Assembly: GCF_014395425.1 (NCBI RefSeq)
Contig: NZ_CP060711.1
Location: forward strand, 372,001-436,000
DNA length: 64,000 bases
DNA from: Thermomonas brevis
GTDB taxonomy: Bacteria > Pseudomonadota > Gammaproteobacteria > Xanthomonadales > Xanthomonadaceae
Direction of reading: 5' to 3'
Part shown: one piece after another, positions 1-64,000 of the stretch
Layout of the letters: each line of letters starts with the position of its first letter
How positions within the stretch are numbered: the first letter of the stretch is position 1
Program-made: the position numbers and the translations under genes
The notes under the pieces: model-generated
Seen by the model: only the letters and a program-made list of their open reading frames with translations
Database searches by the model: none
What the model was told of the DNA's origin: nothing

Positions 1-15
1 GCGGGCCTCGCTCAT
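1..15 (-). CDS. Start of next gene (possible lipoate-protein ligase catalytic domain), truncated by window edge
   Basis: Only five codons are visible (M-S-E-A-R), reading off the left edge on the minus strand. The ATG overlaps the TGA of the upstream gene in an ATGA arrangement, so it is translationally coupled to it. The upstream gene is a stand-alone lipoate ligase C-terminal domain, so the likely identity is the lipoate-protein ligase catalytic domain. That is inference from context alone; the visible residues carry no family signal. Confidence 0.45.
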
Positions 16-344
16 GCCTCCGCCCCGCCGTCGATCGCGCGGCGCACCGCCACGGCCACCGCCTCCGGCGCGATGCCGTACATCAGCGTGTCCGGCGGCA
101 GGCCGGCCTGCACCGCGGCCGCCAGCGCCTCCGCATCGCTATGCCGCGGCAGGCCGGTCAACGCGGCGTTGATGGCGTCGAGCGCGCTGTCCGGTTCCAG
201 GAAGAAATCGCCACTCACCGCGACCCGCGCCAGCCGGTCGCCGGCGATCTCCACGTCGGCCACGACCAGCTTGCCGCCGGGCATCTTGTATTCGCCGTGT
301 CCAGGCATCGCCGCATTGCACTCCACGCCATTCACGTTCGCCAT
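12..344 (-). CDS. Stand-alone lipoate-protein ligase C-terminal (accessory) domain protein
   Basis: A 110-residue protein that resembles the C-terminal domain of LplA, the part needed for lipoyl-adenylate formation. It shows a compact alpha/beta pattern with GEYKMPGGKLVVADVEI near the N-terminus and the SGDFFLEPDSALDAINAAL stretch that is typical of the family. In split ligases (for example Thermoplasma LplA/LplB) this domain is a separate protein that works with the catalytic subunit. Here it sits 8 nt after the omega-amidase stop and overlaps the next start codon by 4 nt, so the partner is probably the gene leaving the window. The start was chosen as the first ATG after the amidase stop. 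Family assignment is by motif resemblance only. Confidence 0.7.
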   Translation of the reverse strand: MANVNGVECNAAMPGHGEYKMPGGKLVVADVEIAGDRLARVAVSGDFFLEPDSALDAINAALTGLPRHSDAEALAAAVQAGLPPDTLMYGIAPEAVAVAVRRAIDGGAEA

Positions 345-352
345 GATGCCGG

Positions 353-1168
353 TCAAGCCTCCAGCGCGAAGCCGTCGGCGTCCCGCAGCGCCGGGAAGCG
401 CTGCCGGTGCGCCAGCAGCTCCGCCGCCTGCAACGTGGTGGTGACCACCACCTCCTCGTCCATGCACTCGCTGGCCGGGTGGCCGAGGAAGTCGATCACC
501 GCGCTGTCGCCGCTGTAGTGAAGGCCGTTGCCGTCGCTGCCGACGCGATTGACGCCGACCACGTAGCAGAGGTTCTCGATGGCGCGGGCGCGCAGCAGCG
601 TCTTCCACGGATAGGCGCGCGCCGACGGCCAGTTGGCGACGTACAGCGCCAGGTCGTAGTCGGCCTGCCCCACCCGCGCGGCGTCGAAGCGGTTGCGCGA
701 GAACACCGGGAAGCGCAGGTCGTAGCAGACCTGCAGCAGGATGCGCCAGCCCTTCCATTCCACCACCACGCGCCCGTCGCCCGGCGCGTAGCGCTCGTGC
801 TCCTTGGCGAAGGAGAACAGGTGGCGCTTGTCGTAGTGCGCCAGCGCGCCGTCCGGCGTGGCGAACAGCATGCGGTTGTAAACATTGTTTTGAAGCGGCC
901 CGTCGCCGGTGCGCAGCTGCACGCTGCCGGCGACCGCGGCGCCGAGCGTCGATGCCTGCTCGCGCAGCCACGCCACGGTCGGGCCGTCCATGCCCTCGGC
1001 GCTGCCGATGGCCTCGTTGGAGAACCCGCTGGTGAAGGTTTCCGGCAGCACCACCAGGTCGGTGAGTCCGTGCAGCGGCGCGATCAGGCGGGCGTAGTAG
1101 TCGCGGTTGGCGGCGGGATCGTGCCAGCGGGTGTCGCCCTGGACGATGGAGACGCGGAGGTCGTGCAT
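353..1168 (-). CDS. Carbon-nitrogen hydrolase, probable omega-amidase (YafV/Nit2 type)
   Basis: A 271-residue nitrilase-superfamily enzyme. The catalytic triad is visible: Glu in LPETFTSGFS, Lys in HYDKRHLFSF and Cys in LQVCYDLRFP. YafV/Nit2 members hydrolyse alpha-ketoglutaramate (and succinamate) to 2-oxoglutarate and ammonia, which pulls glutamine transamination forward. The operon partner two genes upstream is a glutamine/methionine-type aminotransferase, the classic glutamine transaminase/omega-amidase pairing. It is cytoplasmic with no signal peptide. It starts 22 nt after the msrAB stop and ends 8 nt before the lipoate ligase domain gene. Length matches the family. Substrate is inferred from motif and context. 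Confidence 0.88.
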   Translation of the reverse strand: MHDLRVSIVQGDTRWHDPAANRDYYARLIAPLHGLTDLVVLPETFTSGFSNEAIGSAEGMDGPTVAWLREQASTLGAAVAGSVQLRTGDGPLQNNVYNRMLFATPDGALAHYDKRHLFSFAKEHERYAPGDGRVVVEWKGWRILLQVCYDLRFPVFSRNRFDAARVGQADYDLALYVANWPSARAYPWKTLLRARAIENLCYVVGVNRVGSDGNGLHYSGDSAVIDFLGHPASECMDEEVVVTTTLQAAELLAHRQRFPALRDADGFALEA

Positions 1169-1190
1169 GGGAAGGGAATCCTCGGAATCG

Positions 1191-2528
<1,338 letters not shown>

Positions 2529-2550
2529 GGCGGCCTCCGGCGTCGTGGCG

Positions 2551-3705
2551 TTACAGCTTGGACAAGCGTTCGATGGCGCGGTTCACCGTCTCGTCGCTCT
2601 TGGCGAAGCACAGCCGCAGCAGGCGCTGCCCCGCCGGCGGCTTCGCGTAGAACGGCGACAGCGGGATGCCGGTGACGCCGTGCTCCTCGGTCAGCCAGCG
2701 GGCGAAGGCCAGATCGTCCAGATCGCTGACCGCCGAATAGTCCACCAGCTGGAAATAGCCGCCCGGCACCGGCAGCGGCTTGAGCTTGGTCTTCAGCAGC
2801 TGCGCGCGGAAGCTGTCGCGTTTTTCCTGATAGAACGCGCCCAGCGTTTCGTAGTGTTCCGGCTCCTGCGCGATCATTTCGGCGAAGGCGTGCTGCGCCG
2901 GGTTGAAGGTGCAGAACACGTTGTACTGGTGCACCTTGCGGAACTCGGCCGACAGCGCCGGCGGCGCGATGCAGTAGCCCACCTTCCAGCCGGTGCAGTG
3001 GTAGGTCTTGCCGAAGCTGGAGATCACGAAGGCGCGCTCGCGCAGTTCCGGGTACAGCAGCGCCGATTCGTGGCGCGCGCCGTCGAACACGATGTGCTCG
3101 TACACCTCGTCGCTGAGCAGCAGGATGTCGGTGCCGCGCAGCAGGCCGATCAGCGCCTGCATGTCGGCGGCGCCGAACATCGCGCCGGACGGGTTGTGCG
3201 GGCTGTTGACCATCAGCAGGCGGGTCTTCGGCGTGATCGCCGCGCGCACCGCGTCCCAGTCGGGCGCGAAGGTGGCGGGATCGAGCGGCACGTGCACCGC
3301 GGTCGCGCCGGCCAGTTCGATGGCGGGCTCGTAGCAGTCGTAGCAGGGATCGAGGACGATCACCTCCTCGCCCGCGCGCACCACCGCGTGGATGGCGTTG
3401 AAGATCGCCTCGGTGGCGCCGCTGGTGACGGTGATCTCGGCATCGACGTCGGGCTTCCAGCCGTAGCAGCGCCCGGTCTTGTCGGCGATCGCCTGGCGCA
3501 GCGCAGGGATGCCGGTCATCGGCGAATACTGGTTGTGGCCGGCCTGCATCGCCCGCGACAGCGCATCGACCAGCCGCGCCGGCACCGGGAAGTCAGGAAA
3601 CCCCTGCCCGAGATTGACCGCACCGTGCTCGGCGGCCAGCTGCGACATCACGGTGAAGATGGTGGTGCCGACCTTCGGCAGTTTGGTTTCGGGGTGCATC
3701 GCCAT
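2551..3705 (-). CDS. PLP-dependent aminotransferase, methionine/glutamine transaminase type (YbdL-like)
   Basis: A 384-residue fold-type I aminotransferase. The PLP lysine lies in ISSFGKTYHCTGWKVGY, and NSPHNPSG is the cofactor-binding loop. N-terminal LGQGFPDFPVP and the overall pattern match kynurenine/glutamine transaminase K and E. coli YbdL, which regenerate methionine from 4-methylthio-2-oxobutyrate and accept kynurenine. Downstream in the same operon are MsrAB and an omega-amidase, which suggests methionine salvage with glutamine as amino donor. The ATG at 3705 was chosen; an in-frame ATG at 3699 is an alternative. The gene is divergent from ccmA across an 85-bp gap, with a TAAACT -10-like hexamer at 3728-3733 on the minus strand. 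Confidence 0.92.
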   Translation of the reverse strand: MAMHPETKLPKVGTTIFTVMSQLAAEHGAVNLGQGFPDFPVPARLVDALSRAMQAGHNQYSPMTGIPALRQAIADKTGRCYGWKPDVDAEITVTSGATEAIFNAIHAVVRAGEEVIVLDPCYDCYEPAIELAGATAVHVPLDPATFAPDWDAVRAAITPKTRLLMVNSPHNPSGAMFGAADMQALIGLLRGTDILLLSDEVYEHIVFDGARHESALLYPELRERAFVISSFGKTYHCTGWKVGYCIAPPALSAEFRKVHQYNVFCTFNPAQHAFAEMIAQEPEHYETLGAFYQEKRDSFRAQLLKTKLKPLPVPGGYFQLVDYSAVSDLDDLAFARWLTEEHGVTGIPLSPFYAKPPAGQRLLRLCFAKSDETVNRAIERLSKL

Positions 3706-3775
3706 GTCTTTGCGGATGGATGCACGAAGTTTACGGAATCCCGGAGGCGCGGCACGTGACGGCAGGCCATGCCGG

Positions 3776-3790
3776 TAGAATCGACGGCCC
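3776..3790 (+). promoter_or_regulatory. -10 element of ccm operon, predicted leaderless start
   Basis: TAGAAT at 3776-3781 is followed by only 9 nt before the ccmA ATG, and no purine-rich ribosome-binding site fits between. A transcript starting 7-10 nt after this hexamer would begin at or beside the start codon. No good -35 hexamer is visible. Inferred from sequence only. Confidence 0.45.
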
Positions 3791-4437
3791 ATGTCCGAAG
3801 CCCACGCGTCCCCTCGCCCCCTGCTCGCCGCGCGCGGCCTCGCCTTCTCGCGCGACGAGACGCCGGTGTTCGGGCCGCTGGACTTCGTCGTCGATGCAGG
3901 CGAGGCGCTGCTGGTGCAGGGCGGCAACGGCGCGGGCAAGACCACCCTGCTGCGCGTGCTGGCCGGGTTGCTGCGGGCCGAAGCCGGCGCGGTGGAGATC
4001 GACGGTCTGCCCGCGCGGCATGAATCGCGCGCCCGCCACATCGCCTACCTCGGCCACCTGCCGGGCTGAAGGCCGACCTGTCGGCCTTGCAGAACCTGCG
4101 CTATCTCTGCGGCCTGCACGGCCGCCGCGGTGCGCAGGCGCCGGAAGAAGCCATGGCCATCGTCGGGCTGGGCGGCTACGAGGATGCGCCGCTGCGCACG
4201 CTCTCGGCCGGACAGAAGAAACGCCTCGGGCTGGCCCGCCAATGGCTTTCGCCCGCACCGCTGTGGCTGCTGGACGAGCCCTACGCCAACCTCGACCTGG
4301 ACGGCATCAACCTGGTCAACCGCATGGTGCAGGCGCATCTGCACGAAGGCGGCGCGGCGCTGATCACCACCCACGGCGCGTACGCGGCGCCGCCGGTGCG
4401 GACCCGCCTGCTGGAACTGGCGAGGGCTGCCGCATGA
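3791..4437 (+). pseudogene. ccmA: ccmA, haem exporter ATPase, with a one-base frameshift
   Basis: ABC ATPase of the CcmABCD complex in cytochrome c maturation System I; it energises release of holo-CcmE. Walker [10 protein letters not shown] lies in the first part and signature [13 protein letters not shown], Walker [13 protein letters not shown] and switch LITTHG in the second. After IAYLGHLPG the frame hits TGA at 4067-4069. Restoring one C near 4066 gives [12 protein letters not shown] and a continuous protein of about 215 residues, the normal CcmA length. So this is a single-base deletion, either a real mutation or a sequencing error in a GC-rich run. All the other ccm genes are intact, which favours an error or a very recent lesion. 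The stop overlaps the ccmB start. Confidence 0.9.
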
Positions 4438-5105
4438 TGCTGCAAGCCGCCCGCGCGCTGGTGTCCCGCGACCTGCAACTGCTGTGGACGCGGCGCGGCG
4501 ATGCGCTGCAACCGGCGCTGTTCGCATTGCTCACCGTGGTGCTGTTCGCGCTCGGACTGGGCGGCGAGGCGAAATCGCTGGCGCCGGTGGCCTCGGCGGT
4601 GCTGTGGCTGGCGGTGCTGCTGGCCGGATTGCTGGCGCTGGACAACCTGTTCCGCGGCGACGCCGAGGACGGCTCGCTGGAGCAATGGATGCTGGCCCCG
4701 GTGCCGCTGTGGTGGCTGGTGCTGGTGCGCACCCTGATGCACTGGCTGACCACCGCGCTGCCGCTGATCGTGGCGGTGCCGCTGCTGGGCGAGCTGCTGC
4801 ACCTGCCGCGCGCGCAGCTGCCGGTGCTGATGGCCTCGCTGCTGCTGGGCACGCCCATCCTCAGCCTGCTCGGCGCGGTGGTGGCCGCGCTGACCGTGGG
4901 CATGCGCCGCGCCGGCATCCTGGTCGCCCTGCTGGCGCTGCCGCTGTACGTGCCGGTACTGGTGTTCGGTGCTGGCGCGGTGGCCGCCGACGCGCAGGGA
5001 TTGGACGCGGTCGGCGCGCTGCTGCTGCTGGGCGCGGGGCTGGCGCTGTCGCTGGCGCTGGCACCGATCACCGCTGCCGCCGCGCTGCGCATCGCGCATT
5101 CTTGA
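4434..5105 (+). CDS. ccmB: Haem exporter membrane protein CcmB
   Basis: A 223-residue integral membrane protein with about six hydrophobic segments, the usual CcmB size and layout. It is the permease partner of CcmA in the complex that frees haem-loaded CcmE from CcmC. The start ATG at 4434 overlaps the ccmA stop (ATGATG; a second ATG at 4437 is possible). Its own stop codon lies inside the Anr/Fnr-like site that precedes the azurin gene. The family call rests on position, length, hydrophobicity and the N-terminal [20 protein letters not shown] pattern. Confidence 0.93.
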
Positions 5106-5115
5106 GTTGGATCAA
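5102..5115 (+). promoter_or_regulatory. Anr/Fnr-like box upstream of azurin
   Basis: TTGAG-N4-ATCAA matches the Fnr/Anr consensus TTGAT-N4-ATCAA at nine of ten defined positions. It sits 84 nt before the azurin start and overlaps the ccmB stop codon. Anr-dependent azurin transcription is known in Pseudomonas. A low-oxygen-induced internal promoter for azurin and the downstream ccm genes is the inference. Confidence 0.6.
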
Positions 5116-5198
5116 TGTCTTTTTAACCAGACGCGGCAGACAATGGCGCGCCTGGCCATCGCGGCCAGCCCCACGTTTCCTTCATGGAGCATCCGCAA

Positions 5199-5774
5199 AT
5201 GAAGTCCCGTCACATCCTGCTGGTCAGCGCACTGGCGCTGGCCCTGTCCGCCTGCGGTGACAAGTCGGCCCCGGCCGATACCGCCGCGCCCGCCGACGCC
5301 GCCCCGGCCGCGGAAGCGCCCGCCGAGGCCCCGGCCGAAGCCGCCCCCGCGGAAGCCGCGCCGGCCGCCGCCAGCACCAAGCCCGCCACGGTCGAGAACT
5401 GCGCCACCACCATCGAGTCCAACGACGCGATGCAGTACAACGCCGACTCGATCGCCGTGCCGGCCTCCTGCACCCAGTTCACCATCAACCTGAAGCACGT
5501 CGGCACCATGGCCGCCAACGTGATGGGCCACAACGTGGTGATCGCGAAGGAAGCCGACATGGCCGGCATCGCCGCCGACGGCGCCTCCAACCCGGCCGAG
5601 CACGTCAAGGAAGGCGACGCCCGCGCGATCGCCCACACCAAGATCATCGGCGGCGGCGAATCCGCGTCGGTGACCTTCGACGTCGCCAAGATCAAGGACG
5701 GCGGCCCGTACAAGTTCTTCTGCAGCTTCCCGGGCCACCTGGCCCTGATGCAGGGCAGCATCCAGGTCCAGTAA
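5199..5774 (+). CDS. Lipoprotein azurin (blue copper electron carrier)
   Basis: A 191-residue protein. Residues 1-18 form a lipoprotein signal with lipobox LSAC (Cys19). Residues 20-62 are an Ala/Pro/Glu-rich repeat linker like the H.8 region of neisserial Laz. Residues 63-191 are azurin. Copper ligands are His111 (MGHNVV), Cys175, His180 and Met184 (CSFPGHLALM), and the Cys68-Cys91 disulfide pair is present. It should sit on the outer or inner membrane facing the periplasm and pass electrons to cytochrome c peroxidase or denitrification enzymes. The ATG at 5199 was preferred over 5184 because GGAG at 5186-5189 is well spaced. Its place between ccmB and ccmC is unusual. Confidence 0.95.
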   Translation: MKSRHILLVSALALALSACGDKSAPADTAAPADAAPAAEAPAEAPAEAAPAEAAPAAASTKPATVENCATTIESNDAMQYNADSIAVPASCTQFTINLKHVGTMAANVMGHNVVIAKEADMAGIAADGASNPAEHVKEGDARAIAHTKIIGGGESASVTFDVAKIKDGGPYKFFCSFPGHLALMQGSIQVQ

Positions 5775-5898
5775 GCGATACCGCGCCGTGTCGCGGGGGC
5801 GCCCCCGCGACGCGGCCGCGTCGATGCCGTCCGTGCGGGCTGGTATCCTTGCCGGGATCGCCCGCGGCCGCCTTCCTGCCGCTCCCGCAAAGGCCACG

Positions 5899-6678
5899 AT
5901 GTCCCCGCTGATCCGCTGGTTCCACCAACTCGGCTCGCCCCCGTACTTCGACCGTTTCGCCGCCCGCTGGACGCCCTGGGCGTGGCTGCTGGGCCTGCTG
6001 GCGATGCTGGTCGGCACGTACGGCGCGCTGTTCGCGGTGCCCGCCGACTACCAGCAGGGCGACAGCTTCCGCATCCTCTACATCCACGTCCCGGCCGCCT
6101 GGATGAGCATGGCGGTGTTCGGGCTGATGGCGTTCTATTCCGCCATCGCGCTGATCTGGCGGATCAAGCTCTGCGAAATCCTGGCGATGGCCTGCGCGCC
6201 CACCGGCGCCGCCTTCACCTTCGTCACGCTGGCCACCGGTTCGATCTGGGGCAAGCCGATGTGGGGCACCTGGTGGGACTGGGACCCGCGCCTGACCACC
6301 GAACTGATCCTGCTGTTCCTCTACCTCGGCGTGATGGGCCTGTACGCGGCCATCGACGACCGCCGCAACGCCGCCCGCGCGGCCGGCCTACTCGCCATCG
6401 TCGGCGTCGCCCTGCTGCCGGTGATCCGCTGGTCGGTGGTGTGGTGGAACTCGCTGCACCAGGGCCAGACCATCAGCCTGTTCGGCAAGTCGCACATGGA
6501 CCCGAGCATGCTGTGGCCGCTGGTGTGGATGATCATGGGCACCAAGTTGTGGTTCGTCGGCTCGCTGCTGGCACGCGCCCGCGCCGACAACCTGCGCCGC
6601 GAAGCCGGCAAGGACTGGGTGGCGCGCGTCGCCGGTTCGCCTGCCAAGGCAGGCGGCGTGGCCGAGGCGTCGCCATGA
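5899..6678 (+). CDS. ccmC: Haem delivery protein CcmC
   Basis: A 259-residue polytopic membrane protein that loads haem on CcmE. The WWD haem-handling motif is clear (GTWWDWDPRLTTE), followed by MGLYAAIDD and a conserved VVWWNSLHQG. About six transmembrane helices with periplasmic histidines are expected. The start ATG at 5899 has AAAGG upstream and gives the canonical N-terminus MSPLIRWFHQLGSP; an upstream in-frame extension to 5788 has no family match. The stop overlaps ccmD by 4 nt. Confidence 0.96.
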   Translation: MSPLIRWFHQLGSPPYFDRFAARWTPWAWLLGLLAMLVGTYGALFAVPADYQQGDSFRILYIHVPAAWMSMAVFGLMAFYSAIALIWRIKLCEILAMACAPTGAAFTFVTLATGSIWGKPMWGTWWDWDPRLTTELILLFLYLGVMGLYAAIDDRRNAARAAGLLAIVGVALLPVIRWSVVWWNSLHQGQTISLFGKSHMDPSMLWPLVWMIMGTKLWFVGSLLARARADNLRREAGKDWVARVAGSPAKAGGVAEASP

Positions 6679-6851
6679 GCTACCGCGACTACGTCATTGC
6701 CGCCTACGCGGTGTTCGCCCTGATGCTGCTGTGGGACTGGCTGGTCCCGAAGCTGCAAATCCGCGCCGCCCTGCGCGCGGCGAAGCTGCGCAACGCGCGC
6801 CGGCAGGCCGCGCCCTCCCAGAATCCGGAACTCCCGCTGTCGCGGGACTGA
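6675..6851 (+). CDS. ccmD: Haem exporter protein CcmD
   Basis: A 58-residue single-helix membrane protein. It starts with [18 protein letters not shown], a membrane segment, followed by a basic cytoplasmic tail ([12 protein letters not shown]). CcmD stabilises CcmABC and is needed for holo-CcmE release. It overlaps the ccmC stop (ATGA) and lies 10 nt before ccmE. Identity rests on size, topology and position. Confidence 0.9.
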
Positions 6852-6861
6852 CCAGGACGCC

Positions 6862-7341
6862 ATGCACCCCACCCGCAAACGCCGCCTGCTGCTGATCCTC
6901 GCCCTGCTGGCCGCCGCCGGTCTAGCGACCGCGCTGGTCGCGATGGCGCTGCAGCGCAACGTCGCCTACCTCTACACGCCGCACGAAGTGCTGGGCGGTT
7001 CCGCCGGCGACAATGTGCGCAACGGCGAGGCCCGCTTCCGCCTCGGCGGCATGGTCGCAGCCGGTTCGTTCAAGCGCGCACCGGGCTCGATGGAAGCGCA
7101 TTTCGACGTCGACGACGGCGACGCGCGCCTGCCGGTGGTCTATACCGGCATCCTCCCCGACCTGTTCCGCGAGAAGCAGTCGGTGGTTGCCACCGGGCGG
7201 ATGAAGGGCGGCGTGTTCGTGGCCGAGGACGTGCTGGCCAAGCACGACGAGACCTACATGCCCAAGGAAGTGGCGGACAAGATGGGCGCGGCGCACAGGA
7301 AGCACAACGTGCAGGACGCGCCGGCGGAGGCGCCACCATGA
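6862..7341 (+). CDS. ccmE: Haem chaperone CcmE
   Basis: A 159-residue periplasmic haem chaperone with an N-terminal membrane anchor (residues 9-30) and an OB-fold domain. The covalent haem-binding histidine is His128 with Tyr132 in [18 protein letters not shown] and [21 protein letters not shown] are family signatures. Between it and ccmF lies a 115-bp palindromic element instead of the tight spacing seen elsewhere in the operon. Confidence 0.96.
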
Positions 7342-7351
7342 TCCCCCCTGC

Positions 7352-7466
7352 CGTCATTCCCGCGAAAGCGGGGATCCAAGGACGTTGTCATCCTTCACGA
7401 AGCGAAAGTCCATGGATGGGACAGAAATTCGTCTGTCAGAAGCGGCCCACCTTCGCGGGAATGACG
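7352..7466. repeat. MITE-like palindromic element, copy 1 (ccmE-ccmF gap)
   Basis: A 115-bp element bounded by perfect 15-bp inverted repeats (CGTCATTCCCGCGAA at 7352-7366 and its complement at 7452-7466). It has no coding capacity. Its reverse complement shares the terminal repeats and internal stretches such as CCGCTTCTGACAGACGA and CTGTCCCATCCA with the element inside ccmH, so the two are copies of one family. It fills nearly the whole 135-nt ccmE-ccmF gap. Confidence 0.85.
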
Positions 7467-7476
7467 AGCACTAACC

Positions 7477-9396
7477 ATGCTTCCTGAACTCGGCCAGATC
7501 GCCCTGATCCTGGCGATGCTGGTCGCCGCGCTGCAGGCGCTGTTGCCGCTGCTCGGCGCGCAGCGCGGCCTGACCGCGCTGATGGCGGTGGCGCGGCCTG
7601 CCGCCTACATGCAGCTGCTGCTGGTCGGGCTGGCCTTCGCCGTGCTCACCCACGCCTTCGTGGTCGGCGACTTCTCGGTGCAGTACGTCGCCGAGAACTC
7701 CAACTCGCTGCTGCCGACGATGTACCGCTACACCGCCGTCTGGGGCGCGCACGAAGGCTCGCTGCTGCTGTGGGCGCTGGTGCTGGCGCTGTGGACGGCG
7801 GCGGTGGCGCGCTTCTCCAAGGCGCTGCCGATGCCCGTAGTCGCACGCGTGCTCGGCGTGATGGGGATCGTGGCGGTCGGCTTTCTCGCCTTCCTGATCT
7901 TCACCAGCAACCCATTCACCCGCATCCTGCCCGCCGCGACCGAGGGCCGCGACCTCAACCCGCTGCTGCAGGACCCCGGCCTGATCGTGCATCCGCCGAT
8001 GCTGTACGCCGGCTACGTCGGCTTCGCGGTGCCGTTCGCCTTCGCCATCGCCGCGCTGCTGGAGCGCCGCATCGACGCGCAGTGGCTGCGCTGGACGCGG
8101 CCGTGGACGAACGTGGCCTGGGCCTTCCTCACCCTCGGCATCGCGCTGGGCAGCTGGTGGGCCTATTACGAACTCGGCTGGGGCGGCTGGTGGTTCTGGG
8201 ACCCGGTGGAGAACGCCAGCTTCATGCCGTGGCTGGCCGGCGCGGCGCTGCTGCACTCGCAGGCGGTCACCGAGAAGCGCGGCAGCTTCGGCGGCTGGAC
8301 GCTGCTGCTGGCGATCGCCGCGTTCTCGCTGTCGCTGCTCGGCACCTTCCTGGTGCGTTCCGGCGTGCTGACCTCGGTGCACGCCTTCGCCGCCGATCCG
8401 GGGCGCGGGCTGTTCGTGCTGATCTTCCTCGCCATCGTCATCGGCGGCTCGCTGCTGCTGTACGCGCTGCGCGCGCCGGACACCGACAGCGACGCCAAGC
8501 CCTTCGCCGCCGGCTCGCGCGAAACCCTGCTACTGGTCAACAACCTGCTGCTGGCCACCGCCTGCGCGATGGTGCTGCTGGGCACGCTGTACCCGCTGCT
8601 GGCCGACGCGCTGGAGCTGGGCAAGATCTCGGTCGGCCCGCCCTACTTCGCGATCATGTTCACCCTGCTGATGGCGCCGCTGGTGGCGCTGGTGCCGCTG
8701 GGCCCGCTGACCCGCTGGCAGCGCGAGCAGATGTCCTCGCCGCTGCGCCTGCTGCTGCCGTGGGCTGCGTTGGCGCTGGTGGCCGGCGTCGTGGCGTTCT
8801 TCCTCGCCCCGCAGGGGCAATGGAAAACGGCCGCCGGCATCCTCGGCGCGGTCTGGGTCGGCGCGGGCACGCTGCGCTTCGTCTGGTCGCGGCTGCGCGC
8901 CAGCGGACGCCTGACCCGCGAGATGTGGGGCATGTCATTGGCCCATCTCGGCATCGCGGTGTTCCTGGTCGGCGCGCTGCTGGTCGAAGGACTGAGCCTG
9001 CAGCGCGAGCTGGCGGTGAAGGCCGGCGATACGGTGACGCTGGGCGACTACGCCTTCCGCTTCGACGGCATCGTCGAAACCGCCGGCCCGAACTACGTCT
9101 CCGACCGCGCCACCGTGCAGGTGCTGCGCGGCGGCGACACCGCCACCCTGCATCCCGAGAAGCGCCGCTACCGCGCAGGCGGCCAGGTGATGACCGAATC
9201 CGGCATCGCCCGCGGCGTGTTCGCCGACGCCTACGTCGCCATCGGCGAAGCGCTGGGCAACGACACCTGGGCGATGCGCGTGCACGTCAAGCCGTTCGTG
9301 CGCTGGATCTGGGCCGGCGCGCTGCTGATGGCGCTGGGCGCGGGCGTCACCGCCTTCGACAAGCGTTTCCGCGGCGCGCGCAAGGAGACTGCATGA
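7477..9396 (+). CDS. ccmF: Cytochrome c haem lyase subunit CcmF
   Basis: A 639-residue polytopic membrane protein of the CcmFHI haem ligation complex. The WWD motif is present as GWGGWWFWDPVENASFMPW. SLLGTFLVRSGVLTSVHAFA and the late TM segments are typical of the family. It reduces the haem of holo-CcmE and attaches it to apocytochromes with CcmH/CcmI. The ATG at 7477 begins 10 nt after the palindromic element, so no normal intergenic ribosome site remains apart from what the element supplies. The stop overlaps ccmG by 4 nt. Confidence 0.97.
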   Translation: MLPELGQIALILAMLVAALQALLPLLGAQRGLTALMAVARPAAYMQLLLVGLAFAVLTHAFVVGDFSVQYVAENSNSLLPTMYRYTAVWGAHEGSLLLWALVLALWTAAVARFSKALPMPVVARVLGVMGIVAVGFLAFLIFTSNPFTRILPAATEGRDLNPLLQDPGLIVHPPMLYAGYVGFAVPFAFAIAALLERRIDAQWLRWTRPWTNVAWAFLTLGIALGSWWAYYELGWGGWWFWDPVENASFMPWLAGAALLHSQAVTEKRGSFGGWTLLLAIAAFSLSLLGTFLVRSGVLTSVHAFAADPGRGLFVLIFLAIVIGGSLLLYALRAPDTDSDAKPFAAGSRETLLLVNNLLLATACAMVLLGTLYPLLADALELGKISVGPPYFAIMFTLLMAPLVALVPLGPLTRWQREQMSSPLRLLLPWAALALVAGVVAFFLAPQGQWKTAAGILGAVWVGAGTLRFVWSRLRASGRLTREMWGMSLAHLGIAVFLVGALLVEGLSLQRELAVKAGDTVTLGDYAFRFDGIVETAGPNYVSDRATVQVLRGGDTATLHPEKRRYRAGGQVMTESGIARGVFADAYVAIGEALGNDTWAMRVHVKPFVRWIWAGALLMALGAGVTAFDKRFRGARKETA

Positions 9397-9938
9397 AACC
9401 CTCCCGCTGGCTGCCGCTGGCCGCCTTCGCCCTGCTCGCCGTGCTGCTGGCGGCGGGCGTGTGGATGAGCCGCAAGCCCGACCGCGACGCCCTGCCCTCG
9501 CCGCTGCTCGGCAAGCCCGCGCCGGAGTTCGCGCTGCCGGTGCTGCACGACCCGGGCTACACCGTGAAGCTGTCCGACCTGCGCGGCCAGCCGTTCCTGC
9601 TCAACGTCTGGGGCAGCTGGTGCGTGGAATGCCGGGTCGAGCACCCGGTGCTGACGAAGTTCGCCGAAACCAAGCGCGTGCGCGTGGTCGGCTACAACTG
9701 GAAGGACGAACCCGCCGACGCGCTGCGCTGGCTGGAACAGTTCGGCAATCCGTTCATGGTGGTGCTGTCCGACGTCGAAGGCCGCACCGCGCTGGACTGG
9801 GGCGTGTACGGCGCGCCGGAAACCTTCCTGGTCGACGGCAAGGGCATCGTGCGCTGGAAGCACGTCGGGCCGCTGACCGACGAGATCATCGCGAAGGAAC
9901 TGCTGCCGCTCGTGACGAAGATCGAGGCCGAGCGATGA
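9393..9938 (+). CDS. ccmG: Thiol:disulfide interchange protein CcmG (DsbE)
   Basis: A 181-residue membrane-tethered periplasmic thioredoxin. TM segment at 7-25; thioredoxin fold with active site WCVEC (Cys77, Cys80) in VWGSWCVECRVEHP; cis-Pro loop in YGAPETFLVD. It keeps the CXXCH cysteines of apocytochrome c, or CcmH, reduced, taking electrons from CcdA/DsbD. The ATG overlaps the ccmF stop and its own TGA overlaps the ccmH ATG. Confidence 0.96.
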   Translation: MKPSRWLPLAAFALLAVLLAAGVWMSRKPDRDALPSPLLGKPAPEFALPVLHDPGYTVKLSDLRGQPFLLNVWGSWCVECRVEHPVLTKFAETKRVRVVGYNWKDEPADALRWLEQFGNPFMVVLSDVEGRTALDWGVYGAPETFLVDGKGIVRWKHVGPLTDEIIAKELLPLVTKIEAER

Positions 9939-10573
9939 ACGCACTTTCGTCATTCGCCGCGCGGCGCTTCTACTCGTCATTCCCGCGAAGGCGGGCCGCT
10001 TCTGACAGACGAGCGTCTGTCCCATCCAGCGTCTTTGCATTTGCTCCTCGAGAAGAAGAAAAGTCACTGGATACGCAGACACAAGGTCTGCGAAACGATG
10101 CCCGCCTTCGCGGGAATGACGGCAAACGCATCCTGCTCTCCGCGTGCCTGCTGCTTTCCTTCATCGCATCGCCCGCCTTCGCCCAGGCCAACCAGCAGGC
10201 CGACGCCGCCCCGCTGCAATTCAACAGCGCCGCCGAGGAAGCCCGCTTCCACGCGCTGACCCTGCAACTGCGCTGCGTGATGTGCCAGAACCAGTCGCTG
10301 GCCGATTCCAACGCGCTGATCGCGCTGCAACTGCGCCGCGAAGTGCTCGACCTGATGCGGCAGGGCAAGAACGACGAGCAGATCAAGGACTACCTGGTGC
10401 AGCGCTACGGCGAATTCGTGCTGTACAAGCCGAAGCTCGAAGGCGGCACCCTGCTGCTGTGGATCGGCCCGGCGGTGGTGCTGCTGGCCGGCGCGGGCGT
10501 GGTCGCCGCCATCGTGCGCAGGCGCAAATCCCCGGGCGCCCCGGCGAACGGCGACGACGGGCAGGAGTGGTGA
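9935..10573 (+). CDS. ccmH: CcmH (CycL) thiol reductase with element-encoded N-terminal extension
   Basis: A 212-residue protein. Residues about 64-84 form a signal peptide (KRILLSACLLLSFIASPAFAQ), followed by the CcmH domain with LRCVMCQNQSLADSN (Cys114, Cys117) and a C-terminal membrane helix (LLLWIGPAVVLLAGAGVV). CcmH reduces apocytochrome c thiols in the ligation complex. Residues 14-62 are translated from a 147-bp palindromic element inserted in frame, giving an Arg-rich prefix (SFPRRRAASDRRAS ... RNDARLRGNDG) absent from normal CcmH. The ATG at 9935 is kept because it overlaps the ccmG stop and no ATG or GTG start lies in frame between the element and the signal peptide. Confidence 0.9.
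   Translation: MNALSSFAARRFYSSFPRRRAASDRRASVPSSVFAFAPREEEKSLDTQTQGLRNDARLRGNDGKRILLSACLLLSFIASPAFAQANQQADAAPLQFNSAAEEARFHALTLQLRCVMCQNQSLADSNALIALQLRREVLDLMRQGKNDEQIKDYLVQRYGEFVLYKPKLEGGTLLLWIGPAVVLLAGAGVVAAIVRRRKSPGAPANGDDGQEW
9975..10121. repeat. MITE-like palindromic element, copy 2 (inside ccmH)
   Basis: A 147-bp element with the same perfect 15-bp terminal inverted repeats as copy 1 (9975-9989 and 10107-10121). It is inverted relative to copy 1. 147 nt is 49 codons and there is no stop in the ccmH frame, so the reading frame is preserved. The middle part diverges from copy 1. Confidence 0.85.
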
Positions 10574-11577
10574 TGGCCGCCTTCCTCGCCTTCGCCGCAT
10601 TGCTCTGCCTGATCGTGCTGGCCGCGCTGCTGCGCCCGCTGTGGCGCGACGCGCGCGGCGTGGCGCTGGGCATCGGCGCCGTCACGCTCCTCTCCGCCGG
10701 CCTGCTCTACCAGTTGCTCGGCACGCCGCAGGCGCTGGATCCCGCCGTCCGGCAGGCGCCGCGCACGCTGGAGGAAGCCGTCGTCCAGCTCAAGGCCGCG
10801 CTGGCGCGCGACCCGCAGCAGGCCGAAGGCTGGATGCTGCTCGGACAGGCCTATCAGCGCATGGACGACGCGACCAACGCCCGCGACGCCTTCGCCAAAG
10901 CCGCCGCGCTGGCCCCGGCCAACGCCGACATCCTCGTCGAAGCCGCGCAGTCCCGCGCGCTGGCCGACGCCAACCACGTCTTCGACGCGCAGGCGCTGGC
11001 CTGGCTGGACGCCGCCCTGAAGGCCAATCCCGGCCATCAGCGCGCGCGCTGGTTCCTGGGCGTGGCCCAGCGCCAGTCGGGCCGGAACGCCGAAGCCGCC
11101 GCCACCTGGGAGCCGCTGCTGGCGCAGATCGACGCCGCCACCACCGCCAGCCTGCGCAAGGAGATCGACGCCGCGCGCGCGCAGGCCGGCCTGCCGCCGC
11201 TGCCACAAGCCGCACAGCCCGCCGCGCAGACGGCCCTGCTGTCGGTGAAAGTGACGCTGAACCCCGCGCTGGCCGCCCGCGTGCGCCTGCGCCCGGACGC
11301 CACCGTGTTCGTGATCGCCCGCCAGGCCGGCGGCCCGCCGATGCCGGTGGCCGCGCAGAAACACGCCGCCTCGGAGCTGCCCTTCACCGCCGAACTCGGC
11401 GACGCCGACAGCCCGATGCCGACGCTGAAGCTGTCGCAGGCGCGGGAGGTCGAGCTGGTGGCGCGGCTGTCCGCCAGCGGCGAGGCGAACAGGCAGGACG
11501 GCGATCTCGAATCGAAGCCGGTGCGCGTCACCCTGCCGGTCGGCAAGCCGGTGGAGCTGGTGATCGGCGCGGAGTGA
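10573..11577 (+). CDS. ccmI: Cytochrome c biogenesis factor CcmI (CycH), TPR protein
   Basis: A 334-residue protein. Two N-terminal membrane helices (about 3-22 and 36-53), then TPR-like helical repeats (about 65-200; LEEAVVQLKAALARDP, GWMLLGQAYQRMDDATNARDAFAKAAAL), then a beta-rich C-terminal domain from about 215. CcmI binds the C-terminus of apocytochromes and presents them to CcmFH. The ATG overlaps the ccmH stop by one base. It is the last gene of the operon; a strong terminator follows 33 nt later. Confidence 0.93.
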   Translation: MAAFLAFAALLCLIVLAALLRPLWRDARGVALGIGAVTLLSAGLLYQLLGTPQALDPAVRQAPRTLEEAVVQLKAALARDPQQAEGWMLLGQAYQRMDDATNARDAFAKAAALAPANADILVEAAQSRALADANHVFDAQALAWLDAALKANPGHQRARWFLGVAQRQSGRNAEAAATWEPLLAQIDAATTASLRKEIDAARAQAGLPPLPQAAQPAAQTALLSVKVTLNPALAARVRLRPDATVFVIARQAGGPPMPVAAQKHAASELPFTAELGDADSPMPTLKLSQAREVELVARLSASGEANRQDGDLESKPVRVTLPVGKPVELVIGAE

Positions 11578-11610
11578 GGCCGCCCGCCTTCGCCGACACC
11601 CAAAGCAATA

Positions 11611-11637
11611 AAGGCCAGACGTGGAGTCTGGCCTTTT
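11611..11637 (+). terminator. Rho-independent terminator after ccm operon, likely bidirectional
   Basis: A 10-bp perfect stem (AAGGCCAGAC / GTCTGGCCTT) with a 5-nt loop, ending in TTTT on the plus strand and TTTA on the minus strand. It closes ccmI from the left and the tRNA-Leu transcript from the right. Confidence 0.85.
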
Positions 11638-11646
11638 GCATGAATC

Positions 11647-11733
11647 TGGTGCCGGAAGTGGGACTCGAACCCACACGCTTTTAAGGGCGGCGGATTTTGA
11701 GTCCGCTGCGTCTACCGATTCCGCCATTCCGGC
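11647..11733 (-). tRNA. tRNA-Leu(CAA)
   Basis: An 87-nt class II tRNA with the CCA encoded (11647-11649). The acceptor stem GCCGGAA pairs with TTCCGGC, the anticodon loop CTCAAAA gives anticodon CAA, the long variable arm is present, and the T arm is GTGGGTTCGAGTCCCAC. It reads UUG. It is followed by the shared terminator at 11611-11637. A TATACT -10-like hexamer lies 10 nt upstream. Confidence 0.95.
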
Positions 11734-11743
11734 GCGGGCGCGC

Positions 11744-11749
11744 AGTATA
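11744..11749 (-). promoter_or_regulatory. -10 element of tRNA-Leu
   Basis: TATACT on the minus strand, 10 nt upstream of the mature tRNA 5' end. There is no convincing -35 match within 16-18 nt, so this is a weak call. Confidence 0.4.
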
Positions 11750-11763
11750 GCCGAGCGGCGGGC

Positions 11764-12915
11764 TCAGGCCACCTTGTCGTTCACTGCCGTGCACGGCAGC
11801 GCGCGCAGGAAGGCGGCGACGGCGGGGCCGAAGCGCTCTTCGTCCACCAGGAAGGCGTCGTGGCCCTGCGGCGAGGGCATCGGCAGGAAGCGGGTCGCGC
11901 AGCCGGCGTCGCGCAGGCCGGCGGCGATCTCCTCCTGCTGCTGGATCGGGAACAGGATGTCGGTCTTCACCCCGATCACCAGCGCGCGCTCCAGTCCCGT
12001 GATGGCGGCCAGCCCACGCGCGATGTCGCCGCCGTGGGCCTCGCCCAGGTCGAACCAGTCCATCGAGCGGCTGAGGTAGAGGTAGCAGTTGGGATCGTAG
12101 CGGTGGACGAAGCGGCGGGCGTGCGCTTCCAGGTAGCTTTCCACCTCGAACTCCAGGCCGAACGGTTCGTCGTCGTCGCGCCGCTCGGAGTCCAGCCGCA
12201 CGCGGCCGAAGCGGCCGTCCCACTCCAGCGCGGAGCGGTAGGTGATGACGCCCAGCTTGCGCGCCATGCGCATGCCGTTTTCCGGGTAGTGCTCGGCATC
12301 GTCGTAGTCGCCGCCGTTCCAGCGCGGGTCGAGGCGGATCGCCTCGCGTTGCAGCGAGCGGATGGCGATGGAGAACGGCAGCGCGCGCGCCGCGCCGCAG
12401 ATGTTGACGTGGCCGCGGGCGATGCCGGGGTAGCGGGCCAGCAGCGACAGCGCGCTCATCCCGCCCATCGAGTTGCCGACCACGCAGGCCAGCCGCTGGA
12501 TGCCGAGTCCGCGCACCAGCGCGGCGGCGGCGTCCGCGCCGTCCTCGATCGACAGCTCGGGGAACGCGAGGCGATACGGTTCGCCGGTGGCGGCGTCGGC
12601 CGAGGCCGGCCCGGTGCTGCCCTTGCAGCTGCCCAGCGCGTTCACGCAGACGACGAACCAGCGGCGGGTGTCGATGGGCTTGCCGGGGCCGATCATCCAT
12701 TCCCACCAGCCGGGCGCGGGATCGGCCTCGCCGGAGGCGGCGTGCGCGTCCGGCGACATCCCGGTGAGGATCAGGACGGCGTTGGAGGCGGCGGCGTCCA
12801 GCCGGCCCCAGGTCTCGTAGGCCAGCCGCGCGCCTTGCAGCGCACCGCCGCGCTTCATCGGAAACGGCGAGGGCAGATCGAACCAGCGGGTGCCGGGCGG
12901 GATGAATTCGGCCAT
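11764..12915 (-). CDS. metX: MetX-family serine/homoserine O-acyltransferase
   Basis: A 383-residue alpha/beta hydrolase-fold acyltransferase. The nucleophile is Ser149 in VVGNSMGGMSAL, the acid lies in VKTDILFP and the catalytic His in PSPQGHDAFLVD. TGMSPDAHAASGEADPAPGWWE and VVCVNALGSCKGSTGP are the conserved acyl-transfer regions. MetX members make O-acetyl- or O-succinylhomoserine; several xanthomonad members act instead as L-serine O-succinyltransferases feeding cysteine synthesis. The divergent cysteine-dioxygenase-like neighbour fits a cysteine role, but the substrate cannot be decided here. The ATG at 12915 was chosen; ATGs at 12945 and 12948, preceded by GGGAGG, are alternatives. Confidence 0.9.
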   Translation of the reverse strand: MAEFIPPGTRWFDLPSPFPMKRGGALQGARLAYETWGRLDAAASNAVLILTGMSPDAHAASGEADPAPGWWEWMIGPGKPIDTRRWFVVCVNALGSCKGSTGPASADAATGEPYRLAFPELSIEDGADAAAALVRGLGIQRLACVVGNSMGGMSALSLLARYPGIARGHVNICGAARALPFSIAIRSLQREAIRLDPRWNGGDYDDAEHYPENGMRMARKLGVITYRSALEWDGRFGRVRLDSERRDDDEPFGLEFEVESYLEAHARRFVHRYDPNCYLYLSRSMDWFDLGEAHGGDIARGLAAITGLERALVIGVKTDILFPIQQQEEIAAGLRDAGCATRFLPMPSPQGHDAFLVDEERFGPAVAAFLRALPCTAVNDKVA

Positions 12916-13019
12916 GGCGGCGGGGGGAAGGAACCGGTAGGCCATCATCCTCCCTGCCCGGCCGCAGCGGTTATGCCGGTTGCGCATGGCGGCATGACGC
13001 GAACGTACGGCCCGCGCAG

Positions 13020-13033
13020 TAGACTCGGGCCGG
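13020..13033 (+). promoter_or_regulatory. -10 element of CDO-like gene, predicted leaderless start
   Basis: TAGACT at 13020-13025 is followed by 8 nt and the ATG. No ribosome-binding site fits. Same architecture as at ccmA, the SDR gene and the aldehyde dehydrogenase gene. Confidence 0.45.
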
Positions 13034-13636
13034 ATGGAGACCGCGTACAGCCGCCCCGAATCCGTGCCCGCCGATTTCCCCGGCCGGGACAGGCTCGTCG
13101 CCGCGATCGACGACGCCGTCGGCCTGGGCCGCCCGCAGGCCATCGCCGCCGCGCTGCGCCTCGCCCTGACGCGGCTGATCCGCGACCCGGAAGTGGCGCT
13201 GCCCGACTGCGTGCAGGCGCCGGTGGCCGACCACTACGCGCGGCGCGAGCTGTACCGCAGCCCCGCGCACGGCTACAGCGTGGTCGCCATGACCTGGGGG
13301 CCGGGCCAAGGCACGCCGCTGCACGACCATTCCGGCCTGTGGTGCGTGGAAGGCGTCTGGCAGGGCGAGCTGGACATCACCCAGTACGAGCTGCTGGAGC
13401 GGGCCGGCGAACGCTTCCGCTTCCGCGCCGCCGGCGGCGTCCACGCCGGTTCGGGCAGCGCCGGCAGCCTGATCCCGCCGCATGAATACCACACCATCCG
13501 CAACGCCAGCGCGGACGGGATCGCGATCTCGCTGCACGTCTACCAGGCGCCGCTGGACACCTGCTCGCGCTTCTGCCCGCTGGGCGGCGAATGGTTCGTG
13601 CGCGAAGCCGTGCGGCTGACCACCGAAGCCGCCTGA
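13034..13636 (+). CDS. Cysteine dioxygenase family (CDO/thiol dioxygenase) protein
   Basis: A 200-residue cupin. Iron ligands are visible as the HxH pair in GTPLHDHSGLWCVEGVWQGEL and the later His in PPHEYHTIRN. The family oxidises cysteine to cysteine sulfinate or 3-mercaptopropionate to its sulfinate using O2. It is cytoplasmic, with no signal peptide. It is divergent from metX across about 118 bp and convergent with an FAD oxidoreductase; a hairpin separates the 3' ends. Whether the substrate is cysteine or mercaptopropionate cannot be read from the sequence. Confidence 0.85.
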   Translation: METAYSRPESVPADFPGRDRLVAAIDDAVGLGRPQAIAAALRLALTRLIRDPEVALPDCVQAPVADHYARRELYRSPAHGYSVVAMTWGPGQGTPLHDHSGLWCVEGVWQGELDITQYELLERAGERFRFRAAGGVHAGSGSAGSLIPPHEYHTIRNASADGIAISLHVYQAPLDTCSRFCPLGGEWFVREAVRLTTEAA

Positions 13637-13644
13637 GCCGGCCA

Positions 13645-13666
13645 GCCGCATCCACACGGATGCGGC
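13645..13666. terminator. Hairpin between convergent genes
   Basis: A perfect 9-bp stem (GCCGCATCC / GGATGCGGC) with a 4-nt ACAC loop, lying between the CDO-like stop and the oxidoreductase stop. It lacks a T tract in either direction, so it may be a weak terminator or an mRNA 3' stabiliser. Confidence 0.5.
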
Positions 13667-13669
13667 GGG

Positions 13670-15064
13670 TTAAGCAATCGAAGCTGCCGGCCGGTCGTCG
13701 AGGGCCGCGCGCAGATGCTCGGCGATCGCCTGCGCCTGTCCGCGCAGTTCGGGGATGGCGATGCTTTCCCACAGCGTGCCGATCCGCATCGCGCCCAGCA
13801 CGAACAGCCCCGGATCGGCAAGGCCGCGCGCGTCGAGCACGCGTCCCGGCTCCTCGCTGGCGATGCCGATGCCTTGCGGTCCGGGCAACACCCGGCCGCG
13901 CATGCGGAGCGCGCCCAGCAGAGTATCGGGCTGCAGGTCGATGAGGGTTTCGACGCCGGTGGCGTTGACGATCCAGTCGGCGCGGAGCGTCCGCACTTCG
14001 TCCTCGTGGCGCGGCCGGTAGAACACCTCGGCGCCGCCGTCCGCCCGCGCTTCGACCGACAGCAGCCGGCCCGCCACCGCGTCCAGCCGGCCGCCGGCCC
14101 GCAGCCCGTCCAGCGTCGCCGCGACCTGCGGCGCGATGCGGTGGCGATGGATGTCCCAATAGCGCACCACGTGGCGCAGGAAGCGCTGCTGGTCGGCATG
14201 CGTCAGCGAGCGCCACAGCGCCTGCCCGTGCGGACGCAGACGGTCGAACACCCATTGCCAGGGCTCGCCGGCCGCCGTCGCCGCCCGCGTCCACGCGCGG
14301 ATCAGGCGCAACCGGTCGCGCAGGCCGAGCGACAGCAGGTTGCCCAGCGTCCCCTCGCCCGCTCCCGGCGCGGCATGCGCCAGCGGCATCAGGCCGTGCC
14401 GCGACAGCACGTGGATGCGGCCCCGATGGCCGCGGTGGGCGAGGCCGAGCACGGCGTCCACCATGCTGAGGCCGGAGCCGACGATGCAGACGTCCGCGTC
14501 GGCGGGAATGGCGCTGATCGCCTCGTAATCCCACGCTTCCGCCAGACGCACCCCGCCACGCAGCCGCGACGCCGGAATGCGGCGCGGCGCGTTGCCCACC
14601 GCCAGCACCACGGCGCGCGCCGCCAGCGTACGGCCGGAAGAAAAGGTCAGCACATTGCCATGCCCGCGCCGCTCGATATCGACCACGCGCTCGCGCAGCC
14701 ATTGCAGCGACGGATAGCGCGGCTGCGCGCGCAGCGTTTCGCGCAGGTAGCGGCCGTAGTCGCGGCGGGCGGCGAAGGCCGTCGCGGACACGGCAGCATC
14801 GCCGGATCCGGACAGGAAGCGCACGAAATGCGCCGGGTCTTCCGCGAACGCGCTCATCCCGCCGGCCATGACGTTGAGCAGATGCTCCGGCTGCGCGGTC
14901 GCGTAGGCCGCGCCGCGCGCCAGTTCGTCGGCGGGTTCGACGATGGCGACGCGCAGGCGCGAGTCCGGCTCCGCCAGCAGCCGGGTCGCCACCAGCACGC
15001 CGGCCGCACCGCCGCCGACGATGGCGACATCGACCTCGGTCAGGTCGCCGGATTCATGGGACAT
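13670..15064 (-). CDS. FAD/NAD(P)-binding oxidoreductase (NAD_binding_9-like)
   Basis: A 464-residue protein with an N-terminal FAD Rossmann motif (VAIVGGGAAGVLVATRLL), the GAAYATAQPEHLLNV segment typical of FAD-NAD(P)-binding (PF13454-like) proteins, and a second nucleotide motif, VCIVGSGLSMVDAVLGL. Members are annotated as hydroxylase-like or lysine/ornithine monooxygenase-related flavoproteins; the substrate is unknown. The ATG at 15064 follows a TATACT -10-like hexamer at 15093-15098 on the minus strand. It is monocistronic and convergent with the CDO-like gene. No transmembrane segment is seen. Confidence 0.75.
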   Translation of the reverse strand: MSHESGDLTEVDVAIVGGGAAGVLVATRLLAEPDSRLRVAIVEPADELARGAAYATAQPEHLLNVMAGGMSAFAEDPAHFVRFLSGSGDAAVSATAFAARRDYGRYLRETLRAQPRYPSLQWLRERVVDIERRGHGNVLTFSSGRTLAARAVVLAVGNAPRRIPASRLRGGVRLAEAWDYEAISAIPADADVCIVGSGLSMVDAVLGLAHRGHRGRIHVLSRHGLMPLAHAAPGAGEGTLGNLLSLGLRDRLRLIRAWTRAATAAGEPWQWVFDRLRPHGQALWRSLTHADQQRFLRHVVRYWDIHRHRIAPQVAATLDGLRAGGRLDAVAGRLLSVEARADGGAEVFYRPRHEDEVRTLRADWIVNATGVETLIDLQPDTLLGALRMRGRVLPGPQGIGIASEEPGRVLDARGLADPGLFVLGAMRIGTLWESIAIPELRGQAQAIAEHLRAALDDRPAASIA

Positions 15065-15209
15065 GGAAAGGATCGCGAGCTTCGGGCCTCGCAGTATAGA
15101 AGCCGCCCCACGCGCCGGCCTCCGCCGTCATGCGCGCGTCACGCCGCCGACACTGCGCGGTCACCGCCCGAGACCAGGCTTGCCGGCAACAGCCACGCCG
15201 CGGAACCCC

Positions 15210-16358
15210 ATGCGCTACGGCATCGTCACCGAAACCTACCCGCCCGAAGTCAACGGCGTGGCGCTGACCGTGCAGGGACTGGAACAGGGCCTGCGCGAAC
15301 GCGGCCACGCGGTCGACGTGGTGCGCCCGCGCCAGCGCGACGACGAAGCCACCACGCCCGACGCGCTGCTGGTGCGCGGCGCCGCCCTGCCCCGCTATCC
15401 CGGCCTGAAGTTCGGCCTGCCGGCCGCGCGTCTGCTGCAACGCCACTGGCGGCGGCAGCGCCCGGACGCGATCTACGTGGCAACCGAGGGTCCGCTCGGC
15501 TGGTCGGCGCTGCGCGCCGCGCGCCGGCTCGGCATTCCCGCGGCCACCGGCTTCCACACCCGCTTCGACGACTACGTGCGCAGCTACGGCGCGCCGTGGC
15601 TGCAGGGCACCGCGCTGCGCTGGATGCGGCATTTCCACAACGGCGCGCAGGCCACGCTGGTGCCGACCCGTGAGTTGCAGGCGTTCCTGGAAGGCCAGCG
15701 CTTCCGCAACGTGGTCCGGCTGCCGCGCGCGGTGGACACGCAGCTGTTCCATCCCGACGCTCGCGACGATGCGCTGCGCGCGCGCTGGGGCCTCGACGCG
15801 CGCGGGCTGGCGGTGATCCACGTCGGTCGCATCGCCCCGGAGAAGAACCTGCCGCTGGCGGTGCGCGCGTTCCGCGAGTTGCAGCGCATTCGGCCGGAGG
15901 CGCGTTTCGTCTGGGTCGGCGACGGCCCCGCGCGCGCGGCGCTGCAACGGGAGAACCCGGACTTCGTGTTCTGCGGCATCCGGCGCGGCGAAGACCTGGC
16001 CCGGCATTTCGCCAGCGGTGACCTGTTCCTGTTCCCCAGCCGCAGCGAAACCTTCGGCAACGTGACGCTGGAAGCGCTCGCCAGCGGCGTGCCGACGGTC
16101 GCGTTCGACTACGGCGCCGCCCGCGAGACGCTGCGCGACGGCGTGCACGGCGGGGCGATTTCCGATGGCGACGACGCCGGCTTCATCGCCGCCACGCTGC
16201 GCATCGGCGCCGACGACGCCCTGCGCGCGCGGATGCGCCCCGCCTGCCGCGACGCGGTGGCCGCGCTTCGGCCAGCGCGGGTGGCCGAGGCGTTCGACCA
16301 TCTCCTGCAATCGCTGGCCGCACGGGACGACCGCCATGCCGCAACCGCCTTCACCTGA
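15210..16358 (+). CDS. GT4-family glycosyltransferase (GT-B, retaining)
   Basis: A 382-residue GT-B glycosyltransferase. The N-terminal acceptor domain starts YGIVTETYPPEVNGVALTV; the C-terminal nucleotide-sugar domain has VIHVGRIAPEKNLPLAVRAF and the E-x7-E type motif in PSRSETFGNVTLEALASGVPTVAFDYGAA. The pattern resembles MgtA/GtfA-like glycolipid mannosyl- or glucosyltransferases. It overlaps the next gene (a PAP2 phosphatase) by 23 nt, so the pair probably builds or remodels a membrane glycolipid. The sugar and acceptor cannot be told from the sequence. Confidence 0.88.
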   Translation: MRYGIVTETYPPEVNGVALTVQGLEQGLRERGHAVDVVRPRQRDDEATTPDALLVRGAALPRYPGLKFGLPAARLLQRHWRRQRPDAIYVATEGPLGWSALRAARRLGIPAATGFHTRFDDYVRSYGAPWLQGTALRWMRHFHNGAQATLVPTRELQAFLEGQRFRNVVRLPRAVDTQLFHPDARDDALRARWGLDARGLAVIHVGRIAPEKNLPLAVRAFRELQRIRPEARFVWVGDGPARAALQRENPDFVFCGIRRGEDLARHFASGDLFLFPSRSETFGNVTLEALASGVPTVAFDYGAARETLRDGVHGGAISDGDDAGFIAATLRIGADDALRARMRPACRDAVAALRPARVAEAFDHLLQSLAARDDRHAATAFT

Positions 16359-16887
16359 TCGACTGCTCGCGGCCGAACACGGCTGGTGCCTGCGCGCCAA
16401 CGCGCTGTGTGCCCGCCGCGGCGCGTTCCGCTACTTCGCCACGGTCAGCCGGCTGGGCGACGGGCTGTTCTGGTACGCGCTGATGGCGCTGCTGGTGGCG
16501 ACGGGCGGCATCGACGGCCTGCGCGCCTCGCTGCACCTCGCCACCACCGGCCTGGCCGCGCTGATCCTCTACAAGGCGCTTAAGTGCTGGACGCGTCGGC
16601 CGCGCCCGTTCGCCAACGATCTGCGCATCCGCGCCTGGGTGGCGCCGCTGGACGAGTTCAGCTTTCCCTCCGGCCACACCCTGCACGCGGTCGCCTTCAG
16701 CGTGGTGGCGGTGGCGCACTATCCGGTGCTGGCCTGGCTGCTGGTGCCGTTCGCCGCCAGCGTCGCGGTCTCGCGCGTGGTGCTGGGCCTGCACTATCCC
16801 AGCGACGTGCTGGCCGCGACCGGCATCGGCGGCGCGCTGGCGGCCGCGTCGCTGTGGCTGGCGGATGCCGGCGGCCTCCCGGCTTAA
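16336..16887 (+). CDS. PAP2-family membrane phosphatase
   Basis: A 183-residue membrane protein with all three PAP2 motifs in order: KCWTRRPRP, FPSGHTLHAVAF and SRVVLGLHYPSD. Hydrophobic helices surround them, so the active site faces the periplasm. Family members dephosphorylate phosphatidate, undecaprenyl diphosphate or related lipid phosphates. It overlaps the upstream glycosyltransferase by 23 nt and is probably translationally coupled. The 16336 ATG was chosen as the only start that gives a complete N-terminal cytoplasmic segment. Confidence 0.88.
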   Translation: MPQPPSPDRLLAAEHGWCLRANALCARRGAFRYFATVSRLGDGLFWYALMALLVATGGIDGLRASLHLATTGLAALILYKALKCWTRRPRPFANDLRIRAWVAPLDEFSFPSGHTLHAVAFSVVAVAHYPVLAWLLVPFAASVAVSRVVLGLHYPSDVLAATGIGGALAAASLWLADAGGLPA

Positions 16888-16911
16888 ATCGGCGCGATGG
16901 GGCGACGGCTT

Positions 16912-16924
16912 TACAATCGCCCGC
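16912..16924 (+). promoter_or_regulatory. -10 element of SDR gene, predicted leaderless start
   Basis: TACAAT at 16912-16917 is followed by only 7 nt and then the ATG; there is no Shine-Dalgarno. The strongest of the leaderless-type starts in the window by -10 match (5 of 6 to TATAAT). Confidence 0.5.
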
Positions 16925-17710
16925 ATGAACCTCGATCTCGCCGGAAAACACGCGCTGGTCTGCGGCGCCTCCGAAGGCATCGGCCGCGCCGCCGCATTCG
17001 AGCTGGCCCGGCTCGGCGCCACCGTCACCCTGCTCTCGCGCCGCGCGGACGTGCTGCGCGACATCGCCGCGACGCTGCCGCGCGAACGCGGCCAGGCCCA
17101 CGGCCACCTCGCCGCCGACATGGCCGACGCCGCCGCGCTGCGCGCCGCCGTCGATGCGCTGGCCGCGCGGCAGCCCGTGCACATCCTGGTCAACAACACC
17201 GGCGGGCCGCCGGGCGGGCCGGCGCACGCGGCGTCCATCGACGCCTACCTCGACGCCTTCCACCACCACCTGATCGCCAACCAGACGCTGGTGCAGGCGC
17301 TGCTGCCGGGCATGCGCGCGGCGCGCTGGGGCCGCATCGTCAACGTGATCTCCACTTCGGTGTACGAGCCGATCCCCAACCTCGGCGTCTCCAACACCAT
17401 CCGCGGCGCGGTGGCGAGCTGGGCCAAGACGCTGTCGCGCGAACTCGGCCCCGACGGCATCACCGTCAACAACGTGCTGCCCGGCTATACCCGCACGCGC
17501 CGGCTGGAGCAGATCCTGGCCGACCGCAGCGCCGCCTCCGGCAAGACGCAGGACGAAGTGGCGCAGGCGATGCTGGCGACGGTGCCGGTCGGCCGCTTCG
17601 CCGAGGCGGAAGAACCGGGCGGCGTGATCGCCTTCCTCTGCACGCCGGCGGCGGCCTACGTGAACGGCCAGTCCATCGCGGTGGACGGCGGCCGCATGCA
17701 GTCGATCTGA
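16925..17710 (+). CDS. Short-chain dehydrogenase/reductase family protein, atypical active site
   Basis: A 261-residue SDR fold. The cofactor motif ALVCGASEGIGRA (TGxxxGxG type), the NNTGGPPGG loop (NNAG equivalent) and the C-terminal VNGQSIAVDGGRMQSI are clear. The usual YxxxK catalytic pair is missing: after VISTSVYEPIPNL the aligned segment reads GVSNTIRGAV where Y-A-A-S-K would be expected. The Tyr in SVYEP lies close behind the Ser and may or may not serve. It is annotated in many genomes as a FabG-like 3-oxoacyl reductase, but the activity is uncertain. The endonuclease VIII gene follows after 2 nt, so the two are co-transcribed. Confidence 0.85.
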   Translation: MNLDLAGKHALVCGASEGIGRAAAFELARLGATVTLLSRRADVLRDIAATLPRERGQAHGHLAADMADAAALRAAVDALAARQPVHILVNNTGGPPGGPAHAASIDAYLDAFHHHLIANQTLVQALLPGMRAARWGRIVNVISTSVYEPIPNLGVSNTIRGAVASWAKTLSRELGPDGITVNNVLPGYTRTRRLEQILADRSAASGKTQDEVAQAMLATVPVGRFAEAEEPGGVIAFLCTPAAAYVNGQSIAVDGGRMQSI

Positions 17711-17712
17711 CG

Positions 17713-18528
17713 ATGCCGGAAGGCCCGGAAATCCGTCGCGCCGCCGATCGCCTGGCCGCCGCGGTGGCCGGGCAGACGGTGGTGCGCGCGCAGTTCGCGT
17801 TTCCCGCGCTGAAGCGGTTCGAGCGCGAGCTGCCGGGCAGCCGCATCCTCTCCATCACGCCGCGCGGCAAGGCGCTGCTGACCGCATTCGACAACGGCTG
17901 GACGCTGTACACGCACAACCAGCTCTATGGCGTGTGGAAGGTCGCGGAACCGGGCCAGCGCCCGGACACCTCCCGCAGCCTGCGCGTCGCGCTGGAAACC
18001 GAGCACGCGGCGATCCTGCTGTATTCGGCCTCCGACATCGAACTTTGGCGCAGCGACGAAATCGAAGCGCATCCGTTCCTGCAAGGACTGGGGCCGGACG
18101 TGCTGGACATGGCGCTGGACGAAGCCGCCGTGGCCGCGCGCCTGCAATCGCCCTCATTCCGCGGCCGCGCACTGGGCGGCCTGCTGCTGGACCAGGGCTT
18201 CCTCGCCGGCATGGGCAACTACCTGCGCGCGGAAGTGCTGTTCGACGCCAGCCTGCATCCCTCGCAGCGCCCGCGCGATTTGGACGCGGCGCAAACCGCG
18301 CATCTCGCAAAAGCACTGCTGGCGATCCCGCGCCACAGCTACGCCACGCGCGGCATCGAGCCCACGCCGGGCATGCGCGCCGACTACCTGGCGCACGAGG
18401 GCGAACGCTTCCGCTTCCGCGTGTTCAAGCGCGAGGGCCAGCCGTGCGAACGCTGCGGCACGCCGATCGCGCGCATCACCAGTCAGTCGCGTCCGCTGTA
18501 CCTATGCCCCCGCTGCCAGCCCGGCTGA
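17713..18528 (+). CDS. nei: Endonuclease VIII (Nei-type DNA glycosylase)
   Basis: A 271-residue Fpg/Nei glycosylase-lyase. The N-terminus MPEGPEIRRAADRL supplies Pro2 (Schiff-base nucleophile after Met removal) and Glu3. GMGNYLRAEVLFDA is the helix-two-turn-helix, and the C-terminal zinc finger has CERCGTPI and LYLCPRC. It removes oxidised pyrimidines in base excision repair. The MPEGPEI start (not MPELPEV) supports Nei over Fpg. It lies 2 nt behind the SDR gene. Confidence 0.94.
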   Translation: MPEGPEIRRAADRLAAAVAGQTVVRAQFAFPALKRFERELPGSRILSITPRGKALLTAFDNGWTLYTHNQLYGVWKVAEPGQRPDTSRSLRVALETEHAAILLYSASDIELWRSDEIEAHPFLQGLGPDVLDMALDEAAVAARLQSPSFRGRALGGLLLDQGFLAGMGNYLRAEVLFDASLHPSQRPRDLDAAQTAHLAKALLAIPRHSYATRGIEPTPGMRADYLAHEGERFRFRVFKREGQPCERCGTPIARITSQSRPLYLCPRCQPG

Positions 18529-18534
18529 CGCTGG

Positions 18535-18546
18535 TAAGCTAGCCGG
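18535..18546 (+). promoter_or_regulatory. -10 element of aldehyde dehydrogenase operon, predicted leaderless start
   Basis: TAAGCT (TAnnnT type) at 18535-18540 is followed by 6 nt and the ATG, with no ribosome-binding site. The hexamer match is weak on its own; the call rests on the repeated pattern in this window. Confidence 0.35.
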
Positions 18547-19971
18547 ATGCAACGATTCGGACACGTGATCGGCGCGGCCTGCGGCGAAACGACCAGCGCG
18601 CGCTGGCTGCCGGTGTTCGATCCCGCCAATGCGCAACCGTATGCACAGGTCGCCGACGGCGACGCGGCCACCGTCGAAGCGGCCGTCGCCTCCGCGAGCG
18701 CCGCCGCGCCGGGCTGGGCCGCGCTGCGCAACAGCGAACGCGCGCGTCATCTGGAGCGGCTGGCGGACGCGCTGGAAGCGAGGCTCGACGCCTTCGCCCG
18801 CGCCGAAGCCATCGACGCCGGCAAGCCGCTGGCGCTGGCCCGCGATATCGAAATCCCGCGCGCCGTCTCCAACCTGCGCTTCTTCGCCCACGCGGCCACC
18901 CAGTTCGCCAGCGAATCGCACCACGGCGAAGCTGGCCTGAACTATACCCTGCGCCTGCCGCTGGGCGTGGCCGGCTGCATCAGCCCGTGGAACCTGCCGC
19001 TGTACTTGTTCACCTGGAAGATCGCACCCGCGCTGGCCGCCGGCAACGCGGTGGTGGCGAAGCCGTCCGAGATCACGCCCGCCACCGCGACGATGCTGGG
19101 CGAGCTGGCGCTGGAAGTCGGTCTGCCGCCGGGCGTGCTCAACATCGTCCACGGCCTCGGTCCGAACGTCGGCGAGCCGCTGGTCGCGCATCCGCAGGTC
19201 AAGGCGATCTCGTTCACCGGCAGCACCGCCGTGGGCCGGCGCATCGCCGGCATCGCCGGGCCGCTGTTGAAGAAGGTGTCGCTGGAGTTGGGCGGCAAGA
19301 ACGCGACGCTGGTGTTCGCCGATGGCGACTGGCGCGCAAACCTCGACACGCTGGTGCGCAGCGCGTTCCAGAACAGCGGACAGATCTGCCTGTGCGGTTC
19401 GCGCGTGCTGGTCGAACGCGCGATTTACGACGAGTTCCGCGACGCCTTCGTGGAGCGCGCTCGCGCATTGCGCCTCGGCGCGCCGCTGGAAAGCGGCGTG
19501 CGACTCGGCCCGATGGTCTCGCAGGCGCATTTCGACAAGGTGATGGTCGCCATCGACCGCGCGCGCGCCGAAGGCGGCCGCGTGCTGTGCGGCGGCGAGG
19601 CACTGGATCGCCCCGGCTGGTTCATCGCGCCCACCGTGATCGAAGGCCTCGGCCCGGACTGCGCCACCAACCGCGAGGAAATCTTCGGCCCGGTCGCCAC
19701 GCTGCAAGCGTTCGATGACGACGACGAAGCGCTGACGCTCGCCAACGCCTCCGACTACGGCCTGTCCGCCAGCGTGTGGACGCGCGACCTCGCCCGCGCC
19801 CACCGCTTCGCCGCGCAGCTGCGCGTGGGCATCGTCTGGATCAACGCCTGGCTGATGCGCGACCTGCGCACGCCGTTCGGCGGCACCGGCAACTCCGGCC
19901 TCGGCCGCGAAGGCGGACTGGAGGCGATGCGCTTCTTCACTGAACCCAAGAACGTGGGGATCAGCCTGTGA
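18547..19971 (+). CDS. Aldehyde dehydrogenase, probable 2-aminomuconate-6-semialdehyde dehydrogenase
   Basis: A 474-residue NAD-dependent aldehyde dehydrogenase. Catalytic Cys281 lies in FQNSGQICLCGSR and the general base Glu247 in SLELGGKN; SFTGSTAVGRRIA is the NAD loop and ISPWNLPL the substrate channel. The overall pattern is that of 2-hydroxymuconic/2-aminomuconic semialdehyde dehydrogenases. The same operon encodes a RidA-type deaminase and 3-hydroxyanthranilate 3,4-dioxygenase, so oxidation of 2-aminomuconate semialdehyde in tryptophan (kynurenine) catabolism is the best inference. Cytoplasmic. First gene of a six-gene operon with tight overlaps. Confidence 0.88.
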   Translation: MQRFGHVIGAACGETTSARWLPVFDPANAQPYAQVADGDAATVEAAVASASAAAPGWAALRNSERARHLERLADALEARLDAFARAEAIDAGKPLALARDIEIPRAVSNLRFFAHAATQFASESHHGEAGLNYTLRLPLGVAGCISPWNLPLYLFTWKIAPALAAGNAVVAKPSEITPATATMLGELALEVGLPPGVLNIVHGLGPNVGEPLVAHPQVKAISFTGSTAVGRRIAGIAGPLLKKVSLELGGKNATLVFADGDWRANLDTLVRSAFQNSGQICLCGSRVLVERAIYDEFRDAFVERARALRLGAPLESGVRLGPMVSQAHFDKVMVAIDRARAEGGRVLCGGEALDRPGWFIAPTVIEGLGPDCATNREEIFGPVATLQAFDDDDEALTLANASDYGLSASVWTRDLARAHRFAAQLRVGIVWINAWLMRDLRTPFGGTGNSGLGREGGLEAMRFFTEPKNVGISL

Positions 19972-21266
19972 TGAATGGAAAACAGTTTGCCTGCCTGCTC
20001 GCGCTGGCGCTGGCGCTGCTCGCCGCCCCTGTCTATGCGCAGAATGTGCAGGATGAAGACACGTCATCCAGCGATGCGTTCTTCAAACAGTTCAATGCGA
20101 AAAAAACCATCTTCAGTCAATTCCGCTTCACGCTGGAAGCGAAGCCAGAAAAGAGCGACGAATCTCTGCAAAGTTTCGTGGCCCAAATGCTGGCCACCCA
20201 CTACAGCTTCCTCGGTCGGCCCAACGATGCCGTTCGCACATACCCCCACCACAGCGAAGAAAAAGCGCCAGCCGACCTGCCCGATCCCGCCGGCTACGAG
20301 GCGATGCCTGCGGTGGATTGGATCGCGTCGCAAGCCCACGAATATCGCGTCATCATGCTCAATGAAGCACACCATGTGCCGCAAACCCGGCTACTCACGC
20401 TGGAATTGCTGACGAAGCTTCGCAAACAGGGTTACACCCACTTCGCCGCCGAAACCTTCGCACTGACCAATAACCTGCTGCCTGCGGGCTATCCGACCCG
20501 GCACACCGGCTATTACACCCGCGAACCCGTATTTGCCGAACTCGTCCGCGAAGCCAAGCGGCTTGGATACGTACTGGTGCCCTACGAGCCGAACGACGAA
20601 GACGGGGAAGAGTCGCAGCAACAACGCGAAACCGGCATGGCGCAAACCCTTGCCGATCTGGTGAAGCAGCATCCCGATGCCAAGCTGCTGGTGCATGCGG
20701 GCTACGGACACATCGCAAAGAGCACCGGCACCCAACCGGATGCAGCCGACCCGATGGCACGGGAATTCATCCGCCTGACCGGATTGCCGGTTTTGAGCAT
20801 CACCCAGACGGGGCTGCGCTGGGAGGATGGGCAGGCGGCCAAGCGGCTGGCCCACGCATTCGGGATCACCGTGCCCAGCGTGCTGTTGGCCCGCGATGAC
20901 AAACGCGTCTGGAGTGAGGCGGCGCGCGCGCAGTACGACGCCAGCGTGCTCCTGCCCGCCGTGGACGCCGCCGCCATCCGCCCCGACTGGCTCACCCTCG
21001 GCGGCCGGCGCAAGCCCGTCGCCATCGACCTGACGCCTTGCATCCAGCACCTGCCCTGCCTCGCCGAAGCCCGCTACGCCAGCGAAGGCGAGGACGCGAT
21101 TCCCGCCGACCAGTTCGTGATGCTTGCCGATGGCGAAGCGGGCACGCCGCTCTACCTCGCTCCCGGCCAATATCGCCTGCGCTTGCTCGGCAACGACGAC
21201 GCCATCCTCGCGGAACGCAGCCTCGACGTTCCCGCAGACAGCCCTCCCGCACCGGAAACACCATGA
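19971..21266 (+). CDS. Exported protein of unknown function, possibly Tiki/ChaN/EreA-like
   Basis: A 431-residue protein with a signal peptide (residues 1-22, ending APVYAQ). Residues about 120-290 show a Tiki/ChaN/erythromycin-esterase-like layout: VIMLNEAHHVPQTRLLTLEL, then HFAAETFAL, then LLVHAGYGHIAKS. Members of that superfamily use a Glu and histidines for metal or haem binding, but this match is by eye and weak. The C-terminal 100 residues look like a separate beta domain. G+C is visibly lower than in the neighbours up to about 20900 and then returns to the local level. It interrupts an amino-acid catabolic operon and overlaps the genes on both sides (1 and 4 nt). The ATG at 19971 was preferred over the GTG at 19968. 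Confidence 0.7.
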   Translation: MNGKQFACLLALALALLAAPVYAQNVQDEDTSSSDAFFKQFNAKKTIFSQFRFTLEAKPEKSDESLQSFVAQMLATHYSFLGRPNDAVRTYPHHSEEKAPADLPDPAGYEAMPAVDWIASQAHEYRVIMLNEAHHVPQTRLLTLELLTKLRKQGYTHFAAETFALTNNLLPAGYPTRHTGYYTREPVFAELVREAKRLGYVLVPYEPNDEDGEESQQQRETGMAQTLADLVKQHPDAKLLVHAGYGHIAKSTGTQPDAADPMAREFIRLTGLPVLSITQTGLRWEDGQAAKRLAHAFGITVPSVLLARDDKRVWSEAARAQYDASVLLPAVDAAAIRPDWLTLGGRRKPVAIDLTPCIQHLPCLAEARYASEGEDAIPADQFVMLADGEAGTPLYLAPGQYRLRLLGNDDAILAERSLDVPADSPPAPETP

Positions 21267-21928
21267 AGAAAGAACTCGAAACCCTGTTGCGCAACAACCA
21301 GGAATGGGCCGAGCGCGTGACGCGCGAGGATCCGACCTTCTTCGAACGATTGTCGAAGCAGCAGGCGCCGAAGTACCTGTGGATCGGCTGCTCCGATTCG
21401 CGCGTGCCGGCGAACCAGGTCATCGACCTGGTGCCGGGCGAGGTATTCGTCCACCGCAACATCGCCAACGTGATGGTGCATACCGACCTCAACTGCATGT
21501 CCACCATCCAGTTCGCAGTCGACGTGCTGAAGGTGCGGCACATCCTGGTGGTCGGCCACTACGGCTGCGGCGGCGTCGGCGCGGCGCTGCACGGCACCCG
21601 GCTGGGGCTGGTGGACAACTGGATCCGCCACGTCGGCGATGTGGCGCAAAAGCACGCCGCGCTGCTCGGGCAGCTTCCCGCCGAACAGCGCCACGACACC
21701 CTGTGCGAACTCAACGCCATCGAGCAGGCGGAAAACGTCTGCCTGACCACCGTGGTGCAGGACGCCTGGGCGCGCGGCCAGCTGCTGGCCGTGCACGGCT
21801 GGGTCTACAGCCTGGCCGACGGCAAGGTGCGCGAGCTGGGCATGGACGTGGACACGCCCGACGCGTTGCCGTCCGTATACGCGGGCGCGATCGCCGGCGT
21901 GCGCGAGCGCCACGGGATCGGCGCATGA
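21263..21928 (+). CDS. can: Beta-class carbonic anhydrase
   Basis: A 221-residue beta-carbonic anhydrase. Zinc ligands Cys43, His99 and Cys102 and the Asp45/Arg47 dyad are visible in IGCSDSRVPAN and VVGHYGCGGV. It interconverts CO2 and bicarbonate in the cytoplasm. Overlaps of 4 nt on both sides place it firmly in the kynurenine-type operon, between the exported unknown protein and the RidA deaminase. Length and motifs are those of the Can/CynT family. Confidence 0.95.
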   Translation: MKKELETLLRNNQEWAERVTREDPTFFERLSKQQAPKYLWIGCSDSRVPANQVIDLVPGEVFVHRNIANVMVHTDLNCMSTIQFAVDVLKVRHILVVGHYGCGGVGAALHGTRLGLVDNWIRHVGDVAQKHAALLGQLPAEQRHDTLCELNAIEQAENVCLTTVVQDAWARGQLLAVHGWVYSLADGKVRELGMDVDTPDALPSVYAGAIAGVRERHGIGA

Positions 21929-22356
21929 ACGACGGCATCCACGCCGGCAATGCGCCGAAAGCCGTGGGCCACTACCCGCACGCGCGCCGCGTCGGCGACC
22001 TGCTGTTCCTGTCCGGCATCGGCCCGCGCGATCCGGCCGACAATTCCATTCCAGGCAACGAGTATTTCGCCGACGGCCGCCTGCGCAAGTACGACATCGA
22101 GGCGCAGGTCCGCGCCGTGCTGGCCAACGTGCGCGCGGTGCTGGACGCCAGCGGCGCACGCTGGGACGACCTGGTCGACGTCACCGTCTACCTCACCGAC
22201 ATGGCGCGCGACTTCAAGGCGTACAACGCGATCTGGGCCGAGCATTTCCCCGATGCCGCCAACGCGCCCTGCCGCACCACCGTGGGCATCACCGCACTAC
22301 CCACGCCGATCGCCATCGAGCTGAAGTGCGTCGCCGCTTTCGGGAGCCGCCCATGA
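21925..22356 (+). CDS. RidA-family deaminase, probable 2-aminomuconate deaminase
   Basis: A 143-residue YjgF/YER057c/UK114 (RidA) family protein; it forms trimers with active sites between subunits. GHYPHARRVGDLLFLSGIGP and the C-terminal CRTTVGITALPTPIAIELKCVA match the aminomuconate deaminase branch (NbaF/AmnE-like), which has the extended N-terminus GNAPKAVGHYPHARR. In this operon it would deaminate 2-aminomuconate to 4-oxalocrotonate. It overlaps carbonic anhydrase and the next gene by 4 nt each. Confidence 0.87.
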   Translation: MNDGIHAGNAPKAVGHYPHARRVGDLLFLSGIGPRDPADNSIPGNEYFADGRLRKYDIEAQVRAVLANVRAVLDASGARWDDLVDVTVYLTDMARDFKAYNAIWAEHFPDAANAPCRTTVGITALPTPIAIELKCVAAFGSRP

Positions 22357-22973
22357 ACTCCATCCTGTTCGCCCTGCTGCTGGCGGCGGCCGGCACCGCC
22401 TCCGCCGCCGAGCCCCTCAAGCCCGCCGACAATCCCGAACTGGCGCAGCTGTTCCGGCAGGATCAGGCCGACCGCGACGCCGCCGACATCGACTGGAACG
22501 CCGTCGGCCCACGCGACCAGGCGCGCAAGGCGCGCGTCCAGGCGCTGCTGGAGGCCGGCGCGGTGCGTTCCGCCGCCGATCACTACCACGCCGCGATGGT
22601 CTTCCAGCACGGCGATTCGCTGGCCGACTATCGCCTGGCGAACGCGCTCGCCGTCCTCGCGATGGCGCAGGCACCGGACGATTCCCACTACCGCTGGCTG
22701 GTCGGCGCGAGCTGGGACCGGCTGCTGATGCGGCAACTGCAACCGCAGTGGTACGGCACCCAGTACAAGGGCGACGCCAAGGGCCTGTACCTGTATCCGG
22801 TAGCGAAAGATGCGGTAACCGACGAGGAGCGCAAGGCGATGGTCGGGCACACGCTGGCCGAAGAACTCGCCCACGTCGCCGAGGCGGCCAAAGAGATGGG
22901 CCTGCCGGTCCGCGCCGCCGCGCCGACCATCGAGGAACTGCGCCGCGAATCCACTACCAGCGAGGCCCCCTGA
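22353..22973 (+). CDS. Exported DUF6624-like protein
   Basis: A 206-residue protein with a cleavable signal peptide ([20 protein letters not shown]). The core ([44 protein letters not shown]) has the DUF6624-type helix and YGTQ pattern. Function unknown. It sits between the RidA gene (4-nt overlap) and the 3-hydroxyanthranilate dioxygenase gene (1-nt gap), an odd place for an exported protein in a cytoplasmic pathway. Confidence 0.72.
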
Positions 22974-22974
22974 C

Positions 22975-23520
22975 ATGCTGCCCGCCGCCTTCAACCTGCA
23001 CGCTTGGATCGAGGAACACCGCCACCTGCTGAAGCCGCCGGTGGGCAACAAGTGCATCGTGCAGGAGGACTTCATCGTGATGATCGTCGGCGGGCCGAAC
23101 GCGCGCACCGACTACCACTTCGAGGAAGGCCCCGAGTGGTTCTTCCAGCTGGAAGGCGAGATGGTGCTGCGCGTGCAGGAAGACTTCGACGGCGAGCGCG
23201 GCACCGCGCGCGACATCCCGATCCGCGCCGGCGAGGTGTTCTACCTGCCGCCGCGCGTGCCGCATTCGCCGCAGCGGATGGAGCACTCGGTGGGGCTGGT
23301 GATCGAGCGCAAGCGCCTGCCGCACGAGGACGACGCGCTGATGTGGTTCTGCGTGAACTGCAACCACAAGCTGTACGCGGATTTCTTCCACCTCGTCGAC
23401 ATCGAGCGGGATTTCTTCCGCGTGTTCGAGAAGTTCTACCGCGACGACCGCCTGCGCACCTGCAAGCAGTGCGGCACGCTCAATCCGCGGCCGGGGCGCT
23501 ACGAGCAGCCGGCGGAATAG
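22975..23520 (+). CDS. 3-hydroxyanthranilate 3,4-dioxygenase
   Basis: A 181-residue cupin dioxygenase. The catalytic iron ligands lie in [21 protein letters not shown] and [12 protein letters not shown]. The C-terminal rubredoxin-like iron site of the bacterial enzymes is present as [10 protein letters not shown] and [11 protein letters not shown]. It cleaves 3-hydroxyanthranilate to 2-amino-3-carboxymuconate semialdehyde, the entry to NAD synthesis via quinolinate or to degradation. With the aldehyde dehydrogenase and RidA deaminase it supports a degradative kynurenine branch. The decarboxylase (ACMSD), kynureninase and KMO are not in the window. Confidence 0.95.
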
Positions 23521-23553
23521 CGCGGCCGGAAACGCCATAGTCCGGATCGACGG

Positions 23554-23582
23554 AAAGCGGGCTTCGGCCCGCTTTCGTTTTA
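23554..23582 (+). terminator. Rho-independent terminator of kynurenine-type operon
   Basis: A 9-bp stem AAAGCGGGC / GCCCGCTTT with a TTCG tetraloop, followed by CGTTTTA. It lies 33 nt after the dioxygenase stop. Confidence 0.85.
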
Positions 23583-23699
23583 TGGGGTGGATGAAAGCAG
23601 GCGGAAGCCGGGGCAGCCATGCGCCCGCCCCAAGCGGTTTCACGGAAAGGCTCCCCACGCGGCTGCCGTCCCTTCGGCGGCCGTTATCTTTTCTTTACA

Positions 23700-23718
23700 A
23701 ATGCGAATGAGTTTCATT
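23700..23718 (+). promoter_or_regulatory. Fur-box-like site upstream of siderophore locus
   Basis: AATGCGAATGAGTTTCATT is an imperfect 19-bp palindrome (AATG...CATT ends) in an AT-rich island, 69 nt before the TonB receptor start. It resembles gammaproteobacterial Fur operators. It supports iron-repressed expression of the whole receptor-esterase-receptor-reductase cluster; identity is inferred. Confidence 0.6.
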
Positions 23719-23787
23719 TAATACCGCGATGTTGCGCCGCCGCATCCGCTGGCGCCCCGCTTTCCCCACACCCCCGCAGAGGCTCCC

Positions 23788-26016
23788 ATGTCCGCCACCT
23801 CCCGCTTCCTGCCCGTCCGCAGGCGCTCCCCGCTTGCCCTCGCCGTGATCGCCGCGCTGCTCGCGCCGGCGCTGGCCGCCGCCCAGAGCTCCGCCCCGCA
23901 GGCCAGCGACCGGACCCCGGTCGATCTGGACAAGGTGCAGGTCAACGCCTACCGCACCACCAGCCACACCTCCGGCGCGACCAAGACCGACGCCGCGGTG
24001 GCCGAGACGCCGCAGTCGGTCTCGGTGATCGCCCGCGACGAGCTGGACGCGCGCGGCGTGCAGAACCTCAACGAGGCGATGCGCTACGTGGCCGGCGTGG
24101 CGCTGGAGAGCAGCGGCATCGACAACCGCGTGGACGACTTCCGCGTCCGCGGCTACGACGCCGGCAGCTGGAGCAACAACGTCACCGTGGACGGCATGCG
24201 CGCCCCGCAGGGCAGCCAGTGGAACCGCACGATGGTGGACAGCTGGAACCTGGAGCGCGTCGAAGTGCTGAAGGGCCCGTCGGCGGTGATGTACGGTCAG
24301 GTGGCGCCGGGCGGCATGGTCAACCAGGTCAGCAAGACGCCGGAGCCGGGCCAGGCGCAGGTAGCGCGCGTGGGCATCGACGGCAACGGCCAGTACAGCG
24401 CCGCCTTCGACCTCGGCACCGGCAGCGACGACCGCCGCCACCTGCTCCGCCTGGTCGGCCTGTACCGCGACGGCCAGACCCAGATCGACCACACCGAACA
24501 GCAGCACTGGTTTCTCGCCCCTAGCTACACCCTGCAGCTCGCCGAGCGCACCCGTCTGACCCTGCTCGGCCTGTACCAGCGCGACGACGGCGGCTCCACC
24601 TACCAGTTCCTGCCGATGGACGGCACGCTGCGGCCCACCGCGTACGGGCGGATGAAGAACAGCACCTTCATCGGCGAGCCGGGCTGGAACACCTTCGACC
24701 GCACCGTCTGGGCCGCCGGCTGGCTGTTCGAGCACGGCTTCAACGAGCACTGGACGCTGGCCCAGAGCGCGCGCCACACCCACGTGGATTCGCTGTTCCG
24801 CACGGTGGTGACCAACGGCAAGCTCAATCCCGACGGCCGCACCCAGAAGCGCCGCGCCACCTGGGGCGAAGGCGATTCCGACGGCAAGACCGTCGACACG
24901 CGCCTGACCGGCAAGTTCGCCATCGGCGCGGCCAGGCACACCGTGCTGCTGGGCGTGGACTGGCAGAAAGCCGACTGGCAGGGCGCGCGCGGCGCGATGC
25001 GCGATCCGCTGCCGATCGACATCTTCAATCCGGTCTACAGCGACTACGTGCCGGTCACCAATAGCATCGGCTACAGCGGCGGCGTCAACGAGCAGACCGG
25101 CGCCTATCTGCAGGACCAGATCGCGCTGGACAACTGGCGCTTCACCCTCGGCGGCCGCTACGACCGCACCGACGACGACACCTTCACCCGCAGCTACAAC
25201 GCGCTGACCGGCGTCTACGGCCCGGTGGTGCCCACCAAGGTGAAGAACAGCGCCTTCACCGGCAACGCCGGCGTGCTGTACGCGGCCGGCAACGGGCTGT
25301 CGCCGTACCTGAGCTACGCCGAATCGTTCCAGCCGGCCGGCAGCAACACCAACCAGAGCCACGACCGCACTCCGTTCGACCCGATCACCGGCAAGCAGTG
25401 GGAAGGCGGCGTGAAGTACCAGCCGGCCGGCTTCGACGGCCTGCTCACCCTGTCGGTCTTCGATCTGCGCCAGCAGAACATGCTGATCGACGATCCCGAC
25501 GCCACCCACATGGACTGCGGCGCCGCCGGCAACGGCCGCTGCCAGGTGCAGGCGGGCGAAGGCCGGGTGCGCGGCGTGGAGCTGGAGGCGCGGGTGACGC
25601 CGCTGGACGGCTTCAGCGTGATCGGCGCGGCCTCGCGGATGGATTCCGAACTGACCCGCGCCAACGCCGCCGTGCAGGGCAAGCAACTGGCGATGGTGCC
25701 GGACTGGACCACCGCGCTGTGGGCCGACTACACCTTCCAGGCCGGCGCGCTGTCGGGCCTGAGCCTCGCCGCCGGCGTGCGCTACAACGGCGAAAGCTAT
25801 GGCGACACCGCCAACCTGTACCGGATCCCGTCGTACTCGCTGTGGGACGCGGCGCTCCGCTACGACCTCGGCCGCCACGGCGCGGTGTCCACGCAGCTGT
25901 CGCTCAACGTCAGCAACCTGGCCGACAAGACCTTCGTGTCCACGTGCAGCGGCGAGTCCTCGTGCTTCTACGGCACCGGCCGCACCCTCACCGCCACCGC
26001 GCGGTTCAGCTGGTGA
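23788..26016 (+). CDS. TonB-dependent siderophore receptor (first)
   Basis: A 742-residue outer-membrane receptor. Signal peptide ends near ALAAAQ (about 33). The plug domain has ETPQSVSVIARDELDARGV, VDGMRAPQG and VEVLKGPSAVMYGQVAPGGMVN, and the beta-barrel ends ATARFSW with the terminal aromatic. The pattern is that of the FhuA/FoxA-like ferric siderophore receptor family. A LDKVQVNAYR segment just after the signal is a possible TonB-box region. The TGA overlaps the GTG start of the esterase gene. The substrate cannot be read directly, but the linked Fes/IroE-type esterase points to a ferric catecholate. Confidence 0.92.
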   Translation: MSATSRFLPVRRRSPLALAVIAALLAPALAAAQSSAPQASDRTPVDLDKVQVNAYRTTSHTSGATKTDAAVAETPQSVSVIARDELDARGVQNLNEAMRYVAGVALESSGIDNRVDDFRVRGYDAGSWSNNVTVDGMRAPQGSQWNRTMVDSWNLERVEVLKGPSAVMYGQVAPGGMVNQVSKTPEPGQAQVARVGIDGNGQYSAAFDLGTGSDDRRHLLRLVGLYRDGQTQIDHTEQQHWFLAPSYTLQLAERTRLTLLGLYQRDDGGSTYQFLPMDGTLRPTAYGRMKNSTFIGEPGWNTFDRTVWAAGWLFEHGFNEHWTLAQSARHTHVDSLFRTVVTNGKLNPDGRTQKRRATWGEGDSDGKTVDTRLTGKFAIGAARHTVLLGVDWQKADWQGARGAMRDPLPIDIFNPVYSDYVPVTNSIGYSGGVNEQTGAYLQDQIALDNWRFTLGGRYDRTDDDTFTRSYNALTGVYGPVVPTKVKNSAFTGNAGVLYAAGNGLSPYLSYAESFQPAGSNTNQSHDRTPFDPITGKQWEGGVKYQPAGFDGLLTLSVFDLRQQNMLIDDPDATHMDCGAAGNGRCQVQAGEGRVRGVELEARVTPLDGFSVIGAASRMDSELTRANAAVQGKQLAMVPDWTTALWADYTFQAGALSGLSLAAGVRYNGESYGDTANLYRIPSYSLWDAALRYDLGRHGAVSTQLSLNVSNLADKTFVSTCSGESSCFYGTGRTLTATARFSW

Positions 26017-28535
26017 AGCGGCTCGCGCTGCTCCTGTTGGCGCTGTGGCTGGCCCTGCCGGCCGCGGCGCAGCCGGACCTGTCGCGCCGGATCGGCGCCA
26101 CCGTGGCCGATACCGGCGCGCCGGGCTACCGCTTCGAGCAGTTCCGGCTGGACTCGGCGGACGGCCAGCGCCACTACCGCATCCGGGTGGCGCTGCCCGT
26201 TGCCACGCCGCCGGCCAACGGCTTCGCCTCGGTCTGGCTGCTGGACGGCAACGCCGCGCTGATGGAGCTGCGCGCCGAACAGTTCGCGCGCTGGTCGAAA
26301 GCGCCATCGCCGCCGGTGCTGGTGTTCCTGTCCTACGACAACGACCTGCGGATCGACGCCGACGCCCGCGCGTTCGACTACACCCCGCGCCGGCCCGGCG
26401 GCGAGGACGCGCAGCTCGACCCGCTGGGCGGACGTCGCAACGGCGGCGCGGACGCCTTCCTCGACCTGATCGAACGGAAGATCGCGCCGAAGGTCGCCGC
26501 GCTGGCGAAGCTCGATCCCGCGCGGCGCACGCTGTGGGGCCATTCCTACGGCGGCGTGCTGGCGCTGCACGCGCTGCTGACGCGGCCGGCGATGTTCGAT
26601 GCCTATGCGGCAGCCGATCCCTCGCTGTGGTGGGGCGACGGCCACCTGCTGCGCGAAACCGACACCTTGCCGGCCTGGCCCGTGCCGCGTCCGCACCTGC
26701 TGCTGTGGACAGGCACGTCCGATGCGTCGCCGCAAGCGCCGACGAAGACGACAACGCCCGCATCGCCACAGCGCGATCCAACCCAGCTCGACCGCATGCG
26801 CCGCGCGCGCGCCAGCGTGCCCGCGGATGCGCCCGAGCGCCTTGCCGGACGCCTGCGCGCCAGCGGCTTGACCGTGGACGCGCACTCCCTGCCCGGCCTC
26901 GCCCACGGACAGACGCTGGGCGCGTCGCTGCTGACGCTGCTGGACGACATCGCCAACACTGCCGCGCCGGTGCTGGACGCAAACGGAACGCTGACCACCG
27001 GCGCAACGCAGGCGCATCGTCTCGCCCTGCATCGCGGCGACTACGTGGCCGGCATGCTGGAGGCGCAGGCCGATGCCCCCAGCCTGTGGCTGGACGATCC
27101 GCAGGGCCGGCCGTTGCGCCGGCTGCTCGAAGCCGGTCGCCCGAACGACTTCCTGTTCGTGGCCGACCGCGACGGCACCTACGCATTGCGCGCCCGCGCC
27201 GACCAGGGCCCGACGCGCTACCGGCTGCGGATCGAACGCGTGCTGCCGGCGTCGCAGCAGCGCACCGTCGAAGCGCCATTGCGCAGCCCGCGCCTGCGGG
27301 CGCTGCGCGCGCAGCTGCAAGCCGGCGGCGATACGCAGGCGTTCTGGGAGCAGATCGCCAGGGAAGGCGCTCCTCTGATCGAACAGGTGGACGGCGCGAC
27401 GCTGGTCACCTTCGTGTGGCGCGGCGCGCGCAGCAACGTGCGCCTGTTCGCCGCACCCACCGGCGACATGGAGGAATTGCAGCGGCTGGACGGCAGCGAC
27501 GTCTGGTACGGCAGCTACGCGATCCCCGCCGACACCCGCATGTCCTACCAGCTCGCACCGGACGTGCCGCAGCTGCCCGAAGGCGGACGCGCCGCGCGCC
27601 GCGCGGTGCTGGCGACGCTGCGGCGCGACCCGCTCAACCCGCGCTTCTGGCCGGCCGACGCGCCGGACGAGTTCGCCCGCGAATCCATCCTCGAACTGCC
27701 GGACGCGCCCGCGCAGCGCGCCGTGCAGCCGGCCGGCCATCCCGCCGGCCGCATCGAGCGCCTGCGCCTGGCAAGCGCGCGCCTCGGCAACACCCGCGCC
27801 ATCGACCTGTATCGCTCACCCGGCTACCGCGCCGGCGATCCGCGCAACGCGCTGCTGGTGGTGTTCGACGGCCGCGACTACCAGGACGCGATCCCCACCC
27901 CGCTGATCCTCGACAATCTGCACGCGGAAGGCGCGATCCCGCCGGTGCTGGCGGTGTTCGTCGCCAATCCCGACGCCGAGGCGCGGGCGCGCGAACTGCC
28001 CTGCAATCCGGCGTTCGGCGACTTCCTCGCCGACGAGCTGCTGCCGTTCGTCGAAGCGCGCGCCGGCGCGCTGCCGCCCGCCGCGCGCACCGTGCTGGCC
28101 GGCGCCAGCTACGGCGGGCTGGCCTCGGCCTGCGTGGCGCTCCAGCATCCGCAGCGCTTCGGCAATGTGCTCAGCCAGTCCGGCTCGTTCTGGTGGGCGC
28201 CCGACGCCGCGTCCGGGCAGCCGCAGGAAGAACCGGAATGGCTGACCCGCCGCTATGCCGAAGCGTCGCGCCAACCGATCCGCTTCTGGCTGGAAGCCGG
28301 CCGCTTCGAGACCGGCCACGGCCAGAGCGGCATCCTCGAAACCAACCGCCACCTGCGCGACGTGCTGCGCGCGAAAGGCTACGCCGTGGCGCACCGCGAA
28401 TTCTCCGGCGGCCACGACTGGTACCACTGGCGCGGCGGCCTCGCCGACGGCATCGCCGCCCTGCTTTCCCCTTCGACCTTCCCCGACACCGCGCCCGCCG
28501 CCGCCAGCGCCATTTCCAGCCACAAGGACGACTGA
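26013..28535 (+). CDS. Exported IroE-Fes type double siderophore esterase fusion
   Basis: An 840-residue protein with a signal peptide (1-20). Residues about 30-315 form an IroE-like alpha/beta hydrolase: nucleophile Ser178 in LWGHSYGGVLALHALL, ADPSLWWGDG and a candidate His298. Residues about 330-410 are a beta-rich PPC-like segment. Residues about 440-530 match the N-terminal domain of enterobactin esterase Fes (FWEQIAREGAPLIEQV, LVTFVWRGA). Residues about 585-820 are the Fes hydrolase: Ser699 in LAGASYGGLASA, LSQSGSFWWAP and His801 in SGGHDWYHW. Both nucleophile elbows look intact. The predicted job is periplasmic hydrolysis of tris-catecholate siderophores. GTG start overlapping the receptor stop (GTGA); the second receptor begins 1 nt after its stop. 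Confidence 0.88.
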   Translation: MKRLALLLLALWLALPAAAQPDLSRRIGATVADTGAPGYRFEQFRLDSADGQRHYRIRVALPVATPPANGFASVWLLDGNAALMELRAEQFARWSKAPSPPVLVFLSYDNDLRIDADARAFDYTPRRPGGEDAQLDPLGGRRNGGADAFLDLIERKIAPKVAALAKLDPARRTLWGHSYGGVLALHALLTRPAMFDAYAAADPSLWWGDGHLLRETDTLPAWPVPRPHLLLWTGTSDASPQAPTKTTTPASPQRDPTQLDRMRRARASVPADAPERLAGRLRASGLTVDAHSLPGLAHGQTLGASLLTLLDDIANTAAPVLDANGTLTTGATQAHRLALHRGDYVAGMLEAQADAPSLWLDDPQGRPLRRLLEAGRPNDFLFVADRDGTYALRARADQGPTRYRLRIERVLPASQQRTVEAPLRSPRLRALRAQLQAGGDTQAFWEQIAREGAPLIEQVDGATLVTFVWRGARSNVRLFAAPTGDMEELQRLDGSDVWYGSYAIPADTRMSYQLAPDVPQLPEGGRAARRAVLATLRRDPLNPRFWPADAPDEFARESILELPDAPAQRAVQPAGHPAGRIERLRLASARLGNTRAIDLYRSPGYRAGDPRNALLVVFDGRDYQDAIPTPLILDNLHAEGAIPPVLAVFVANPDAEARARELPCNPAFGDFLADELLPFVEARAGALPPAARTVLAGASYGGLASACVALQHPQRFGNVLSQSGSFWWAPDAASGQPQEEPEWLTRRYAEASRQPIRFWLEAGRFETGHGQSGILETNRHLRDVLRAKGYAVAHREFSGGHDWYHWRGGLADGIAALLSPSTFPDTAPAAASAISSHKDD

Positions 28536-28536
28536 A

Positions 28537-30675
28537 ATGCGCATTTCCACGACGCGGGCGACGCTGGCACTGGCCATCGCCCTGTCCCTCTCCGCCGCCG
28601 CCCACGCCCAGCAGCAGGACAGCCCCGACGGCGCCAGGCCGAAAGCCAAGGAACTCGACGCCGTGGTCGTGCAGGGCGTGCGCATCCAGGGCTATGCCGC
28701 GCCGGTCACCAACGTCGGCCTGAAGCTGCCGGTCAGCCAGCGCGAAACGCCGCAGTCGGTCAGCGTGCTGACCCGCCCGCTGCTGGAAGACCTCGCCGTG
28801 GACAGCCTCGACGAAGCCATCCTGTTCGTGCCCGGCGTGGCCATGCGCCAGTACGACAGCGTCGATACCCAGTACATCTCGCGCGGCTTCGAGATCACCA
28901 ACTACCAGCTTGACGGCCTGCCGGCCACGCTGGGCCGCGCCAAGCCGCGGCTGGCGATGTACGACCGCATCGAAGTGCTGCGCGGCGCCGCCGGCCTGCT
29001 CAACGGCGCGGGCGAACCCGGCGGCGCGATCAACCTGGTGCGCAAGCGGCCGACCCGCGAGTTCGCCGCCAGCGCGGGCTTCAACCTCGGCTCGTGGGAT
29101 CGCACGCTGGTGCAAGGCGACATCGGCGGCCCGCTGACCGACGACGGCCGCGTGCGCGGCCGCGCGGTGGTCGAACACGAGGACAAGGACCTGTTCCAGC
29201 GCGGCGGCGATTACCGCTACACGCTGGGTTACGGCATCCTCGAAACCGACGTCTCCGCCAACGGCACTCTCAGCCTCGGCGCCAGCTTCGAGAAGCTCAA
29301 GACCACGCCGGTCTGGAGCGGCCTGCCGCGCTACAGCGACGGCCGCGCGCTCGACCTGCCGCGCCGCGCCTCGCTGGAACCGGCGTGGCAGGACATCGTC
29401 ACCGAGAACAGGCAGCTGTTCGCCGAACTCGACCAGGGCTTGAACGAGGACTGGCGCCTGCGCGTCTCGGCGCAGTACGCGCAGGAGGACGGCCGCTTCC
29501 TGGTCGCCAACGGCTGGGGCGCGATCGATCCGCAGACCGGCGCCGGCTGGTCGATCACGCCGACCCTGCAAGGCCGCGACTACGGCAACCGCAGCCTCGA
29601 CGCCGCCGTGCTCGGCAGCTTCGCCGCCTGGGGCAGCCGCCACGAGCTGATCGCCGGCGTCGGCTGGAACCGCAGCCGCACCGATGCCGACGGCCACGAC
29701 TTCGCCGACAGCTGGGCCATCGGCGACGTGCACGCCTTCGATCCCTACGCCGCGCCGCGCCCGACCCAGCCGCTGCCCGACACCTGGTGGAGCGGCCGCT
29801 ACACCACCACCCAGCGCGGCGCCTACGCGATGCTGCGCCTGCATCCGGGCGAACGCCTGACCGCCCTGCTCGGCGCGCGCTACAGCCGCTGGCAGGACGA
29901 CGGCCTGGAGCTCATCCCGGTGCGCTACGTCAGCTCCGACTACGGCGACAGCCACCTCGGTGGCTACGGCGGGCTGGTGTTCGACGTCAGCAGCAGTTGG
30001 TCGCTGTATGCCAGCTACGCCGACATCTTCCAGCCGCAGAGCGAACGCTCCACCCAGGGCCAGATGCCGCCGATGCGCGGCGTGGCGCTGGAAGGCGGCC
30101 TCAAGGGCGAATGGCGCGACGGCGCGCTGAACGCCTCGTTCGCGCTGTTCGACATCCGCCAGAAGGATCGCGCCCAGCTGGACGCCTCGCAACTGCCGGG
30201 CGCCTGCAACGGCGACACCTGCTATCTCGCGCAGGGCGAGGTGAAAAGCCAGGGCTTCGAGGCCACCGTCGCCGGCCGCCTCGCCGAAGGCGTGGATGTC
30301 AGCGCCGGCTACACCTGGAACAGGCAGACCTATTCGAAGGACGCCGACCTGCAGGGCCAGCCGTTCAACACGTATGCGCCCAAACAGATGGTCAAGCTCT
30401 GGGCCAGCTGGCGTCCGCCGATGGCGGAGGCGTGGTCGTTCGGCCTCGGCGCCAACTGGCAGACCGAAACCCGCGCCAGCGACGGCGCGGCGCAGCCGGC
30501 CTACGCGGTGTGGAATGCGCGCATCGGCTACCGCATCAACCAGCACTTCAACGTGTCGCTGAACGTGGACAACCTGCTCGACAAGACCTACTGGCAGACC
30601 ATCGGCCCGACCGGCTGGGGCAACTTCCGGGGCGAGCCGCGCAGCGTCACCGCCAGCGTGCGCTGGCGCTACTGA
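28537..30675 (+). CDS. TonB-dependent siderophore receptor (second)
   Basis: A 712-residue receptor with a signal peptide ending AAAHAQ (about 25). Plug motifs are ETPQSVSVLTRPLLEDLAVDSLDEA, YQLDGLPATLG, IEVLRGAAGLLNGAGEPGGAINL and VRKRPT; the barrel ends TASVRWRY. It resembles FpvA/FhuE-type ferric siderophore receptors and is clearly different from the first receptor. The start ATG is 1 nt after the esterase stop, so the three genes form one transcription unit. Expected substrate is a ferric siderophore, possibly one shared with or processed by the esterase. Confidence 0.92.
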   Translation: MRISTTRATLALAIALSLSAAAHAQQQDSPDGARPKAKELDAVVVQGVRIQGYAAPVTNVGLKLPVSQRETPQSVSVLTRPLLEDLAVDSLDEAILFVPGVAMRQYDSVDTQYISRGFEITNYQLDGLPATLGRAKPRLAMYDRIEVLRGAAGLLNGAGEPGGAINLVRKRPTREFAASAGFNLGSWDRTLVQGDIGGPLTDDGRVRGRAVVEHEDKDLFQRGGDYRYTLGYGILETDVSANGTLSLGASFEKLKTTPVWSGLPRYSDGRALDLPRRASLEPAWQDIVTENRQLFAELDQGLNEDWRLRVSAQYAQEDGRFLVANGWGAIDPQTGAGWSITPTLQGRDYGNRSLDAAVLGSFAAWGSRHELIAGVGWNRSRTDADGHDFADSWAIGDVHAFDPYAAPRPTQPLPDTWWSGRYTTTQRGAYAMLRLHPGERLTALLGARYSRWQDDGLELIPVRYVSSDYGDSHLGGYGGLVFDVSSSWSLYASYADIFQPQSERSTQGQMPPMRGVALEGGLKGEWRDGALNASFALFDIRQKDRAQLDASQLPGACNGDTCYLAQGEVKSQGFEATVAGRLAEGVDVSAGYTWNRQTYSKDADLQGQPFNTYAPKQMVKLWASWRPPMAEAWSFGLGANWQTETRASDGAAQPAYAVWNARIGYRINQHFNVSLNVDNLLDKTYWQTIGPTGWGNFRGEPRSVTASVRWRY

Positions 30676-30689
30676 CCGGAACCGAGGCC

Positions 30690-30758
30690 ATGTCCGATCC
30701 GCACCGTCCCGCTCCGCCCGCTGTCCGCGCCCGCCGCCCCGAAGGAGCGCGCGCGTGA
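30690..30758 (+). CDS. Possible 22-residue leader peptide or remnant ORF
   Basis: A short ORF, MSDPHRPAPPAVRARRPEGARA, starting at an ATG 14 nt after the receptor stop, with GAGG-like purines upstream. Its TGA overlaps the GTG of the next gene, so it could serve as a translational coupler. No family is recognisable; it may be chance or the remnant of a larger small protein. Confidence 0.3.
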   Translation: MSDPHRPAPPAVRARRPEGARA

Positions 30759-31042
30759 CCGCCGGCCTCGCCGTCGGCGCCGCCCTGCTGTGCCTGCTCG
30801 GTGCGCTGCTGCTCTACCTGGCCTCGCCGCAGCAGCAGCTGCGCGCGGCCGGGCCATGGCCGGCGCGCAGGCCGTGGTGGCCGGGCATCGCCTGCCTGCT
30901 GCTCTCGCTGCTGTTGTTCCTTCAGGTGCTGGCGCCGGTGGAGGCGGTGGCGGGCTGGAGCGTGCTGGCGATGCTGGTCTGGTCGCTGCTGCCCTTCCTC
31001 GGCGCATGGCGCGCCCGCGTGCGCGCCGGGAGGACGGCATGA
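30755..31042 (+). CDS. DUF3325-like small membrane protein of iron-uptake locus
   Basis: A 95-residue protein with three hydrophobic segments (about 3-22, 44-62 and 68-86) and basic loops. Such DUF3325 proteins commonly accompany PepSY-TM reductases and TonB siderophore receptors; their function is unknown. GTG start at 30755 overlaps a 22-codon ORF; the TGA overlaps the next ATG. The family call is by eye from topology and neighbourhood. Confidence 0.65.
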   Translation: MTAGLAVGAALLCLLGALLLYLASPQQQLRAAGPWPARRPWWPGIACLLLSLLLFLQVLAPVEAVAGWSVLAMLVWSLLPFLGAWRARVRAGRTA

Positions 31043-31341
31043 GTACGGAACGCGTGCGCCTGCAAAGCCGCCACTGGTTCGGCAAGACGCTGGCCGGCAC
31101 GGTGCTGGGCTTCGGCCTGGCGCTAGCGCTGTCGGGACTGTTCGCCTGGCTGGGCCCGGACGGCATCGACGGCGGCGGCGGCAAGGTGCAATTCAACATG
31201 TGGCTGATCGCGCCGCTGTGGGCCGGCGTGCTGTCCCTCGTCTACCTGTTCCGCACGCCGTTGCGCGCCTGGCTGTGGCTGGGCGCGGCCAACGCATCGG
31301 CGTTCGGGCTGCTGTGGGCCGTGCGCCTGTCGATGAGTTGA
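31039..31341 (+). CDS. Small membrane protein of PepSY-linked iron-uptake locus
   Basis: A 100-residue protein with about three membrane segments (HWFGKTLAGTVLGFGLALALSG region, FNMWLIAPLWAGVLSLVYLF region and WLWLGAANASAFGLLWAV region). It belongs to the group often labelled iron transporter or iron uptake protein that neighbours PepSY-TM reductases. Function unknown. Overlaps the upstream gene by 4 nt and ends 11 nt before the PepSY gene. Confidence 0.65.
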   Translation: MSTERVRLQSRHWFGKTLAGTVLGFGLALALSGLFAWLGPDGIDGGGGKVQFNMWLIAPLWAGVLSLVYLFRTPLRAWLWLGAANASAFGLLWAVRLSMS

Positions 31342-31352
31342 GGAACCCCCGC

Positions 31353-32930
31353 ATGAACATCCGCAGCGACATCGTCAAGGTCTACAAGGACGTGCACATC
31401 TGGATCGGCATCGTCAGCGGGCTGATGCTATTCGTCGCGTTCTATGCCGGCGCGATCACCATGTTCGAAAAGCCCCTGGAGCGCTGGGCGACGCCGCCGT
31501 CCGCGCTGTCCGCCCCGCCGCCGCTGCAACGCGCCGACGCGCTGGTGGACGCGGTGCTGGCCCAGCAGCCGAAGGCAGCCGCGCGCTGGTTCGTCTCGGT
31601 GCGGCCGACCGCCGACCAGCCGGCGCGCGTCTATTGGCAGGAACGCGGCAAGGGCCGCCGCGAGTTCAAGGAATACGGCGCCAGCTTCGCCGCCGACGGC
31701 AGCTTGCAGGTGGAACCGACCCGCAAGGCCACGGTGGCGCAGTTGGTGGACACGCTGCACCAGCTGGTCGGGCTGCCGTTCCCCGATGCGGTGGCGCGCC
31801 CGATCATGGGCGCGGTGGCGCTGGCCTACGCGGTGGCGCTGGTGTCCGGGCTGATCGTGCTGCTGCCGACGATTGCCAAGGACGTGTTCGCGCTGCGCAT
31901 CGGCAGGAACATCAAGCGCCTGTGGCTGGATGTGCACAACGCGCTGGGCCTGTTCAGCCTGCCCTTCCACATCGTGATCGCGCTGACCAGCGTGGTGTTC
32001 GCCTTCCACGACCAGTTCTACGACGCGCAAGACGCGGTGGTCTATCCCAACGGCATCCAGTGGGGGGAGGAGGAACACGCCGTCACCCCGCCCGGCGCGG
32101 TGCCGCTGCCGGTCGCCGAACTGCTGCGCCGGGTGGAAGTGCAGCTGCCGGGCTTCGAAGTGCAGGGCTTCGGCTTCCAGCGCGAGGGCGACCGCATCGA
32201 AGCCACCGTCACCGGCCTCGACCTGCGCCACGGCACCCGCGCGCGCACCTATGCCAGTACCCACCTCGATCCGTACACCGGGCAAGTCGATCCGCACGAC
32301 CTGCCGGGCCACATGGAACCGTGGGACGAGGCGGTCAACGCCTTCTTCATGCTCCATTTCGGCAGCTTCGGCGGCAACCCGGTGCGCTGGCTGTACCTGC
32401 TGATGGGGCTGGCCGGCGCGGCGCTGTTCTACAGCGGCAACCTGCTGTGGGTGGAGTCGCGCCGGCGCAAGCGCCGGGGCGCGGAAACGCCGGTGCAGAA
32501 ACGCTCGGCATGGGCGCTCGCCTGCCTGACCGTGGGCGTGTCGCTGGGCTGCGTGGCCGGCATCTCCGCCAGCGTGGCCGCGACCAAATGGCTGCCGGCG
32601 CTGGTCGGCGATCCCAAGGCGTGGCACACCGGCATTTACTACGCGGTGTTCGCGGCGGCGGTCGGCTGGGCGTTCGTGCGCGGCGCCTCGCGCGGCGCGA
32701 TGGAGCTGCTGCGGATCGGCGCCGCGTTCACCCTGCTGATTCCGCTGTCCAGCCTGGCGGGCGCGTACGGGCTTGGCGGCGCGTGGAACCACACCGGCGG
32801 CTGGCCGGTCGACGCCACCGCGCTGGCGGCGGTGCCGGTGTTCCTGCTGCTGGCCCGCCACACCCGCCGACGCATGCGGCACGGCCACGACGACAGCGTG
32901 TGGGCGGCAAAGGCCATCCCGGCCAGCTGA
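31353..32930 (+). CDS. PepSY-TM protein, probable siderophore-iron reductase (FoxB/PiuB-like)
   Basis: A 525-residue inner-membrane protein. It starts with KVYKDVHIWIGIVSGLMLFVAFYAGAITMFE, the PepSY-associated helix with a haem-ligand-like His, followed by a periplasmic loop, LDVHNALGLFSLPFHIVIALTSVVF with further histidines, a PepSY-like domain (about 240-310), HFGSFGGNPVRWLYLLMGL and four more helices. Pseudomonas FoxB is a characterised member that reduces ferric siderophores in the periplasm. Last gene of the cluster; GAGG upstream of the ATG. Here it would reduce the iron freed or weakened by the esterase. The precise substrate is inferred. Confidence 0.85.
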   Translation: MNIRSDIVKVYKDVHIWIGIVSGLMLFVAFYAGAITMFEKPLERWATPPSALSAPPPLQRADALVDAVLAQQPKAAARWFVSVRPTADQPARVYWQERGKGRREFKEYGASFAADGSLQVEPTRKATVAQLVDTLHQLVGLPFPDAVARPIMGAVALAYAVALVSGLIVLLPTIAKDVFALRIGRNIKRLWLDVHNALGLFSLPFHIVIALTSVVFAFHDQFYDAQDAVVYPNGIQWGEEEHAVTPPGAVPLPVAELLRRVEVQLPGFEVQGFGFQREGDRIEATVTGLDLRHGTRARTYASTHLDPYTGQVDPHDLPGHMEPWDEAVNAFFMLHFGSFGGNPVRWLYLLMGLAGAALFYSGNLLWVESRRRKRRGAETPVQKRSAWALACLTVGVSLGCVAGISASVAATKWLPALVGDPKAWHTGIYYAVFAAAVGWAFVRGASRGAMELLRIGAAFTLLIPLSSLAGAYGLGGAWNHTGGWPVDATALAAVPVFLLLARHTRRRMRHGHDDSVWAAKAIPAS

Positions 32931-32936
32931 AGCATT

Positions 32937-32960
32937 CCTTCTCCCGCTTGCGGGAGAAGG
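32937..32960. repeat. Palindromic intergenic repeat (hairpin)
   Basis: An 11-bp perfect stem CCTTCTCCCGC / GCGGGAGAAGG with a 2-nt loop, 7 nt after the PepSY gene stop, followed by GTGCCGAAGGCGGATGAGGG. This consensus-like tail also follows the hairpin at 59472, so both belong to one repeat family. It may act as 3' end stabiliser or terminator of the siderophore operon. Confidence 0.7.
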
Positions 32961-33012
32961 TGCCGAAGGCGGATGAGGGCAAGCGCCGCCGCGAACAGCG
33001 GCCCTCTTCCTC

Positions 33013-33133
33013 ATTGATCCGGCCCTCGAATGGTTTCCGGTAGAGCGCAGCTTGCTGCGCTGCTCTGGCTTTGAGCCGAGCTCGGCTCTACACAAAGCGG
33101 CGGCGGACGCGACTATTTGAGGGCCGGATCAAT
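33013..33133. repeat. MITE-like element with 17-bp inverted ends
   Basis: A 121-bp segment bounded by ATTGATCCGGCCCTC(G)AA at 33013-33030 and its complement TTGAGGGCCGGATCAAT at 33117-33133. Inside are two further palindromes, AGCGCAGCTTGCTGCGCT (33043-33060 region) and GAGCCGAGCTCGGCTC. It has no coding capacity. Together with the hairpin at 32937 and the pnp terminator it accounts for most of the 368-nt gap between the PepSY gene and pnp; nothing else is seen there. Confidence 0.7.
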
Positions 33134-33241
33134 AGGCATCCACTCCCGTGACCGGAGAGGGAAGATCGAAAGCTGCGTGCCGCAAGCGTCGATCACGAAG
33201 CTGGCGATCGCGCCCGAAGGCACTCCTGCATTTGCGCTCAC

Positions 33242-33278
33242 CAACGAAAAAGCGGGCACAAGGCCCGCTTCTTCGTTG
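33242..33278 (-). terminator. Rho-independent terminator of pnp
   Basis: On the minus strand an AGCGGGC / GCCCGCT stem with a CTTGT loop is followed by TTTTT; flanking CAACGAA / TTCGTTG extends the pairing. It lies 21 nt downstream of the pnp stop. Confidence 0.85.
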
Positions 33279-33298
33279 CAGCAAGGGAACGCGACGAA

Positions 33299-35404
33299 TT
33301 ACTCGCCGGCGCCCTCGCCCTCGGTGACGGCCTTGATCGACAGGCGGATGCGGCCCTGCTTGTCCACTTCCAGCACCTTGACCTTGACCAGATCGCCTTC
33401 CTTGAGCTTGTCGGAGACCTTCTCCACGCGCTCGCTGGAGATCTGCGAGACGTGCACCAGGCCATCCTTGCCGGGAGCGATGGTCACGAACGCGCCGAAG
33501 TCCATGATCTTGGCGACCTTGCCTTCGTAGATGCGGCCCGGCTCGACGTCGCTAGTGATCTGCTCGATGCGCGACTTGGCGGCCTGACCGGCGGCGGCGT
33601 TGACCGAGGCGATGGTGATCGTGCCGTCGTCCTGGATGTCGATCTGGGTGCCGGTTTCCTTGGTGATCGCCTGGATCACCGAGCCGCCCTTGCCGATCAC
33701 TTCGCGGATCTTGTCCGGATGGATCTTGATGGTCAGCAGGCGCGGCGCGAACTCGGACAGCTCGCCGCGCGGCGCGGTCAACGCATTGGCCATTTCGCCG
33801 AGGATGTGCAGGCGGCCGGCCTTGGCCTGCGCCAGCGCCACCTTCATGATTTCCTCGGTGATGCCCTGGATCTTGATGTCCATCTGCAGCGCCGAGATGC
33901 CGTTGCTGGTGCCGGCCACCTTGAAGTCCATGTCGCCGAGGTGATCCTCGTCGCCCAGAATGTCGGACAGCACGACGAAGTTGTCGTCTTCCTTCACCAG
34001 ACCCATCGCGATGCCCGCGACCGGCGCTTTCACCGGCACGCCGGCATCCATCAGCGCCAGCGAGGAACCGCAGACCGAGGCCATCGAGGACGAACCGTTC
34101 GACTCGGTGATTTCCGAGACCACGCGGATGGTGTACGGGAAGGCTTCCATCGTCGGCATCACCGCCAGCACGCCGCGCTTGGCGAGGCGACCGTGGCCGA
34201 TTTCGCGGCGCTTCGGGCCCATCATGCGGCCGGCTTCACCCACCGAGTAGGGGGGGAAGTTGTAGTGGAACAGGAAGTGTTCCTTGTACTCGCCGGCCAC
34301 GGCGTCGATGACTTGGCCATCGCGTGCGGTGCCGAGGGTGACGGCCACGATGGCCTGCGTCTCGCCGCGGGTGAACAGCGAGGAGCCGTGCACGCGCGGC
34401 AGCACGCCCACCTTGGAGGTGATCGGGCGCACCGTGTCCAGCGCGCGACCGTCGATGCGCACCTTGGTGGACAGCACCGAGCCGCGCATGGTCTGGTATT
34501 CCAGCTCGCCGAATTCCTTCGAGGCTTCGGCGGCGTTCCAGCCGTTGGCTTCGATCTGCGGGGCGATCTCGGCCAGCACCGCCTTCTTCAGCGCGGAGAT
34601 GGCGTCCTTGCGCTCCAGCTTGTCGCGCACCTGGAAGGCGGCGGCCAGCTTGTCGCCGATGGCGGCCTTCAGCGCGCCGATCAGGGCGTCGTTCTTGGCC
34701 GGCGCCTGCCAGTCCCACTTCGGCTTGCCGGCTTCGGCGACCAGCGCGTTGATCGTGTCGATGGCGACCTGCATCTGCTGGTGGCCGAACATCACCGCGC
34801 CCAGCATTACGTCTTCCGACAGCTCGGCGGCTTCGGATTCGACCATCAGCACGGCGTCCTTGGTGCCGGCGACCACCAGCTCCAGCTGGGAGTCCTTCAG
34901 CTGGCTGACGGTCGGGTTGAGGATGTAGTTGCCGTTGCTGTAGCCGACCTTGGCCGCGCCGATCGGGCCCTGGAACGGCGCGCCGGTCAGCGCGACGGCG
35001 GCGGAGCAGCCGATCAGCGCGAGGATGTCGCCGTCCACTTCCGGGTTCAGCGACATGACGGTCGCGATGACCTGCACTTCGTTCTTGAACTCTTCCGGGA
35101 ACAGCGGACGCAGCGGACGATCGATCAGGCGGCTGGTCAGGGTTTCCTTCTCCGTCGCGCGGCCTTCGCGCTTGAAGAAACCGCCGGGGATACGGCCACC
35201 GGCGTAGAACTTTTCCTGATAGTCCACGGTCAGCGGGAAGAAGTCCTGCCCTTCGCGCTGGGTCTTGGCCGCCACGGCGGTGCACAGCACCACGGTGCCG
35301 TCGCACGACACCATCACCGCGCCGCCAGCCTGGCGCGCGATCTCGCCGGTTTCGAGGGTGACGGACTGGTTGCCGTACTGGAAGGTCTTGCTGATCTTCG
35401 CCAC
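33299..35404 (-). CDS. pnp: Polyribonucleotide nucleotidyltransferase (PNPase)
   Basis: A 701-residue phosphorolytic 3'-5' exoribonuclease. Order: RNase PH domain 1 (about 10-145), linking helices, RNase PH domain 2 (about 310-540, with [16 protein letters not shown] and the active-site Asp), KH ([15 protein letters not shown], about 560) and S1 ([16 protein letters not shown], about 625). It works in the RNA degradosome. GTG start (CAC on the plus strand at 35402-35404), preceded by AAGGA. Downstream of rpsO, as in most proteobacteria, and separated from it by an intergenic terminator. Confidence 0.97.
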
Positions 35405-35547
35405 TGTTGGGAATCCTTGGATTGACTTGGTTCATCGACGCAGGCAAGCCCCGCTTGCTGCGCTGCATCGCGCCGTGCGATGCGGGAATGCGGCGATGCC
35501 GCGATGGTCGGGTGTTGCGTATCCGGTATTGCGTATTACGGGTGCCG

Positions 35548-35581
35548 CAAAAACAAACTGCGGCGCATTTCTGCGCCGCAG
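35548..35581 (-). terminator. Rho-independent terminator/attenuator between rpsO and pnp
   Basis: On the minus strand a 10-bp perfect stem (CTGCGGCGCA / TGCGCCGCAG) with a GAAA tetraloop, followed by TTTGTTTTT. It starts 11 nt after the rpsO stop. Read-through would supply pnp; the 187-nt rpsO-pnp gap otherwise holds no obvious feature besides the pnp ribosome site. Confidence 0.85.
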
Positions 35582-35591
35582 CGGGCTTGGA

Positions 35592-35852
35592 TCAGCGACG
35601 CAGGCCGAGTTTGCCGATCAGCGCCTTGTAACGCTCCGCATCCTTGCGGTGCAGGTAGTCGAGCAGGCTGCGGCGGCGGTTGACCATCATCAGCAGGCCA
35701 CGACGGCTGTGGTGATCCTGCTTGTGGGTCTTGAAGTGCTCGGTCAGCTGCTCGATGCGGGCGGTCAGCAGGGCGACCTGCACTTCCGGGGAGCCGGTAT
35801 CGCTGTCGCCGCGCTTGTGTTCGTTGATGACTTTCTGGGTATCGATGGACAT
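35592..35852 (-). CDS. rpsO: 30S ribosomal protein S15
   Basis: An 86-residue S15 with the canonical core [38 protein letters not shown] and [17 protein letters not shown]. It binds 16S rRNA at the h20-h22 junction early in assembly. The ATG at 35852 gives the standard N-terminus [11 protein letters not shown]. It has its own strong promoter and a leader of about 110 nt, which could hold an autoregulatory structure as in E. coli. Confidence 0.98.
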
Positions 35853-35968
35853 GGTTGCCTCGTAGTCGCGTGACCGGCAGGAACGGGAGGCCGGAAGCCT
35901 CGCCCGCACCGCACGGCTCGCCGTGATGGAGTGGATGAAAAGGAAAATGCGCCCGTGTGAGCAGCGGG

Positions 35969-35998
35969 ATTATAGCCCGCGCCGCCAGCCACGGGCAA
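35969..35998 (-). promoter_or_regulatory. rpsO promoter
   Basis: Minus-strand TTGCCC (35993-35998), an 18-nt spacer and a perfect TATAAT (35969-35974), between truB and rpsO. It predicts transcription start near 35962 and a leader of about 110 nt. Confidence 0.75.
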
Positions 35999-36007
35999 TG
36001 CGCGCGG

Positions 36008-37000
36008 TCAAGCGGCGCCGTCTTCGCCGCCGGCGCCCGTCGCCGCCCAGCGGAACAGCCGCGCCGGGCGCAGCCCGCCCTCGGCGTCGACCTCGCCCAG
36101 GCCCAGCCCGCGGCCGTGTTCGTCCAGGATCGCTACCTGCCGCCCGCGCGGCTGGTACGGCCCGCGCAGGCCTTGCCCGCGGCCCAGCCGCTGCGCCTGC
36201 GCGGCGTTCACCCGGACCTCCGGCCACGAGGCCATGCCCGCCTCCACCGGCAGCAGGCAGGCGTCCAGCACCCGCTCGCCGGCATGCTCCAGCAGGTCTT
36301 CCAGCGCGGCCAGCGTCCACATCCGCGGCTCGCGGAAGGGGTCCACCCACAGCCGGCGCAGCTGCGCCACGTGCGCGCCGCAGCCCAGCAGCTCGCCGAG
36401 GTCGCGCACCAGGCTGCGCACGTAGGTGCCGGAGCCGCATTCCACGTGCAGGCGCAGCAGCGGCTCGCCGCCGTCCAGCAGGTCGGCGGCGTTGAGCAGA
36501 TCGAAGGCGTGAACGTCGACTTCGCGCTCGTCGACTTCGATGGTTTCGCCGCGCCGCGCCTTCGCGTACAGCGGCTCGCCGCCGCGCTTGAGCGCCGAAT
36601 AGATCGGCGGGCGCTGGCGGATGCGGCCGGTCAGCGTCTTCAGCGCGGCGTCGATGGCGTCGATGGTCAGCGGCGGCACCGGCTGCTCGCGCAGCGGCTG
36701 GCCCTCGGCGTCGTCGGTGTCGGTGACGATGCCGAGCCGGGCCACGGTTTCGTAGGCCTTGCGTGCGCCCAGCAGGCCGCCGGCGATCTTGGTGGCTTCG
36801 CCGAAGCAGACCGGCAGCAGGCCGGTCGCCAGCGGATCGAGGCTGCCGGTGTGGCCGCCCTTCTCGGCGCGGAACAGGTGGCGCACGCGCTGTAGCGCCT
36901 GGTTGGACGACAGCCCCTGCGGCTTGTCCAGCAGCAGGATGCCGTCCAGCCGGCGGAACACGGTGCGCGGGCGGCGCGTCGGCTTATTCGGTTTCGTCAC
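36008..37000 (-). CDS. truB: tRNA pseudouridine(55) synthase TruB
   Basis: A 330-residue pseudouridine synthase. The catalytic Asp lies in [52 protein letters not shown] and [15 protein letters not shown] are family motifs, and a C-terminal PUA-like domain follows. It makes the T-loop Psi55 in tRNAs. GTG start (CAC at 36998-37000) lies inside the 3' end of rbfA (17-nt overlap), which indicates translational coupling. Confidence 0.96.
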
Positions 37001-37346
37001 TGGCGCGCAGGTCGCGCAGGAGGTTGTCGATGCGCTCGCCGCGGTCCACCGACTCGTCGTAGTGGAAATGCAGCTCCGGCACGTGGCGCAGCTTCACCGC
37101 GCGCGCCAGCTGGTAGCGGATTTCCGGCGCCAGCGCCTTGAGCGCCTTGACCGTCTCCGCCGCCCGTTCGGCCTGCAGCACGGTCACGAACACCTTGGCG
37201 TGCGCCATGTCGCGGGTGATCTCGACGTCGGACACGCTGGCCGAGGCCAGGCCGTGCTCGCGCACGGCGGCATGCACCAGCGTGCCCAGCTCGCGGCGGA
37301 GCTGGGCGGACACGCGGTCGGTGCGGTGGAAGGACTTCTGCGCCAT
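36984..37346 (-). CDS. rbfA: 30S ribosome-binding factor RbfA
   Basis: A 120-residue KH-like assembly factor needed for 16S 5' end maturation and cold adaptation. [38 protein letters not shown] and the C-terminal [20 protein letters not shown] are diagnostic. ATG at 37346 was chosen ([10 protein letters not shown]). It lies 15 nt downstream of infB and overlaps truB. Confidence 0.96.
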
Positions 37347-37361
37347 GGCGGGACGCACGCC

Positions 37362-39971
<2,610 letters not shown>

Positions 39972-40087
39972 TCGGTTTCCGGTGTCATTGGCCGCCGCAC
40001 GGGCGACCGAATCTGTGGATTGTAGGGCGGGTCCCGGCCCGCCGGCCAATCAGGCAGCGCAGGCCGAAGCCCGCGCTGTGCCATGGA

Positions 40088-41575
40088 TCATTCGAACCAG
40101 TGCTTGCGCGCTTCCATGATCAGCGCCGCCGCGCGTTCCTCGCCGACGCCTTCGATGTCGGCGATCTCGTCGGTGGCGGATTCGGCCAGCTCCTCGCGGG
40201 TGCGCACGCCGCGCTCGGCCAGCGCGTAGGCGGTGGCCTCGTCCATGCCGTCGAGCGACAGCAGGTCTTCGGCGGGCTGGTGTTCCTCCAGGTTCTCCTC
40301 CGCCGCCAGCGCCTCGTTGAGCAGCGCGTCGCGGGCGCGCGAACGCAGTTCCTCGACGATGTCCTCGTCGAAGCCCTCGACCGCCAGCAGCTCGGCCACC
40401 GGCACGTAGGCGACTTCCTCGACCGTGCTGAAGCCTTCGCTGACCAGAATGCCGGCGATTTCCTCGTCCACTTCCAGCTTGTCCATGAACAGCTGGCGCG
40501 CCGTGGCCTGCTCGGCCTCCGACTTGGCCTGCACCTGGTCGGCGGTCATCACGTTGAGCTGCCAGCCGGTCAGACGGCTGGCGAGGCGCACGTTCTGGCC
40601 ACCGCGGCCGATGGCCTTGGCGAGGTTTTCCTCGGCCACCGCCAGATCCATCGAATGCTTGTCCTCGTCGACGATGATCGACTGCACTTCCGCCGGCGCC
40701 ATCGCGTTGATGACGAACTGCGCCGGGTTGTCGCTCCACAGGATGATGTCCACGCGCTCGCCGTTGAGCTCGTTGGTCACCGCCTGCACGCGCGAGCCGC
40801 GCATGCCGATGCAGGCGCCGATCGGATCGGTGCGGTTGTCGTGCGCCAGCACCGCGATCTTGGCGCGGTCGCCCGGATCGCGCGCGCAACCCATGATCGA
40901 CACCAGCCCTTGGCCGACTTCCGGTACTTCCAGCTTGAACAGTTCCATCATGAACTCGGGCGCGGCGCGGCTGATGAACAGCTGCGGGCCGCGCGGCTCG
41001 CTGCGCACGTCGAACAGGTAGCCGCGCACGCGGTCGCCGGTGCGCAGCACATCGCGCGGGATGCCCTTGTCCTTGGCGATGATCGCCTCGGCGTTGCCGC
41101 CCAGGTCGACGTAGATGTTGCCGCGCTCGGCGCGCTTGACCACGCCGGTGACGAGTTCGCCGACGCGATCCTTCCACGCATCGACCACCTGCTGACGCTC
41201 GGCCTCGCGCACGCGCTGCACGATCACCTGCTTGGCGGCCTGCGCGGCGATGCGGCCGAAATCGGGGTTCTCGATCTGTTCTTCGATGTAGTCGCCGACT
41301 TCCGCTTCCTCGCTTTCGTCCACGGCGTCCATCAGGCGCACCTGGCGGTCGGGCGATTCCATCACCACGTCGTCGGCCACCACTTCCCAGCGGCGGAAGG
41401 TCTCGTAGCTGCCGTCCTTCGGATCGATCTGCACGCGCACCAGCACGTCCTGGTCGACGTAGCGCTTCTTCGCCGCCGAGGCCAGCGCCGCTTCGATGGC
41501 TTCCAGAATCACCGACTCCGGCACGCCCTTCTCGGCCGCGACCGCATCGACGACCAGCAACAGTTCCTTGCTCAT
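40088..41575 (-). CDS. nusA: Transcription termination/antitermination factor NusA
   Basis: A 495-residue RNA polymerase-binding factor. N-terminal domain (MSKELLLVVDAVAAEKGVP), S1 (about 135-200, GVVKRAERGNIYVDLGGNAEA), KH1 and KH2 (about 205-345, GMRGSRVQAVTNELNGERVDI and AIGRGGQNVRLAS), and two acidic C-terminal repeats (VEGFDEDIVEELRSRAR, IEGVGEERAAALIMEARKHW). Located 6 nt after rimP and before infB, the classical order. Confidence 0.98.
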   Translation of the reverse strand: MSKELLLVVDAVAAEKGVPESVILEAIEAALASAAKKRYVDQDVLVRVQIDPKDGSYETFRRWEVVADDVVMESPDRQVRLMDAVDESEEAEVGDYIEEQIENPDFGRIAAQAAKQVIVQRVREAERQQVVDAWKDRVGELVTGVVKRAERGNIYVDLGGNAEAIIAKDKGIPRDVLRTGDRVRGYLFDVRSEPRGPQLFISRAAPEFMMELFKLEVPEVGQGLVSIMGCARDPGDRAKIAVLAHDNRTDPIGACIGMRGSRVQAVTNELNGERVDIILWSDNPAQFVINAMAPAEVQSIIVDEDKHSMDLAVAEENLAKAIGRGGQNVRLASRLTGWQLNVMTADQVQAKSEAEQATARQLFMDKLEVDEEIAGILVSEGFSTVEEVAYVPVAELLAVEGFDEDIVEELRSRARDALLNEALAAEENLEEHQPAEDLLSLDGMDEATAYALAERGVRTREELAESATDEIADIEGVGEERAAALIMEARKHWFE

Positions 41576-41581
41576 GCCCGC

Positions 41582-42199
41582 TTACTCCGCATCGAGCGAC
41601 CCATCGGCCGCCGTCTTGTTGGTTGGATTCTTTTTCGCCGCAGACTTCTTGGCCGTCGGCTGCTTCTGCTTGCCGGGCCGCGCGTCGCGCCCCGATTTGT
41701 CCTGCGCTGGCGCGAGGCCCAGCGCCACCCAGTCGGGGACGAGCTTGGCCTTGTCGATGTTCGACGCCGAAGTCGCGAATTCCGCGCCATCGACATCGAA
41801 CACGATGGTGTCGCCGTCCACGCGCAGGATCTTCCCCTGCAAGCGGCGACGGCCGTCCTGCGGCAGCTTCAACGTGACCTTGGCGCTTTCGCCGACGAAG
41901 CGCGCGAACTGCGCCGCGCCGAACAGCGGGCGATCCAGCCCCGGCGAGGACACTTCCAGCGTGTAGTTGCCGGTGATCGGGTCTTCGACGTCGAGCTGCG
42001 CGGACACCTCGCGGCTGACCGCCTCGCAGTCCTCGATGCCGACGCTGCGCGTCTCGCTGTCCGCCTGCGGCACGTCGATGTACAGGCGCACCGTCGCGCC
42101 GCCCGGCGCGGGCAGGTATTCGATGCCGAGCAGCTCCAGCCCCATTGATGCGACGGTGGGCGAAAGCAGCGCGGCGATGTCGTCGGCCTTGTCTGTCAC
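41582..42199 (-). CDS. rimP: Ribosome maturation factor RimP
   Basis: A 205-residue 30S maturation factor. N-terminal [20 protein letters not shown] and the central [16 protein letters not shown] are diagnostic. The C-terminus from about 170 is a Lys/Ala-rich tail ([16 protein letters not shown]) longer than in E. coli, a probable RNA-binding extension. GTG start (CAC at 42197-42199). It follows the tRNA-fMet terminator and is the first protein gene of the nusA-infB block. Confidence 0.95.
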
Positions 42200-42246
42200 G
42201 TCTTGCCTGCTGAAACCTGAAATGTCGGAACCAGAACTCGGAAACG

Positions 42247-42271
42247 AAAAAAGGGCCCTCTGGGCCCTTTT
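42247..42271 (-). terminator. Terminator/attenuator between tRNA-fMet and rimP
   Basis: A 9-10 bp stem (AAAGGGCCC / GGGCCCTTT) with a 3-nt loop and a TTTTTT run on the minus strand. It ends the tRNA-fMet transcript 79 nt downstream of the tRNA. Partial read-through would feed rimP-nusA-infB, as in the metY-nusA operon of E. coli. Confidence 0.85.
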
Positions 42272-42349
42272 CCGATGACGCTGGATTGTGAAAGCCCTGG
42301 AGATGCTTTCACGAGCCCGAGCCTAGTGTCGAAATACAACACTGAAACT

Positions 42350-42426
42350 TGGTAGCGGGGGCAGGATTTGAACCTGCGACCTTCGGGTTATGAGCCCGAC
42401 GAGCTGCCAGACTGCTCCACCCCGCA
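42350..42426 (-). tRNA. Initiator tRNA-fMet(CAT)
   Basis: A 77-nt tRNA with encoded CCA (42350-42352) and anticodon CAT. Initiator hallmarks: an unpaired 1-72 position (here U1 and U72, not C1 and A72) and three G-C pairs at the base of the anticodon stem (TCGGG/CCCGA). The D arm GGAGCAGTCTGGCAGCTC and T arm GCAGGTTCAAATCCTGC are standard. It sits upstream of rimP-nusA-infB. Confidence 0.96.
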
Positions 42427-42437
42427 GCAGAAGCGAG

Positions 42438-42466
42438 ATTATGCGGGCAAGCGCGATTTTGCGCAA
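42438..42466 (-). promoter_or_regulatory. Promoter of tRNA-fMet
   Basis: Minus-strand TTGCGC (42461-42466), a 17-nt spacer and CATAAT (42438-42443), with the tRNA 5' end 12 nt downstream. It lies in the 71-nt gap after nuoN, so the tRNA block does not depend on nuo read-through. Confidence 0.75.
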
Positions 42467-42497
42467 GCCATTTCGTACAGTTTTTTACAGACGGCGT

Positions 42498-43961
42498 TCA
42501 GGCGAACGCGCTCTGGCACCACGCCATCAGCGGATTCCAGAACACGCCCAGCACCAGCAGGCCCAGCGCATTCACGCCGAACACCAAGCGCAGCAGGCGG
42601 TCGTCGCGCGGCAGCACCGGCTCGCCGACCGGCTCGTCGAAGTACATGACCTTGATGACGCGCAGGTAATAGAACGCGCCGATTACCGCGAACACCACGC
42701 CGACGATGGCCAGCCACAGCATGCCGCCGTTGATCGCCGCGCGCAGCACCGCCAGCTTGGCCCAGAAGCCGAGGAACGGCGGGATGCCGGCCAGCGAGGC
42801 CATCACGCACAGCACCATGCCGGCGCTCCACGGGTCGCGCGCGTTCAGGCCCTTGAAGTCCTCGATGTTGTCGGCCTCGAAGCCGCGCCGCGCCAGCAGC
42901 ACGATAGCGCCGAACGCGGCGGTCGCCATCAGCGCGTAGCTGATCGCGTAGAACATCGACGCCGCATAGCCCTCCGCGCCGCCGCCGGCGAGGCCGAGGA
43001 ACAGGAAGCCGACGTGCGAGATCGTCGAATACGCCAGCATGCGCTTGAGGTTGGTCTGCATCAGCGCGATCACGTTGCCGACCACCAGCGACAGCGCGGC
43101 CAGCACCGCCAGCATCGGCTGCCACTCCGCCGCCAAGGGCGACGCGCCGAAGCCGAGCAGGCGCACCACCATCGCGAACGCCGCCAGCTTGGGCGCGGAG
43201 CCGATGAACAGGGTGATCGGCGTGGGCGCACCGTGATACACGTCGGGCAGCCACATGTGGAACGGCGCGGCACCGAACTTGAAGGAGATGCCGGCGATCA
43301 TGAACACCACGCCGGTCAGCAGCAGCATCGGCTGCGCCACGCCGGGGGCGGCGTCGCGGATGGCGGCGAGGTCGAGGCTGCCGGTCGCGCCGTACACCAG
43401 CGACATGCCGTACAGCAACAGGCCCGAGGCCAGCGCGCCCAGCACGAAATACTTCATCGCCGCTTCCGAGGCCAGCTTGCTGTCGCGGTCGATGGCGACC
43501 AGCGCGTAGGAACTCAGCGCCAGCAGTTCCAAGCCGAGGTAGACCATGATCAGGCTGCCGGCCGAGATCAGCAGCATCATGCCGAGCACCGCGAACAGCA
43601 CCAGCACCGATACCTCGCCCTTGTACAGCCCGCGCTCGCGCAGATAGGGCCAGACGAACAACAGGGCCAGCGCGGAGACCAGGCAGGCGCCGATCTTCAG
43701 CACGTCGGCCATGGTGTCGCGTACGAACATGCCGTTGAGCACGGTCGTGTGTTCGCCCACGCCGACGCCGGCGGCGATCAGCCCGGCCACCAGCAGGAGG
43801 CTGACGACGGACAGCACATGGGTGACGGCACGTTGGCCGTCCCTCAGGAACAGGTCGAGCATCAGCAGCGCGAACGCGGCCCCGACCAGCACCAGTTCGG
43901 GGATCAGCGGCAACAGTTCGGCGGCTGCCGGCATGGCGAGAGTGGCTTGCATCGTCGTCAT
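42498..43961 (-). CDS. nuoN: NADH-quinone oxidoreductase subunit N
   Basis: A 487-residue antiporter-like membrane subunit of complex I with about 14 helices. SGSLIMVYLGLELLALSSYALVA and the broken-helix regions with conserved Glu and Lys (GISFKFGAAPFHMWLPDVYHGAPTP; KRMLAYSTISHVGF) form one proton channel. Last gene of the nuo operon, 4 nt after nuoM. ATG at 43961; an internal ATG three codons later is possible. Confidence 0.97.
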   Translation of the reverse strand: MTTMQATLAMPAAAELLPLIPELVLVGAAFALLMLDLFLRDGQRAVTHVLSVVSLLLVAGLIAAGVGVGEHTTVLNGMFVRDTMADVLKIGACLVSALALLFVWPYLRERGLYKGEVSVLVLFAVLGMMLLISAGSLIMVYLGLELLALSSYALVAIDRDSKLASEAAMKYFVLGALASGLLLYGMSLVYGATGSLDLAAIRDAAPGVAQPMLLLTGVVFMIAGISFKFGAAPFHMWLPDVYHGAPTPITLFIGSAPKLAAFAMVVRLLGFGASPLAAEWQPMLAVLAALSLVVGNVIALMQTNLKRMLAYSTISHVGFLFLGLAGGGAEGYAASMFYAISYALMATAAFGAIVLLARRGFEADNIEDFKGLNARDPWSAGMVLCVMASLAGIPPFLGFWAKLAVLRAAINGGMLWLAIVGVVFAVIGAFYYLRVIKVMYFDEPVGEPVLPRDDRLLRLVFGVNALGLLVLGVFWNPLMAWCQSAFA

Positions 43962-43965
43962 GTCC

Positions 43966-45492
43966 TTAGAGTTTCGTCGCGGCGAGCTGGCCCGCCAGTT
44001 GCGCGATGGACGGCTCCATCAGGTCGGTCAGCGGCTTGGGATAGACGCCCAGCGCCAGCGTGAAGGCGGCGAACACGCCCAGCACGATCCATTCGCGCGC
44101 GTTGATGTCCTTAAGCTCCGCGACGTGCGCATTGCCCACGTCGCCCCAGATGATCCGCTTGGTCAGCCACAGCGAGTAGCCAGCGCCGATGATCAGGGTC
44201 AGCGCCGCGCCCAGCGCGACCAGCGGACTGTGCTGGAAGCTGGCGAGGATCACCACGAACTCGCCGACGAAGCCGCTGGTGCCCGGCAGGCCGCAGTTGG
44301 CCATCGCGAACAGCACCCAGAACAGCGCGAACCACGGCATCACCTTCGCCACGCCGCCGTAGTCCTTGATCATGCGGGTGTGCATGCGGTCGTACAGCAC
44401 GCCGACGCTGGCGAACATCGCGCCGGAGATGAACCCGTGCGAGATCATCTGCACCATCGCGCCCTGCAGGCCGAGGCGCGCGCCATCGACGTTGCCGCCG
44501 TCGCGCACCAGCGAGAACGCGATGAAGGTGCCGAGGATCACGAAGCCCATGTGCGCGACCGACGAATAGGCGATCAGCTTCTTCATGTCGGCCTGCACCA
44601 GCGCCACCAGGCCCACATAGACGATGGCGATCAGGCTGAACGCGATCATCAGCCACGCGAACTCGTGGCCGGCGTCCGGCACGATCGGCAGGGTGAAGCG
44701 CAGGAAGCCGTAGCCGCCGATCTTCAGCATGATCGCGGCCAGCACCACCGAGCCGCCGGTGGGCGCTTCCACGTGCGCGTCGGGCAGCCACGTATGCACC
44801 GGGAACATCGGCACTTTGATGGCGAACGCGGCGAAGAAGGCGAAGAACAGCCAGGTCTGCTCCTGCATCGTCAGCGGCAGCGCAGCCATGTCGGCGATCT
44901 GCCAGCTGCCGCCCTTCAGGTACAGATAGATCAGCCCGATCAGCATGAACACCGAGCCGAGGAAGGTATAGAGGAAGAACTTCAGCGAGGCATAGATGCG
45001 GCGCGGGCCGCCCCACACGCCGATCACCACGAACATCGGGATCAGCATGGCCTCGAAGAACACGTAGAACAGCATCGAGTCGAGCGCGCAGAACACGCCG
45101 ATCATCAGGCCTTCGAGGAACATCAGGCAGGCGAAGTATTGCGCCACGCGCTTTTCCACCGAGCCCCACGCGCTCACCAGCACCAGCACGCCGACCAGCG
45201 CGGTCAGGCCGATCAGCGGCACCGACAGGCCGTCCACGCCGAGGTGGTACCGGATGTCGTAGGCCGGGATCCACGCGCGCTGTTCGACGAACTGCATCGA
45301 CGCGGTGCCCATGTCGAAACCGGCGAACAGCGGCACGCTCAGCGCCAGCGTCAGCAGCACGAAGCCGAGCGCGACCCAGCGCGCCAGCTCGGGCCGCTTG
45401 TTGCCGGCCAGCAGGGAGAACACGCCGCCGAGGATCGGCAGCCAGATCAGGAGACTAAGCAGGGGCCAGTGGGTCACGCTTGCGATTTCCAT
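43966..45492 (-). CDS. nuoM: NADH-quinone oxidoreductase subunit M
   Basis: A 508-residue antiporter-like proton-pumping subunit. Conserved DGLSVPLIGLTALVG, FFEAMLIPMFVVIGVWGG and the channel segment FAIKVPMFPVHTWLPDAHVEAPT with KKLIAYSSVAHMGFV are clear. Lies 19 nt downstream of nuoL and 4 nt upstream of nuoN. Confidence 0.97.
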   Translation of the reverse strand: MEIASVTHWPLLSLLIWLPILGGVFSLLAGNKRPELARWVALGFVLLTLALSVPLFAGFDMGTASMQFVEQRAWIPAYDIRYHLGVDGLSVPLIGLTALVGVLVLVSAWGSVEKRVAQYFACLMFLEGLMIGVFCALDSMLFYVFFEAMLIPMFVVIGVWGGPRRIYASLKFFLYTFLGSVFMLIGLIYLYLKGGSWQIADMAALPLTMQEQTWLFFAFFAAFAIKVPMFPVHTWLPDAHVEAPTGGSVVLAAIMLKIGGYGFLRFTLPIVPDAGHEFAWLMIAFSLIAIVYVGLVALVQADMKKLIAYSSVAHMGFVILGTFIAFSLVRDGGNVDGARLGLQGAMVQMISHGFISGAMFASVGVLYDRMHTRMIKDYGGVAKVMPWFALFWVLFAMANCGLPGTSGFVGEFVVILASFQHSPLVALGAALTLIIGAGYSLWLTKRIIWGDVGNAHVAELKDINAREWIVLGVFAAFTLALGVYPKPLTDLMEPSIAQLAGQLAATKL

Positions 45493-45511
45493 CCAGTCGT
45501 CGGTTGCCGGC

Positions 45512-47602
45512 TTACTGCCAGTAGTACTTGGCCATCGCCAGCAGCGCGACCAAACCCAAGATCATTGCGAACGCATAGTGGTAGAGGTAGCCGGTCTGCA
45601 CCTTGCGCAGCGCCGCCGCCAGCCCGCCGACGAGGCGGACGCTGCCGTTCACGGCCCCGTCGATCACCTTGCTGTCGAACAGGCTGGAGAACTTGCCCAG
45701 CTTCAGGCTGCCGCCGGCGAAGCCGCCGATCCACAGATCGTCCATGTAGTACTTGCGATCCAGCAGGCGGATCGGCGCGGCCAGCGCGCGAACGATGCCC
45801 GTGCGCAGCTCCGGCTTGATCAGGTACAGCAGCGTCGCCAGCGCGAAGCCGGCCAGCGCCAGCCAGAACGCCGGGGCGGTGAAGCCGTGCAGCGCGAAGG
45901 CGATCGGGCCGTGGAACTCCTCGGCCAGCGCGGCGATCACGTCGTTCTGCTGCAACACGTGGATCGCGCCCTCGAAGAACGGCAGCTGCCTGGCGTGGCC
46001 GAGCATGTCGGTGCCGAACAGCATCGGGCCGACGGTGAAGAAGCCGACCAGCACCGACGGGATCGCCAGCAGTACCAGCGGCAGCGTCACCACCCACGGC
46101 GATTCGTGCGGCTCGTGCGCGCCGTGGTGGCCGTGCCCGTGCTCGTCATGGTGCGCGTCGTGATGATGCGCATCGTGGTGCGCGTCATGGCCATGGCCGT
46201 GTGCGTCCTTGAAGCGTTCCTTGCCGAAGAAGGTCAGATACAGCAGGCGGAAGCTGTAGAAGCTGGTGACGAACGCGCCCAGCAGCACCGCCCAGTTGGC
46301 GTACTGCGCGATCCAGCCGCCGGTTTCGTGCGCGTGGTGCGCGGCGGCCTCGATGATGGTGTCCTTCGAGTAGAAGCCGCTGAAGAACGGCGTGCCGACC
46401 AGCGCCAGCGTGCCGACCCACATGGTGAGGTGGGTGATCGGCATGTACTTGCGCAGGCCGCCCATCTTGCGCATGTCCTGCTCATGGTGCATGCCGATGA
46501 TGACCGAGCCCGCGCCGAGGAACAGCAGCGCCTTGAAGAAGGCGTGGGTCATCAGGTGGTAGACCGCTGCCGAGTACGCCGACACGCCTAGCGCCACGGT
46601 CATGTAGCCGAGCTGCGACAGCGTGGAATAGGCGACCACGCGCTTGATGTCGTTCTGCACCATGCCGATCAGGCCCGTCCAGAACGCGGTGGTCGCGCCG
46701 ATGAACAGGATGAAGTTGAGCGCGGTCTCCGACAGCTCGAACAGCGGCGACATGCGCGCCACCATGAAGATGCCGGCGGTCACCATCGTCGCCGCGTGGA
46801 TCAGCGCCGAGATGGGGGTCGGGCCTTCCATCGAATCCGGCAGCCAGACGTGCAGCGGCACCTGCGCCGACTTGCCCATCGCGCCGATGAACAGGCAGAT
46901 GCAGATGACGGTGGCGATCGACCACGCATGGCCCGGCAGGATTTCCACGGTCGCGCCACGGATGGCGTCGGCATTGGCGAAGGCCGTGCCGTAATCGAGC
47001 GAGCCGATCCACAGCAGCACGCCGGAAATGCCCAGCAGGAAGCCGAAGTCGCCGACGCGGTTGACGAGGAAGGCCTTGAGGTTGGCGAACACCGCCGTCG
47101 GCTTCTTGTACCAGAAGCCGATCAGCAGGTAGGAGACGAGGCCCACCGCTTCCCAGCCGAAGAACAGCTGCATGAAGTTGTTGCTCATCACCAGCATCAG
47201 CATGCTGAAGGTGAACAGCGAGATGTAGCTGAAGAAGCGCTGGTAGCCGTCGTCCTCGGCCATGTAGCCGATGGTGTAGATGTGCACCAGCAGCGAGACG
47301 AAGGTGACGACCACCATCATCATCGCGGTCAGCTTGTCCACCAGGAAGCCGACGTTCACCGACACGTCGCCCACTTGCAGCCACGTGTAGAGGTTCTCGT
47401 TGAACGGCGCGGCCCCGTGCAGCACCTGCCACAGCACGTGCATCGACAGCGCGCAGCTGGCGGCCACGCCGAGGATGGTGGCGGTATGCGCGCCGGCGCG
47501 GCCGATCTGGCGGCCGAACAGGCCGGCAAGCATGCTGCCGATCAGCGGCAGCAGCACCACCAGCACGAGCTGGGTCTTGGAGATCAGGATTGCCGAATCC
47601 AT
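45512..47602 (-). CDS. nuoL: NADH-quinone oxidoreductase subunit L
   Basis: A 696-residue distal proton-pumping subunit with the long lateral helix at its C-terminus. Motifs: FGWEAVGLVSYLLIGFW, GKSAQVPLHVWLPDSMEGPTP and KRVVAYSTLSQLGYMT. Residues about 467-505 form a loop extremely rich in histidine (about 17 His in 40 residues) just before PHESPWVVTLPL; such loops vary among proteobacteria and may bind metal. Lies 4 nt downstream of nuoK. Confidence 0.97.
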   Translation of the reverse strand: MDSAILISKTQLVLVVLLPLIGSMLAGLFGRQIGRAGAHTATILGVAASCALSMHVLWQVLHGAAPFNENLYTWLQVGDVSVNVGFLVDKLTAMMMVVVTFVSLLVHIYTIGYMAEDDGYQRFFSYISLFTFSMLMLVMSNNFMQLFFGWEAVGLVSYLLIGFWYKKPTAVFANLKAFLVNRVGDFGFLLGISGVLLWIGSLDYGTAFANADAIRGATVEILPGHAWSIATVICICLFIGAMGKSAQVPLHVWLPDSMEGPTPISALIHAATMVTAGIFMVARMSPLFELSETALNFILFIGATTAFWTGLIGMVQNDIKRVVAYSTLSQLGYMTVALGVSAYSAAVYHLMTHAFFKALLFLGAGSVIIGMHHEQDMRKMGGLRKYMPITHLTMWVGTLALVGTPFFSGFYSKDTIIEAAAHHAHETGGWIAQYANWAVLLGAFVTSFYSFRLLYLTFFGKERFKDAHGHGHDAHHDAHHHDAHHDEHGHGHHGAHEPHESPWVVTLPLVLLAIPSVLVGFFTVGPMLFGTDMLGHARQLPFFEGAIHVLQQNDVIAALAEEFHGPIAFALHGFTAPAFWLALAGFALATLLYLIKPELRTGIVRALAAPIRLLDRKYYMDDLWIGGFAGGSLKLGKFSSLFDSKVIDGAVNGSVRLVGGLAAALRKVQTGYLYHYAFAMILGLVALLAMAKYYWQ

Positions 47603-47606
47603 CAGG

Positions 47607-47930
47607 TCAGCCCTTCAAACTGTCGATGTCCGCAACATCAATGGTGCGGCGGTTGCGGAACAAGGTGACCAGGATCGCCAGACCGATGGCAGCCTCGGCG
47701 GCGGCCACGGTCAGGATGAAGAACACGAACACCTGCCCGGCGGCGTCGCCCAGCGAGCGCGAGAAGGCGACGAAGTTGATGTTCACCGAGAGCAGCATCA
47801 GCTCCAGCGACACCAGCAGCATGATCACGTTCTTGCGGTTCAGGAACAGGCCGGCGACGCTGATGCAGAACAGCACCGCGCCCAGCGCGAGGTAGTGGCC
47901 CAAGGTCAGGGCGGACACGAGGTTGTTCAT
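47607..47930 (-). CDS. nuoK: NADH-quinone oxidoreductase subunit K
   Basis: A 107-residue subunit with three membrane helices. Conserved Glu residues lie in [19 protein letters not shown] and [14 protein letters not shown], both part of the E-channel. ATG overlaps the nuoJ stop by 4 nt. Confidence 0.97.
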
Positions 47931-48568
47931 TGCGCGCCCTCCTCCGGCTGCGCCGGCGCGGCGGGGACTTCCGCCTGCATCTTCACCATCCGCACGCGCT
48001 CGGACGCGCGCGCGCGCACCTGCTCGGACGGGTTCTGGTGGCGCGCGCCCGGACGGCGGCGCAGGGTCAGCATCACCGCCGCCACCACCGCCACGGTCAG
48101 GATCACCGCCGCCACTTCGAAGGGCAGCATGAAATCGGTGAACAGCGCATGCGCCAGCCAGGTGGTGTTCGGCACGCCGGCGGCAACCGCGGCGTTGTCG
48201 GCCAGCGGCGATTGCAGCGCGCTGCGCACGCCGATCAGCACCAGCATCTGCACCAGCATCACCGCCGCCACGACCAGCCCGACCGGCAGGTAGCGCACGT
48301 AGCCCTCGCGCGCCGGGGCCTTTTCCATGTCCAGCATCATCACCACGAACAGGAACAGCACCATCACCGCGCCGACGTAGACCAGCACCAGCGCGATGCC
48401 GAGGAACTCGACGCCGCCCACGATCCAGGTGCAGGCCACCGAGAAGAAGGTCAGCACCAGCCACAGCACCGCGTACACGGGGTTGCGCGCGGTGATCGCG
48501 GCCAGCGCGGCAATCGCGGCAACCGCCGCGAAGCCGAGGAAGGCAAGGGTTGGGAAATCGAAGTCCAT
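47927..48568 (-). CDS. nuoJ: NADH-quinone oxidoreductase subunit J
   Basis: A 213-residue subunit with five membrane helices. [20 protein letters not shown] and [19 protein letters not shown] (the pi-bulge helix 3) are diagnostic. Its C-terminus is a charged tail (about 180-213) of variable sequence. ATG at 48568 was chosen over an upstream extension that has no family match. Overlaps nuoK by 4 nt; 13 nt after nuoI. Confidence 0.96.
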
Positions 48569-48581
48569 GCTCGGTCTTGCC

Positions 48582-49073
48582 TCAACGGTACGGGGCGTCG
48601 GCGGCGCGGCGCTCGGCGATTTCCGGCTCCAGCCGGTCGCCGATCGCAAGCAGCTGCGGCTTGGTCAGCACGTTCTGGCCGCGCTTGTCGAAGTGGTATT
48701 CGTGCACGTGCGTCTCGACGATGGAGTCGGTGGGGCAGGACTCCTCGCAGAAGCCGCAGAAGATGCACTTGAACAGGTCGATCTCGTAGCGGGTGGTGCG
48801 GCGGCTGCCGTCGTCCGCGCGCGGCGCGGCCTCGATGGTGATCGCCAGCGCCGGGCACACCGCCTCGCACAGCTTGCAGGCGATGCAGCGTTCCTCGCCG
48901 TTGGCGTAGCGGCGCAGCGCGTGCACGCCGCGGAAGCGCGGCGACTGCGGGGTCTTCTCCATCGGGTACATCAGCGTGTACTTGGGACGGAACAGGTATT
49001 TCAGGGTCAGCCACATGCCGCTGGCGAGTTCCAGCAGCAGCAGGCTCTTGAAGTAGGACACCAGCTTGCTCAT
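48582..49073 (-). CDS. nuoI: NADH-quinone oxidoreductase subunit I
   Basis: A 163-residue iron-sulfur subunit with two 8Fe-ferredoxin motifs, [12 protein letters not shown] and [12 protein letters not shown], which bind clusters N6a and N6b leading to N2. The N-terminal amphipathic helix ([20 protein letters not shown]) lies on the membrane. ATG at 49073 overlaps the nuoH stop by 4 nt. Confidence 0.97.
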
Positions 49074-50203
49074 GCCGCCGCTCCGGTTGCGCCACCGCCG
49101 ATCACGCCGAAGTACACCAGCAGCGCGGTCACGAAGATCCAGGCGATGGTGATCGGGATGAACACCTTCCAGCCCAGCCGCATGATCTGGTCATAGCGGT
49201 AGCGCGGGAAGGTGGCGCGGAACCACAGGAAGCAGGTGGCGAAGAAGAACACCTTGGCCAGCAGCCACGGCCAACCGCCCTGCCAGATCCAGTTCACCGT
49301 CCAATGCACGCTGCCGAAATCGACGATGCCCTGGAGGGGGCTCAGCCAGCCGCCGAGGAAGAAGATCGCGGTCAGGAAGCTGACCAGGATCATGTTGGCG
49401 TATTCGGCCAGGAAGAACAGCGCGAACTGCGAGCCGGAGTATTCGACCATGTGGCCGGCGACGATTTCCGATTCGCCTTCCACCACGTCGAACGGCGCGC
49501 GGTTGGTCTCGGCCACGCCGGACACGAAATACACCACGAACAGCGGCAGCAGCGGAATGAAGAACCAGCCGAGGAAGCCCTTGCCGGACTGCGCCATCAC
49601 GATGTCGGTCAGGTTCAGGCTGCCGGCGGCAATCAGCACGCCGACCAGCGAGAAGCCCATCGCGATCTCGTAGCTGATCATCTGCGCCGAGGCGCGCATC
49701 GCGCCGAGGAAGGCGTACTTCGAGTTCGAGGCCCAGCCGGCGATGATCACGCCGTAGATGCCCAGCGAGGTCATCGCCAGCAAGTACAGCAAGCCAGCGT
49801 TGGCGTTGGACAGCACCACCTGCGCGTCGAACGGCACCACCGCCCACGCGGCGAACGCCGGCACCAGCACCAGCAGCGGCGCGAGGCGGTACAGCACGGG
49901 CTGCGCCACGCTGGGCTGCACCACTTCCTTGAACAGCAGCTTGAACACGTCGGCGAAGGCTTGGAGGATGCCCCAGCCCACGTACATCGGCCCGTGGCGG
50001 ACGTGCATCCAGCCGATCAGCTTGCGCTCCCAGACCACGTAAAACGCGACGGCGACGATGACCGGCACGGCGATGGCGAGGATCTTCAAGACGATCCAGA
50101 CCAGCATGCCCAGCGTGCCGAGCGACAGCAGGGCTTCGCGCAGCGGGTCGATGGCGTACTGCATCAGGGGATTGCCCAACATGGCGTTGATGGCGATGCT
50201 CAT
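49070..50203 (-). CDS. nuoH: NADH-quinone oxidoreductase subunit H
   Basis: A 377-residue membrane subunit that forms much of the quinone chamber and joins the arms. Conserved [40 protein letters not shown] (with acidic residues of the E-channel) and [25 protein letters not shown] at 50203 overlaps the nuoG TGA (ATGA). Confidence 0.97.
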
Positions 50204-52434
50204 GCGCGGGCGACCTCCAGCGAACTTGCAGCCACAAGCGGCGCGGTCGCGCCGTAGCCTGCTTCGATCCAGACGCTGCCTTGGGCAACGCGCGCGTCGA
50301 GCAGCACCTGCAAGGTGGCGGTGCCGGTGGCGGTGCTGAACTTCGCCATCGCGCCTTCGCCGATCCCGGCGGCAGCGGCGTCGGCGGGATTCAGCGACGC
50401 GTGCGGGCCGGCGTTGAGCGGATGCGATTGCAGCGCGCCGCAGCGGCGGATCACCGCATCGACGCGATAGATCGCCTGCGAGGCGGCGACTTCGAGGCCA
50501 CCCGACGCCGGCGCAACCGCCCCGCCCTTCGCCACCTGCACCGTCTTCGGCGCGAGGCCGGCGCGCAGGCCGTCCAGGTCGGTGAACTCGAAACCGGGCA
50601 GCGCGAGGTCGCCGCCCAGCGCGCGCAGCACGCGCCAGCCGGAATGCGCCTGGCCCGGCAGCTTGCCGGCGGCGGCGGTCGCCTGGGCGATGCCGTCGAG
50701 GTTGGTCAGCGTGGCCTCGACTTCCGGCAGCGCGCCGATCGGCAGGATCACGTCGGCCACGCGGCGGGTGGACTGGCAGGCGAACTGGCTGAACGCCACC
50801 ACCTGCGCCGCGCCCAGTGCCGTCAGCGCGGTGCGCTGGTCGGCGAAATCGAGGCCCGGCTCGATGCCGTAGATCACGTAGGCCTTGCGCGGCTCGCGCA
50901 ACATCGCCTGCGCGTCGCGCGCGGCCGGCAGCACGCCGTGCCGCGACAGGCCCAGCGCGTTCGCGCCCTGCGGGATGCGGCACAGTTTCGCGTTCTTCGC
51001 GGCGGCGAAGTCGGCGGCGGCCTTGCGGACGGCGGCGGCATGCGGGCCGTTCTCGGCCACGCCGCCGACGATCACCGCGACGTTGGCGGCATCGCCCAGA
51101 TCGACCTTGGCGATGGCGTCGGCCAGTTGCGACGGCGCGACGACGTGCCTGGACGCGATGGCGAAGGTGAAGTCGAAATCGACCGAGTTCACCACGTGCA
51201 CCTTGGCGCCACGCTTGGCCGCCTTGCGCACGCGCTGGTGCAGCAGTGGCACTTCGTGGCGCAGGTTGGAGCCGACGATGACGATGGCGTCGGCCTGTTC
51301 GATCTCCGCGACCGGCATGGCGAACGCCTGCGCGTGCGCGCCGTCGGACAGGTCGAGCTGGCCGATGCGGTGGTCGATGTTGCCGCTGCCCAGGCCTTCG
51401 GCCAGGCGCGCCAGCAGCGCACCCTCCTCGTTCGAGGTGGCCGGATGCGCCAGCACGCCGAGCGCGTCGCCGGCGTTGTCGCGCAGGATCTGCGCGGCCT
51501 TCGCCAGCGCCTCGTCCCAGCTGGCTTCGCGGAAGCCTTCGCCGTCGCGGATCAGCGGCGCGACGGCGCGGTCGTCGGCGGACAGGCCTTCATGCGCGTA
51601 GCGGTCGCGGTCGGACAGCCAGCACTCGTTCACCGCCTCGTTGTCGCGCGGCACGCTGCGCAGGATGTCGCCGCGGCGGACGTGGTGGAACAGGTTGCTG
51701 CCGAGCGCGTCGTGGTAGCCGATCGACGGCCGCGCAGTCAGCTCCCACGGGCGCGCCTTGAACTGGAACACCTTGTTGGTCAGCGCACCCACCGGGCAGA
51801 CGTCGATGACGTTGCCGGACAGTTCGGTGGTCAGCGGCTTGCCGTCGAAGGTGCCGATCTGCAGGTTCTCGCCGCGGTACATGCCGCCGAGTTCGTAGGT
51901 GCCGGCGATCTCCGCGGTGAAGCGGATGCAGCGCGTGCACTGGATGCAGCGGGTCATCTCGGTGGCGACCAGCGGCCCCATGTCCTCGTCGGCCACCACG
52001 CGCTTGCGCTCGACGAAGCGGTTGACCGAGCGACCGTAGCCCAGCGACAGATCCTGCAGCTCGCACTCGCCGCCCTGATCGCAGACCGGGCAATCCAGCG
52101 GGTGGTTGATCAGCAGGAACTCCATCACGTTGCGCTGCGCCTTCAGCGCCTTCTCGTTGCGCGTGAATACCTTGAGGCCGTCCATCACCGGCGTGGCGCA
52201 GGCCGGCGACGGCTTGGGCGCGGCGCGACCGCCGACTTCGGTATCGACCAGACACATGCGGCAGTTGGCGGCAATCGGCAGCTTCTCGTGGTAGCAGAAG
52301 CGCGGGATCGGGATACCGGCTTTGTCCGCCGCTTGGATAATCATCGAACCTTTCGGCACCGCCATCTCGACATCGTCGATGAAGACGGTGACGTGGTCGG
52401 GCGGCAGGTTCGGGTTGACCGGCTGCGCACTCAT
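50200..52434 (-). CDS. nuoG: NADH-quinone oxidoreductase subunit G
   Basis: A 744-residue peripheral-arm subunit. N-terminal 2Fe-2S domain ([18 protein letters not shown]), the His/Cys motif [21 protein letters not shown], a 4Fe-4S pair [11 protein letters not shown], then a molybdopterin-oxidoreductase-like fold without the cofactor. Links NuoF to NuoI electron flow. Overlaps nuoH and nuoF by 4 nt. Confidence 0.97.
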
Positions 52435-53798
52435 GCGGCCACCTTTTCGGGTTGAACCAGCGTGCCGGCGCGTTCGTCATCGACGTAGAAACGCTTGTTC
52501 ACGATGGCGTATTCGAACTCGTGCCAGTAGTGGCGCAGGAAGCCCTGCACCGGCCACGCGGCGGCTTCGCCGAAGGCGCAAATGGTGTGGCCTTCGATCT
52601 GGCCGGCGGCGGCGCGCAGCATCTGCAAATCGTCCAGCGTCGCCTCGAAATTGGCGATGCGGGTCAGCATGCGGTACATCCAGCCGGTGCCTTCGCGGCA
52701 GGGCGTGCACTGGCCGCAGCTTTCCGCCTTGTAGAAGCGGGCAATGCGCTGGCAGGCGCGCACCATGCAGGTGGTTTCGTCCATGACGACGACCGCGCCG
52801 GAGCCGAGGCCGGAACCGGCCTTCTGGATGGCGTCGTAGTCCATCGTCAGCTGCATCATCGTCTCGCCCGGCAGCACCGGCATCGACGAACCGCCAGGGA
52901 TCACCGCCTTGATGCGATGGCCGGGACGGATGCCGCCGCACAGCTCCAGCAGTTCGGAGAACGGCGTGCCGAGGCGGATTTCATGGTTGCCCGGCTTGGC
53001 GACGTGGCCGCTGACCGAAAAAATCTTGCAGCCGCCATTGTTCGGCTTGCCCAGCGCCATGAACCATTCCGGCCCGTTGCGCACGATGGCCGGCACCGAG
53101 GCGTAGGTCTCGGTGTTGTTGATGGTGGTCGGCTTGCCGTACAGGCCGAAGTTGGCCGGGAACGGCGGCTTGTAGCGCGGCTGGCCCTTCTTGCCTTCCA
53201 GCGACTCCATCAGCGCGGTTTCCTCGCCGCAGATGTAGGCGCCCGCGCCCAGCGCGTTGTAGATGTCGATGTCGATGCCGCTGCCGAGGATGTCCTTGCC
53301 CAGCCAGCCGTGCTTGTAGGCTTCGGCCAACGCTTCCTCGATATGCTCGAACGGCTCGTGGTGGAACTCGCCGCGCATGTAGTTGTAGGCCGCCTTGGTA
53401 TTGGTGGCGTAGCAGGCGATCGCCAGCCCTTCCAGCACCGCATGCGGGTTGTAGCGAAGAATGTCGCGGTCTTTGCAGGTACCCGGCTCGGATTCGTCCG
53501 AGTTGCACAGGATGTACTTCTCGCCGTCGTGCTTCGGCATGAAGCTCCACTTCAAGCCGGTCGGGAAGCCCGCGCCGCCGCGACCACGCAGACCCGACGC
53601 CTTCACCATCTCGATGATATCGGCAGGCGGGATCTTCTCGGTCAGCACCTTGCGCAGCGCCTGATAGCCGCCGGTCTTGAGGTAGTTCTCGTACGACCAC
53701 GGCTTGTCGAAATGCAGCGTGGTGTAAACGGCCTGATGCTCCTTCGGCGCGGGGCCGACGGGGCCGTAGCCTTCCGAATAGTGGGAATGTCCGCCCAT
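52431..53798 (-). CDS. nuoF: NADH-quinone oxidoreductase subunit F
   Basis: A 455-residue NADH-oxidising subunit. NADH/FMN site [19 protein letters not shown] and [33 protein letters not shown], and the N3 cluster motif [19 protein letters not shown] at 53798; its A shares one nucleotide with the nuoE stop. The initial 20 residues ([15 protein letters not shown]) are variable among species. Confidence 0.97.
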
Positions 53799-54325
53799 TA
53801 CTTCAGCCCGTCCAGCAGCTCGTCCACCTGCGCGGCGTCGAGCTTCTCGTGGTAATGCCCGTTGATGACGACCACCGGCGCGCCGCAGCAGGCGGCCACG
53901 CATTCTTCCTCGCGCTTGAGGTAGATGCGGCCGTCGGCGCTGGTTTCGCCCAGCTTGCAGCCCAGCTTCTTCTCGGCGTGCGCGACAAGGTCTTCCGCAC
54001 CGTTGAGCCAGCAGCTGATGTTGGTGCAGAACGCCACGTTGTTGCGGCCCACCTTCTTGGTCTCGAACATCGAGTAGAAGCTGGCGACCTCGTAGGCCCA
54101 CACCGGCGGCAGGTCGAGATACTTCGCCACCGCCGCGATCAGTTCGTCGGTCAGCCAGCCGCCGTTCTGCTCCTGCGCCGCGAACAGCCCTTGCAGCACG
54201 GCGGAACGCTTGCGCTCCGGCGGGAACTTGGTCAGCCAGTGATCGATGTGCGCGCGCGTCGCATCGCTCAACGCTACCAGCGGATCCACGTTGCGGCAGG
54301 CTTCGAAATTGCCGGTCGCTCTCAT
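53798..54325 (-). CDS. nuoE: NADH-quinone oxidoreductase subunit E
   Basis: A 175-residue thioredoxin-like 2Fe-2S subunit (cluster N1a). Cluster cysteines are in [11 protein letters not shown] and [33 protein letters not shown] is the helical linker. Overlaps nuoD by 4 nt. Confidence 0.96.
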
Positions 54326-55632
54326 CGGTCAACCTCACCAAACACGATGTCATAGGTGCCGATCATCGCCACCACGTCGGACAGCATGTGCCCCTTCGTG
54401 ATCTCGTCCATCGACGACAGATGGGCGAAGCCCGGCGCACGCAGGTGCACGCGGAACGGCTTGTTGGCCCCGTCGCTCACCAGGTAGCAGCCGAACTCGC
54501 CCTTGGGCGCTTCCACCGCCGCGTAGGTTTCCCCGGCGGGCACGCAGTAGCCTTCGGAGAACAGCTTGAAGTGGTGGATCAGCGCTTCCATGCTCTGCTT
54601 CATGTCCGCGCGCGACGGCGGGGACACCTTGTAGTTGTCCAGCATCACCGAGCCTGGGTTGGCCTTCAGCCACTTCACGCACTGGGCGATGATGCGGTTG
54701 GACTCGCGCATTTCCGCCATGCGCACCAGGTAGCGGTCGTAGCAGTCGCCGTTGACGCCGACCGGGATGTCGAAATCGACCTCCGCGTACTTGGCGTAGG
54801 GCTGCTTCTTGCGCAGGTCCCATTCAATGCCGGAACCGCGCAGCATCGGGCCGCTCATGCCCCAGCCCTTGGCCTGCTCCGGCGTGACGACGCCGATGCC
54901 GACGGTGCGCTGCTTCCAGATGCGGTTGTCGGTGAGCAGCGTTTCGTACTCGTCCATCCGCGCCGGGAAGTCCTGGGTGAAGTGCTCCAGATAGTCCAGC
55001 AGCGAGCCTTCGCGCCATTCGTTGAAGCGCTTGAGCTTGCCGCCCTTGCGCCACGGCGATTCCTTGTACTTCGGCATCTTCTCCGGGAGGTCGCGGTAGA
55101 CGCCGCCGGGACGGTAGTAGGCCGCGTGCATGCGCGCGCCGCTGACCGCTTCGTAGCAGTCCATCAGCTCTTCGCGCTCGCGGAAGGCGTACAGAAAGAT
55201 GGCCATCGCGCCGAGGTCGAGGCCGTTGGAGCCGACCCACATCAGATGGTTCAGGATGCGGGTAATCTCGTCGAACATCGTGCGGATCCACTGCGCGCGT
55301 TCCGGCGCCTGGACCCCCATCAGCGTTTCGATGGCGCGCACGTAGGCGTGCTCGTTGCACATCATCGAGACGTAGTCCAGGCGATCCATGTAGCCGATCG
55401 ACTGGTTGAACGGTTTGGATTCCGCCAGCTTCTCGGTTCCGCGATGCAGCAGGCCGATGTGCGGATCGCAGCGGCGCACCACTTCTCCGTCCATTTCCAG
55501 GATCAGGCGCAGCACGCCGTGCGCCGCCGGATGCTGCGGGCCGAAGTTCAGCGTGTAGTTGCGGATTTCCTGCGTCGCTTCCACCGGGTTGCTGGCGAAC
55601 GCTTCGCCGCTGGGCGTGGCATGGGCGTTCAT
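54322..55632 (-). CDS. nuoD: NADH-quinone oxidoreductase subunit D
   Basis: A 436-residue 49-kDa-type subunit derived from a NiFe hydrogenase large subunit but lacking the Ni ligands. [34 protein letters not shown] (quinone-site His) and the C-terminal [13 protein letters not shown] end ([10 protein letters not shown]) are typical. NuoC and NuoD are separate here, unlike the fused NuoCD of E. coli. Overlaps nuoC by 4 nt. Confidence 0.97.
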
Positions 55633-56393
55633 CGGCGTGCCTCCCGCTCCAGGATGCGGCTGCTGCGTTCGGCCTGCGCGGTGGCCAGGCCGGCGTCGTC
55701 GCGGATCACGCGGGCCACGCCCACGCGCGGCTCGACGCTGGTGACGGGTTCGTACACCACGCGCTTCTTCTCCTCGTCGTAGCGCACTTCGACGTTGCCG
55801 ATCAGCGGGAAGTCCTTGCGGAACGGATGGCCGACGAAGCCGTAGTCGGTGAGGATGCGGCGCAGGTCGGGGTGGCCGTCGAAGATGATGCCGAACAGGT
55901 CGAACGCCTCGCGCTCGAACCAGTTGGCGCCCGGCCACAGGCCGGTGACGGACGGCACCACCGGCAGGCCTTCGTCCGGCGCGAAGCAGCGCACGCGCAG
56001 GCGCAGGTTGCGGGCGAGCGACAGCAGGTGCAGCACCGCGGCGTAGCGGCGGCCCGGGATGTCGGCGTCCGGCGCGGCGGTGCCGGGCTGGGCGACTTCG
56101 TGGCTGGGCTGCTGGCCCCACTGGAAGCGGCCCGGGCCGCTGCCTTCCACGCCGCGGCTGAAGCCTTCGTTGGACACACCGACGGTGTCCCACTCGTCGC
56201 CGCCGTGGCCCAGGTAGTCCACGCCGCACAGGTCGACGAAGGTGTCGAAGCCGAACTCGTCGCGCAGCGCGGTGCAGGCGGCCAGCCAGTCGGCGGCCGG
56301 CACTTCCAGCGTCACTTCGCCGCGCGGCTGCGCTACCTCCACGGCGGCCTCGCCGAAGCGGGCGGTCAGTTCGTTGGCCAGCGTCGTGCTCAT
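55629..56393 (-). CDS. nuoC: NADH-quinone oxidoreductase subunit C
   Basis: A 254-residue 30-kDa-type subunit. [47 protein letters not shown] (the conserved ERE-x-D-x-GI region) and [15 protein letters not shown] identify it. An insertion at about 75-105 ([20 protein letters not shown]) and an extended C-terminus make it longer than the minimal form. Overlaps nuoB by 4 nt. Confidence 0.96.
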
Positions 56394-56980
56394 GCGCGCG
56401 CGCCCTCCGGCTTCGGCGTCCGCGAGAACGGGTTCTGCTCCATCCGGCGGATCTTCTTCTGCAACTGCAGGATGCCGTACACCAGCGCCTCGGCGGTCGG
56501 CGGACAGCCCGGCACGTACACGTCCACCGGCACCACGCGGTCGCAGCCGCGCACCACGGAATACGAATAGTGGTAGTAGCCGCCGCCGTTGGCGCAGCTG
56601 CCCATCGAGATCACCCACTTCGGGTCGGGCATCTGGTCGTAGACCTTGCGCAGCGCCGGGGCCATCTTGTTGACCAGCGTGCCGGCCACGATCATCACGT
56701 CGGACTGGCGCGGCGACGGGCGGAACACCACGCCGTAGCGGTCGAGGTCGAGGCGCGCCGCGCCGGCGTGCATCATTTCCACCGCGCAGCAGGCCAGGCC
56801 GAACGTCATCGGCCACATCGAGCCGGTGCGCGCCCAGTTCCACAGCGCGTCGAGGCTGGTGGTGACGAAGCCGTTCTGCAGCAGCGGATTGTCGCCATCC
56901 GGACGCAGGATGTCGTCCAGCCGCCCTTCCGGCAGCGGATTGCTGGCGGCTTCCAATACTGATTGGACGATATTGCTCAT
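56390..56980 (-). CDS. nuoB: NADH-quinone oxidoreductase subunit B
   Basis: A 196-residue PSST-type subunit that carries cluster N2. Cluster cysteines are in [20 protein letters not shown] and [15 protein letters not shown]. It delivers electrons to quinone. ATG at 56980 overlaps the nuoA stop by 4 nt. Confidence 0.97.
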
Positions 56981-57333
56981 TCCCACTCCAGCGCGCCGCG
57001 CTTCCACACGTACACGAAGCCGATCACCAGCAGCGTGAGGAACACGCCCATCTCGATCAGGCCGAACACCCCGAGCTCGCGGAACACCACGGCCCACGGG
57101 AAGACGAAGGCGATTTCCAGGTCGAACACGATGAACAGGATCGCGACCAGGTAGTAGCGCACGTCGAACGGCATGCGCGCGTTCTCGAACGCGCCGAAGC
57201 CGCATTCGTAGGGCGAGAGCTTTTCGCCGGACGGCCGCTTGGGGCCGAGGACGTTGCCGACGATGATCAGGGCGATGCCGATCCCGGTGGCGACGATCAA
57301 AAACAGCAGGGTGGGCAGGTATTCGGCCAGCAC
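56977..57333 (-). CDS. nuoA: NADH-quinone oxidoreductase subunit A
   Basis: A 118-residue subunit with three membrane helices. [40 protein letters not shown] is the conserved loop and helix 2 (reported in parts: [27 protein letters not shown]). GTG start (CAC at 57331-57333). First gene of the 14-gene operon; a minus-strand TAGAAT hexamer at 57394-57399 could be its -10 box, but no -35 is seen. Confidence 0.95.
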
Positions 57334-57638
57334 GCTTGCCTCTTCTCGTTGGTGGGCTTGCCGGCCGCGATGGCCGCTCGCTAGTAGCCGCGCATTCTAA
57401 CCGCCGCGGCATGACGGCGGCCAGACCTTGCGGCGTCGAAATCATGCGAAACGCGCGCCATTTCCCGCATTCGCGGGGTTGCCGAGAATCGTTCGCATCG
57501 CGATGCGGCAAATACCCGGGCGAATCGCGGATTCCTGTATCGGCCCCCACCATCGGCACTGGACTTGAACGCCTGCTCCACGGCCGGCGCGTACACTATG
57601 CGGTCCTGTCTCCTTCGGCGATTCCGCCCAAAGGCACC
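57334..57638. other. Divergent intergenic region between nuoA and RNA helicase gene
   Basis: A 305-nt gap with no ORF that looks real. It must hold the promoters of the nuo operon (minus) and the helicase gene (plus). A minus-strand TAGAAT at 57394-57399 is a candidate nuo -10 box with a leader of about 55 nt. On the plus strand TACACT at 57592-57597 region is a candidate helicase -10 with a leader of about 40 nt. AAAGG precedes the helicase ATG. No palindromic repeat or terminator was seen here. Confidence 0.4.
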
Positions 57639-59459
57639 ATGAGCGCCGATACCACGCCTCCCCTGTTCTCCGACCTCGGCCTGCCCGAGACCCTGCTGGC
57701 CGCGCTGCGCGAGGTCGGCTACGAGTCGCCCTCGCCGATCCAGGCCGCCACCATTCCGCCGCTGCTGGCCGGGCGCGACGTGCTGGGCCAGGCCCAGACC
57801 GGCACCGGCAAGACCGCCGCCTTCGCCCTGCCCGCGCTGGCGCGGCTGGACGCGGCGCCCGGCAAGCCGCAGGTGCTGGTGCTGGCGCCGACCCGCGAGC
57901 TGGCGATCCAGGTCGCCGAGGCGTTCCAGAAGTACGCCCACCACATCCCCGGCTTCCAGATCCTGCCGATCTACGGCGGCCAGGGCTACGGCCCGCAGCT
58001 GCATGCGCTCAAGCGCGGCGTGCACGTCGTGGTCGGCACGCCCGGCCGCGTCATCGACCACCTGGAGCGCGGCACGCTCGACCTGTCCGAGCTGCGCATG
58101 CTGGTGCTGGACGAAGCCGACGAAATGCTGCGGATGGGCTTCATCGACGACGTCGAGGCGGTGCTGAAGAAGACCCCGGAGACGCGCCAGGTCGCGCTGT
58201 TCTCGGCGACGATGCCGGCGCAGATCAAGCGCATCGCCCAGACCTACCTGAAGGATCCGGTCGAGATCGCGATCAAGGCGCAGACCACCACCGCCGCCAG
58301 CATCCGCCAGCGCTTCTGGATGGTCAGCGGGATCAACAAGCTGGACGCGCTGACCCGGATCATGGAGGCCGAGCCGTTCGAGGCGATGATCATCTTCGCC
58401 CGCACCAAGATGGGCACCGAGGAACTGGCCGAGAAGCTGGCCGCGCGCGGCTTCGCGGCGGCGGCGATCAACGGCGACGTCGAGCAGAAGACCCGCGAGC
58501 GCACGATCCAGAAGCTCAAGGACGGCCAGATCGACGTGCTGGTCGCCACCGACGTGGCCGCGCGCGGGCTGGACGTGGAGCGGATCAGCCACGTGCTGAA
58601 CTACGACATTCCCTACGACACCGAAAGCTACGTCCACCGCATCGGCCGCACCGGCCGCGCCGGGCGCAGCGGCGAGGCGATCCTGTTCGTGGCCCCGCGC
58701 GAGCGCGGCATGCTGGGCGCGATCGAGCGCGCCACCCGGCAGAAGATCGAGCAGATGAACCTGCCGAGCGTGGACGCGGTGAACGAGCGCCGCGTCGCCA
58801 AGTTCCTCGAAAAGATCGACGGCGTGCTGGCCGGCGACGACCTGTCGGTGTTTCGCGACTTGGTGGAACGCTACGAACAGGAGAAGAACGTGCCGGCGGT
58901 GGAGATCGCCGCCGCGCTGGCGCGACTGGTGCAGGGCAAGACGCCGCTGCTGCTGCCCAAGCCCGTCGTGCCGGAGCGCACTTTCCAGCCGCGCGAGGAC
59001 AAGCCGCAGCGCGAGCGCCCCGAACGCGCGCAGCGCGAACCGCGCGAACGCACGCCCCGCGAACACGGCGCGCCGGAAGTCGGCATGAAGACCTACCGCA
59101 TCGAGGTCGGCTACCAGCACGGCGTGCAGCCGGGCAACATCGTCGGTGCGATCGCCAACGAGGCCGATCTGGAAAGCCGCTTCATCGGCCGCATCGACAT
59201 CCGCGACGACTACACCCTGGTCGATCTTCCCGAGGGCATGCCGCCGGAACTGCTGCAGCACATGCAGGGCGTGCGCGTGGCCAGCCGACCGCTGCACATG
59301 CGTCTTGCAACCAATGAAGATCAGGACGCCCCCAAGCGCAAGCGCAGCTTCGGCCCGCCGCGCGGCGACCGCCCCGGCAATGACAGCCCGCGCAAGTCGG
59401 GCGGGTTCAAGCCAGGCGGCCACAAGCCCGGTGGCTTCAAGCCGCGCGGCCCGCGCTGA
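57639..59459 (+). CDS. deaD: DEAD-box RNA helicase, DeaD/CsdA type
   Basis: A 606-residue helicase. Q motif (FSDLGLPE ... PSPIQAATIP), Walker A AQTGTGKTAAF, PTRELAIQ, DEAD box LVLDEADEMLRMGF, SAT (FSATMPAQ), then domain 2 with IIFARTK, ATDVAARGLDVERI and YVHRIGRTGRAGRSG. A DbpA-type RNA-binding domain follows at about 480-555 (IEVGYQHGVQPGNIVGAIAN), then a basic Gly/Lys/Arg tail (GGFKPGGHKPGGFKPRGPR). This layout is that of the cold-shock/ribosome assembly helicase CsdA. AAAGG lies upstream of the chosen ATG. Monocistronic. Confidence 0.94.
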   Translation: MSADTTPPLFSDLGLPETLLAALREVGYESPSPIQAATIPPLLAGRDVLGQAQTGTGKTAAFALPALARLDAAPGKPQVLVLAPTRELAIQVAEAFQKYAHHIPGFQILPIYGGQGYGPQLHALKRGVHVVVGTPGRVIDHLERGTLDLSELRMLVLDEADEMLRMGFIDDVEAVLKKTPETRQVALFSATMPAQIKRIAQTYLKDPVEIAIKAQTTTAASIRQRFWMVSGINKLDALTRIMEAEPFEAMIIFARTKMGTEELAEKLAARGFAAAAINGDVEQKTRERTIQKLKDGQIDVLVATDVAARGLDVERISHVLNYDIPYDTESYVHRIGRTGRAGRSGEAILFVAPRERGMLGAIERATRQKIEQMNLPSVDAVNERRVAKFLEKIDGVLAGDDLSVFRDLVERYEQEKNVPAVEIAAALARLVQGKTPLLLPKPVVPERTFQPREDKPQRERPERAQREPRERTPREHGAPEVGMKTYRIEVGYQHGVQPGNIVGAIANEADLESRFIGRIDIRDDYTLVDLPEGMPPELLQHMQGVRVASRPLHMRLATNEDQDAPKRKRSFGPPRGDRPGNDSPRKSGGFKPGGHKPGGFKPRGPR

Positions 59460-59471
59460 ACCAATGCGGTT

Positions 59472-59589
59472 CCCTCTCCCCATCGCAGATGGGGAGAGGG
59501 TGCCGCAGGCGGGTGAGGGGCGCTTTTCGCGCGAACCGCCCGCCCCTCATCCGCCCAGCGGGCTGTCTCCCCGCCATGCGGGGAGAAGG
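59472..59589. repeat. Compound palindromic intergenic repeat
   Basis: Three nested palindromes follow the helicase stop: a 12-bp stem CCCTCTCCCCAT / ATGGGGAGAGGG (59472-59500), a GAGGGGCG / CGCCCCTC pairing in the middle, and TCTCCCCGC / GCGGGGAGA (59566-59586). The GTGCCGCAGGCGGGTGAGGGG link resembles the tail of the hairpin at 32937. It probably also serves as the helicase transcript end. Confidence 0.7.
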
Positions 59590-59648
59590 AAAAGCACTGG
59601 CATGCCGATATGGTTGCCAGCGATTGGCCGCCCTCCGCCGGTCTTTGG

Positions 59649-59660
59649 CATAGTTTCCCG
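59649..59660 (+). promoter_or_regulatory. -10-like element of amidotransferase gene, predicted leaderless start
   Basis: CATAGT (4 of 6 to TATAAT) at 59649-59654 is followed by 6 nt and the ATG; no ribosome-binding site. Weak alone; it joins four other starts in the window with this geometry. Confidence 0.3.
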
Positions 59661-60416
59661 ATGTCCCGCCTCCTCGTCTTCCAGCACGTGGCCGCCGAGC
59701 CGCTCGGCACGCTCGACCCGCTGATCCGCCAGCGCGGCCACCGCATCCGCTTCGTCAACTTCGAGCGCAACCCGGACGCGCAGCCCGACGTGGAGCGCTA
59801 CAAGGGGCTGGTGGTGCTGGGCGGGCCGATGAACGTGGAAGACCAGGCGCAGCGCCCGCACCTGCGCACCGAACTGGCCGCCATCGGACGCATGCTGGAG
59901 CTGGGCCGCCCGGTGCTGGGCATCTGCCTGGGCGCGCAGCTGCTCGCGCATGCGCTGGGCGCGCCGGTGAAGCGCCACCACACGCCGGAGATCGGCTGGT
60001 ATCCCCTGCACGCCACCGATGCCGGCCGCACCGACACCGTGCTGTCGCCGCTCGGCGACAGCGCGCCGGTGTTCCAGTGGCATGGTTGCCATTTCGAGGT
60101 GCCGGCCACCGCCACCCACCTCGCCCGCAGCGACACCTGCGAGCAGCAAGCGTTCCGCTGGGGCGACAACGCCTACGGCTTCCAGTTCCATCTGGAAATG
60201 GATCAGCCACTGATCGAACGCTGGCTGGCGAATCCCGCCTACCGGCGCGAACTGGAGCAGTTGTCCGGCACGCAGGACGACGCACGCATCCGCGCCGACA
60301 CCCAGCGCCATATCGCCGGCATGCAGGCGCAGGCCGACGCCGTGTTCAACAACTTCCTCGACCTGGTCGGCCGCCCGCAGCGCCGTCACATCCTGCCCTC
60401 GCGCGAGTGGACGTGA
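59661..60416 (+). CDS. Class I glutamine amidotransferase domain protein
   Basis: A 251-residue stand-alone class I GATase. The nucleophile is Cys89 in VLGICLGAQLLAHALG; the His-Glu pair lies in YGFQFHLEMDQ, and VVLGGPMNVED is the oxyanion region. The family (GMP-synthase-like amidotransferases, some acting on gamma-glutamyl compounds) does not show the substrate. The TGA overlaps the GTG of the following flavoprotein gene, so the two are co-translated. Confidence 0.85.
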   Translation: MSRLLVFQHVAAEPLGTLDPLIRQRGHRIRFVNFERNPDAQPDVERYKGLVVLGGPMNVEDQAQRPHLRTELAAIGRMLELGRPVLGICLGAQLLAHALGAPVKRHHTPEIGWYPLHATDAGRTDTVLSPLGDSAPVFQWHGCHFEVPATATHLARSDTCEQQAFRWGDNAYGFQFHLEMDQPLIERWLANPAYRRELEQLSGTQDDARIRADTQRHIAGMQAQADAVFNNFLDLVGRPQRRHILPSREWT

Positions 60417-61603
60417 GCGAACGGTTCGACGCCATCGTGATCGGCGCCGGCGCGGCCGGACTGATGTGCGCCATCGTCGCCGGGCAGCGCGGCCTGCGCG
60501 TGCTGGTCGTCGACCATGCCAACAAGGTCGGCAAGAAGATCCTGATGTCCGGCGGCGGGCGCTGCAATTTCACCAATACCGGCACCACACCGGCCAACTA
60601 CCTTTCCGCCAACCCGCACTTCTGCAAATCGGCGCTGGCGCGCTACACGCCGTGGCATTTCATCGAGCTGGTGGAGCGGCACGGCATCGCCTACCACGAG
60701 AAGGAGCTCGGGCAACTGTTCTGCGACGAGTCCAGCAAGCAGATCGTGGCGATGCTGCTGGCCGAATGCGAAGCGGCCGGCGTCGAAATCCGCACGCATT
60801 GCAGCGTCGAGGACGTGCAGCAGACCGATGACGGCGGCTTCCGCCTGCGCACGTCGCAGGGTGCGTTCGCCGCGTCGTCGCTGGTCGTCGCCAGCGGCGG
60901 ACTGTCGATCCCGAGCATGGGCGCAAGCGGCTTCGGCTACCAGCTTGCGAAGCAGTTCGGTCACGACGTGCTGCCCACCCGCGCCGGCCTCGTGCCGTTG
61001 ACGCTCACCGGCAAGCATGCCGAGCGCCTGCACGATCTGGCCGGCGTCTCGCTGCCGGTGGAAGCGCGCTGCAACGGCGTCAGCTTCCGCAACTTCCTGT
61101 TGGTGACCCATCGCGGCATCAGCGGCCCGGCGATCCTGCAGATCAGCTCCTACTGGCAGCCGGGCGACGACCTGCGCCTGGACCTGCTGCCCGGCACCGA
61201 CCTCGACGCGCTGCTGCACGACTGGCAGCAGCGCCGCCGAGACGCGGAGCTGAAAACCCTGCTGGGCGAAGTGTTGCCCAAGCGCTTCGCCCAGCGCCTG
61301 TGCGAACACTGGCTCGCCAACAAACCACTGCGCCAGTACAACGCGCCGGAACTGCGCGCCATCGCCGAACTGCTGGGCAATTGGCCGCTGGTCGCCAGCG
61401 GCACCGAGGGCTACCGCACCGCAGAAGTTACATTGGGCGGCGTGGACACCGATGGACTGTCATCCAGCACGATGATGTCCAAGCGCGTCCCCGGCCTGTA
61501 TTTCATCGGCGAAGTGGTGGACGTCACCGGCTGGCTGGGCGGCTACAACTTCCAGTGGGCGTGGGCCAGCGGGCAGGCGGCGGGAGCCGCGCTTGGCAGC
61601 TGA
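60413..61603 (+). CDS. HI0933/BaiN-family NAD(P)/FAD-dependent oxidoreductase (YhiN-like)
   Basis: A 396-residue flavoprotein. FAD motif AIVIGAGAAGLMCAIVAGQ, the family hallmark GKKILMSGGGRCNFTN, SIPSMGASGFGYQLAKQFG and the C-terminal GLYFIGEVVDVTGWLGGYNFQWAWASG. Family members include E. coli YhiN; their reactions are poorly defined. GTG start at 60413 inside the amidotransferase stop (a GTG at 60407 is an alternative). A second member of the same superfamily lies at 62604. Confidence 0.9.
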   Translation: MSERFDAIVIGAGAAGLMCAIVAGQRGLRVLVVDHANKVGKKILMSGGGRCNFTNTGTTPANYLSANPHFCKSALARYTPWHFIELVERHGIAYHEKELGQLFCDESSKQIVAMLLAECEAAGVEIRTHCSVEDVQQTDDGGFRLRTSQGAFAASSLVVASGGLSIPSMGASGFGYQLAKQFGHDVLPTRAGLVPLTLTGKHAERLHDLAGVSLPVEARCNGVSFRNFLLVTHRGISGPAILQISSYWQPGDDLRLDLLPGTDLDALLHDWQQRRRDAELKTLLGEVLPKRFAQRLCEHWLANKPLRQYNAPELRAIAELLGNWPLVASGTEGYRTAEVTLGGVDTDGLSSSTMMSKRVPGLYFIGEVVDVTGWLGGYNFQWAWASGQAAGAALGS

Positions 61604-61610
61604 GCCGGCC

Positions 61611-61763
61611 TCAGAACGGAAACGGAACGCCGATCATCGGCCCGAAGTACCACCACGCGAACCCGAGGATGGCGACCCACAGCGCAATCTTGAGCAAGGC
61701 GCCCACCACCTTGATCGCGGCATAGATCGCCACGACCAGAAGCAGGATTCCGATCCAGCTCAT
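61611..61763 (-). CDS. Small hydrophobic membrane protein
   Basis: A 50-residue protein that is almost entirely hydrophobic (MSWIGILLLVVAIYAAIKVV ... WWYFGPMIGVPFPF), one long or two short membrane helices with a single charged Lys pair. The family is not recognised. Its ATG overlaps the TGA of trhO by 3 nt, so it is translationally coupled to it. Convergent with the upstream flavoprotein gene, 7 nt apart. Confidence 0.65.
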   Translation of the reverse strand: MSWIGILLLVVAIYAAIKVVGALLKIALWVAILGFAWWYFGPMIGVPFPF

Positions 61764-62524
61764 GCGCCGATCTGCCCGGCCGCAGCGCCATCGGCCATTG
61801 GCTGCAATCGCGAATCCAGCGCTACCCGTTCGTCGAACACGAAGCAGCCGCCGTCGTAGCCCACGCCGCCGACCGCCTCGAAATAGCCGAGGATGCCGTC
61901 GTCCAGCTGCAACACGTTGTCCATGCCGTCCTCGCGCAGCCACAGTGCCGCCTTCTCGCAGCGGATGCCGCCGGTGCAGAAACTGACCACGGTGGCGTCG
62001 CGCAGCGACTCGCGATGCGGCGCCAGCGCAGCGGGTAGGTCGGTGAACCGGTCGATGGGCAGGGTCAGCGCACCCGCGAAGGTGCCGTAGGCGATCTCCT
62101 GCCGGTTGCGCGTATCCAGCAGCACCAGCCGCCTGCCGGCATCGTCATGGCCCTGCTCGATCCAGCGCGCCAGCGTCTTCGGCGCCACCACCGGCGCGCG
62201 CTCGCCCGCCTTCAGCGGCGAGGCCTGTTCGCGGCGGAAGGTGATGATCTCCGCCTTGCGCTTGACCTTCAGCCGCGCGAACGGCATCGCCTCGCTCCAA
62301 CTTTCCTTCGCATGCAGCGCCGCGAAGCGCGGGTCTTCGCGCAGCCATGCCAGGAAAGCACGCAGTGGCGCTTCGTTGGCGGCCAGAAACAGATTCAACC
62401 CTTCCGGCGTCACCAGCATGGTGCCGCGCAGGCCGTCCGCCTCGGCGCGTTCGCGCAGGCGCTGGGCCAGCGCATCGGCATCCTCGATGGGCACGAACAG
62501 ATAGGCGGCGATGTTGAGGATCAT
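61760..62524 (-). CDS. trhO: tRNA uridine(34) hydroxylase TrhO (rhodanese-like, UPF0176)
   Basis: A 254-residue protein. An N-terminal ferredoxin-like domain (ILNIAAYLFV, GTMLVTPEGLNLFLA) is followed by a rhodanese domain with catalytic Cys183 in VVSFCTGGIRCEKAALWL. It catalyses O2-dependent formation of 5-hydroxyuridine at tRNA position 34. The ATG at 62524 gives the standard N-terminus. A GTG nine codons upstream (62551) sits 9 nt after TAGAAT and could be a leaderless start that adds nine residues. Confidence 0.93.
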   Translation of the reverse strand: MILNIAAYLFVPIEDADALAQRLRERAEADGLRGTMLVTPEGLNLFLAANEAPLRAFLAWLREDPRFAALHAKESWSEAMPFARLKVKRKAEIITFRREQASPLKAGERAPVVAPKTLARWIEQGHDDAGRRLVLLDTRNRQEIAYGTFAGALTLPIDRFTDLPAALAPHRESLRDATVVSFCTGGIRCEKAALWLREDGMDNVLQLDDGILGYFEAVGGVGYDGGCFVFDERVALDSRLQPMADGAAAGQIGA

Positions 62525-62603
62525 GGGGAAAATCCGGCGAGACGCATCCACGAACCGCGCATTCTAGTCGCCCGACGGCGGCGGCCGTGGAATCATGTGC
62601 GGG

Positions 62604-63848
62604 ATGAGCACGACGCATCCCTCTCGCCTCGCCGTACTCGGCGGCGGCCCCGCCGGCCTGATGGCCGCCGAAATCGCCCGCGCGGCCGGTATCGACGTGC
62701 ACCTGTTCGAGGCGAAGGGCTCGGTGGGACGCAAGTTCCTGATCGCCGGCAAGGGCGGGCTCAATCTCACCCATTCCGAAGCGCGACCCGCATTCGATGC
62801 GCGCTACCGCGAGCGCGCCGGCGAGGTCGGGCGCTGGCTGGACGCGTTCGATGCCGACGCCCTGCGCGCGTGGGCGCGCGGCTTCGGCGTCGACACCTAC
62901 GTGGGCAGTTCCGGCCGGGTGTTCCCGCTGGACCGCAAGGCCGCGCCGCTGCTGCGCGCCTGGGTACGGAGGCTGAAGGACACCGGCGTGCACTTCCACG
63001 TCCAGCACCGCTGGCTGGGCTGGGACGATGCGGGTGCGCTGCGCTTTTCCACGCCCGAAGGCGAGACCATCTTCGCGGCCGACGCAGTGGTGCTGGCGCT
63101 GGGCGGCGGCAGCTGGCCGCAGCTCGGTTCCGATGGCGCCTGGACGGAAACTCTGGCGCAACGCGGCGTCGACATCGCACCGCTGGCCCCGGCCAACTGC
63201 GGCTTCGACATCGGCTGGAGCCCGCATCTCGCCGGCAAGCATGCCGGCGCGCCGCTGAAGCCCGTAGTCGCGCACTGGCGCGATGCGCACGACCGCGACC
63301 ATGCGCTGCAAGGCGAATGCGTGCTGACCGAAACCGGCATCGAGGGCAGCCTGATCTACGCCATCGCCGCCAACCTGCGCGATGCCATCGCCCGCGACGG
63401 CGAAGCGCATCTGCACCTCGACCTGGCGCCGGGCCGCGACCAGCAGCGCCTGCACGCCGACCTGCAAAAACCGCGCGGCAGCCGCAGCCTGGGCGAACAC
63501 CTGCGCCGCCATGCCGGATTGGACGGCGCGAAGACCGCCCTGGTATTCGAGACGATGGACAAGACCTCGTTGCAGGACATGGCCGCCATCGCCGCGACGA
63601 TCAAGCGCTTGCCGCTGCGCCTGCTGCGCCCGCGCCCGCTGGCGGAAACCATCTCCAGCGCCGGCGGCGTCAGGCTGGAGGCGCTGGACGACGCACTGAT
63701 GCTGCACGACCTGCCCGGCGTCTTCTGCGCCGGCGAAATGCTGGACTGGGAAGCCCCGACCGGCGGCTATCTGCTCACTGCCTGCTTCGCCAGCGGCCTG
63801 CTGGCCGGCCGGGGCGCGGCGGATTGGCTATCCGGCAAACGCAGCTGA
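62604..63848 (+). CDS. HI0933-superfamily flavoprotein (TIGR03862-like)
   Basis: A 414-residue FAD protein. LAVLGGGPAGLMAAEIARAAG is the FAD motif, GRKFLIAGKGGLNLTHSE the family hallmark (GG.N.T form), VVLALGGGSWPQLGSDGAW the second nucleotide region, and GVFCAGEMLDWEAPTGGYLLTACF the C-terminus. It is the shorter sister group of the YhiN-like protein at 60413. Function unknown. Divergent from trhO across about 80 bp. Confidence 0.9.
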   Translation: MSTTHPSRLAVLGGGPAGLMAAEIARAAGIDVHLFEAKGSVGRKFLIAGKGGLNLTHSEARPAFDARYRERAGEVGRWLDAFDADALRAWARGFGVDTYVGSSGRVFPLDRKAAPLLRAWVRRLKDTGVHFHVQHRWLGWDDAGALRFSTPEGETIFAADAVVLALGGGSWPQLGSDGAWTETLAQRGVDIAPLAPANCGFDIGWSPHLAGKHAGAPLKPVVAHWRDAHDRDHALQGECVLTETGIEGSLIYAIAANLRDAIARDGEAHLHLDLAPGRDQQRLHADLQKPRGSRSLGEHLRRHAGLDGAKTALVFETMDKTSLQDMAAIAATIKRLPLRLLRPRPLAETISSAGGVRLEALDDALMLHDLPGVFCAGEMLDWEAPTGGYLLTACFASGLLAGRGAADWLSGKRS

Positions 63849-63875
63849 GCGGCACCGGGCGCGCTCGCGCGGAAT

Positions 63876-64000
63876 TCAATCGATTTCCCGCACCGCATCC
63901 TTGGCCAGCGCCGGAGGAGGCGCATGGCGCAGCCGGCGGAAGAACGCCACCGCGCGTTCGCGCTTGCTGGTCAGCAGATACCAGCCCCCGCATAGCGCGG
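63876..64000 (-). CDS. C-terminal fragment of unidentified gene, truncated by window edge
   Basis: The last 40 residues of a minus-strand gene, ALCGGWYLLTSKRERAVAFF through ALAKDAVREID, ending at TGA 63876-63878. A short hydrophobic stretch is followed by a basic tail, as at the end of a small inner-membrane protein. The family is not recognisable from this fragment. It converges on the flavoprotein gene with a 27-nt gap. Confidence 0.6.
   Translation of the reverse strand, partial: ALCGGWYLLTSKRERAVAFFRRLRHAPPPALAKDAVREID

Follow-up and report, generated by a model that had tools for sequence, protein, structure and literature searches.

A fusion of PfeE/IroE-type and Fes-type siderophore esterases encoded between two TonB-dependent receptor genes in Thermomonas brevis

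Siderophore esterases have been described from both the periplasm and the cytoplasm. According to published accounts, PfeE of Pseudomonas aeruginosa acts on the ferric form of enterobactin and cleaves it in the periplasm, the siderophore staying out of the cytoplasm, and Cee carries out periplasmic ferric enterobactin hydrolysis in Campylobacter (PMC8001512). In Salmonella, IroE is described as a periplasmic enzyme that makes a linear trimer out of the iron-free siderophore and Fes as a cytoplasmic enzyme that favors the iron-loaded form and continues to the dimer and monomer; both Fes-type and IroE-type esterases are reported to hydrolyze enterobactin and salmochelin (PMC7403778). Roles in reductive release have been shown or proposed for the PepSY_TM proteins FoxB, FhuB, and HiuB, the last together with HiuC (PMC10866019, PMC12424826). 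The fciTABC and sbiTRS operons of Stenotrophomonas maltophilia, as described, comprise gene sets different from the one reported here (PMC9047314, PMC9769818).

The Thermomonas brevis gene considered here joins a PfeE/IroE-type and a Fes-type esterase in one protein. It lies within the 64 kb stretch of DNA that was analyzed as a whole (the window), in an apparent operon whose features are collected in Table 1. Its GTG start codon overlaps the stop codon of the TBDT1 gene by 4 bp (GTGA), and the TBDT2 start codon lies 1 bp past its own stop. A preliminary description made from the sequence had noted two complete-looking siderophore esterase domains and a signal peptide in this protein, and Pfam, NCBIfam, and PDB matches confirm this reading; as it had anticipated, Pfam finds two PF00756 stretches and a single PF11806 match. 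The first half (residues 32–310) matches PfeE, its closest solved relative, in a PDB sequence search (E 2.5e-60), which places it in the PfeE/IroE family, and it has the GxSxGG nucleophile motif and catalytic His of PF00756-type hydrolases (a scan of the whole genome for this type gave an above-cut-off match at G000:C1:398166-398681). The second half (residues 487–820) matches Fes (E 1.9e-37). Its Fes-type unit, PF11806 followed by PF00756, spans approximately residues 436–821, and the same segment scores 272.8 bits with the NCBIfam enterochelin esterase model NF007758 (curated cut-off 222). Structure prediction, also proposed at the outset, gave a model that superposes on PfeE and Fes, with 50% identity across 254 aa in the structural alignment of the IroE half with PfeE (6gi0); at a pTM of 0.61 the full-length model does not fix the placement of the domains, and the whole-model fold comparison scarcely covers the beta domain. 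A 1194 aa open frame on the minus strand (23695–27279), antisense to the receptor gene and to a large part of the fusion gene, was rejected as a gene; it is a GC-rich shadow ORF.

Table 1. Features of the esterase fusion operon (positions in the window)
Feature	Position	Strand	Basis
Fur-box-like palindrome AATGCGAATGAGTTTCATT	23700..23718	+	10 of 14 positions of a Fur 7-1-7 consensus
TBDT1, TonB-dependent siderophore receptor, FetA/FoxA/FhuA type	23788..26016	+	TIGR01783 above cut-off
Fused exported siderophore esterase, 840 aa	26013..28535	+	
Signal peptide, residues 1–20 (...LPAAAQ)	26013..26072	+	Sequence and hydropathy/AxA heuristic
PfeE/IroE-type esterase domain, approximately residues 30–316; Ser178, His298	26100..26960	+	phmmer to 6gi0, model superposition, conservation
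Eight-stranded beta domain, residues 321–411	26973..27245	+	Model secondary structure; alignment with stand-alone relatives
Fes-type unit: Enterochelin_N 465–570 and esterase 588–814; Ser699, Glu766, His801	27318..28475	+	
TBDT2, TonB-dependent siderophore receptor, FptA/FauA/FhuE type	28537..30675	+	TIGR01783 above cut-off
Small hydrophobic protein, probably membrane, 95 aa	30755..31042	+	No Pfam match above cut-off
Small membrane protein, 100 aa, conserved beside PepSY gene	31039..31341	+	No Pfam match
PepSY_TM inner-membrane protein	31353..32930	+	PF03929, E 2.7e-55

The catalytic residues are kept in both halves, as had been supposed. In the IroE half the residues traced were Ser178, found in all 121 IroE-type sequences aligned, and His298, found in 116 of them (the others have three gaps and two Arg). 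The Fes half has a full Ser/acid/His set, with Ser699, Glu766, and His801 each present in 117 of 117 Fes-type sequences (the set without P0002, P0003, P0020, and P0075); Glu766 is the probable catalytic acid, judging by its position after a late strand. The window gene and L054, a second fusion locus discussed below, are 79.4% identical across the 727 codons compared. For this one pair, Nei–Gojobori dN/dS is 0.30 in the IroE half and 0.386 in the beta part; the Fes unit gives 0.243 (FesN) and 0.235 (FesC, compared up to residue 733, near the end of the L054 contig). From this single comparison both halves appear to be under purifying selection, and both look functional.

The host genome is a single 3.44 Mb contig, and three further records contain the join: the protein clusters P0002 (96% identity, 840 aa, five member sequences) and P0003 (79% identity, 837 aa, 12 member sequences), both with the same build, and L054, the metagenome-assembled contig CAUJJG010000129.1 (KLAP37), whose open frame runs from one half into the other and is cut off within the Fes part by the contig end. 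P0003 and KLAP37 possibly represent a single species. The suspicion that the join was created by assembly, an artefact that the preliminary description had itself considered, or by gene calling is thus contradicted and can be put aside with practical certainty.

The fusion is rare wherever we searched for it. When 5.8 billion proteins were searched with the IroE half as query (length limits 462–1470 aa, the 8000 candidates with the most shared words being scored), P0002 and P0003 were the only further fusion clusters among the scored candidates, and a survey of the genus found it in two of 25 genomes, that of the window and G304 (KLAP37). Among the matches listed, the window's was the sole fusion in 296 genomes of the family (up to three candidates scored per genome) and in 369 genomes of the class (at E 1e-30); in the family survey the Fes half was matched strongly (E < 1e-90), again among the matches listed, in the window, Stenotrophomonas daejeonensis, and G001. 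A midpoint-rooted tree built from 39 Fes units groups the three fusions on a single branch (support 100/97) whose neighbors are four unfused sequences, one of them from S. daejeonensis, a pattern consistent with a single origin of the fusion but not proof of it. No IroE-Fes fusion was mentioned in the titles and abstract openings covered by a literature search, which is weak evidence of absence. P0020, considered as a second fusion of this kind, was rejected as a Fes-Fes tandem; this 874 aa protein has two stretches of PF11806 and two of PF00756 but no apparent signal peptide, and is a different esterase duplication. P0075 (776 aa), in which a Fes-type unit with a signal-like start is fused to a PF01497 siderophore-binding-protein-like domain, is another sort of Fes fusion, and it too suggests activity in the periplasm.

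The preliminary description had set the exported fusion against a cytoplasmic Fes and had taken the central beta segment, called PPC-like, as a possible joiner of the halves. Neither point was borne out in that form. A signal-like N-terminus (hydrophobic, with an AxA-like site, by a rough hydropathy/AxA heuristic) occurs in 104 of the 116 stand-alone Fes-like matches listed, as against 24 of 116 randomly chosen internal control windows. These relatives, annotated "enterochelin esterase" in Stenotrophomonas, Achromobacter, Massilia, and Cupriavidus, are approximately 535 aa long, consist of a beta domain followed by a Fes unit, and have 45–75% identity among the listed matches. In a 39-row alignment, which was checked against Fes-only rows misplaced on the IroE half, the beta domain of the fusion corresponds to their N-terminal domain. 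Two ideas were accordingly rejected, a linker invented for the fusion, since stand-alone relatives already carry the domain, and a relocated cytoplasmic Fes, since the subfamily is mostly exported anyway, brings its beta domain along, and includes an S. daejeonensis Fes with its own signal peptide. The PPC resemblance was that reader's own; neither the window protein nor any of five stand-alone relatives had a PPC match in Pfam at E 1. Because the fusion protein opens with an apparent signal peptide and most listed relatives do likewise, we class it as an exported Fes-type esterase and not as a cytoplasmic Fes.

In this exported subfamily, then, the annotation "Fes" is not equivalent to a cytoplasmic step, and the genes often lie near TonB receptor genes. 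In four of six such loci (L043, L100–L104) a receptor gene lies next to Fes or nearby, and its best NCBIfam model is CirA in L043, L103, and L104 and Fiu in L100, all below the equivalog cut-offs; a second receptor in L100 matches, at the cut-off used, the general siderophore-receptor model alone, and L103 also has a PepSY gene. The same ORF comparison found no receptor beside Fes in L101, where a shadow ORF disturbs it, or L102. In a 398-genome survey of the phylum, 21 genomes (the window's own included) match P0005 at 1e-30, many of them with a shorter Fes type. Genomes G930 (L077/L095), G994 (L079/L097), and G1018 (L080/L099) have a longer exported-type and a shorter Fes approximately 8–55 kb apart, and in the first two the longer match crosses one TGA codon. 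The literature search, in the parts of the sources it covered, returned no experimental paper on the subfamily.

Compared with the described enzymes, the fusion is most like PfeE in its first half. Both have the Ser and His residues and a signal peptide, and the pfeE gene lies beside a receptor gene, pfeA (PMC8001512), as the fusion gene lies beside one for a TonB receptor. PfeE, however, stands alone (a 282-residue PDB chain), whereas the T. brevis domain is joined to a Fes unit and its gene adjoins that of a FetA/FoxA/FhuA-type receptor. The second half is likened to Fes, the enterochelin esterase (structures 3mga, 3c87, and 2b20). Escherichia coli Fes is reported to be cytoplasmic (PMC8001512) and has about 400 aa, whereas the Fes unit here is predicted to be exported and is preceded by a beta domain that E. 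coli Fes lacks; stand-alone exported Fes proteins in turn lack the IroE-type domain. Fes-type and IroE-type genes are side by side in the iroD-iroE pair of the salmochelin cluster and likewise in L098, probably an iro cluster, but those are two genes with the Fes type first, and IroD is described as cytoplasmic (PMC7403778), while here the IroE type comes first and the whole is fused and apparently exported. Cee is likened to the fusion by function alone, in that it too is reported to hydrolyze ferric enterobactin in the periplasm (PMC8001512).

An unfused counterpart with the same gene order is present in S. daejeonensis (L061), in which the genes for TBDT1, IroE, beta-Fes, TBDT2, a small membrane protein, and PepSY follow one another. 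There 19 bp separate the IroE stop codon from the start of Fes, and each esterase has its own signal peptide (that of Fes recognized by eye), so that loss of the stop codon and of the second signal peptide would yield the fusion from such a pair. We compared 16 distinct loci (20 entries, four duplicated), 15 of which have IroE; they are best-scoring matches, some on short contigs, and their proportions are not those of a fair sample. A TBDT1 homolog (at least 62% identity) lies immediately 5′ of IroE in 13 of the 15, a PepSY gene (at least 57%) lies downstream in ten, and Fes is present in two, unfused in S. daejeonensis and fused in KLAP37. Since 11 of the 13 TBDT1-IroE loci show no Fes in the stretch available (L045 stops 1.7 kb past IroE), the basic system does not depend on the Fes half. 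A TBDT1-IroE-PepSY operon likely gained a Fes-TBDT2 cassette, after which the esterases fused. In L049 (G233) the TBDT1 homolog is split over two frames, and the IroE and PepSY matches are in one frame each.

Such a history could have been neutral, a deletion having merged two exported esterases made from one transcript, with their production in equal amounts as the sole benefit. The closely spaced S. daejeonensis pair fits this account, as do the very few records with the fusion, which are consistent with one origin; on the other hand, the fusion has persisted between sequences 79% identical with both halves constrained, and we consider neutrality quite possible while leaning somewhat away from it.

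The remainder of the operon suggests a function for the protein. TBDT1 best matches the enantio-pyochelin receptor FetA (3qlb, 426 bits) among PDB sequences, followed by FoxA and FhuA, and TBDT2 the pyochelin receptor FptA (1xkw, 432 bits), followed by FauA and FhuE. Among NCBIfam models, TBDT1 scores 497.5 bits with FhuA versus approximately 28 with the FepA models, and TBDT2 383.8 bits with FauA versus approximately 35, neither reaching an equivalog cut-off. The operon thus has no receptor of the FepA/PfeA type (we take PfeA to be FepA-type). The PepSY_TM protein, for which a PDB sequence search gave no match, is a probable periplasm-facing ferrisiderophore reductase. An ARAGORN tRNA-Ser(gct) call at window positions 32766–32861, within the 3′ end of its gene, is probably false, or else an overlap. 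The combination of TonB receptor, PepSY_TM protein, and small membrane protein is that of the FoxAB and HiuABC operons. According to the published descriptions, Caulobacter HiuABC and Pseudomonas FoxA-FoxB share the FhuA/FoxA-type receptor and PepSY_TM protein with this operon, Hiu also has a small membrane protein (likened by description alone), and HiuABC is Fur-regulated; unlike the present operon, both systems serve hydroxamates, and no esterase is named among hiuABC. The palindrome upstream of TBDT1 is the window's one match at three or fewer mismatches to a pattern, picked post hoc, for which 0.02 matches are expected in 64 kb. Thirteen of the 14 upstream regions tested have a site that matches at least ten of 14 positions and is situated between about −78 and −97, a score that 0–5 of 300 single-base shuffles equal; the distances depend on start codons estimated from alignments, and several of the species are closely related. 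L054, the second fusion locus, is the one region without such a site, its best having nine of 14 (62 of 300 shuffles as good).

On balance we regard this as probably a Fur-regulated operon for the use of xenosiderophores, with two fused exported esterase genes whose product would hydrolyze its substrate in the periplasm before the iron is reduced; from the sequences, this order of events is the best reading. A ferric triester siderophore would enter through the flanking receptors, the PfeE/IroE-type half would open the trilactone in the periplasm, and the Fes-type half would cut the linear trimer and dimer to monomers, which are weak iron holders. The PepSY_TM protein and small membrane proteins could then reduce the released or loosely held iron for import by FeoB, and the siderophore would have no need to enter the cytoplasm. 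Several observations weigh against this explanation: neither flanking receptor is of the FepA, CirA, or Fiu type, most of the TBDT1-IroE loci compared show no Fes, the host genome has one FecCD system, and L054 lacks a good Fur-box-like site. A simple IroE-to-Fes relay also fits badly, because Salmonella IroE is reported to take the iron-free and Fes the iron-loaded form (PMC7403778), although PfeE takes the ferric form (PMC8001512). That the whole job is done in the periplasm, as was first proposed, remains likely, but it is not new in principle, PfeE and Cee being reported precedents (PMC8001512). The original observation and domain calls were right; what falls away is the implication that either partner had to change compartment.

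Alternatively, the two halves might serve two substrates and not two steps, as a bispecific esterase in which each half works with its own receptor, a TBDT1-IroE module having received an inserted Fes-TBDT2 cassette. The gene neighborhoods point this way, with TBDT1 so regularly preceding IroE in the best-scoring loci, mostly without Fes, and with Fes adjoining TBDT2 both here and in S. daejeonensis (the L054 contig ends inside the Fes part). Against it, esterases of both types are reported to cleave both enterobactin and salmochelin in Salmonella (PMC7403778), and we find a division by substrate doubtful. As to what that substrate is, the enterobactin type first suggested sits poorly with receptors that best match those for pyochelin-, ferrioxamine-, ferrichrome-, and alcaligin-type siderophores. 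The kind of receptor does not by itself determine the substrate, however, since pyochelin to our knowledge has no ester. An ester hydroxamate of the fusarinine C, triacetylfusarinine C, coprogen, or vicibactin type, all of which have ester chemistry, is a serious rival to a triscatecholate, if an unlikely one. Because of the similarity to PfeE and Fes, and because receptors closest to CirA or Fiu accompany exported Fes proteins, triscatecholate trilactones appear to be the most likely substrates of the periplasmic hydrolysis that we favor.

The content of the host genome bears on the fate of the siderophore. It has no PF11806 match besides the fusion and no EntE-type protein above cut-off; with no second Fes and no sign, by the EntE marker, of enterobactin synthesis, siderophore piracy is the natural reading. 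FeoB is above cut-off, and there is one FecCD permease, so import of the siderophore or a fragment is conceivable. The sole FecCD operon (L041, G000:C1:3030000-3048000) has its own TonB receptor gene and may have a cargo other than a siderophore; it includes what we take to be a methyltransferase-like gene and a DUF364-resembling gene, near a presumed molybdate-type ATPase. More speculatively, and in our estimate rather improbably, one periplasmic protein might fully dismantle the triester siderophore or siderophores (one or two, via the flanking receptors), the linear product crossing the beta domain from the PfeE-type to the Fes-type site and the iron going to the PepSY reductase and FeoB, with neither a cytoplasmic esterase nor a dedicated ABC importer.

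The fusion is real and rare, and it refines known iron uptake by welding together neighbors that relatives export separately. It joins covalently, in a natural protein, two enzymes that are mostly treated as acting in different compartments, and since S. daejeonensis has them unfused within the same order of genes, the two forms offer a clean test of sequential action on one siderophore versus parallel action on two. A second, distant IroE-like esterase is encoded elsewhere in the same genome (G000:C1:3374326-3374931) and is 31% identical to the IroE half.
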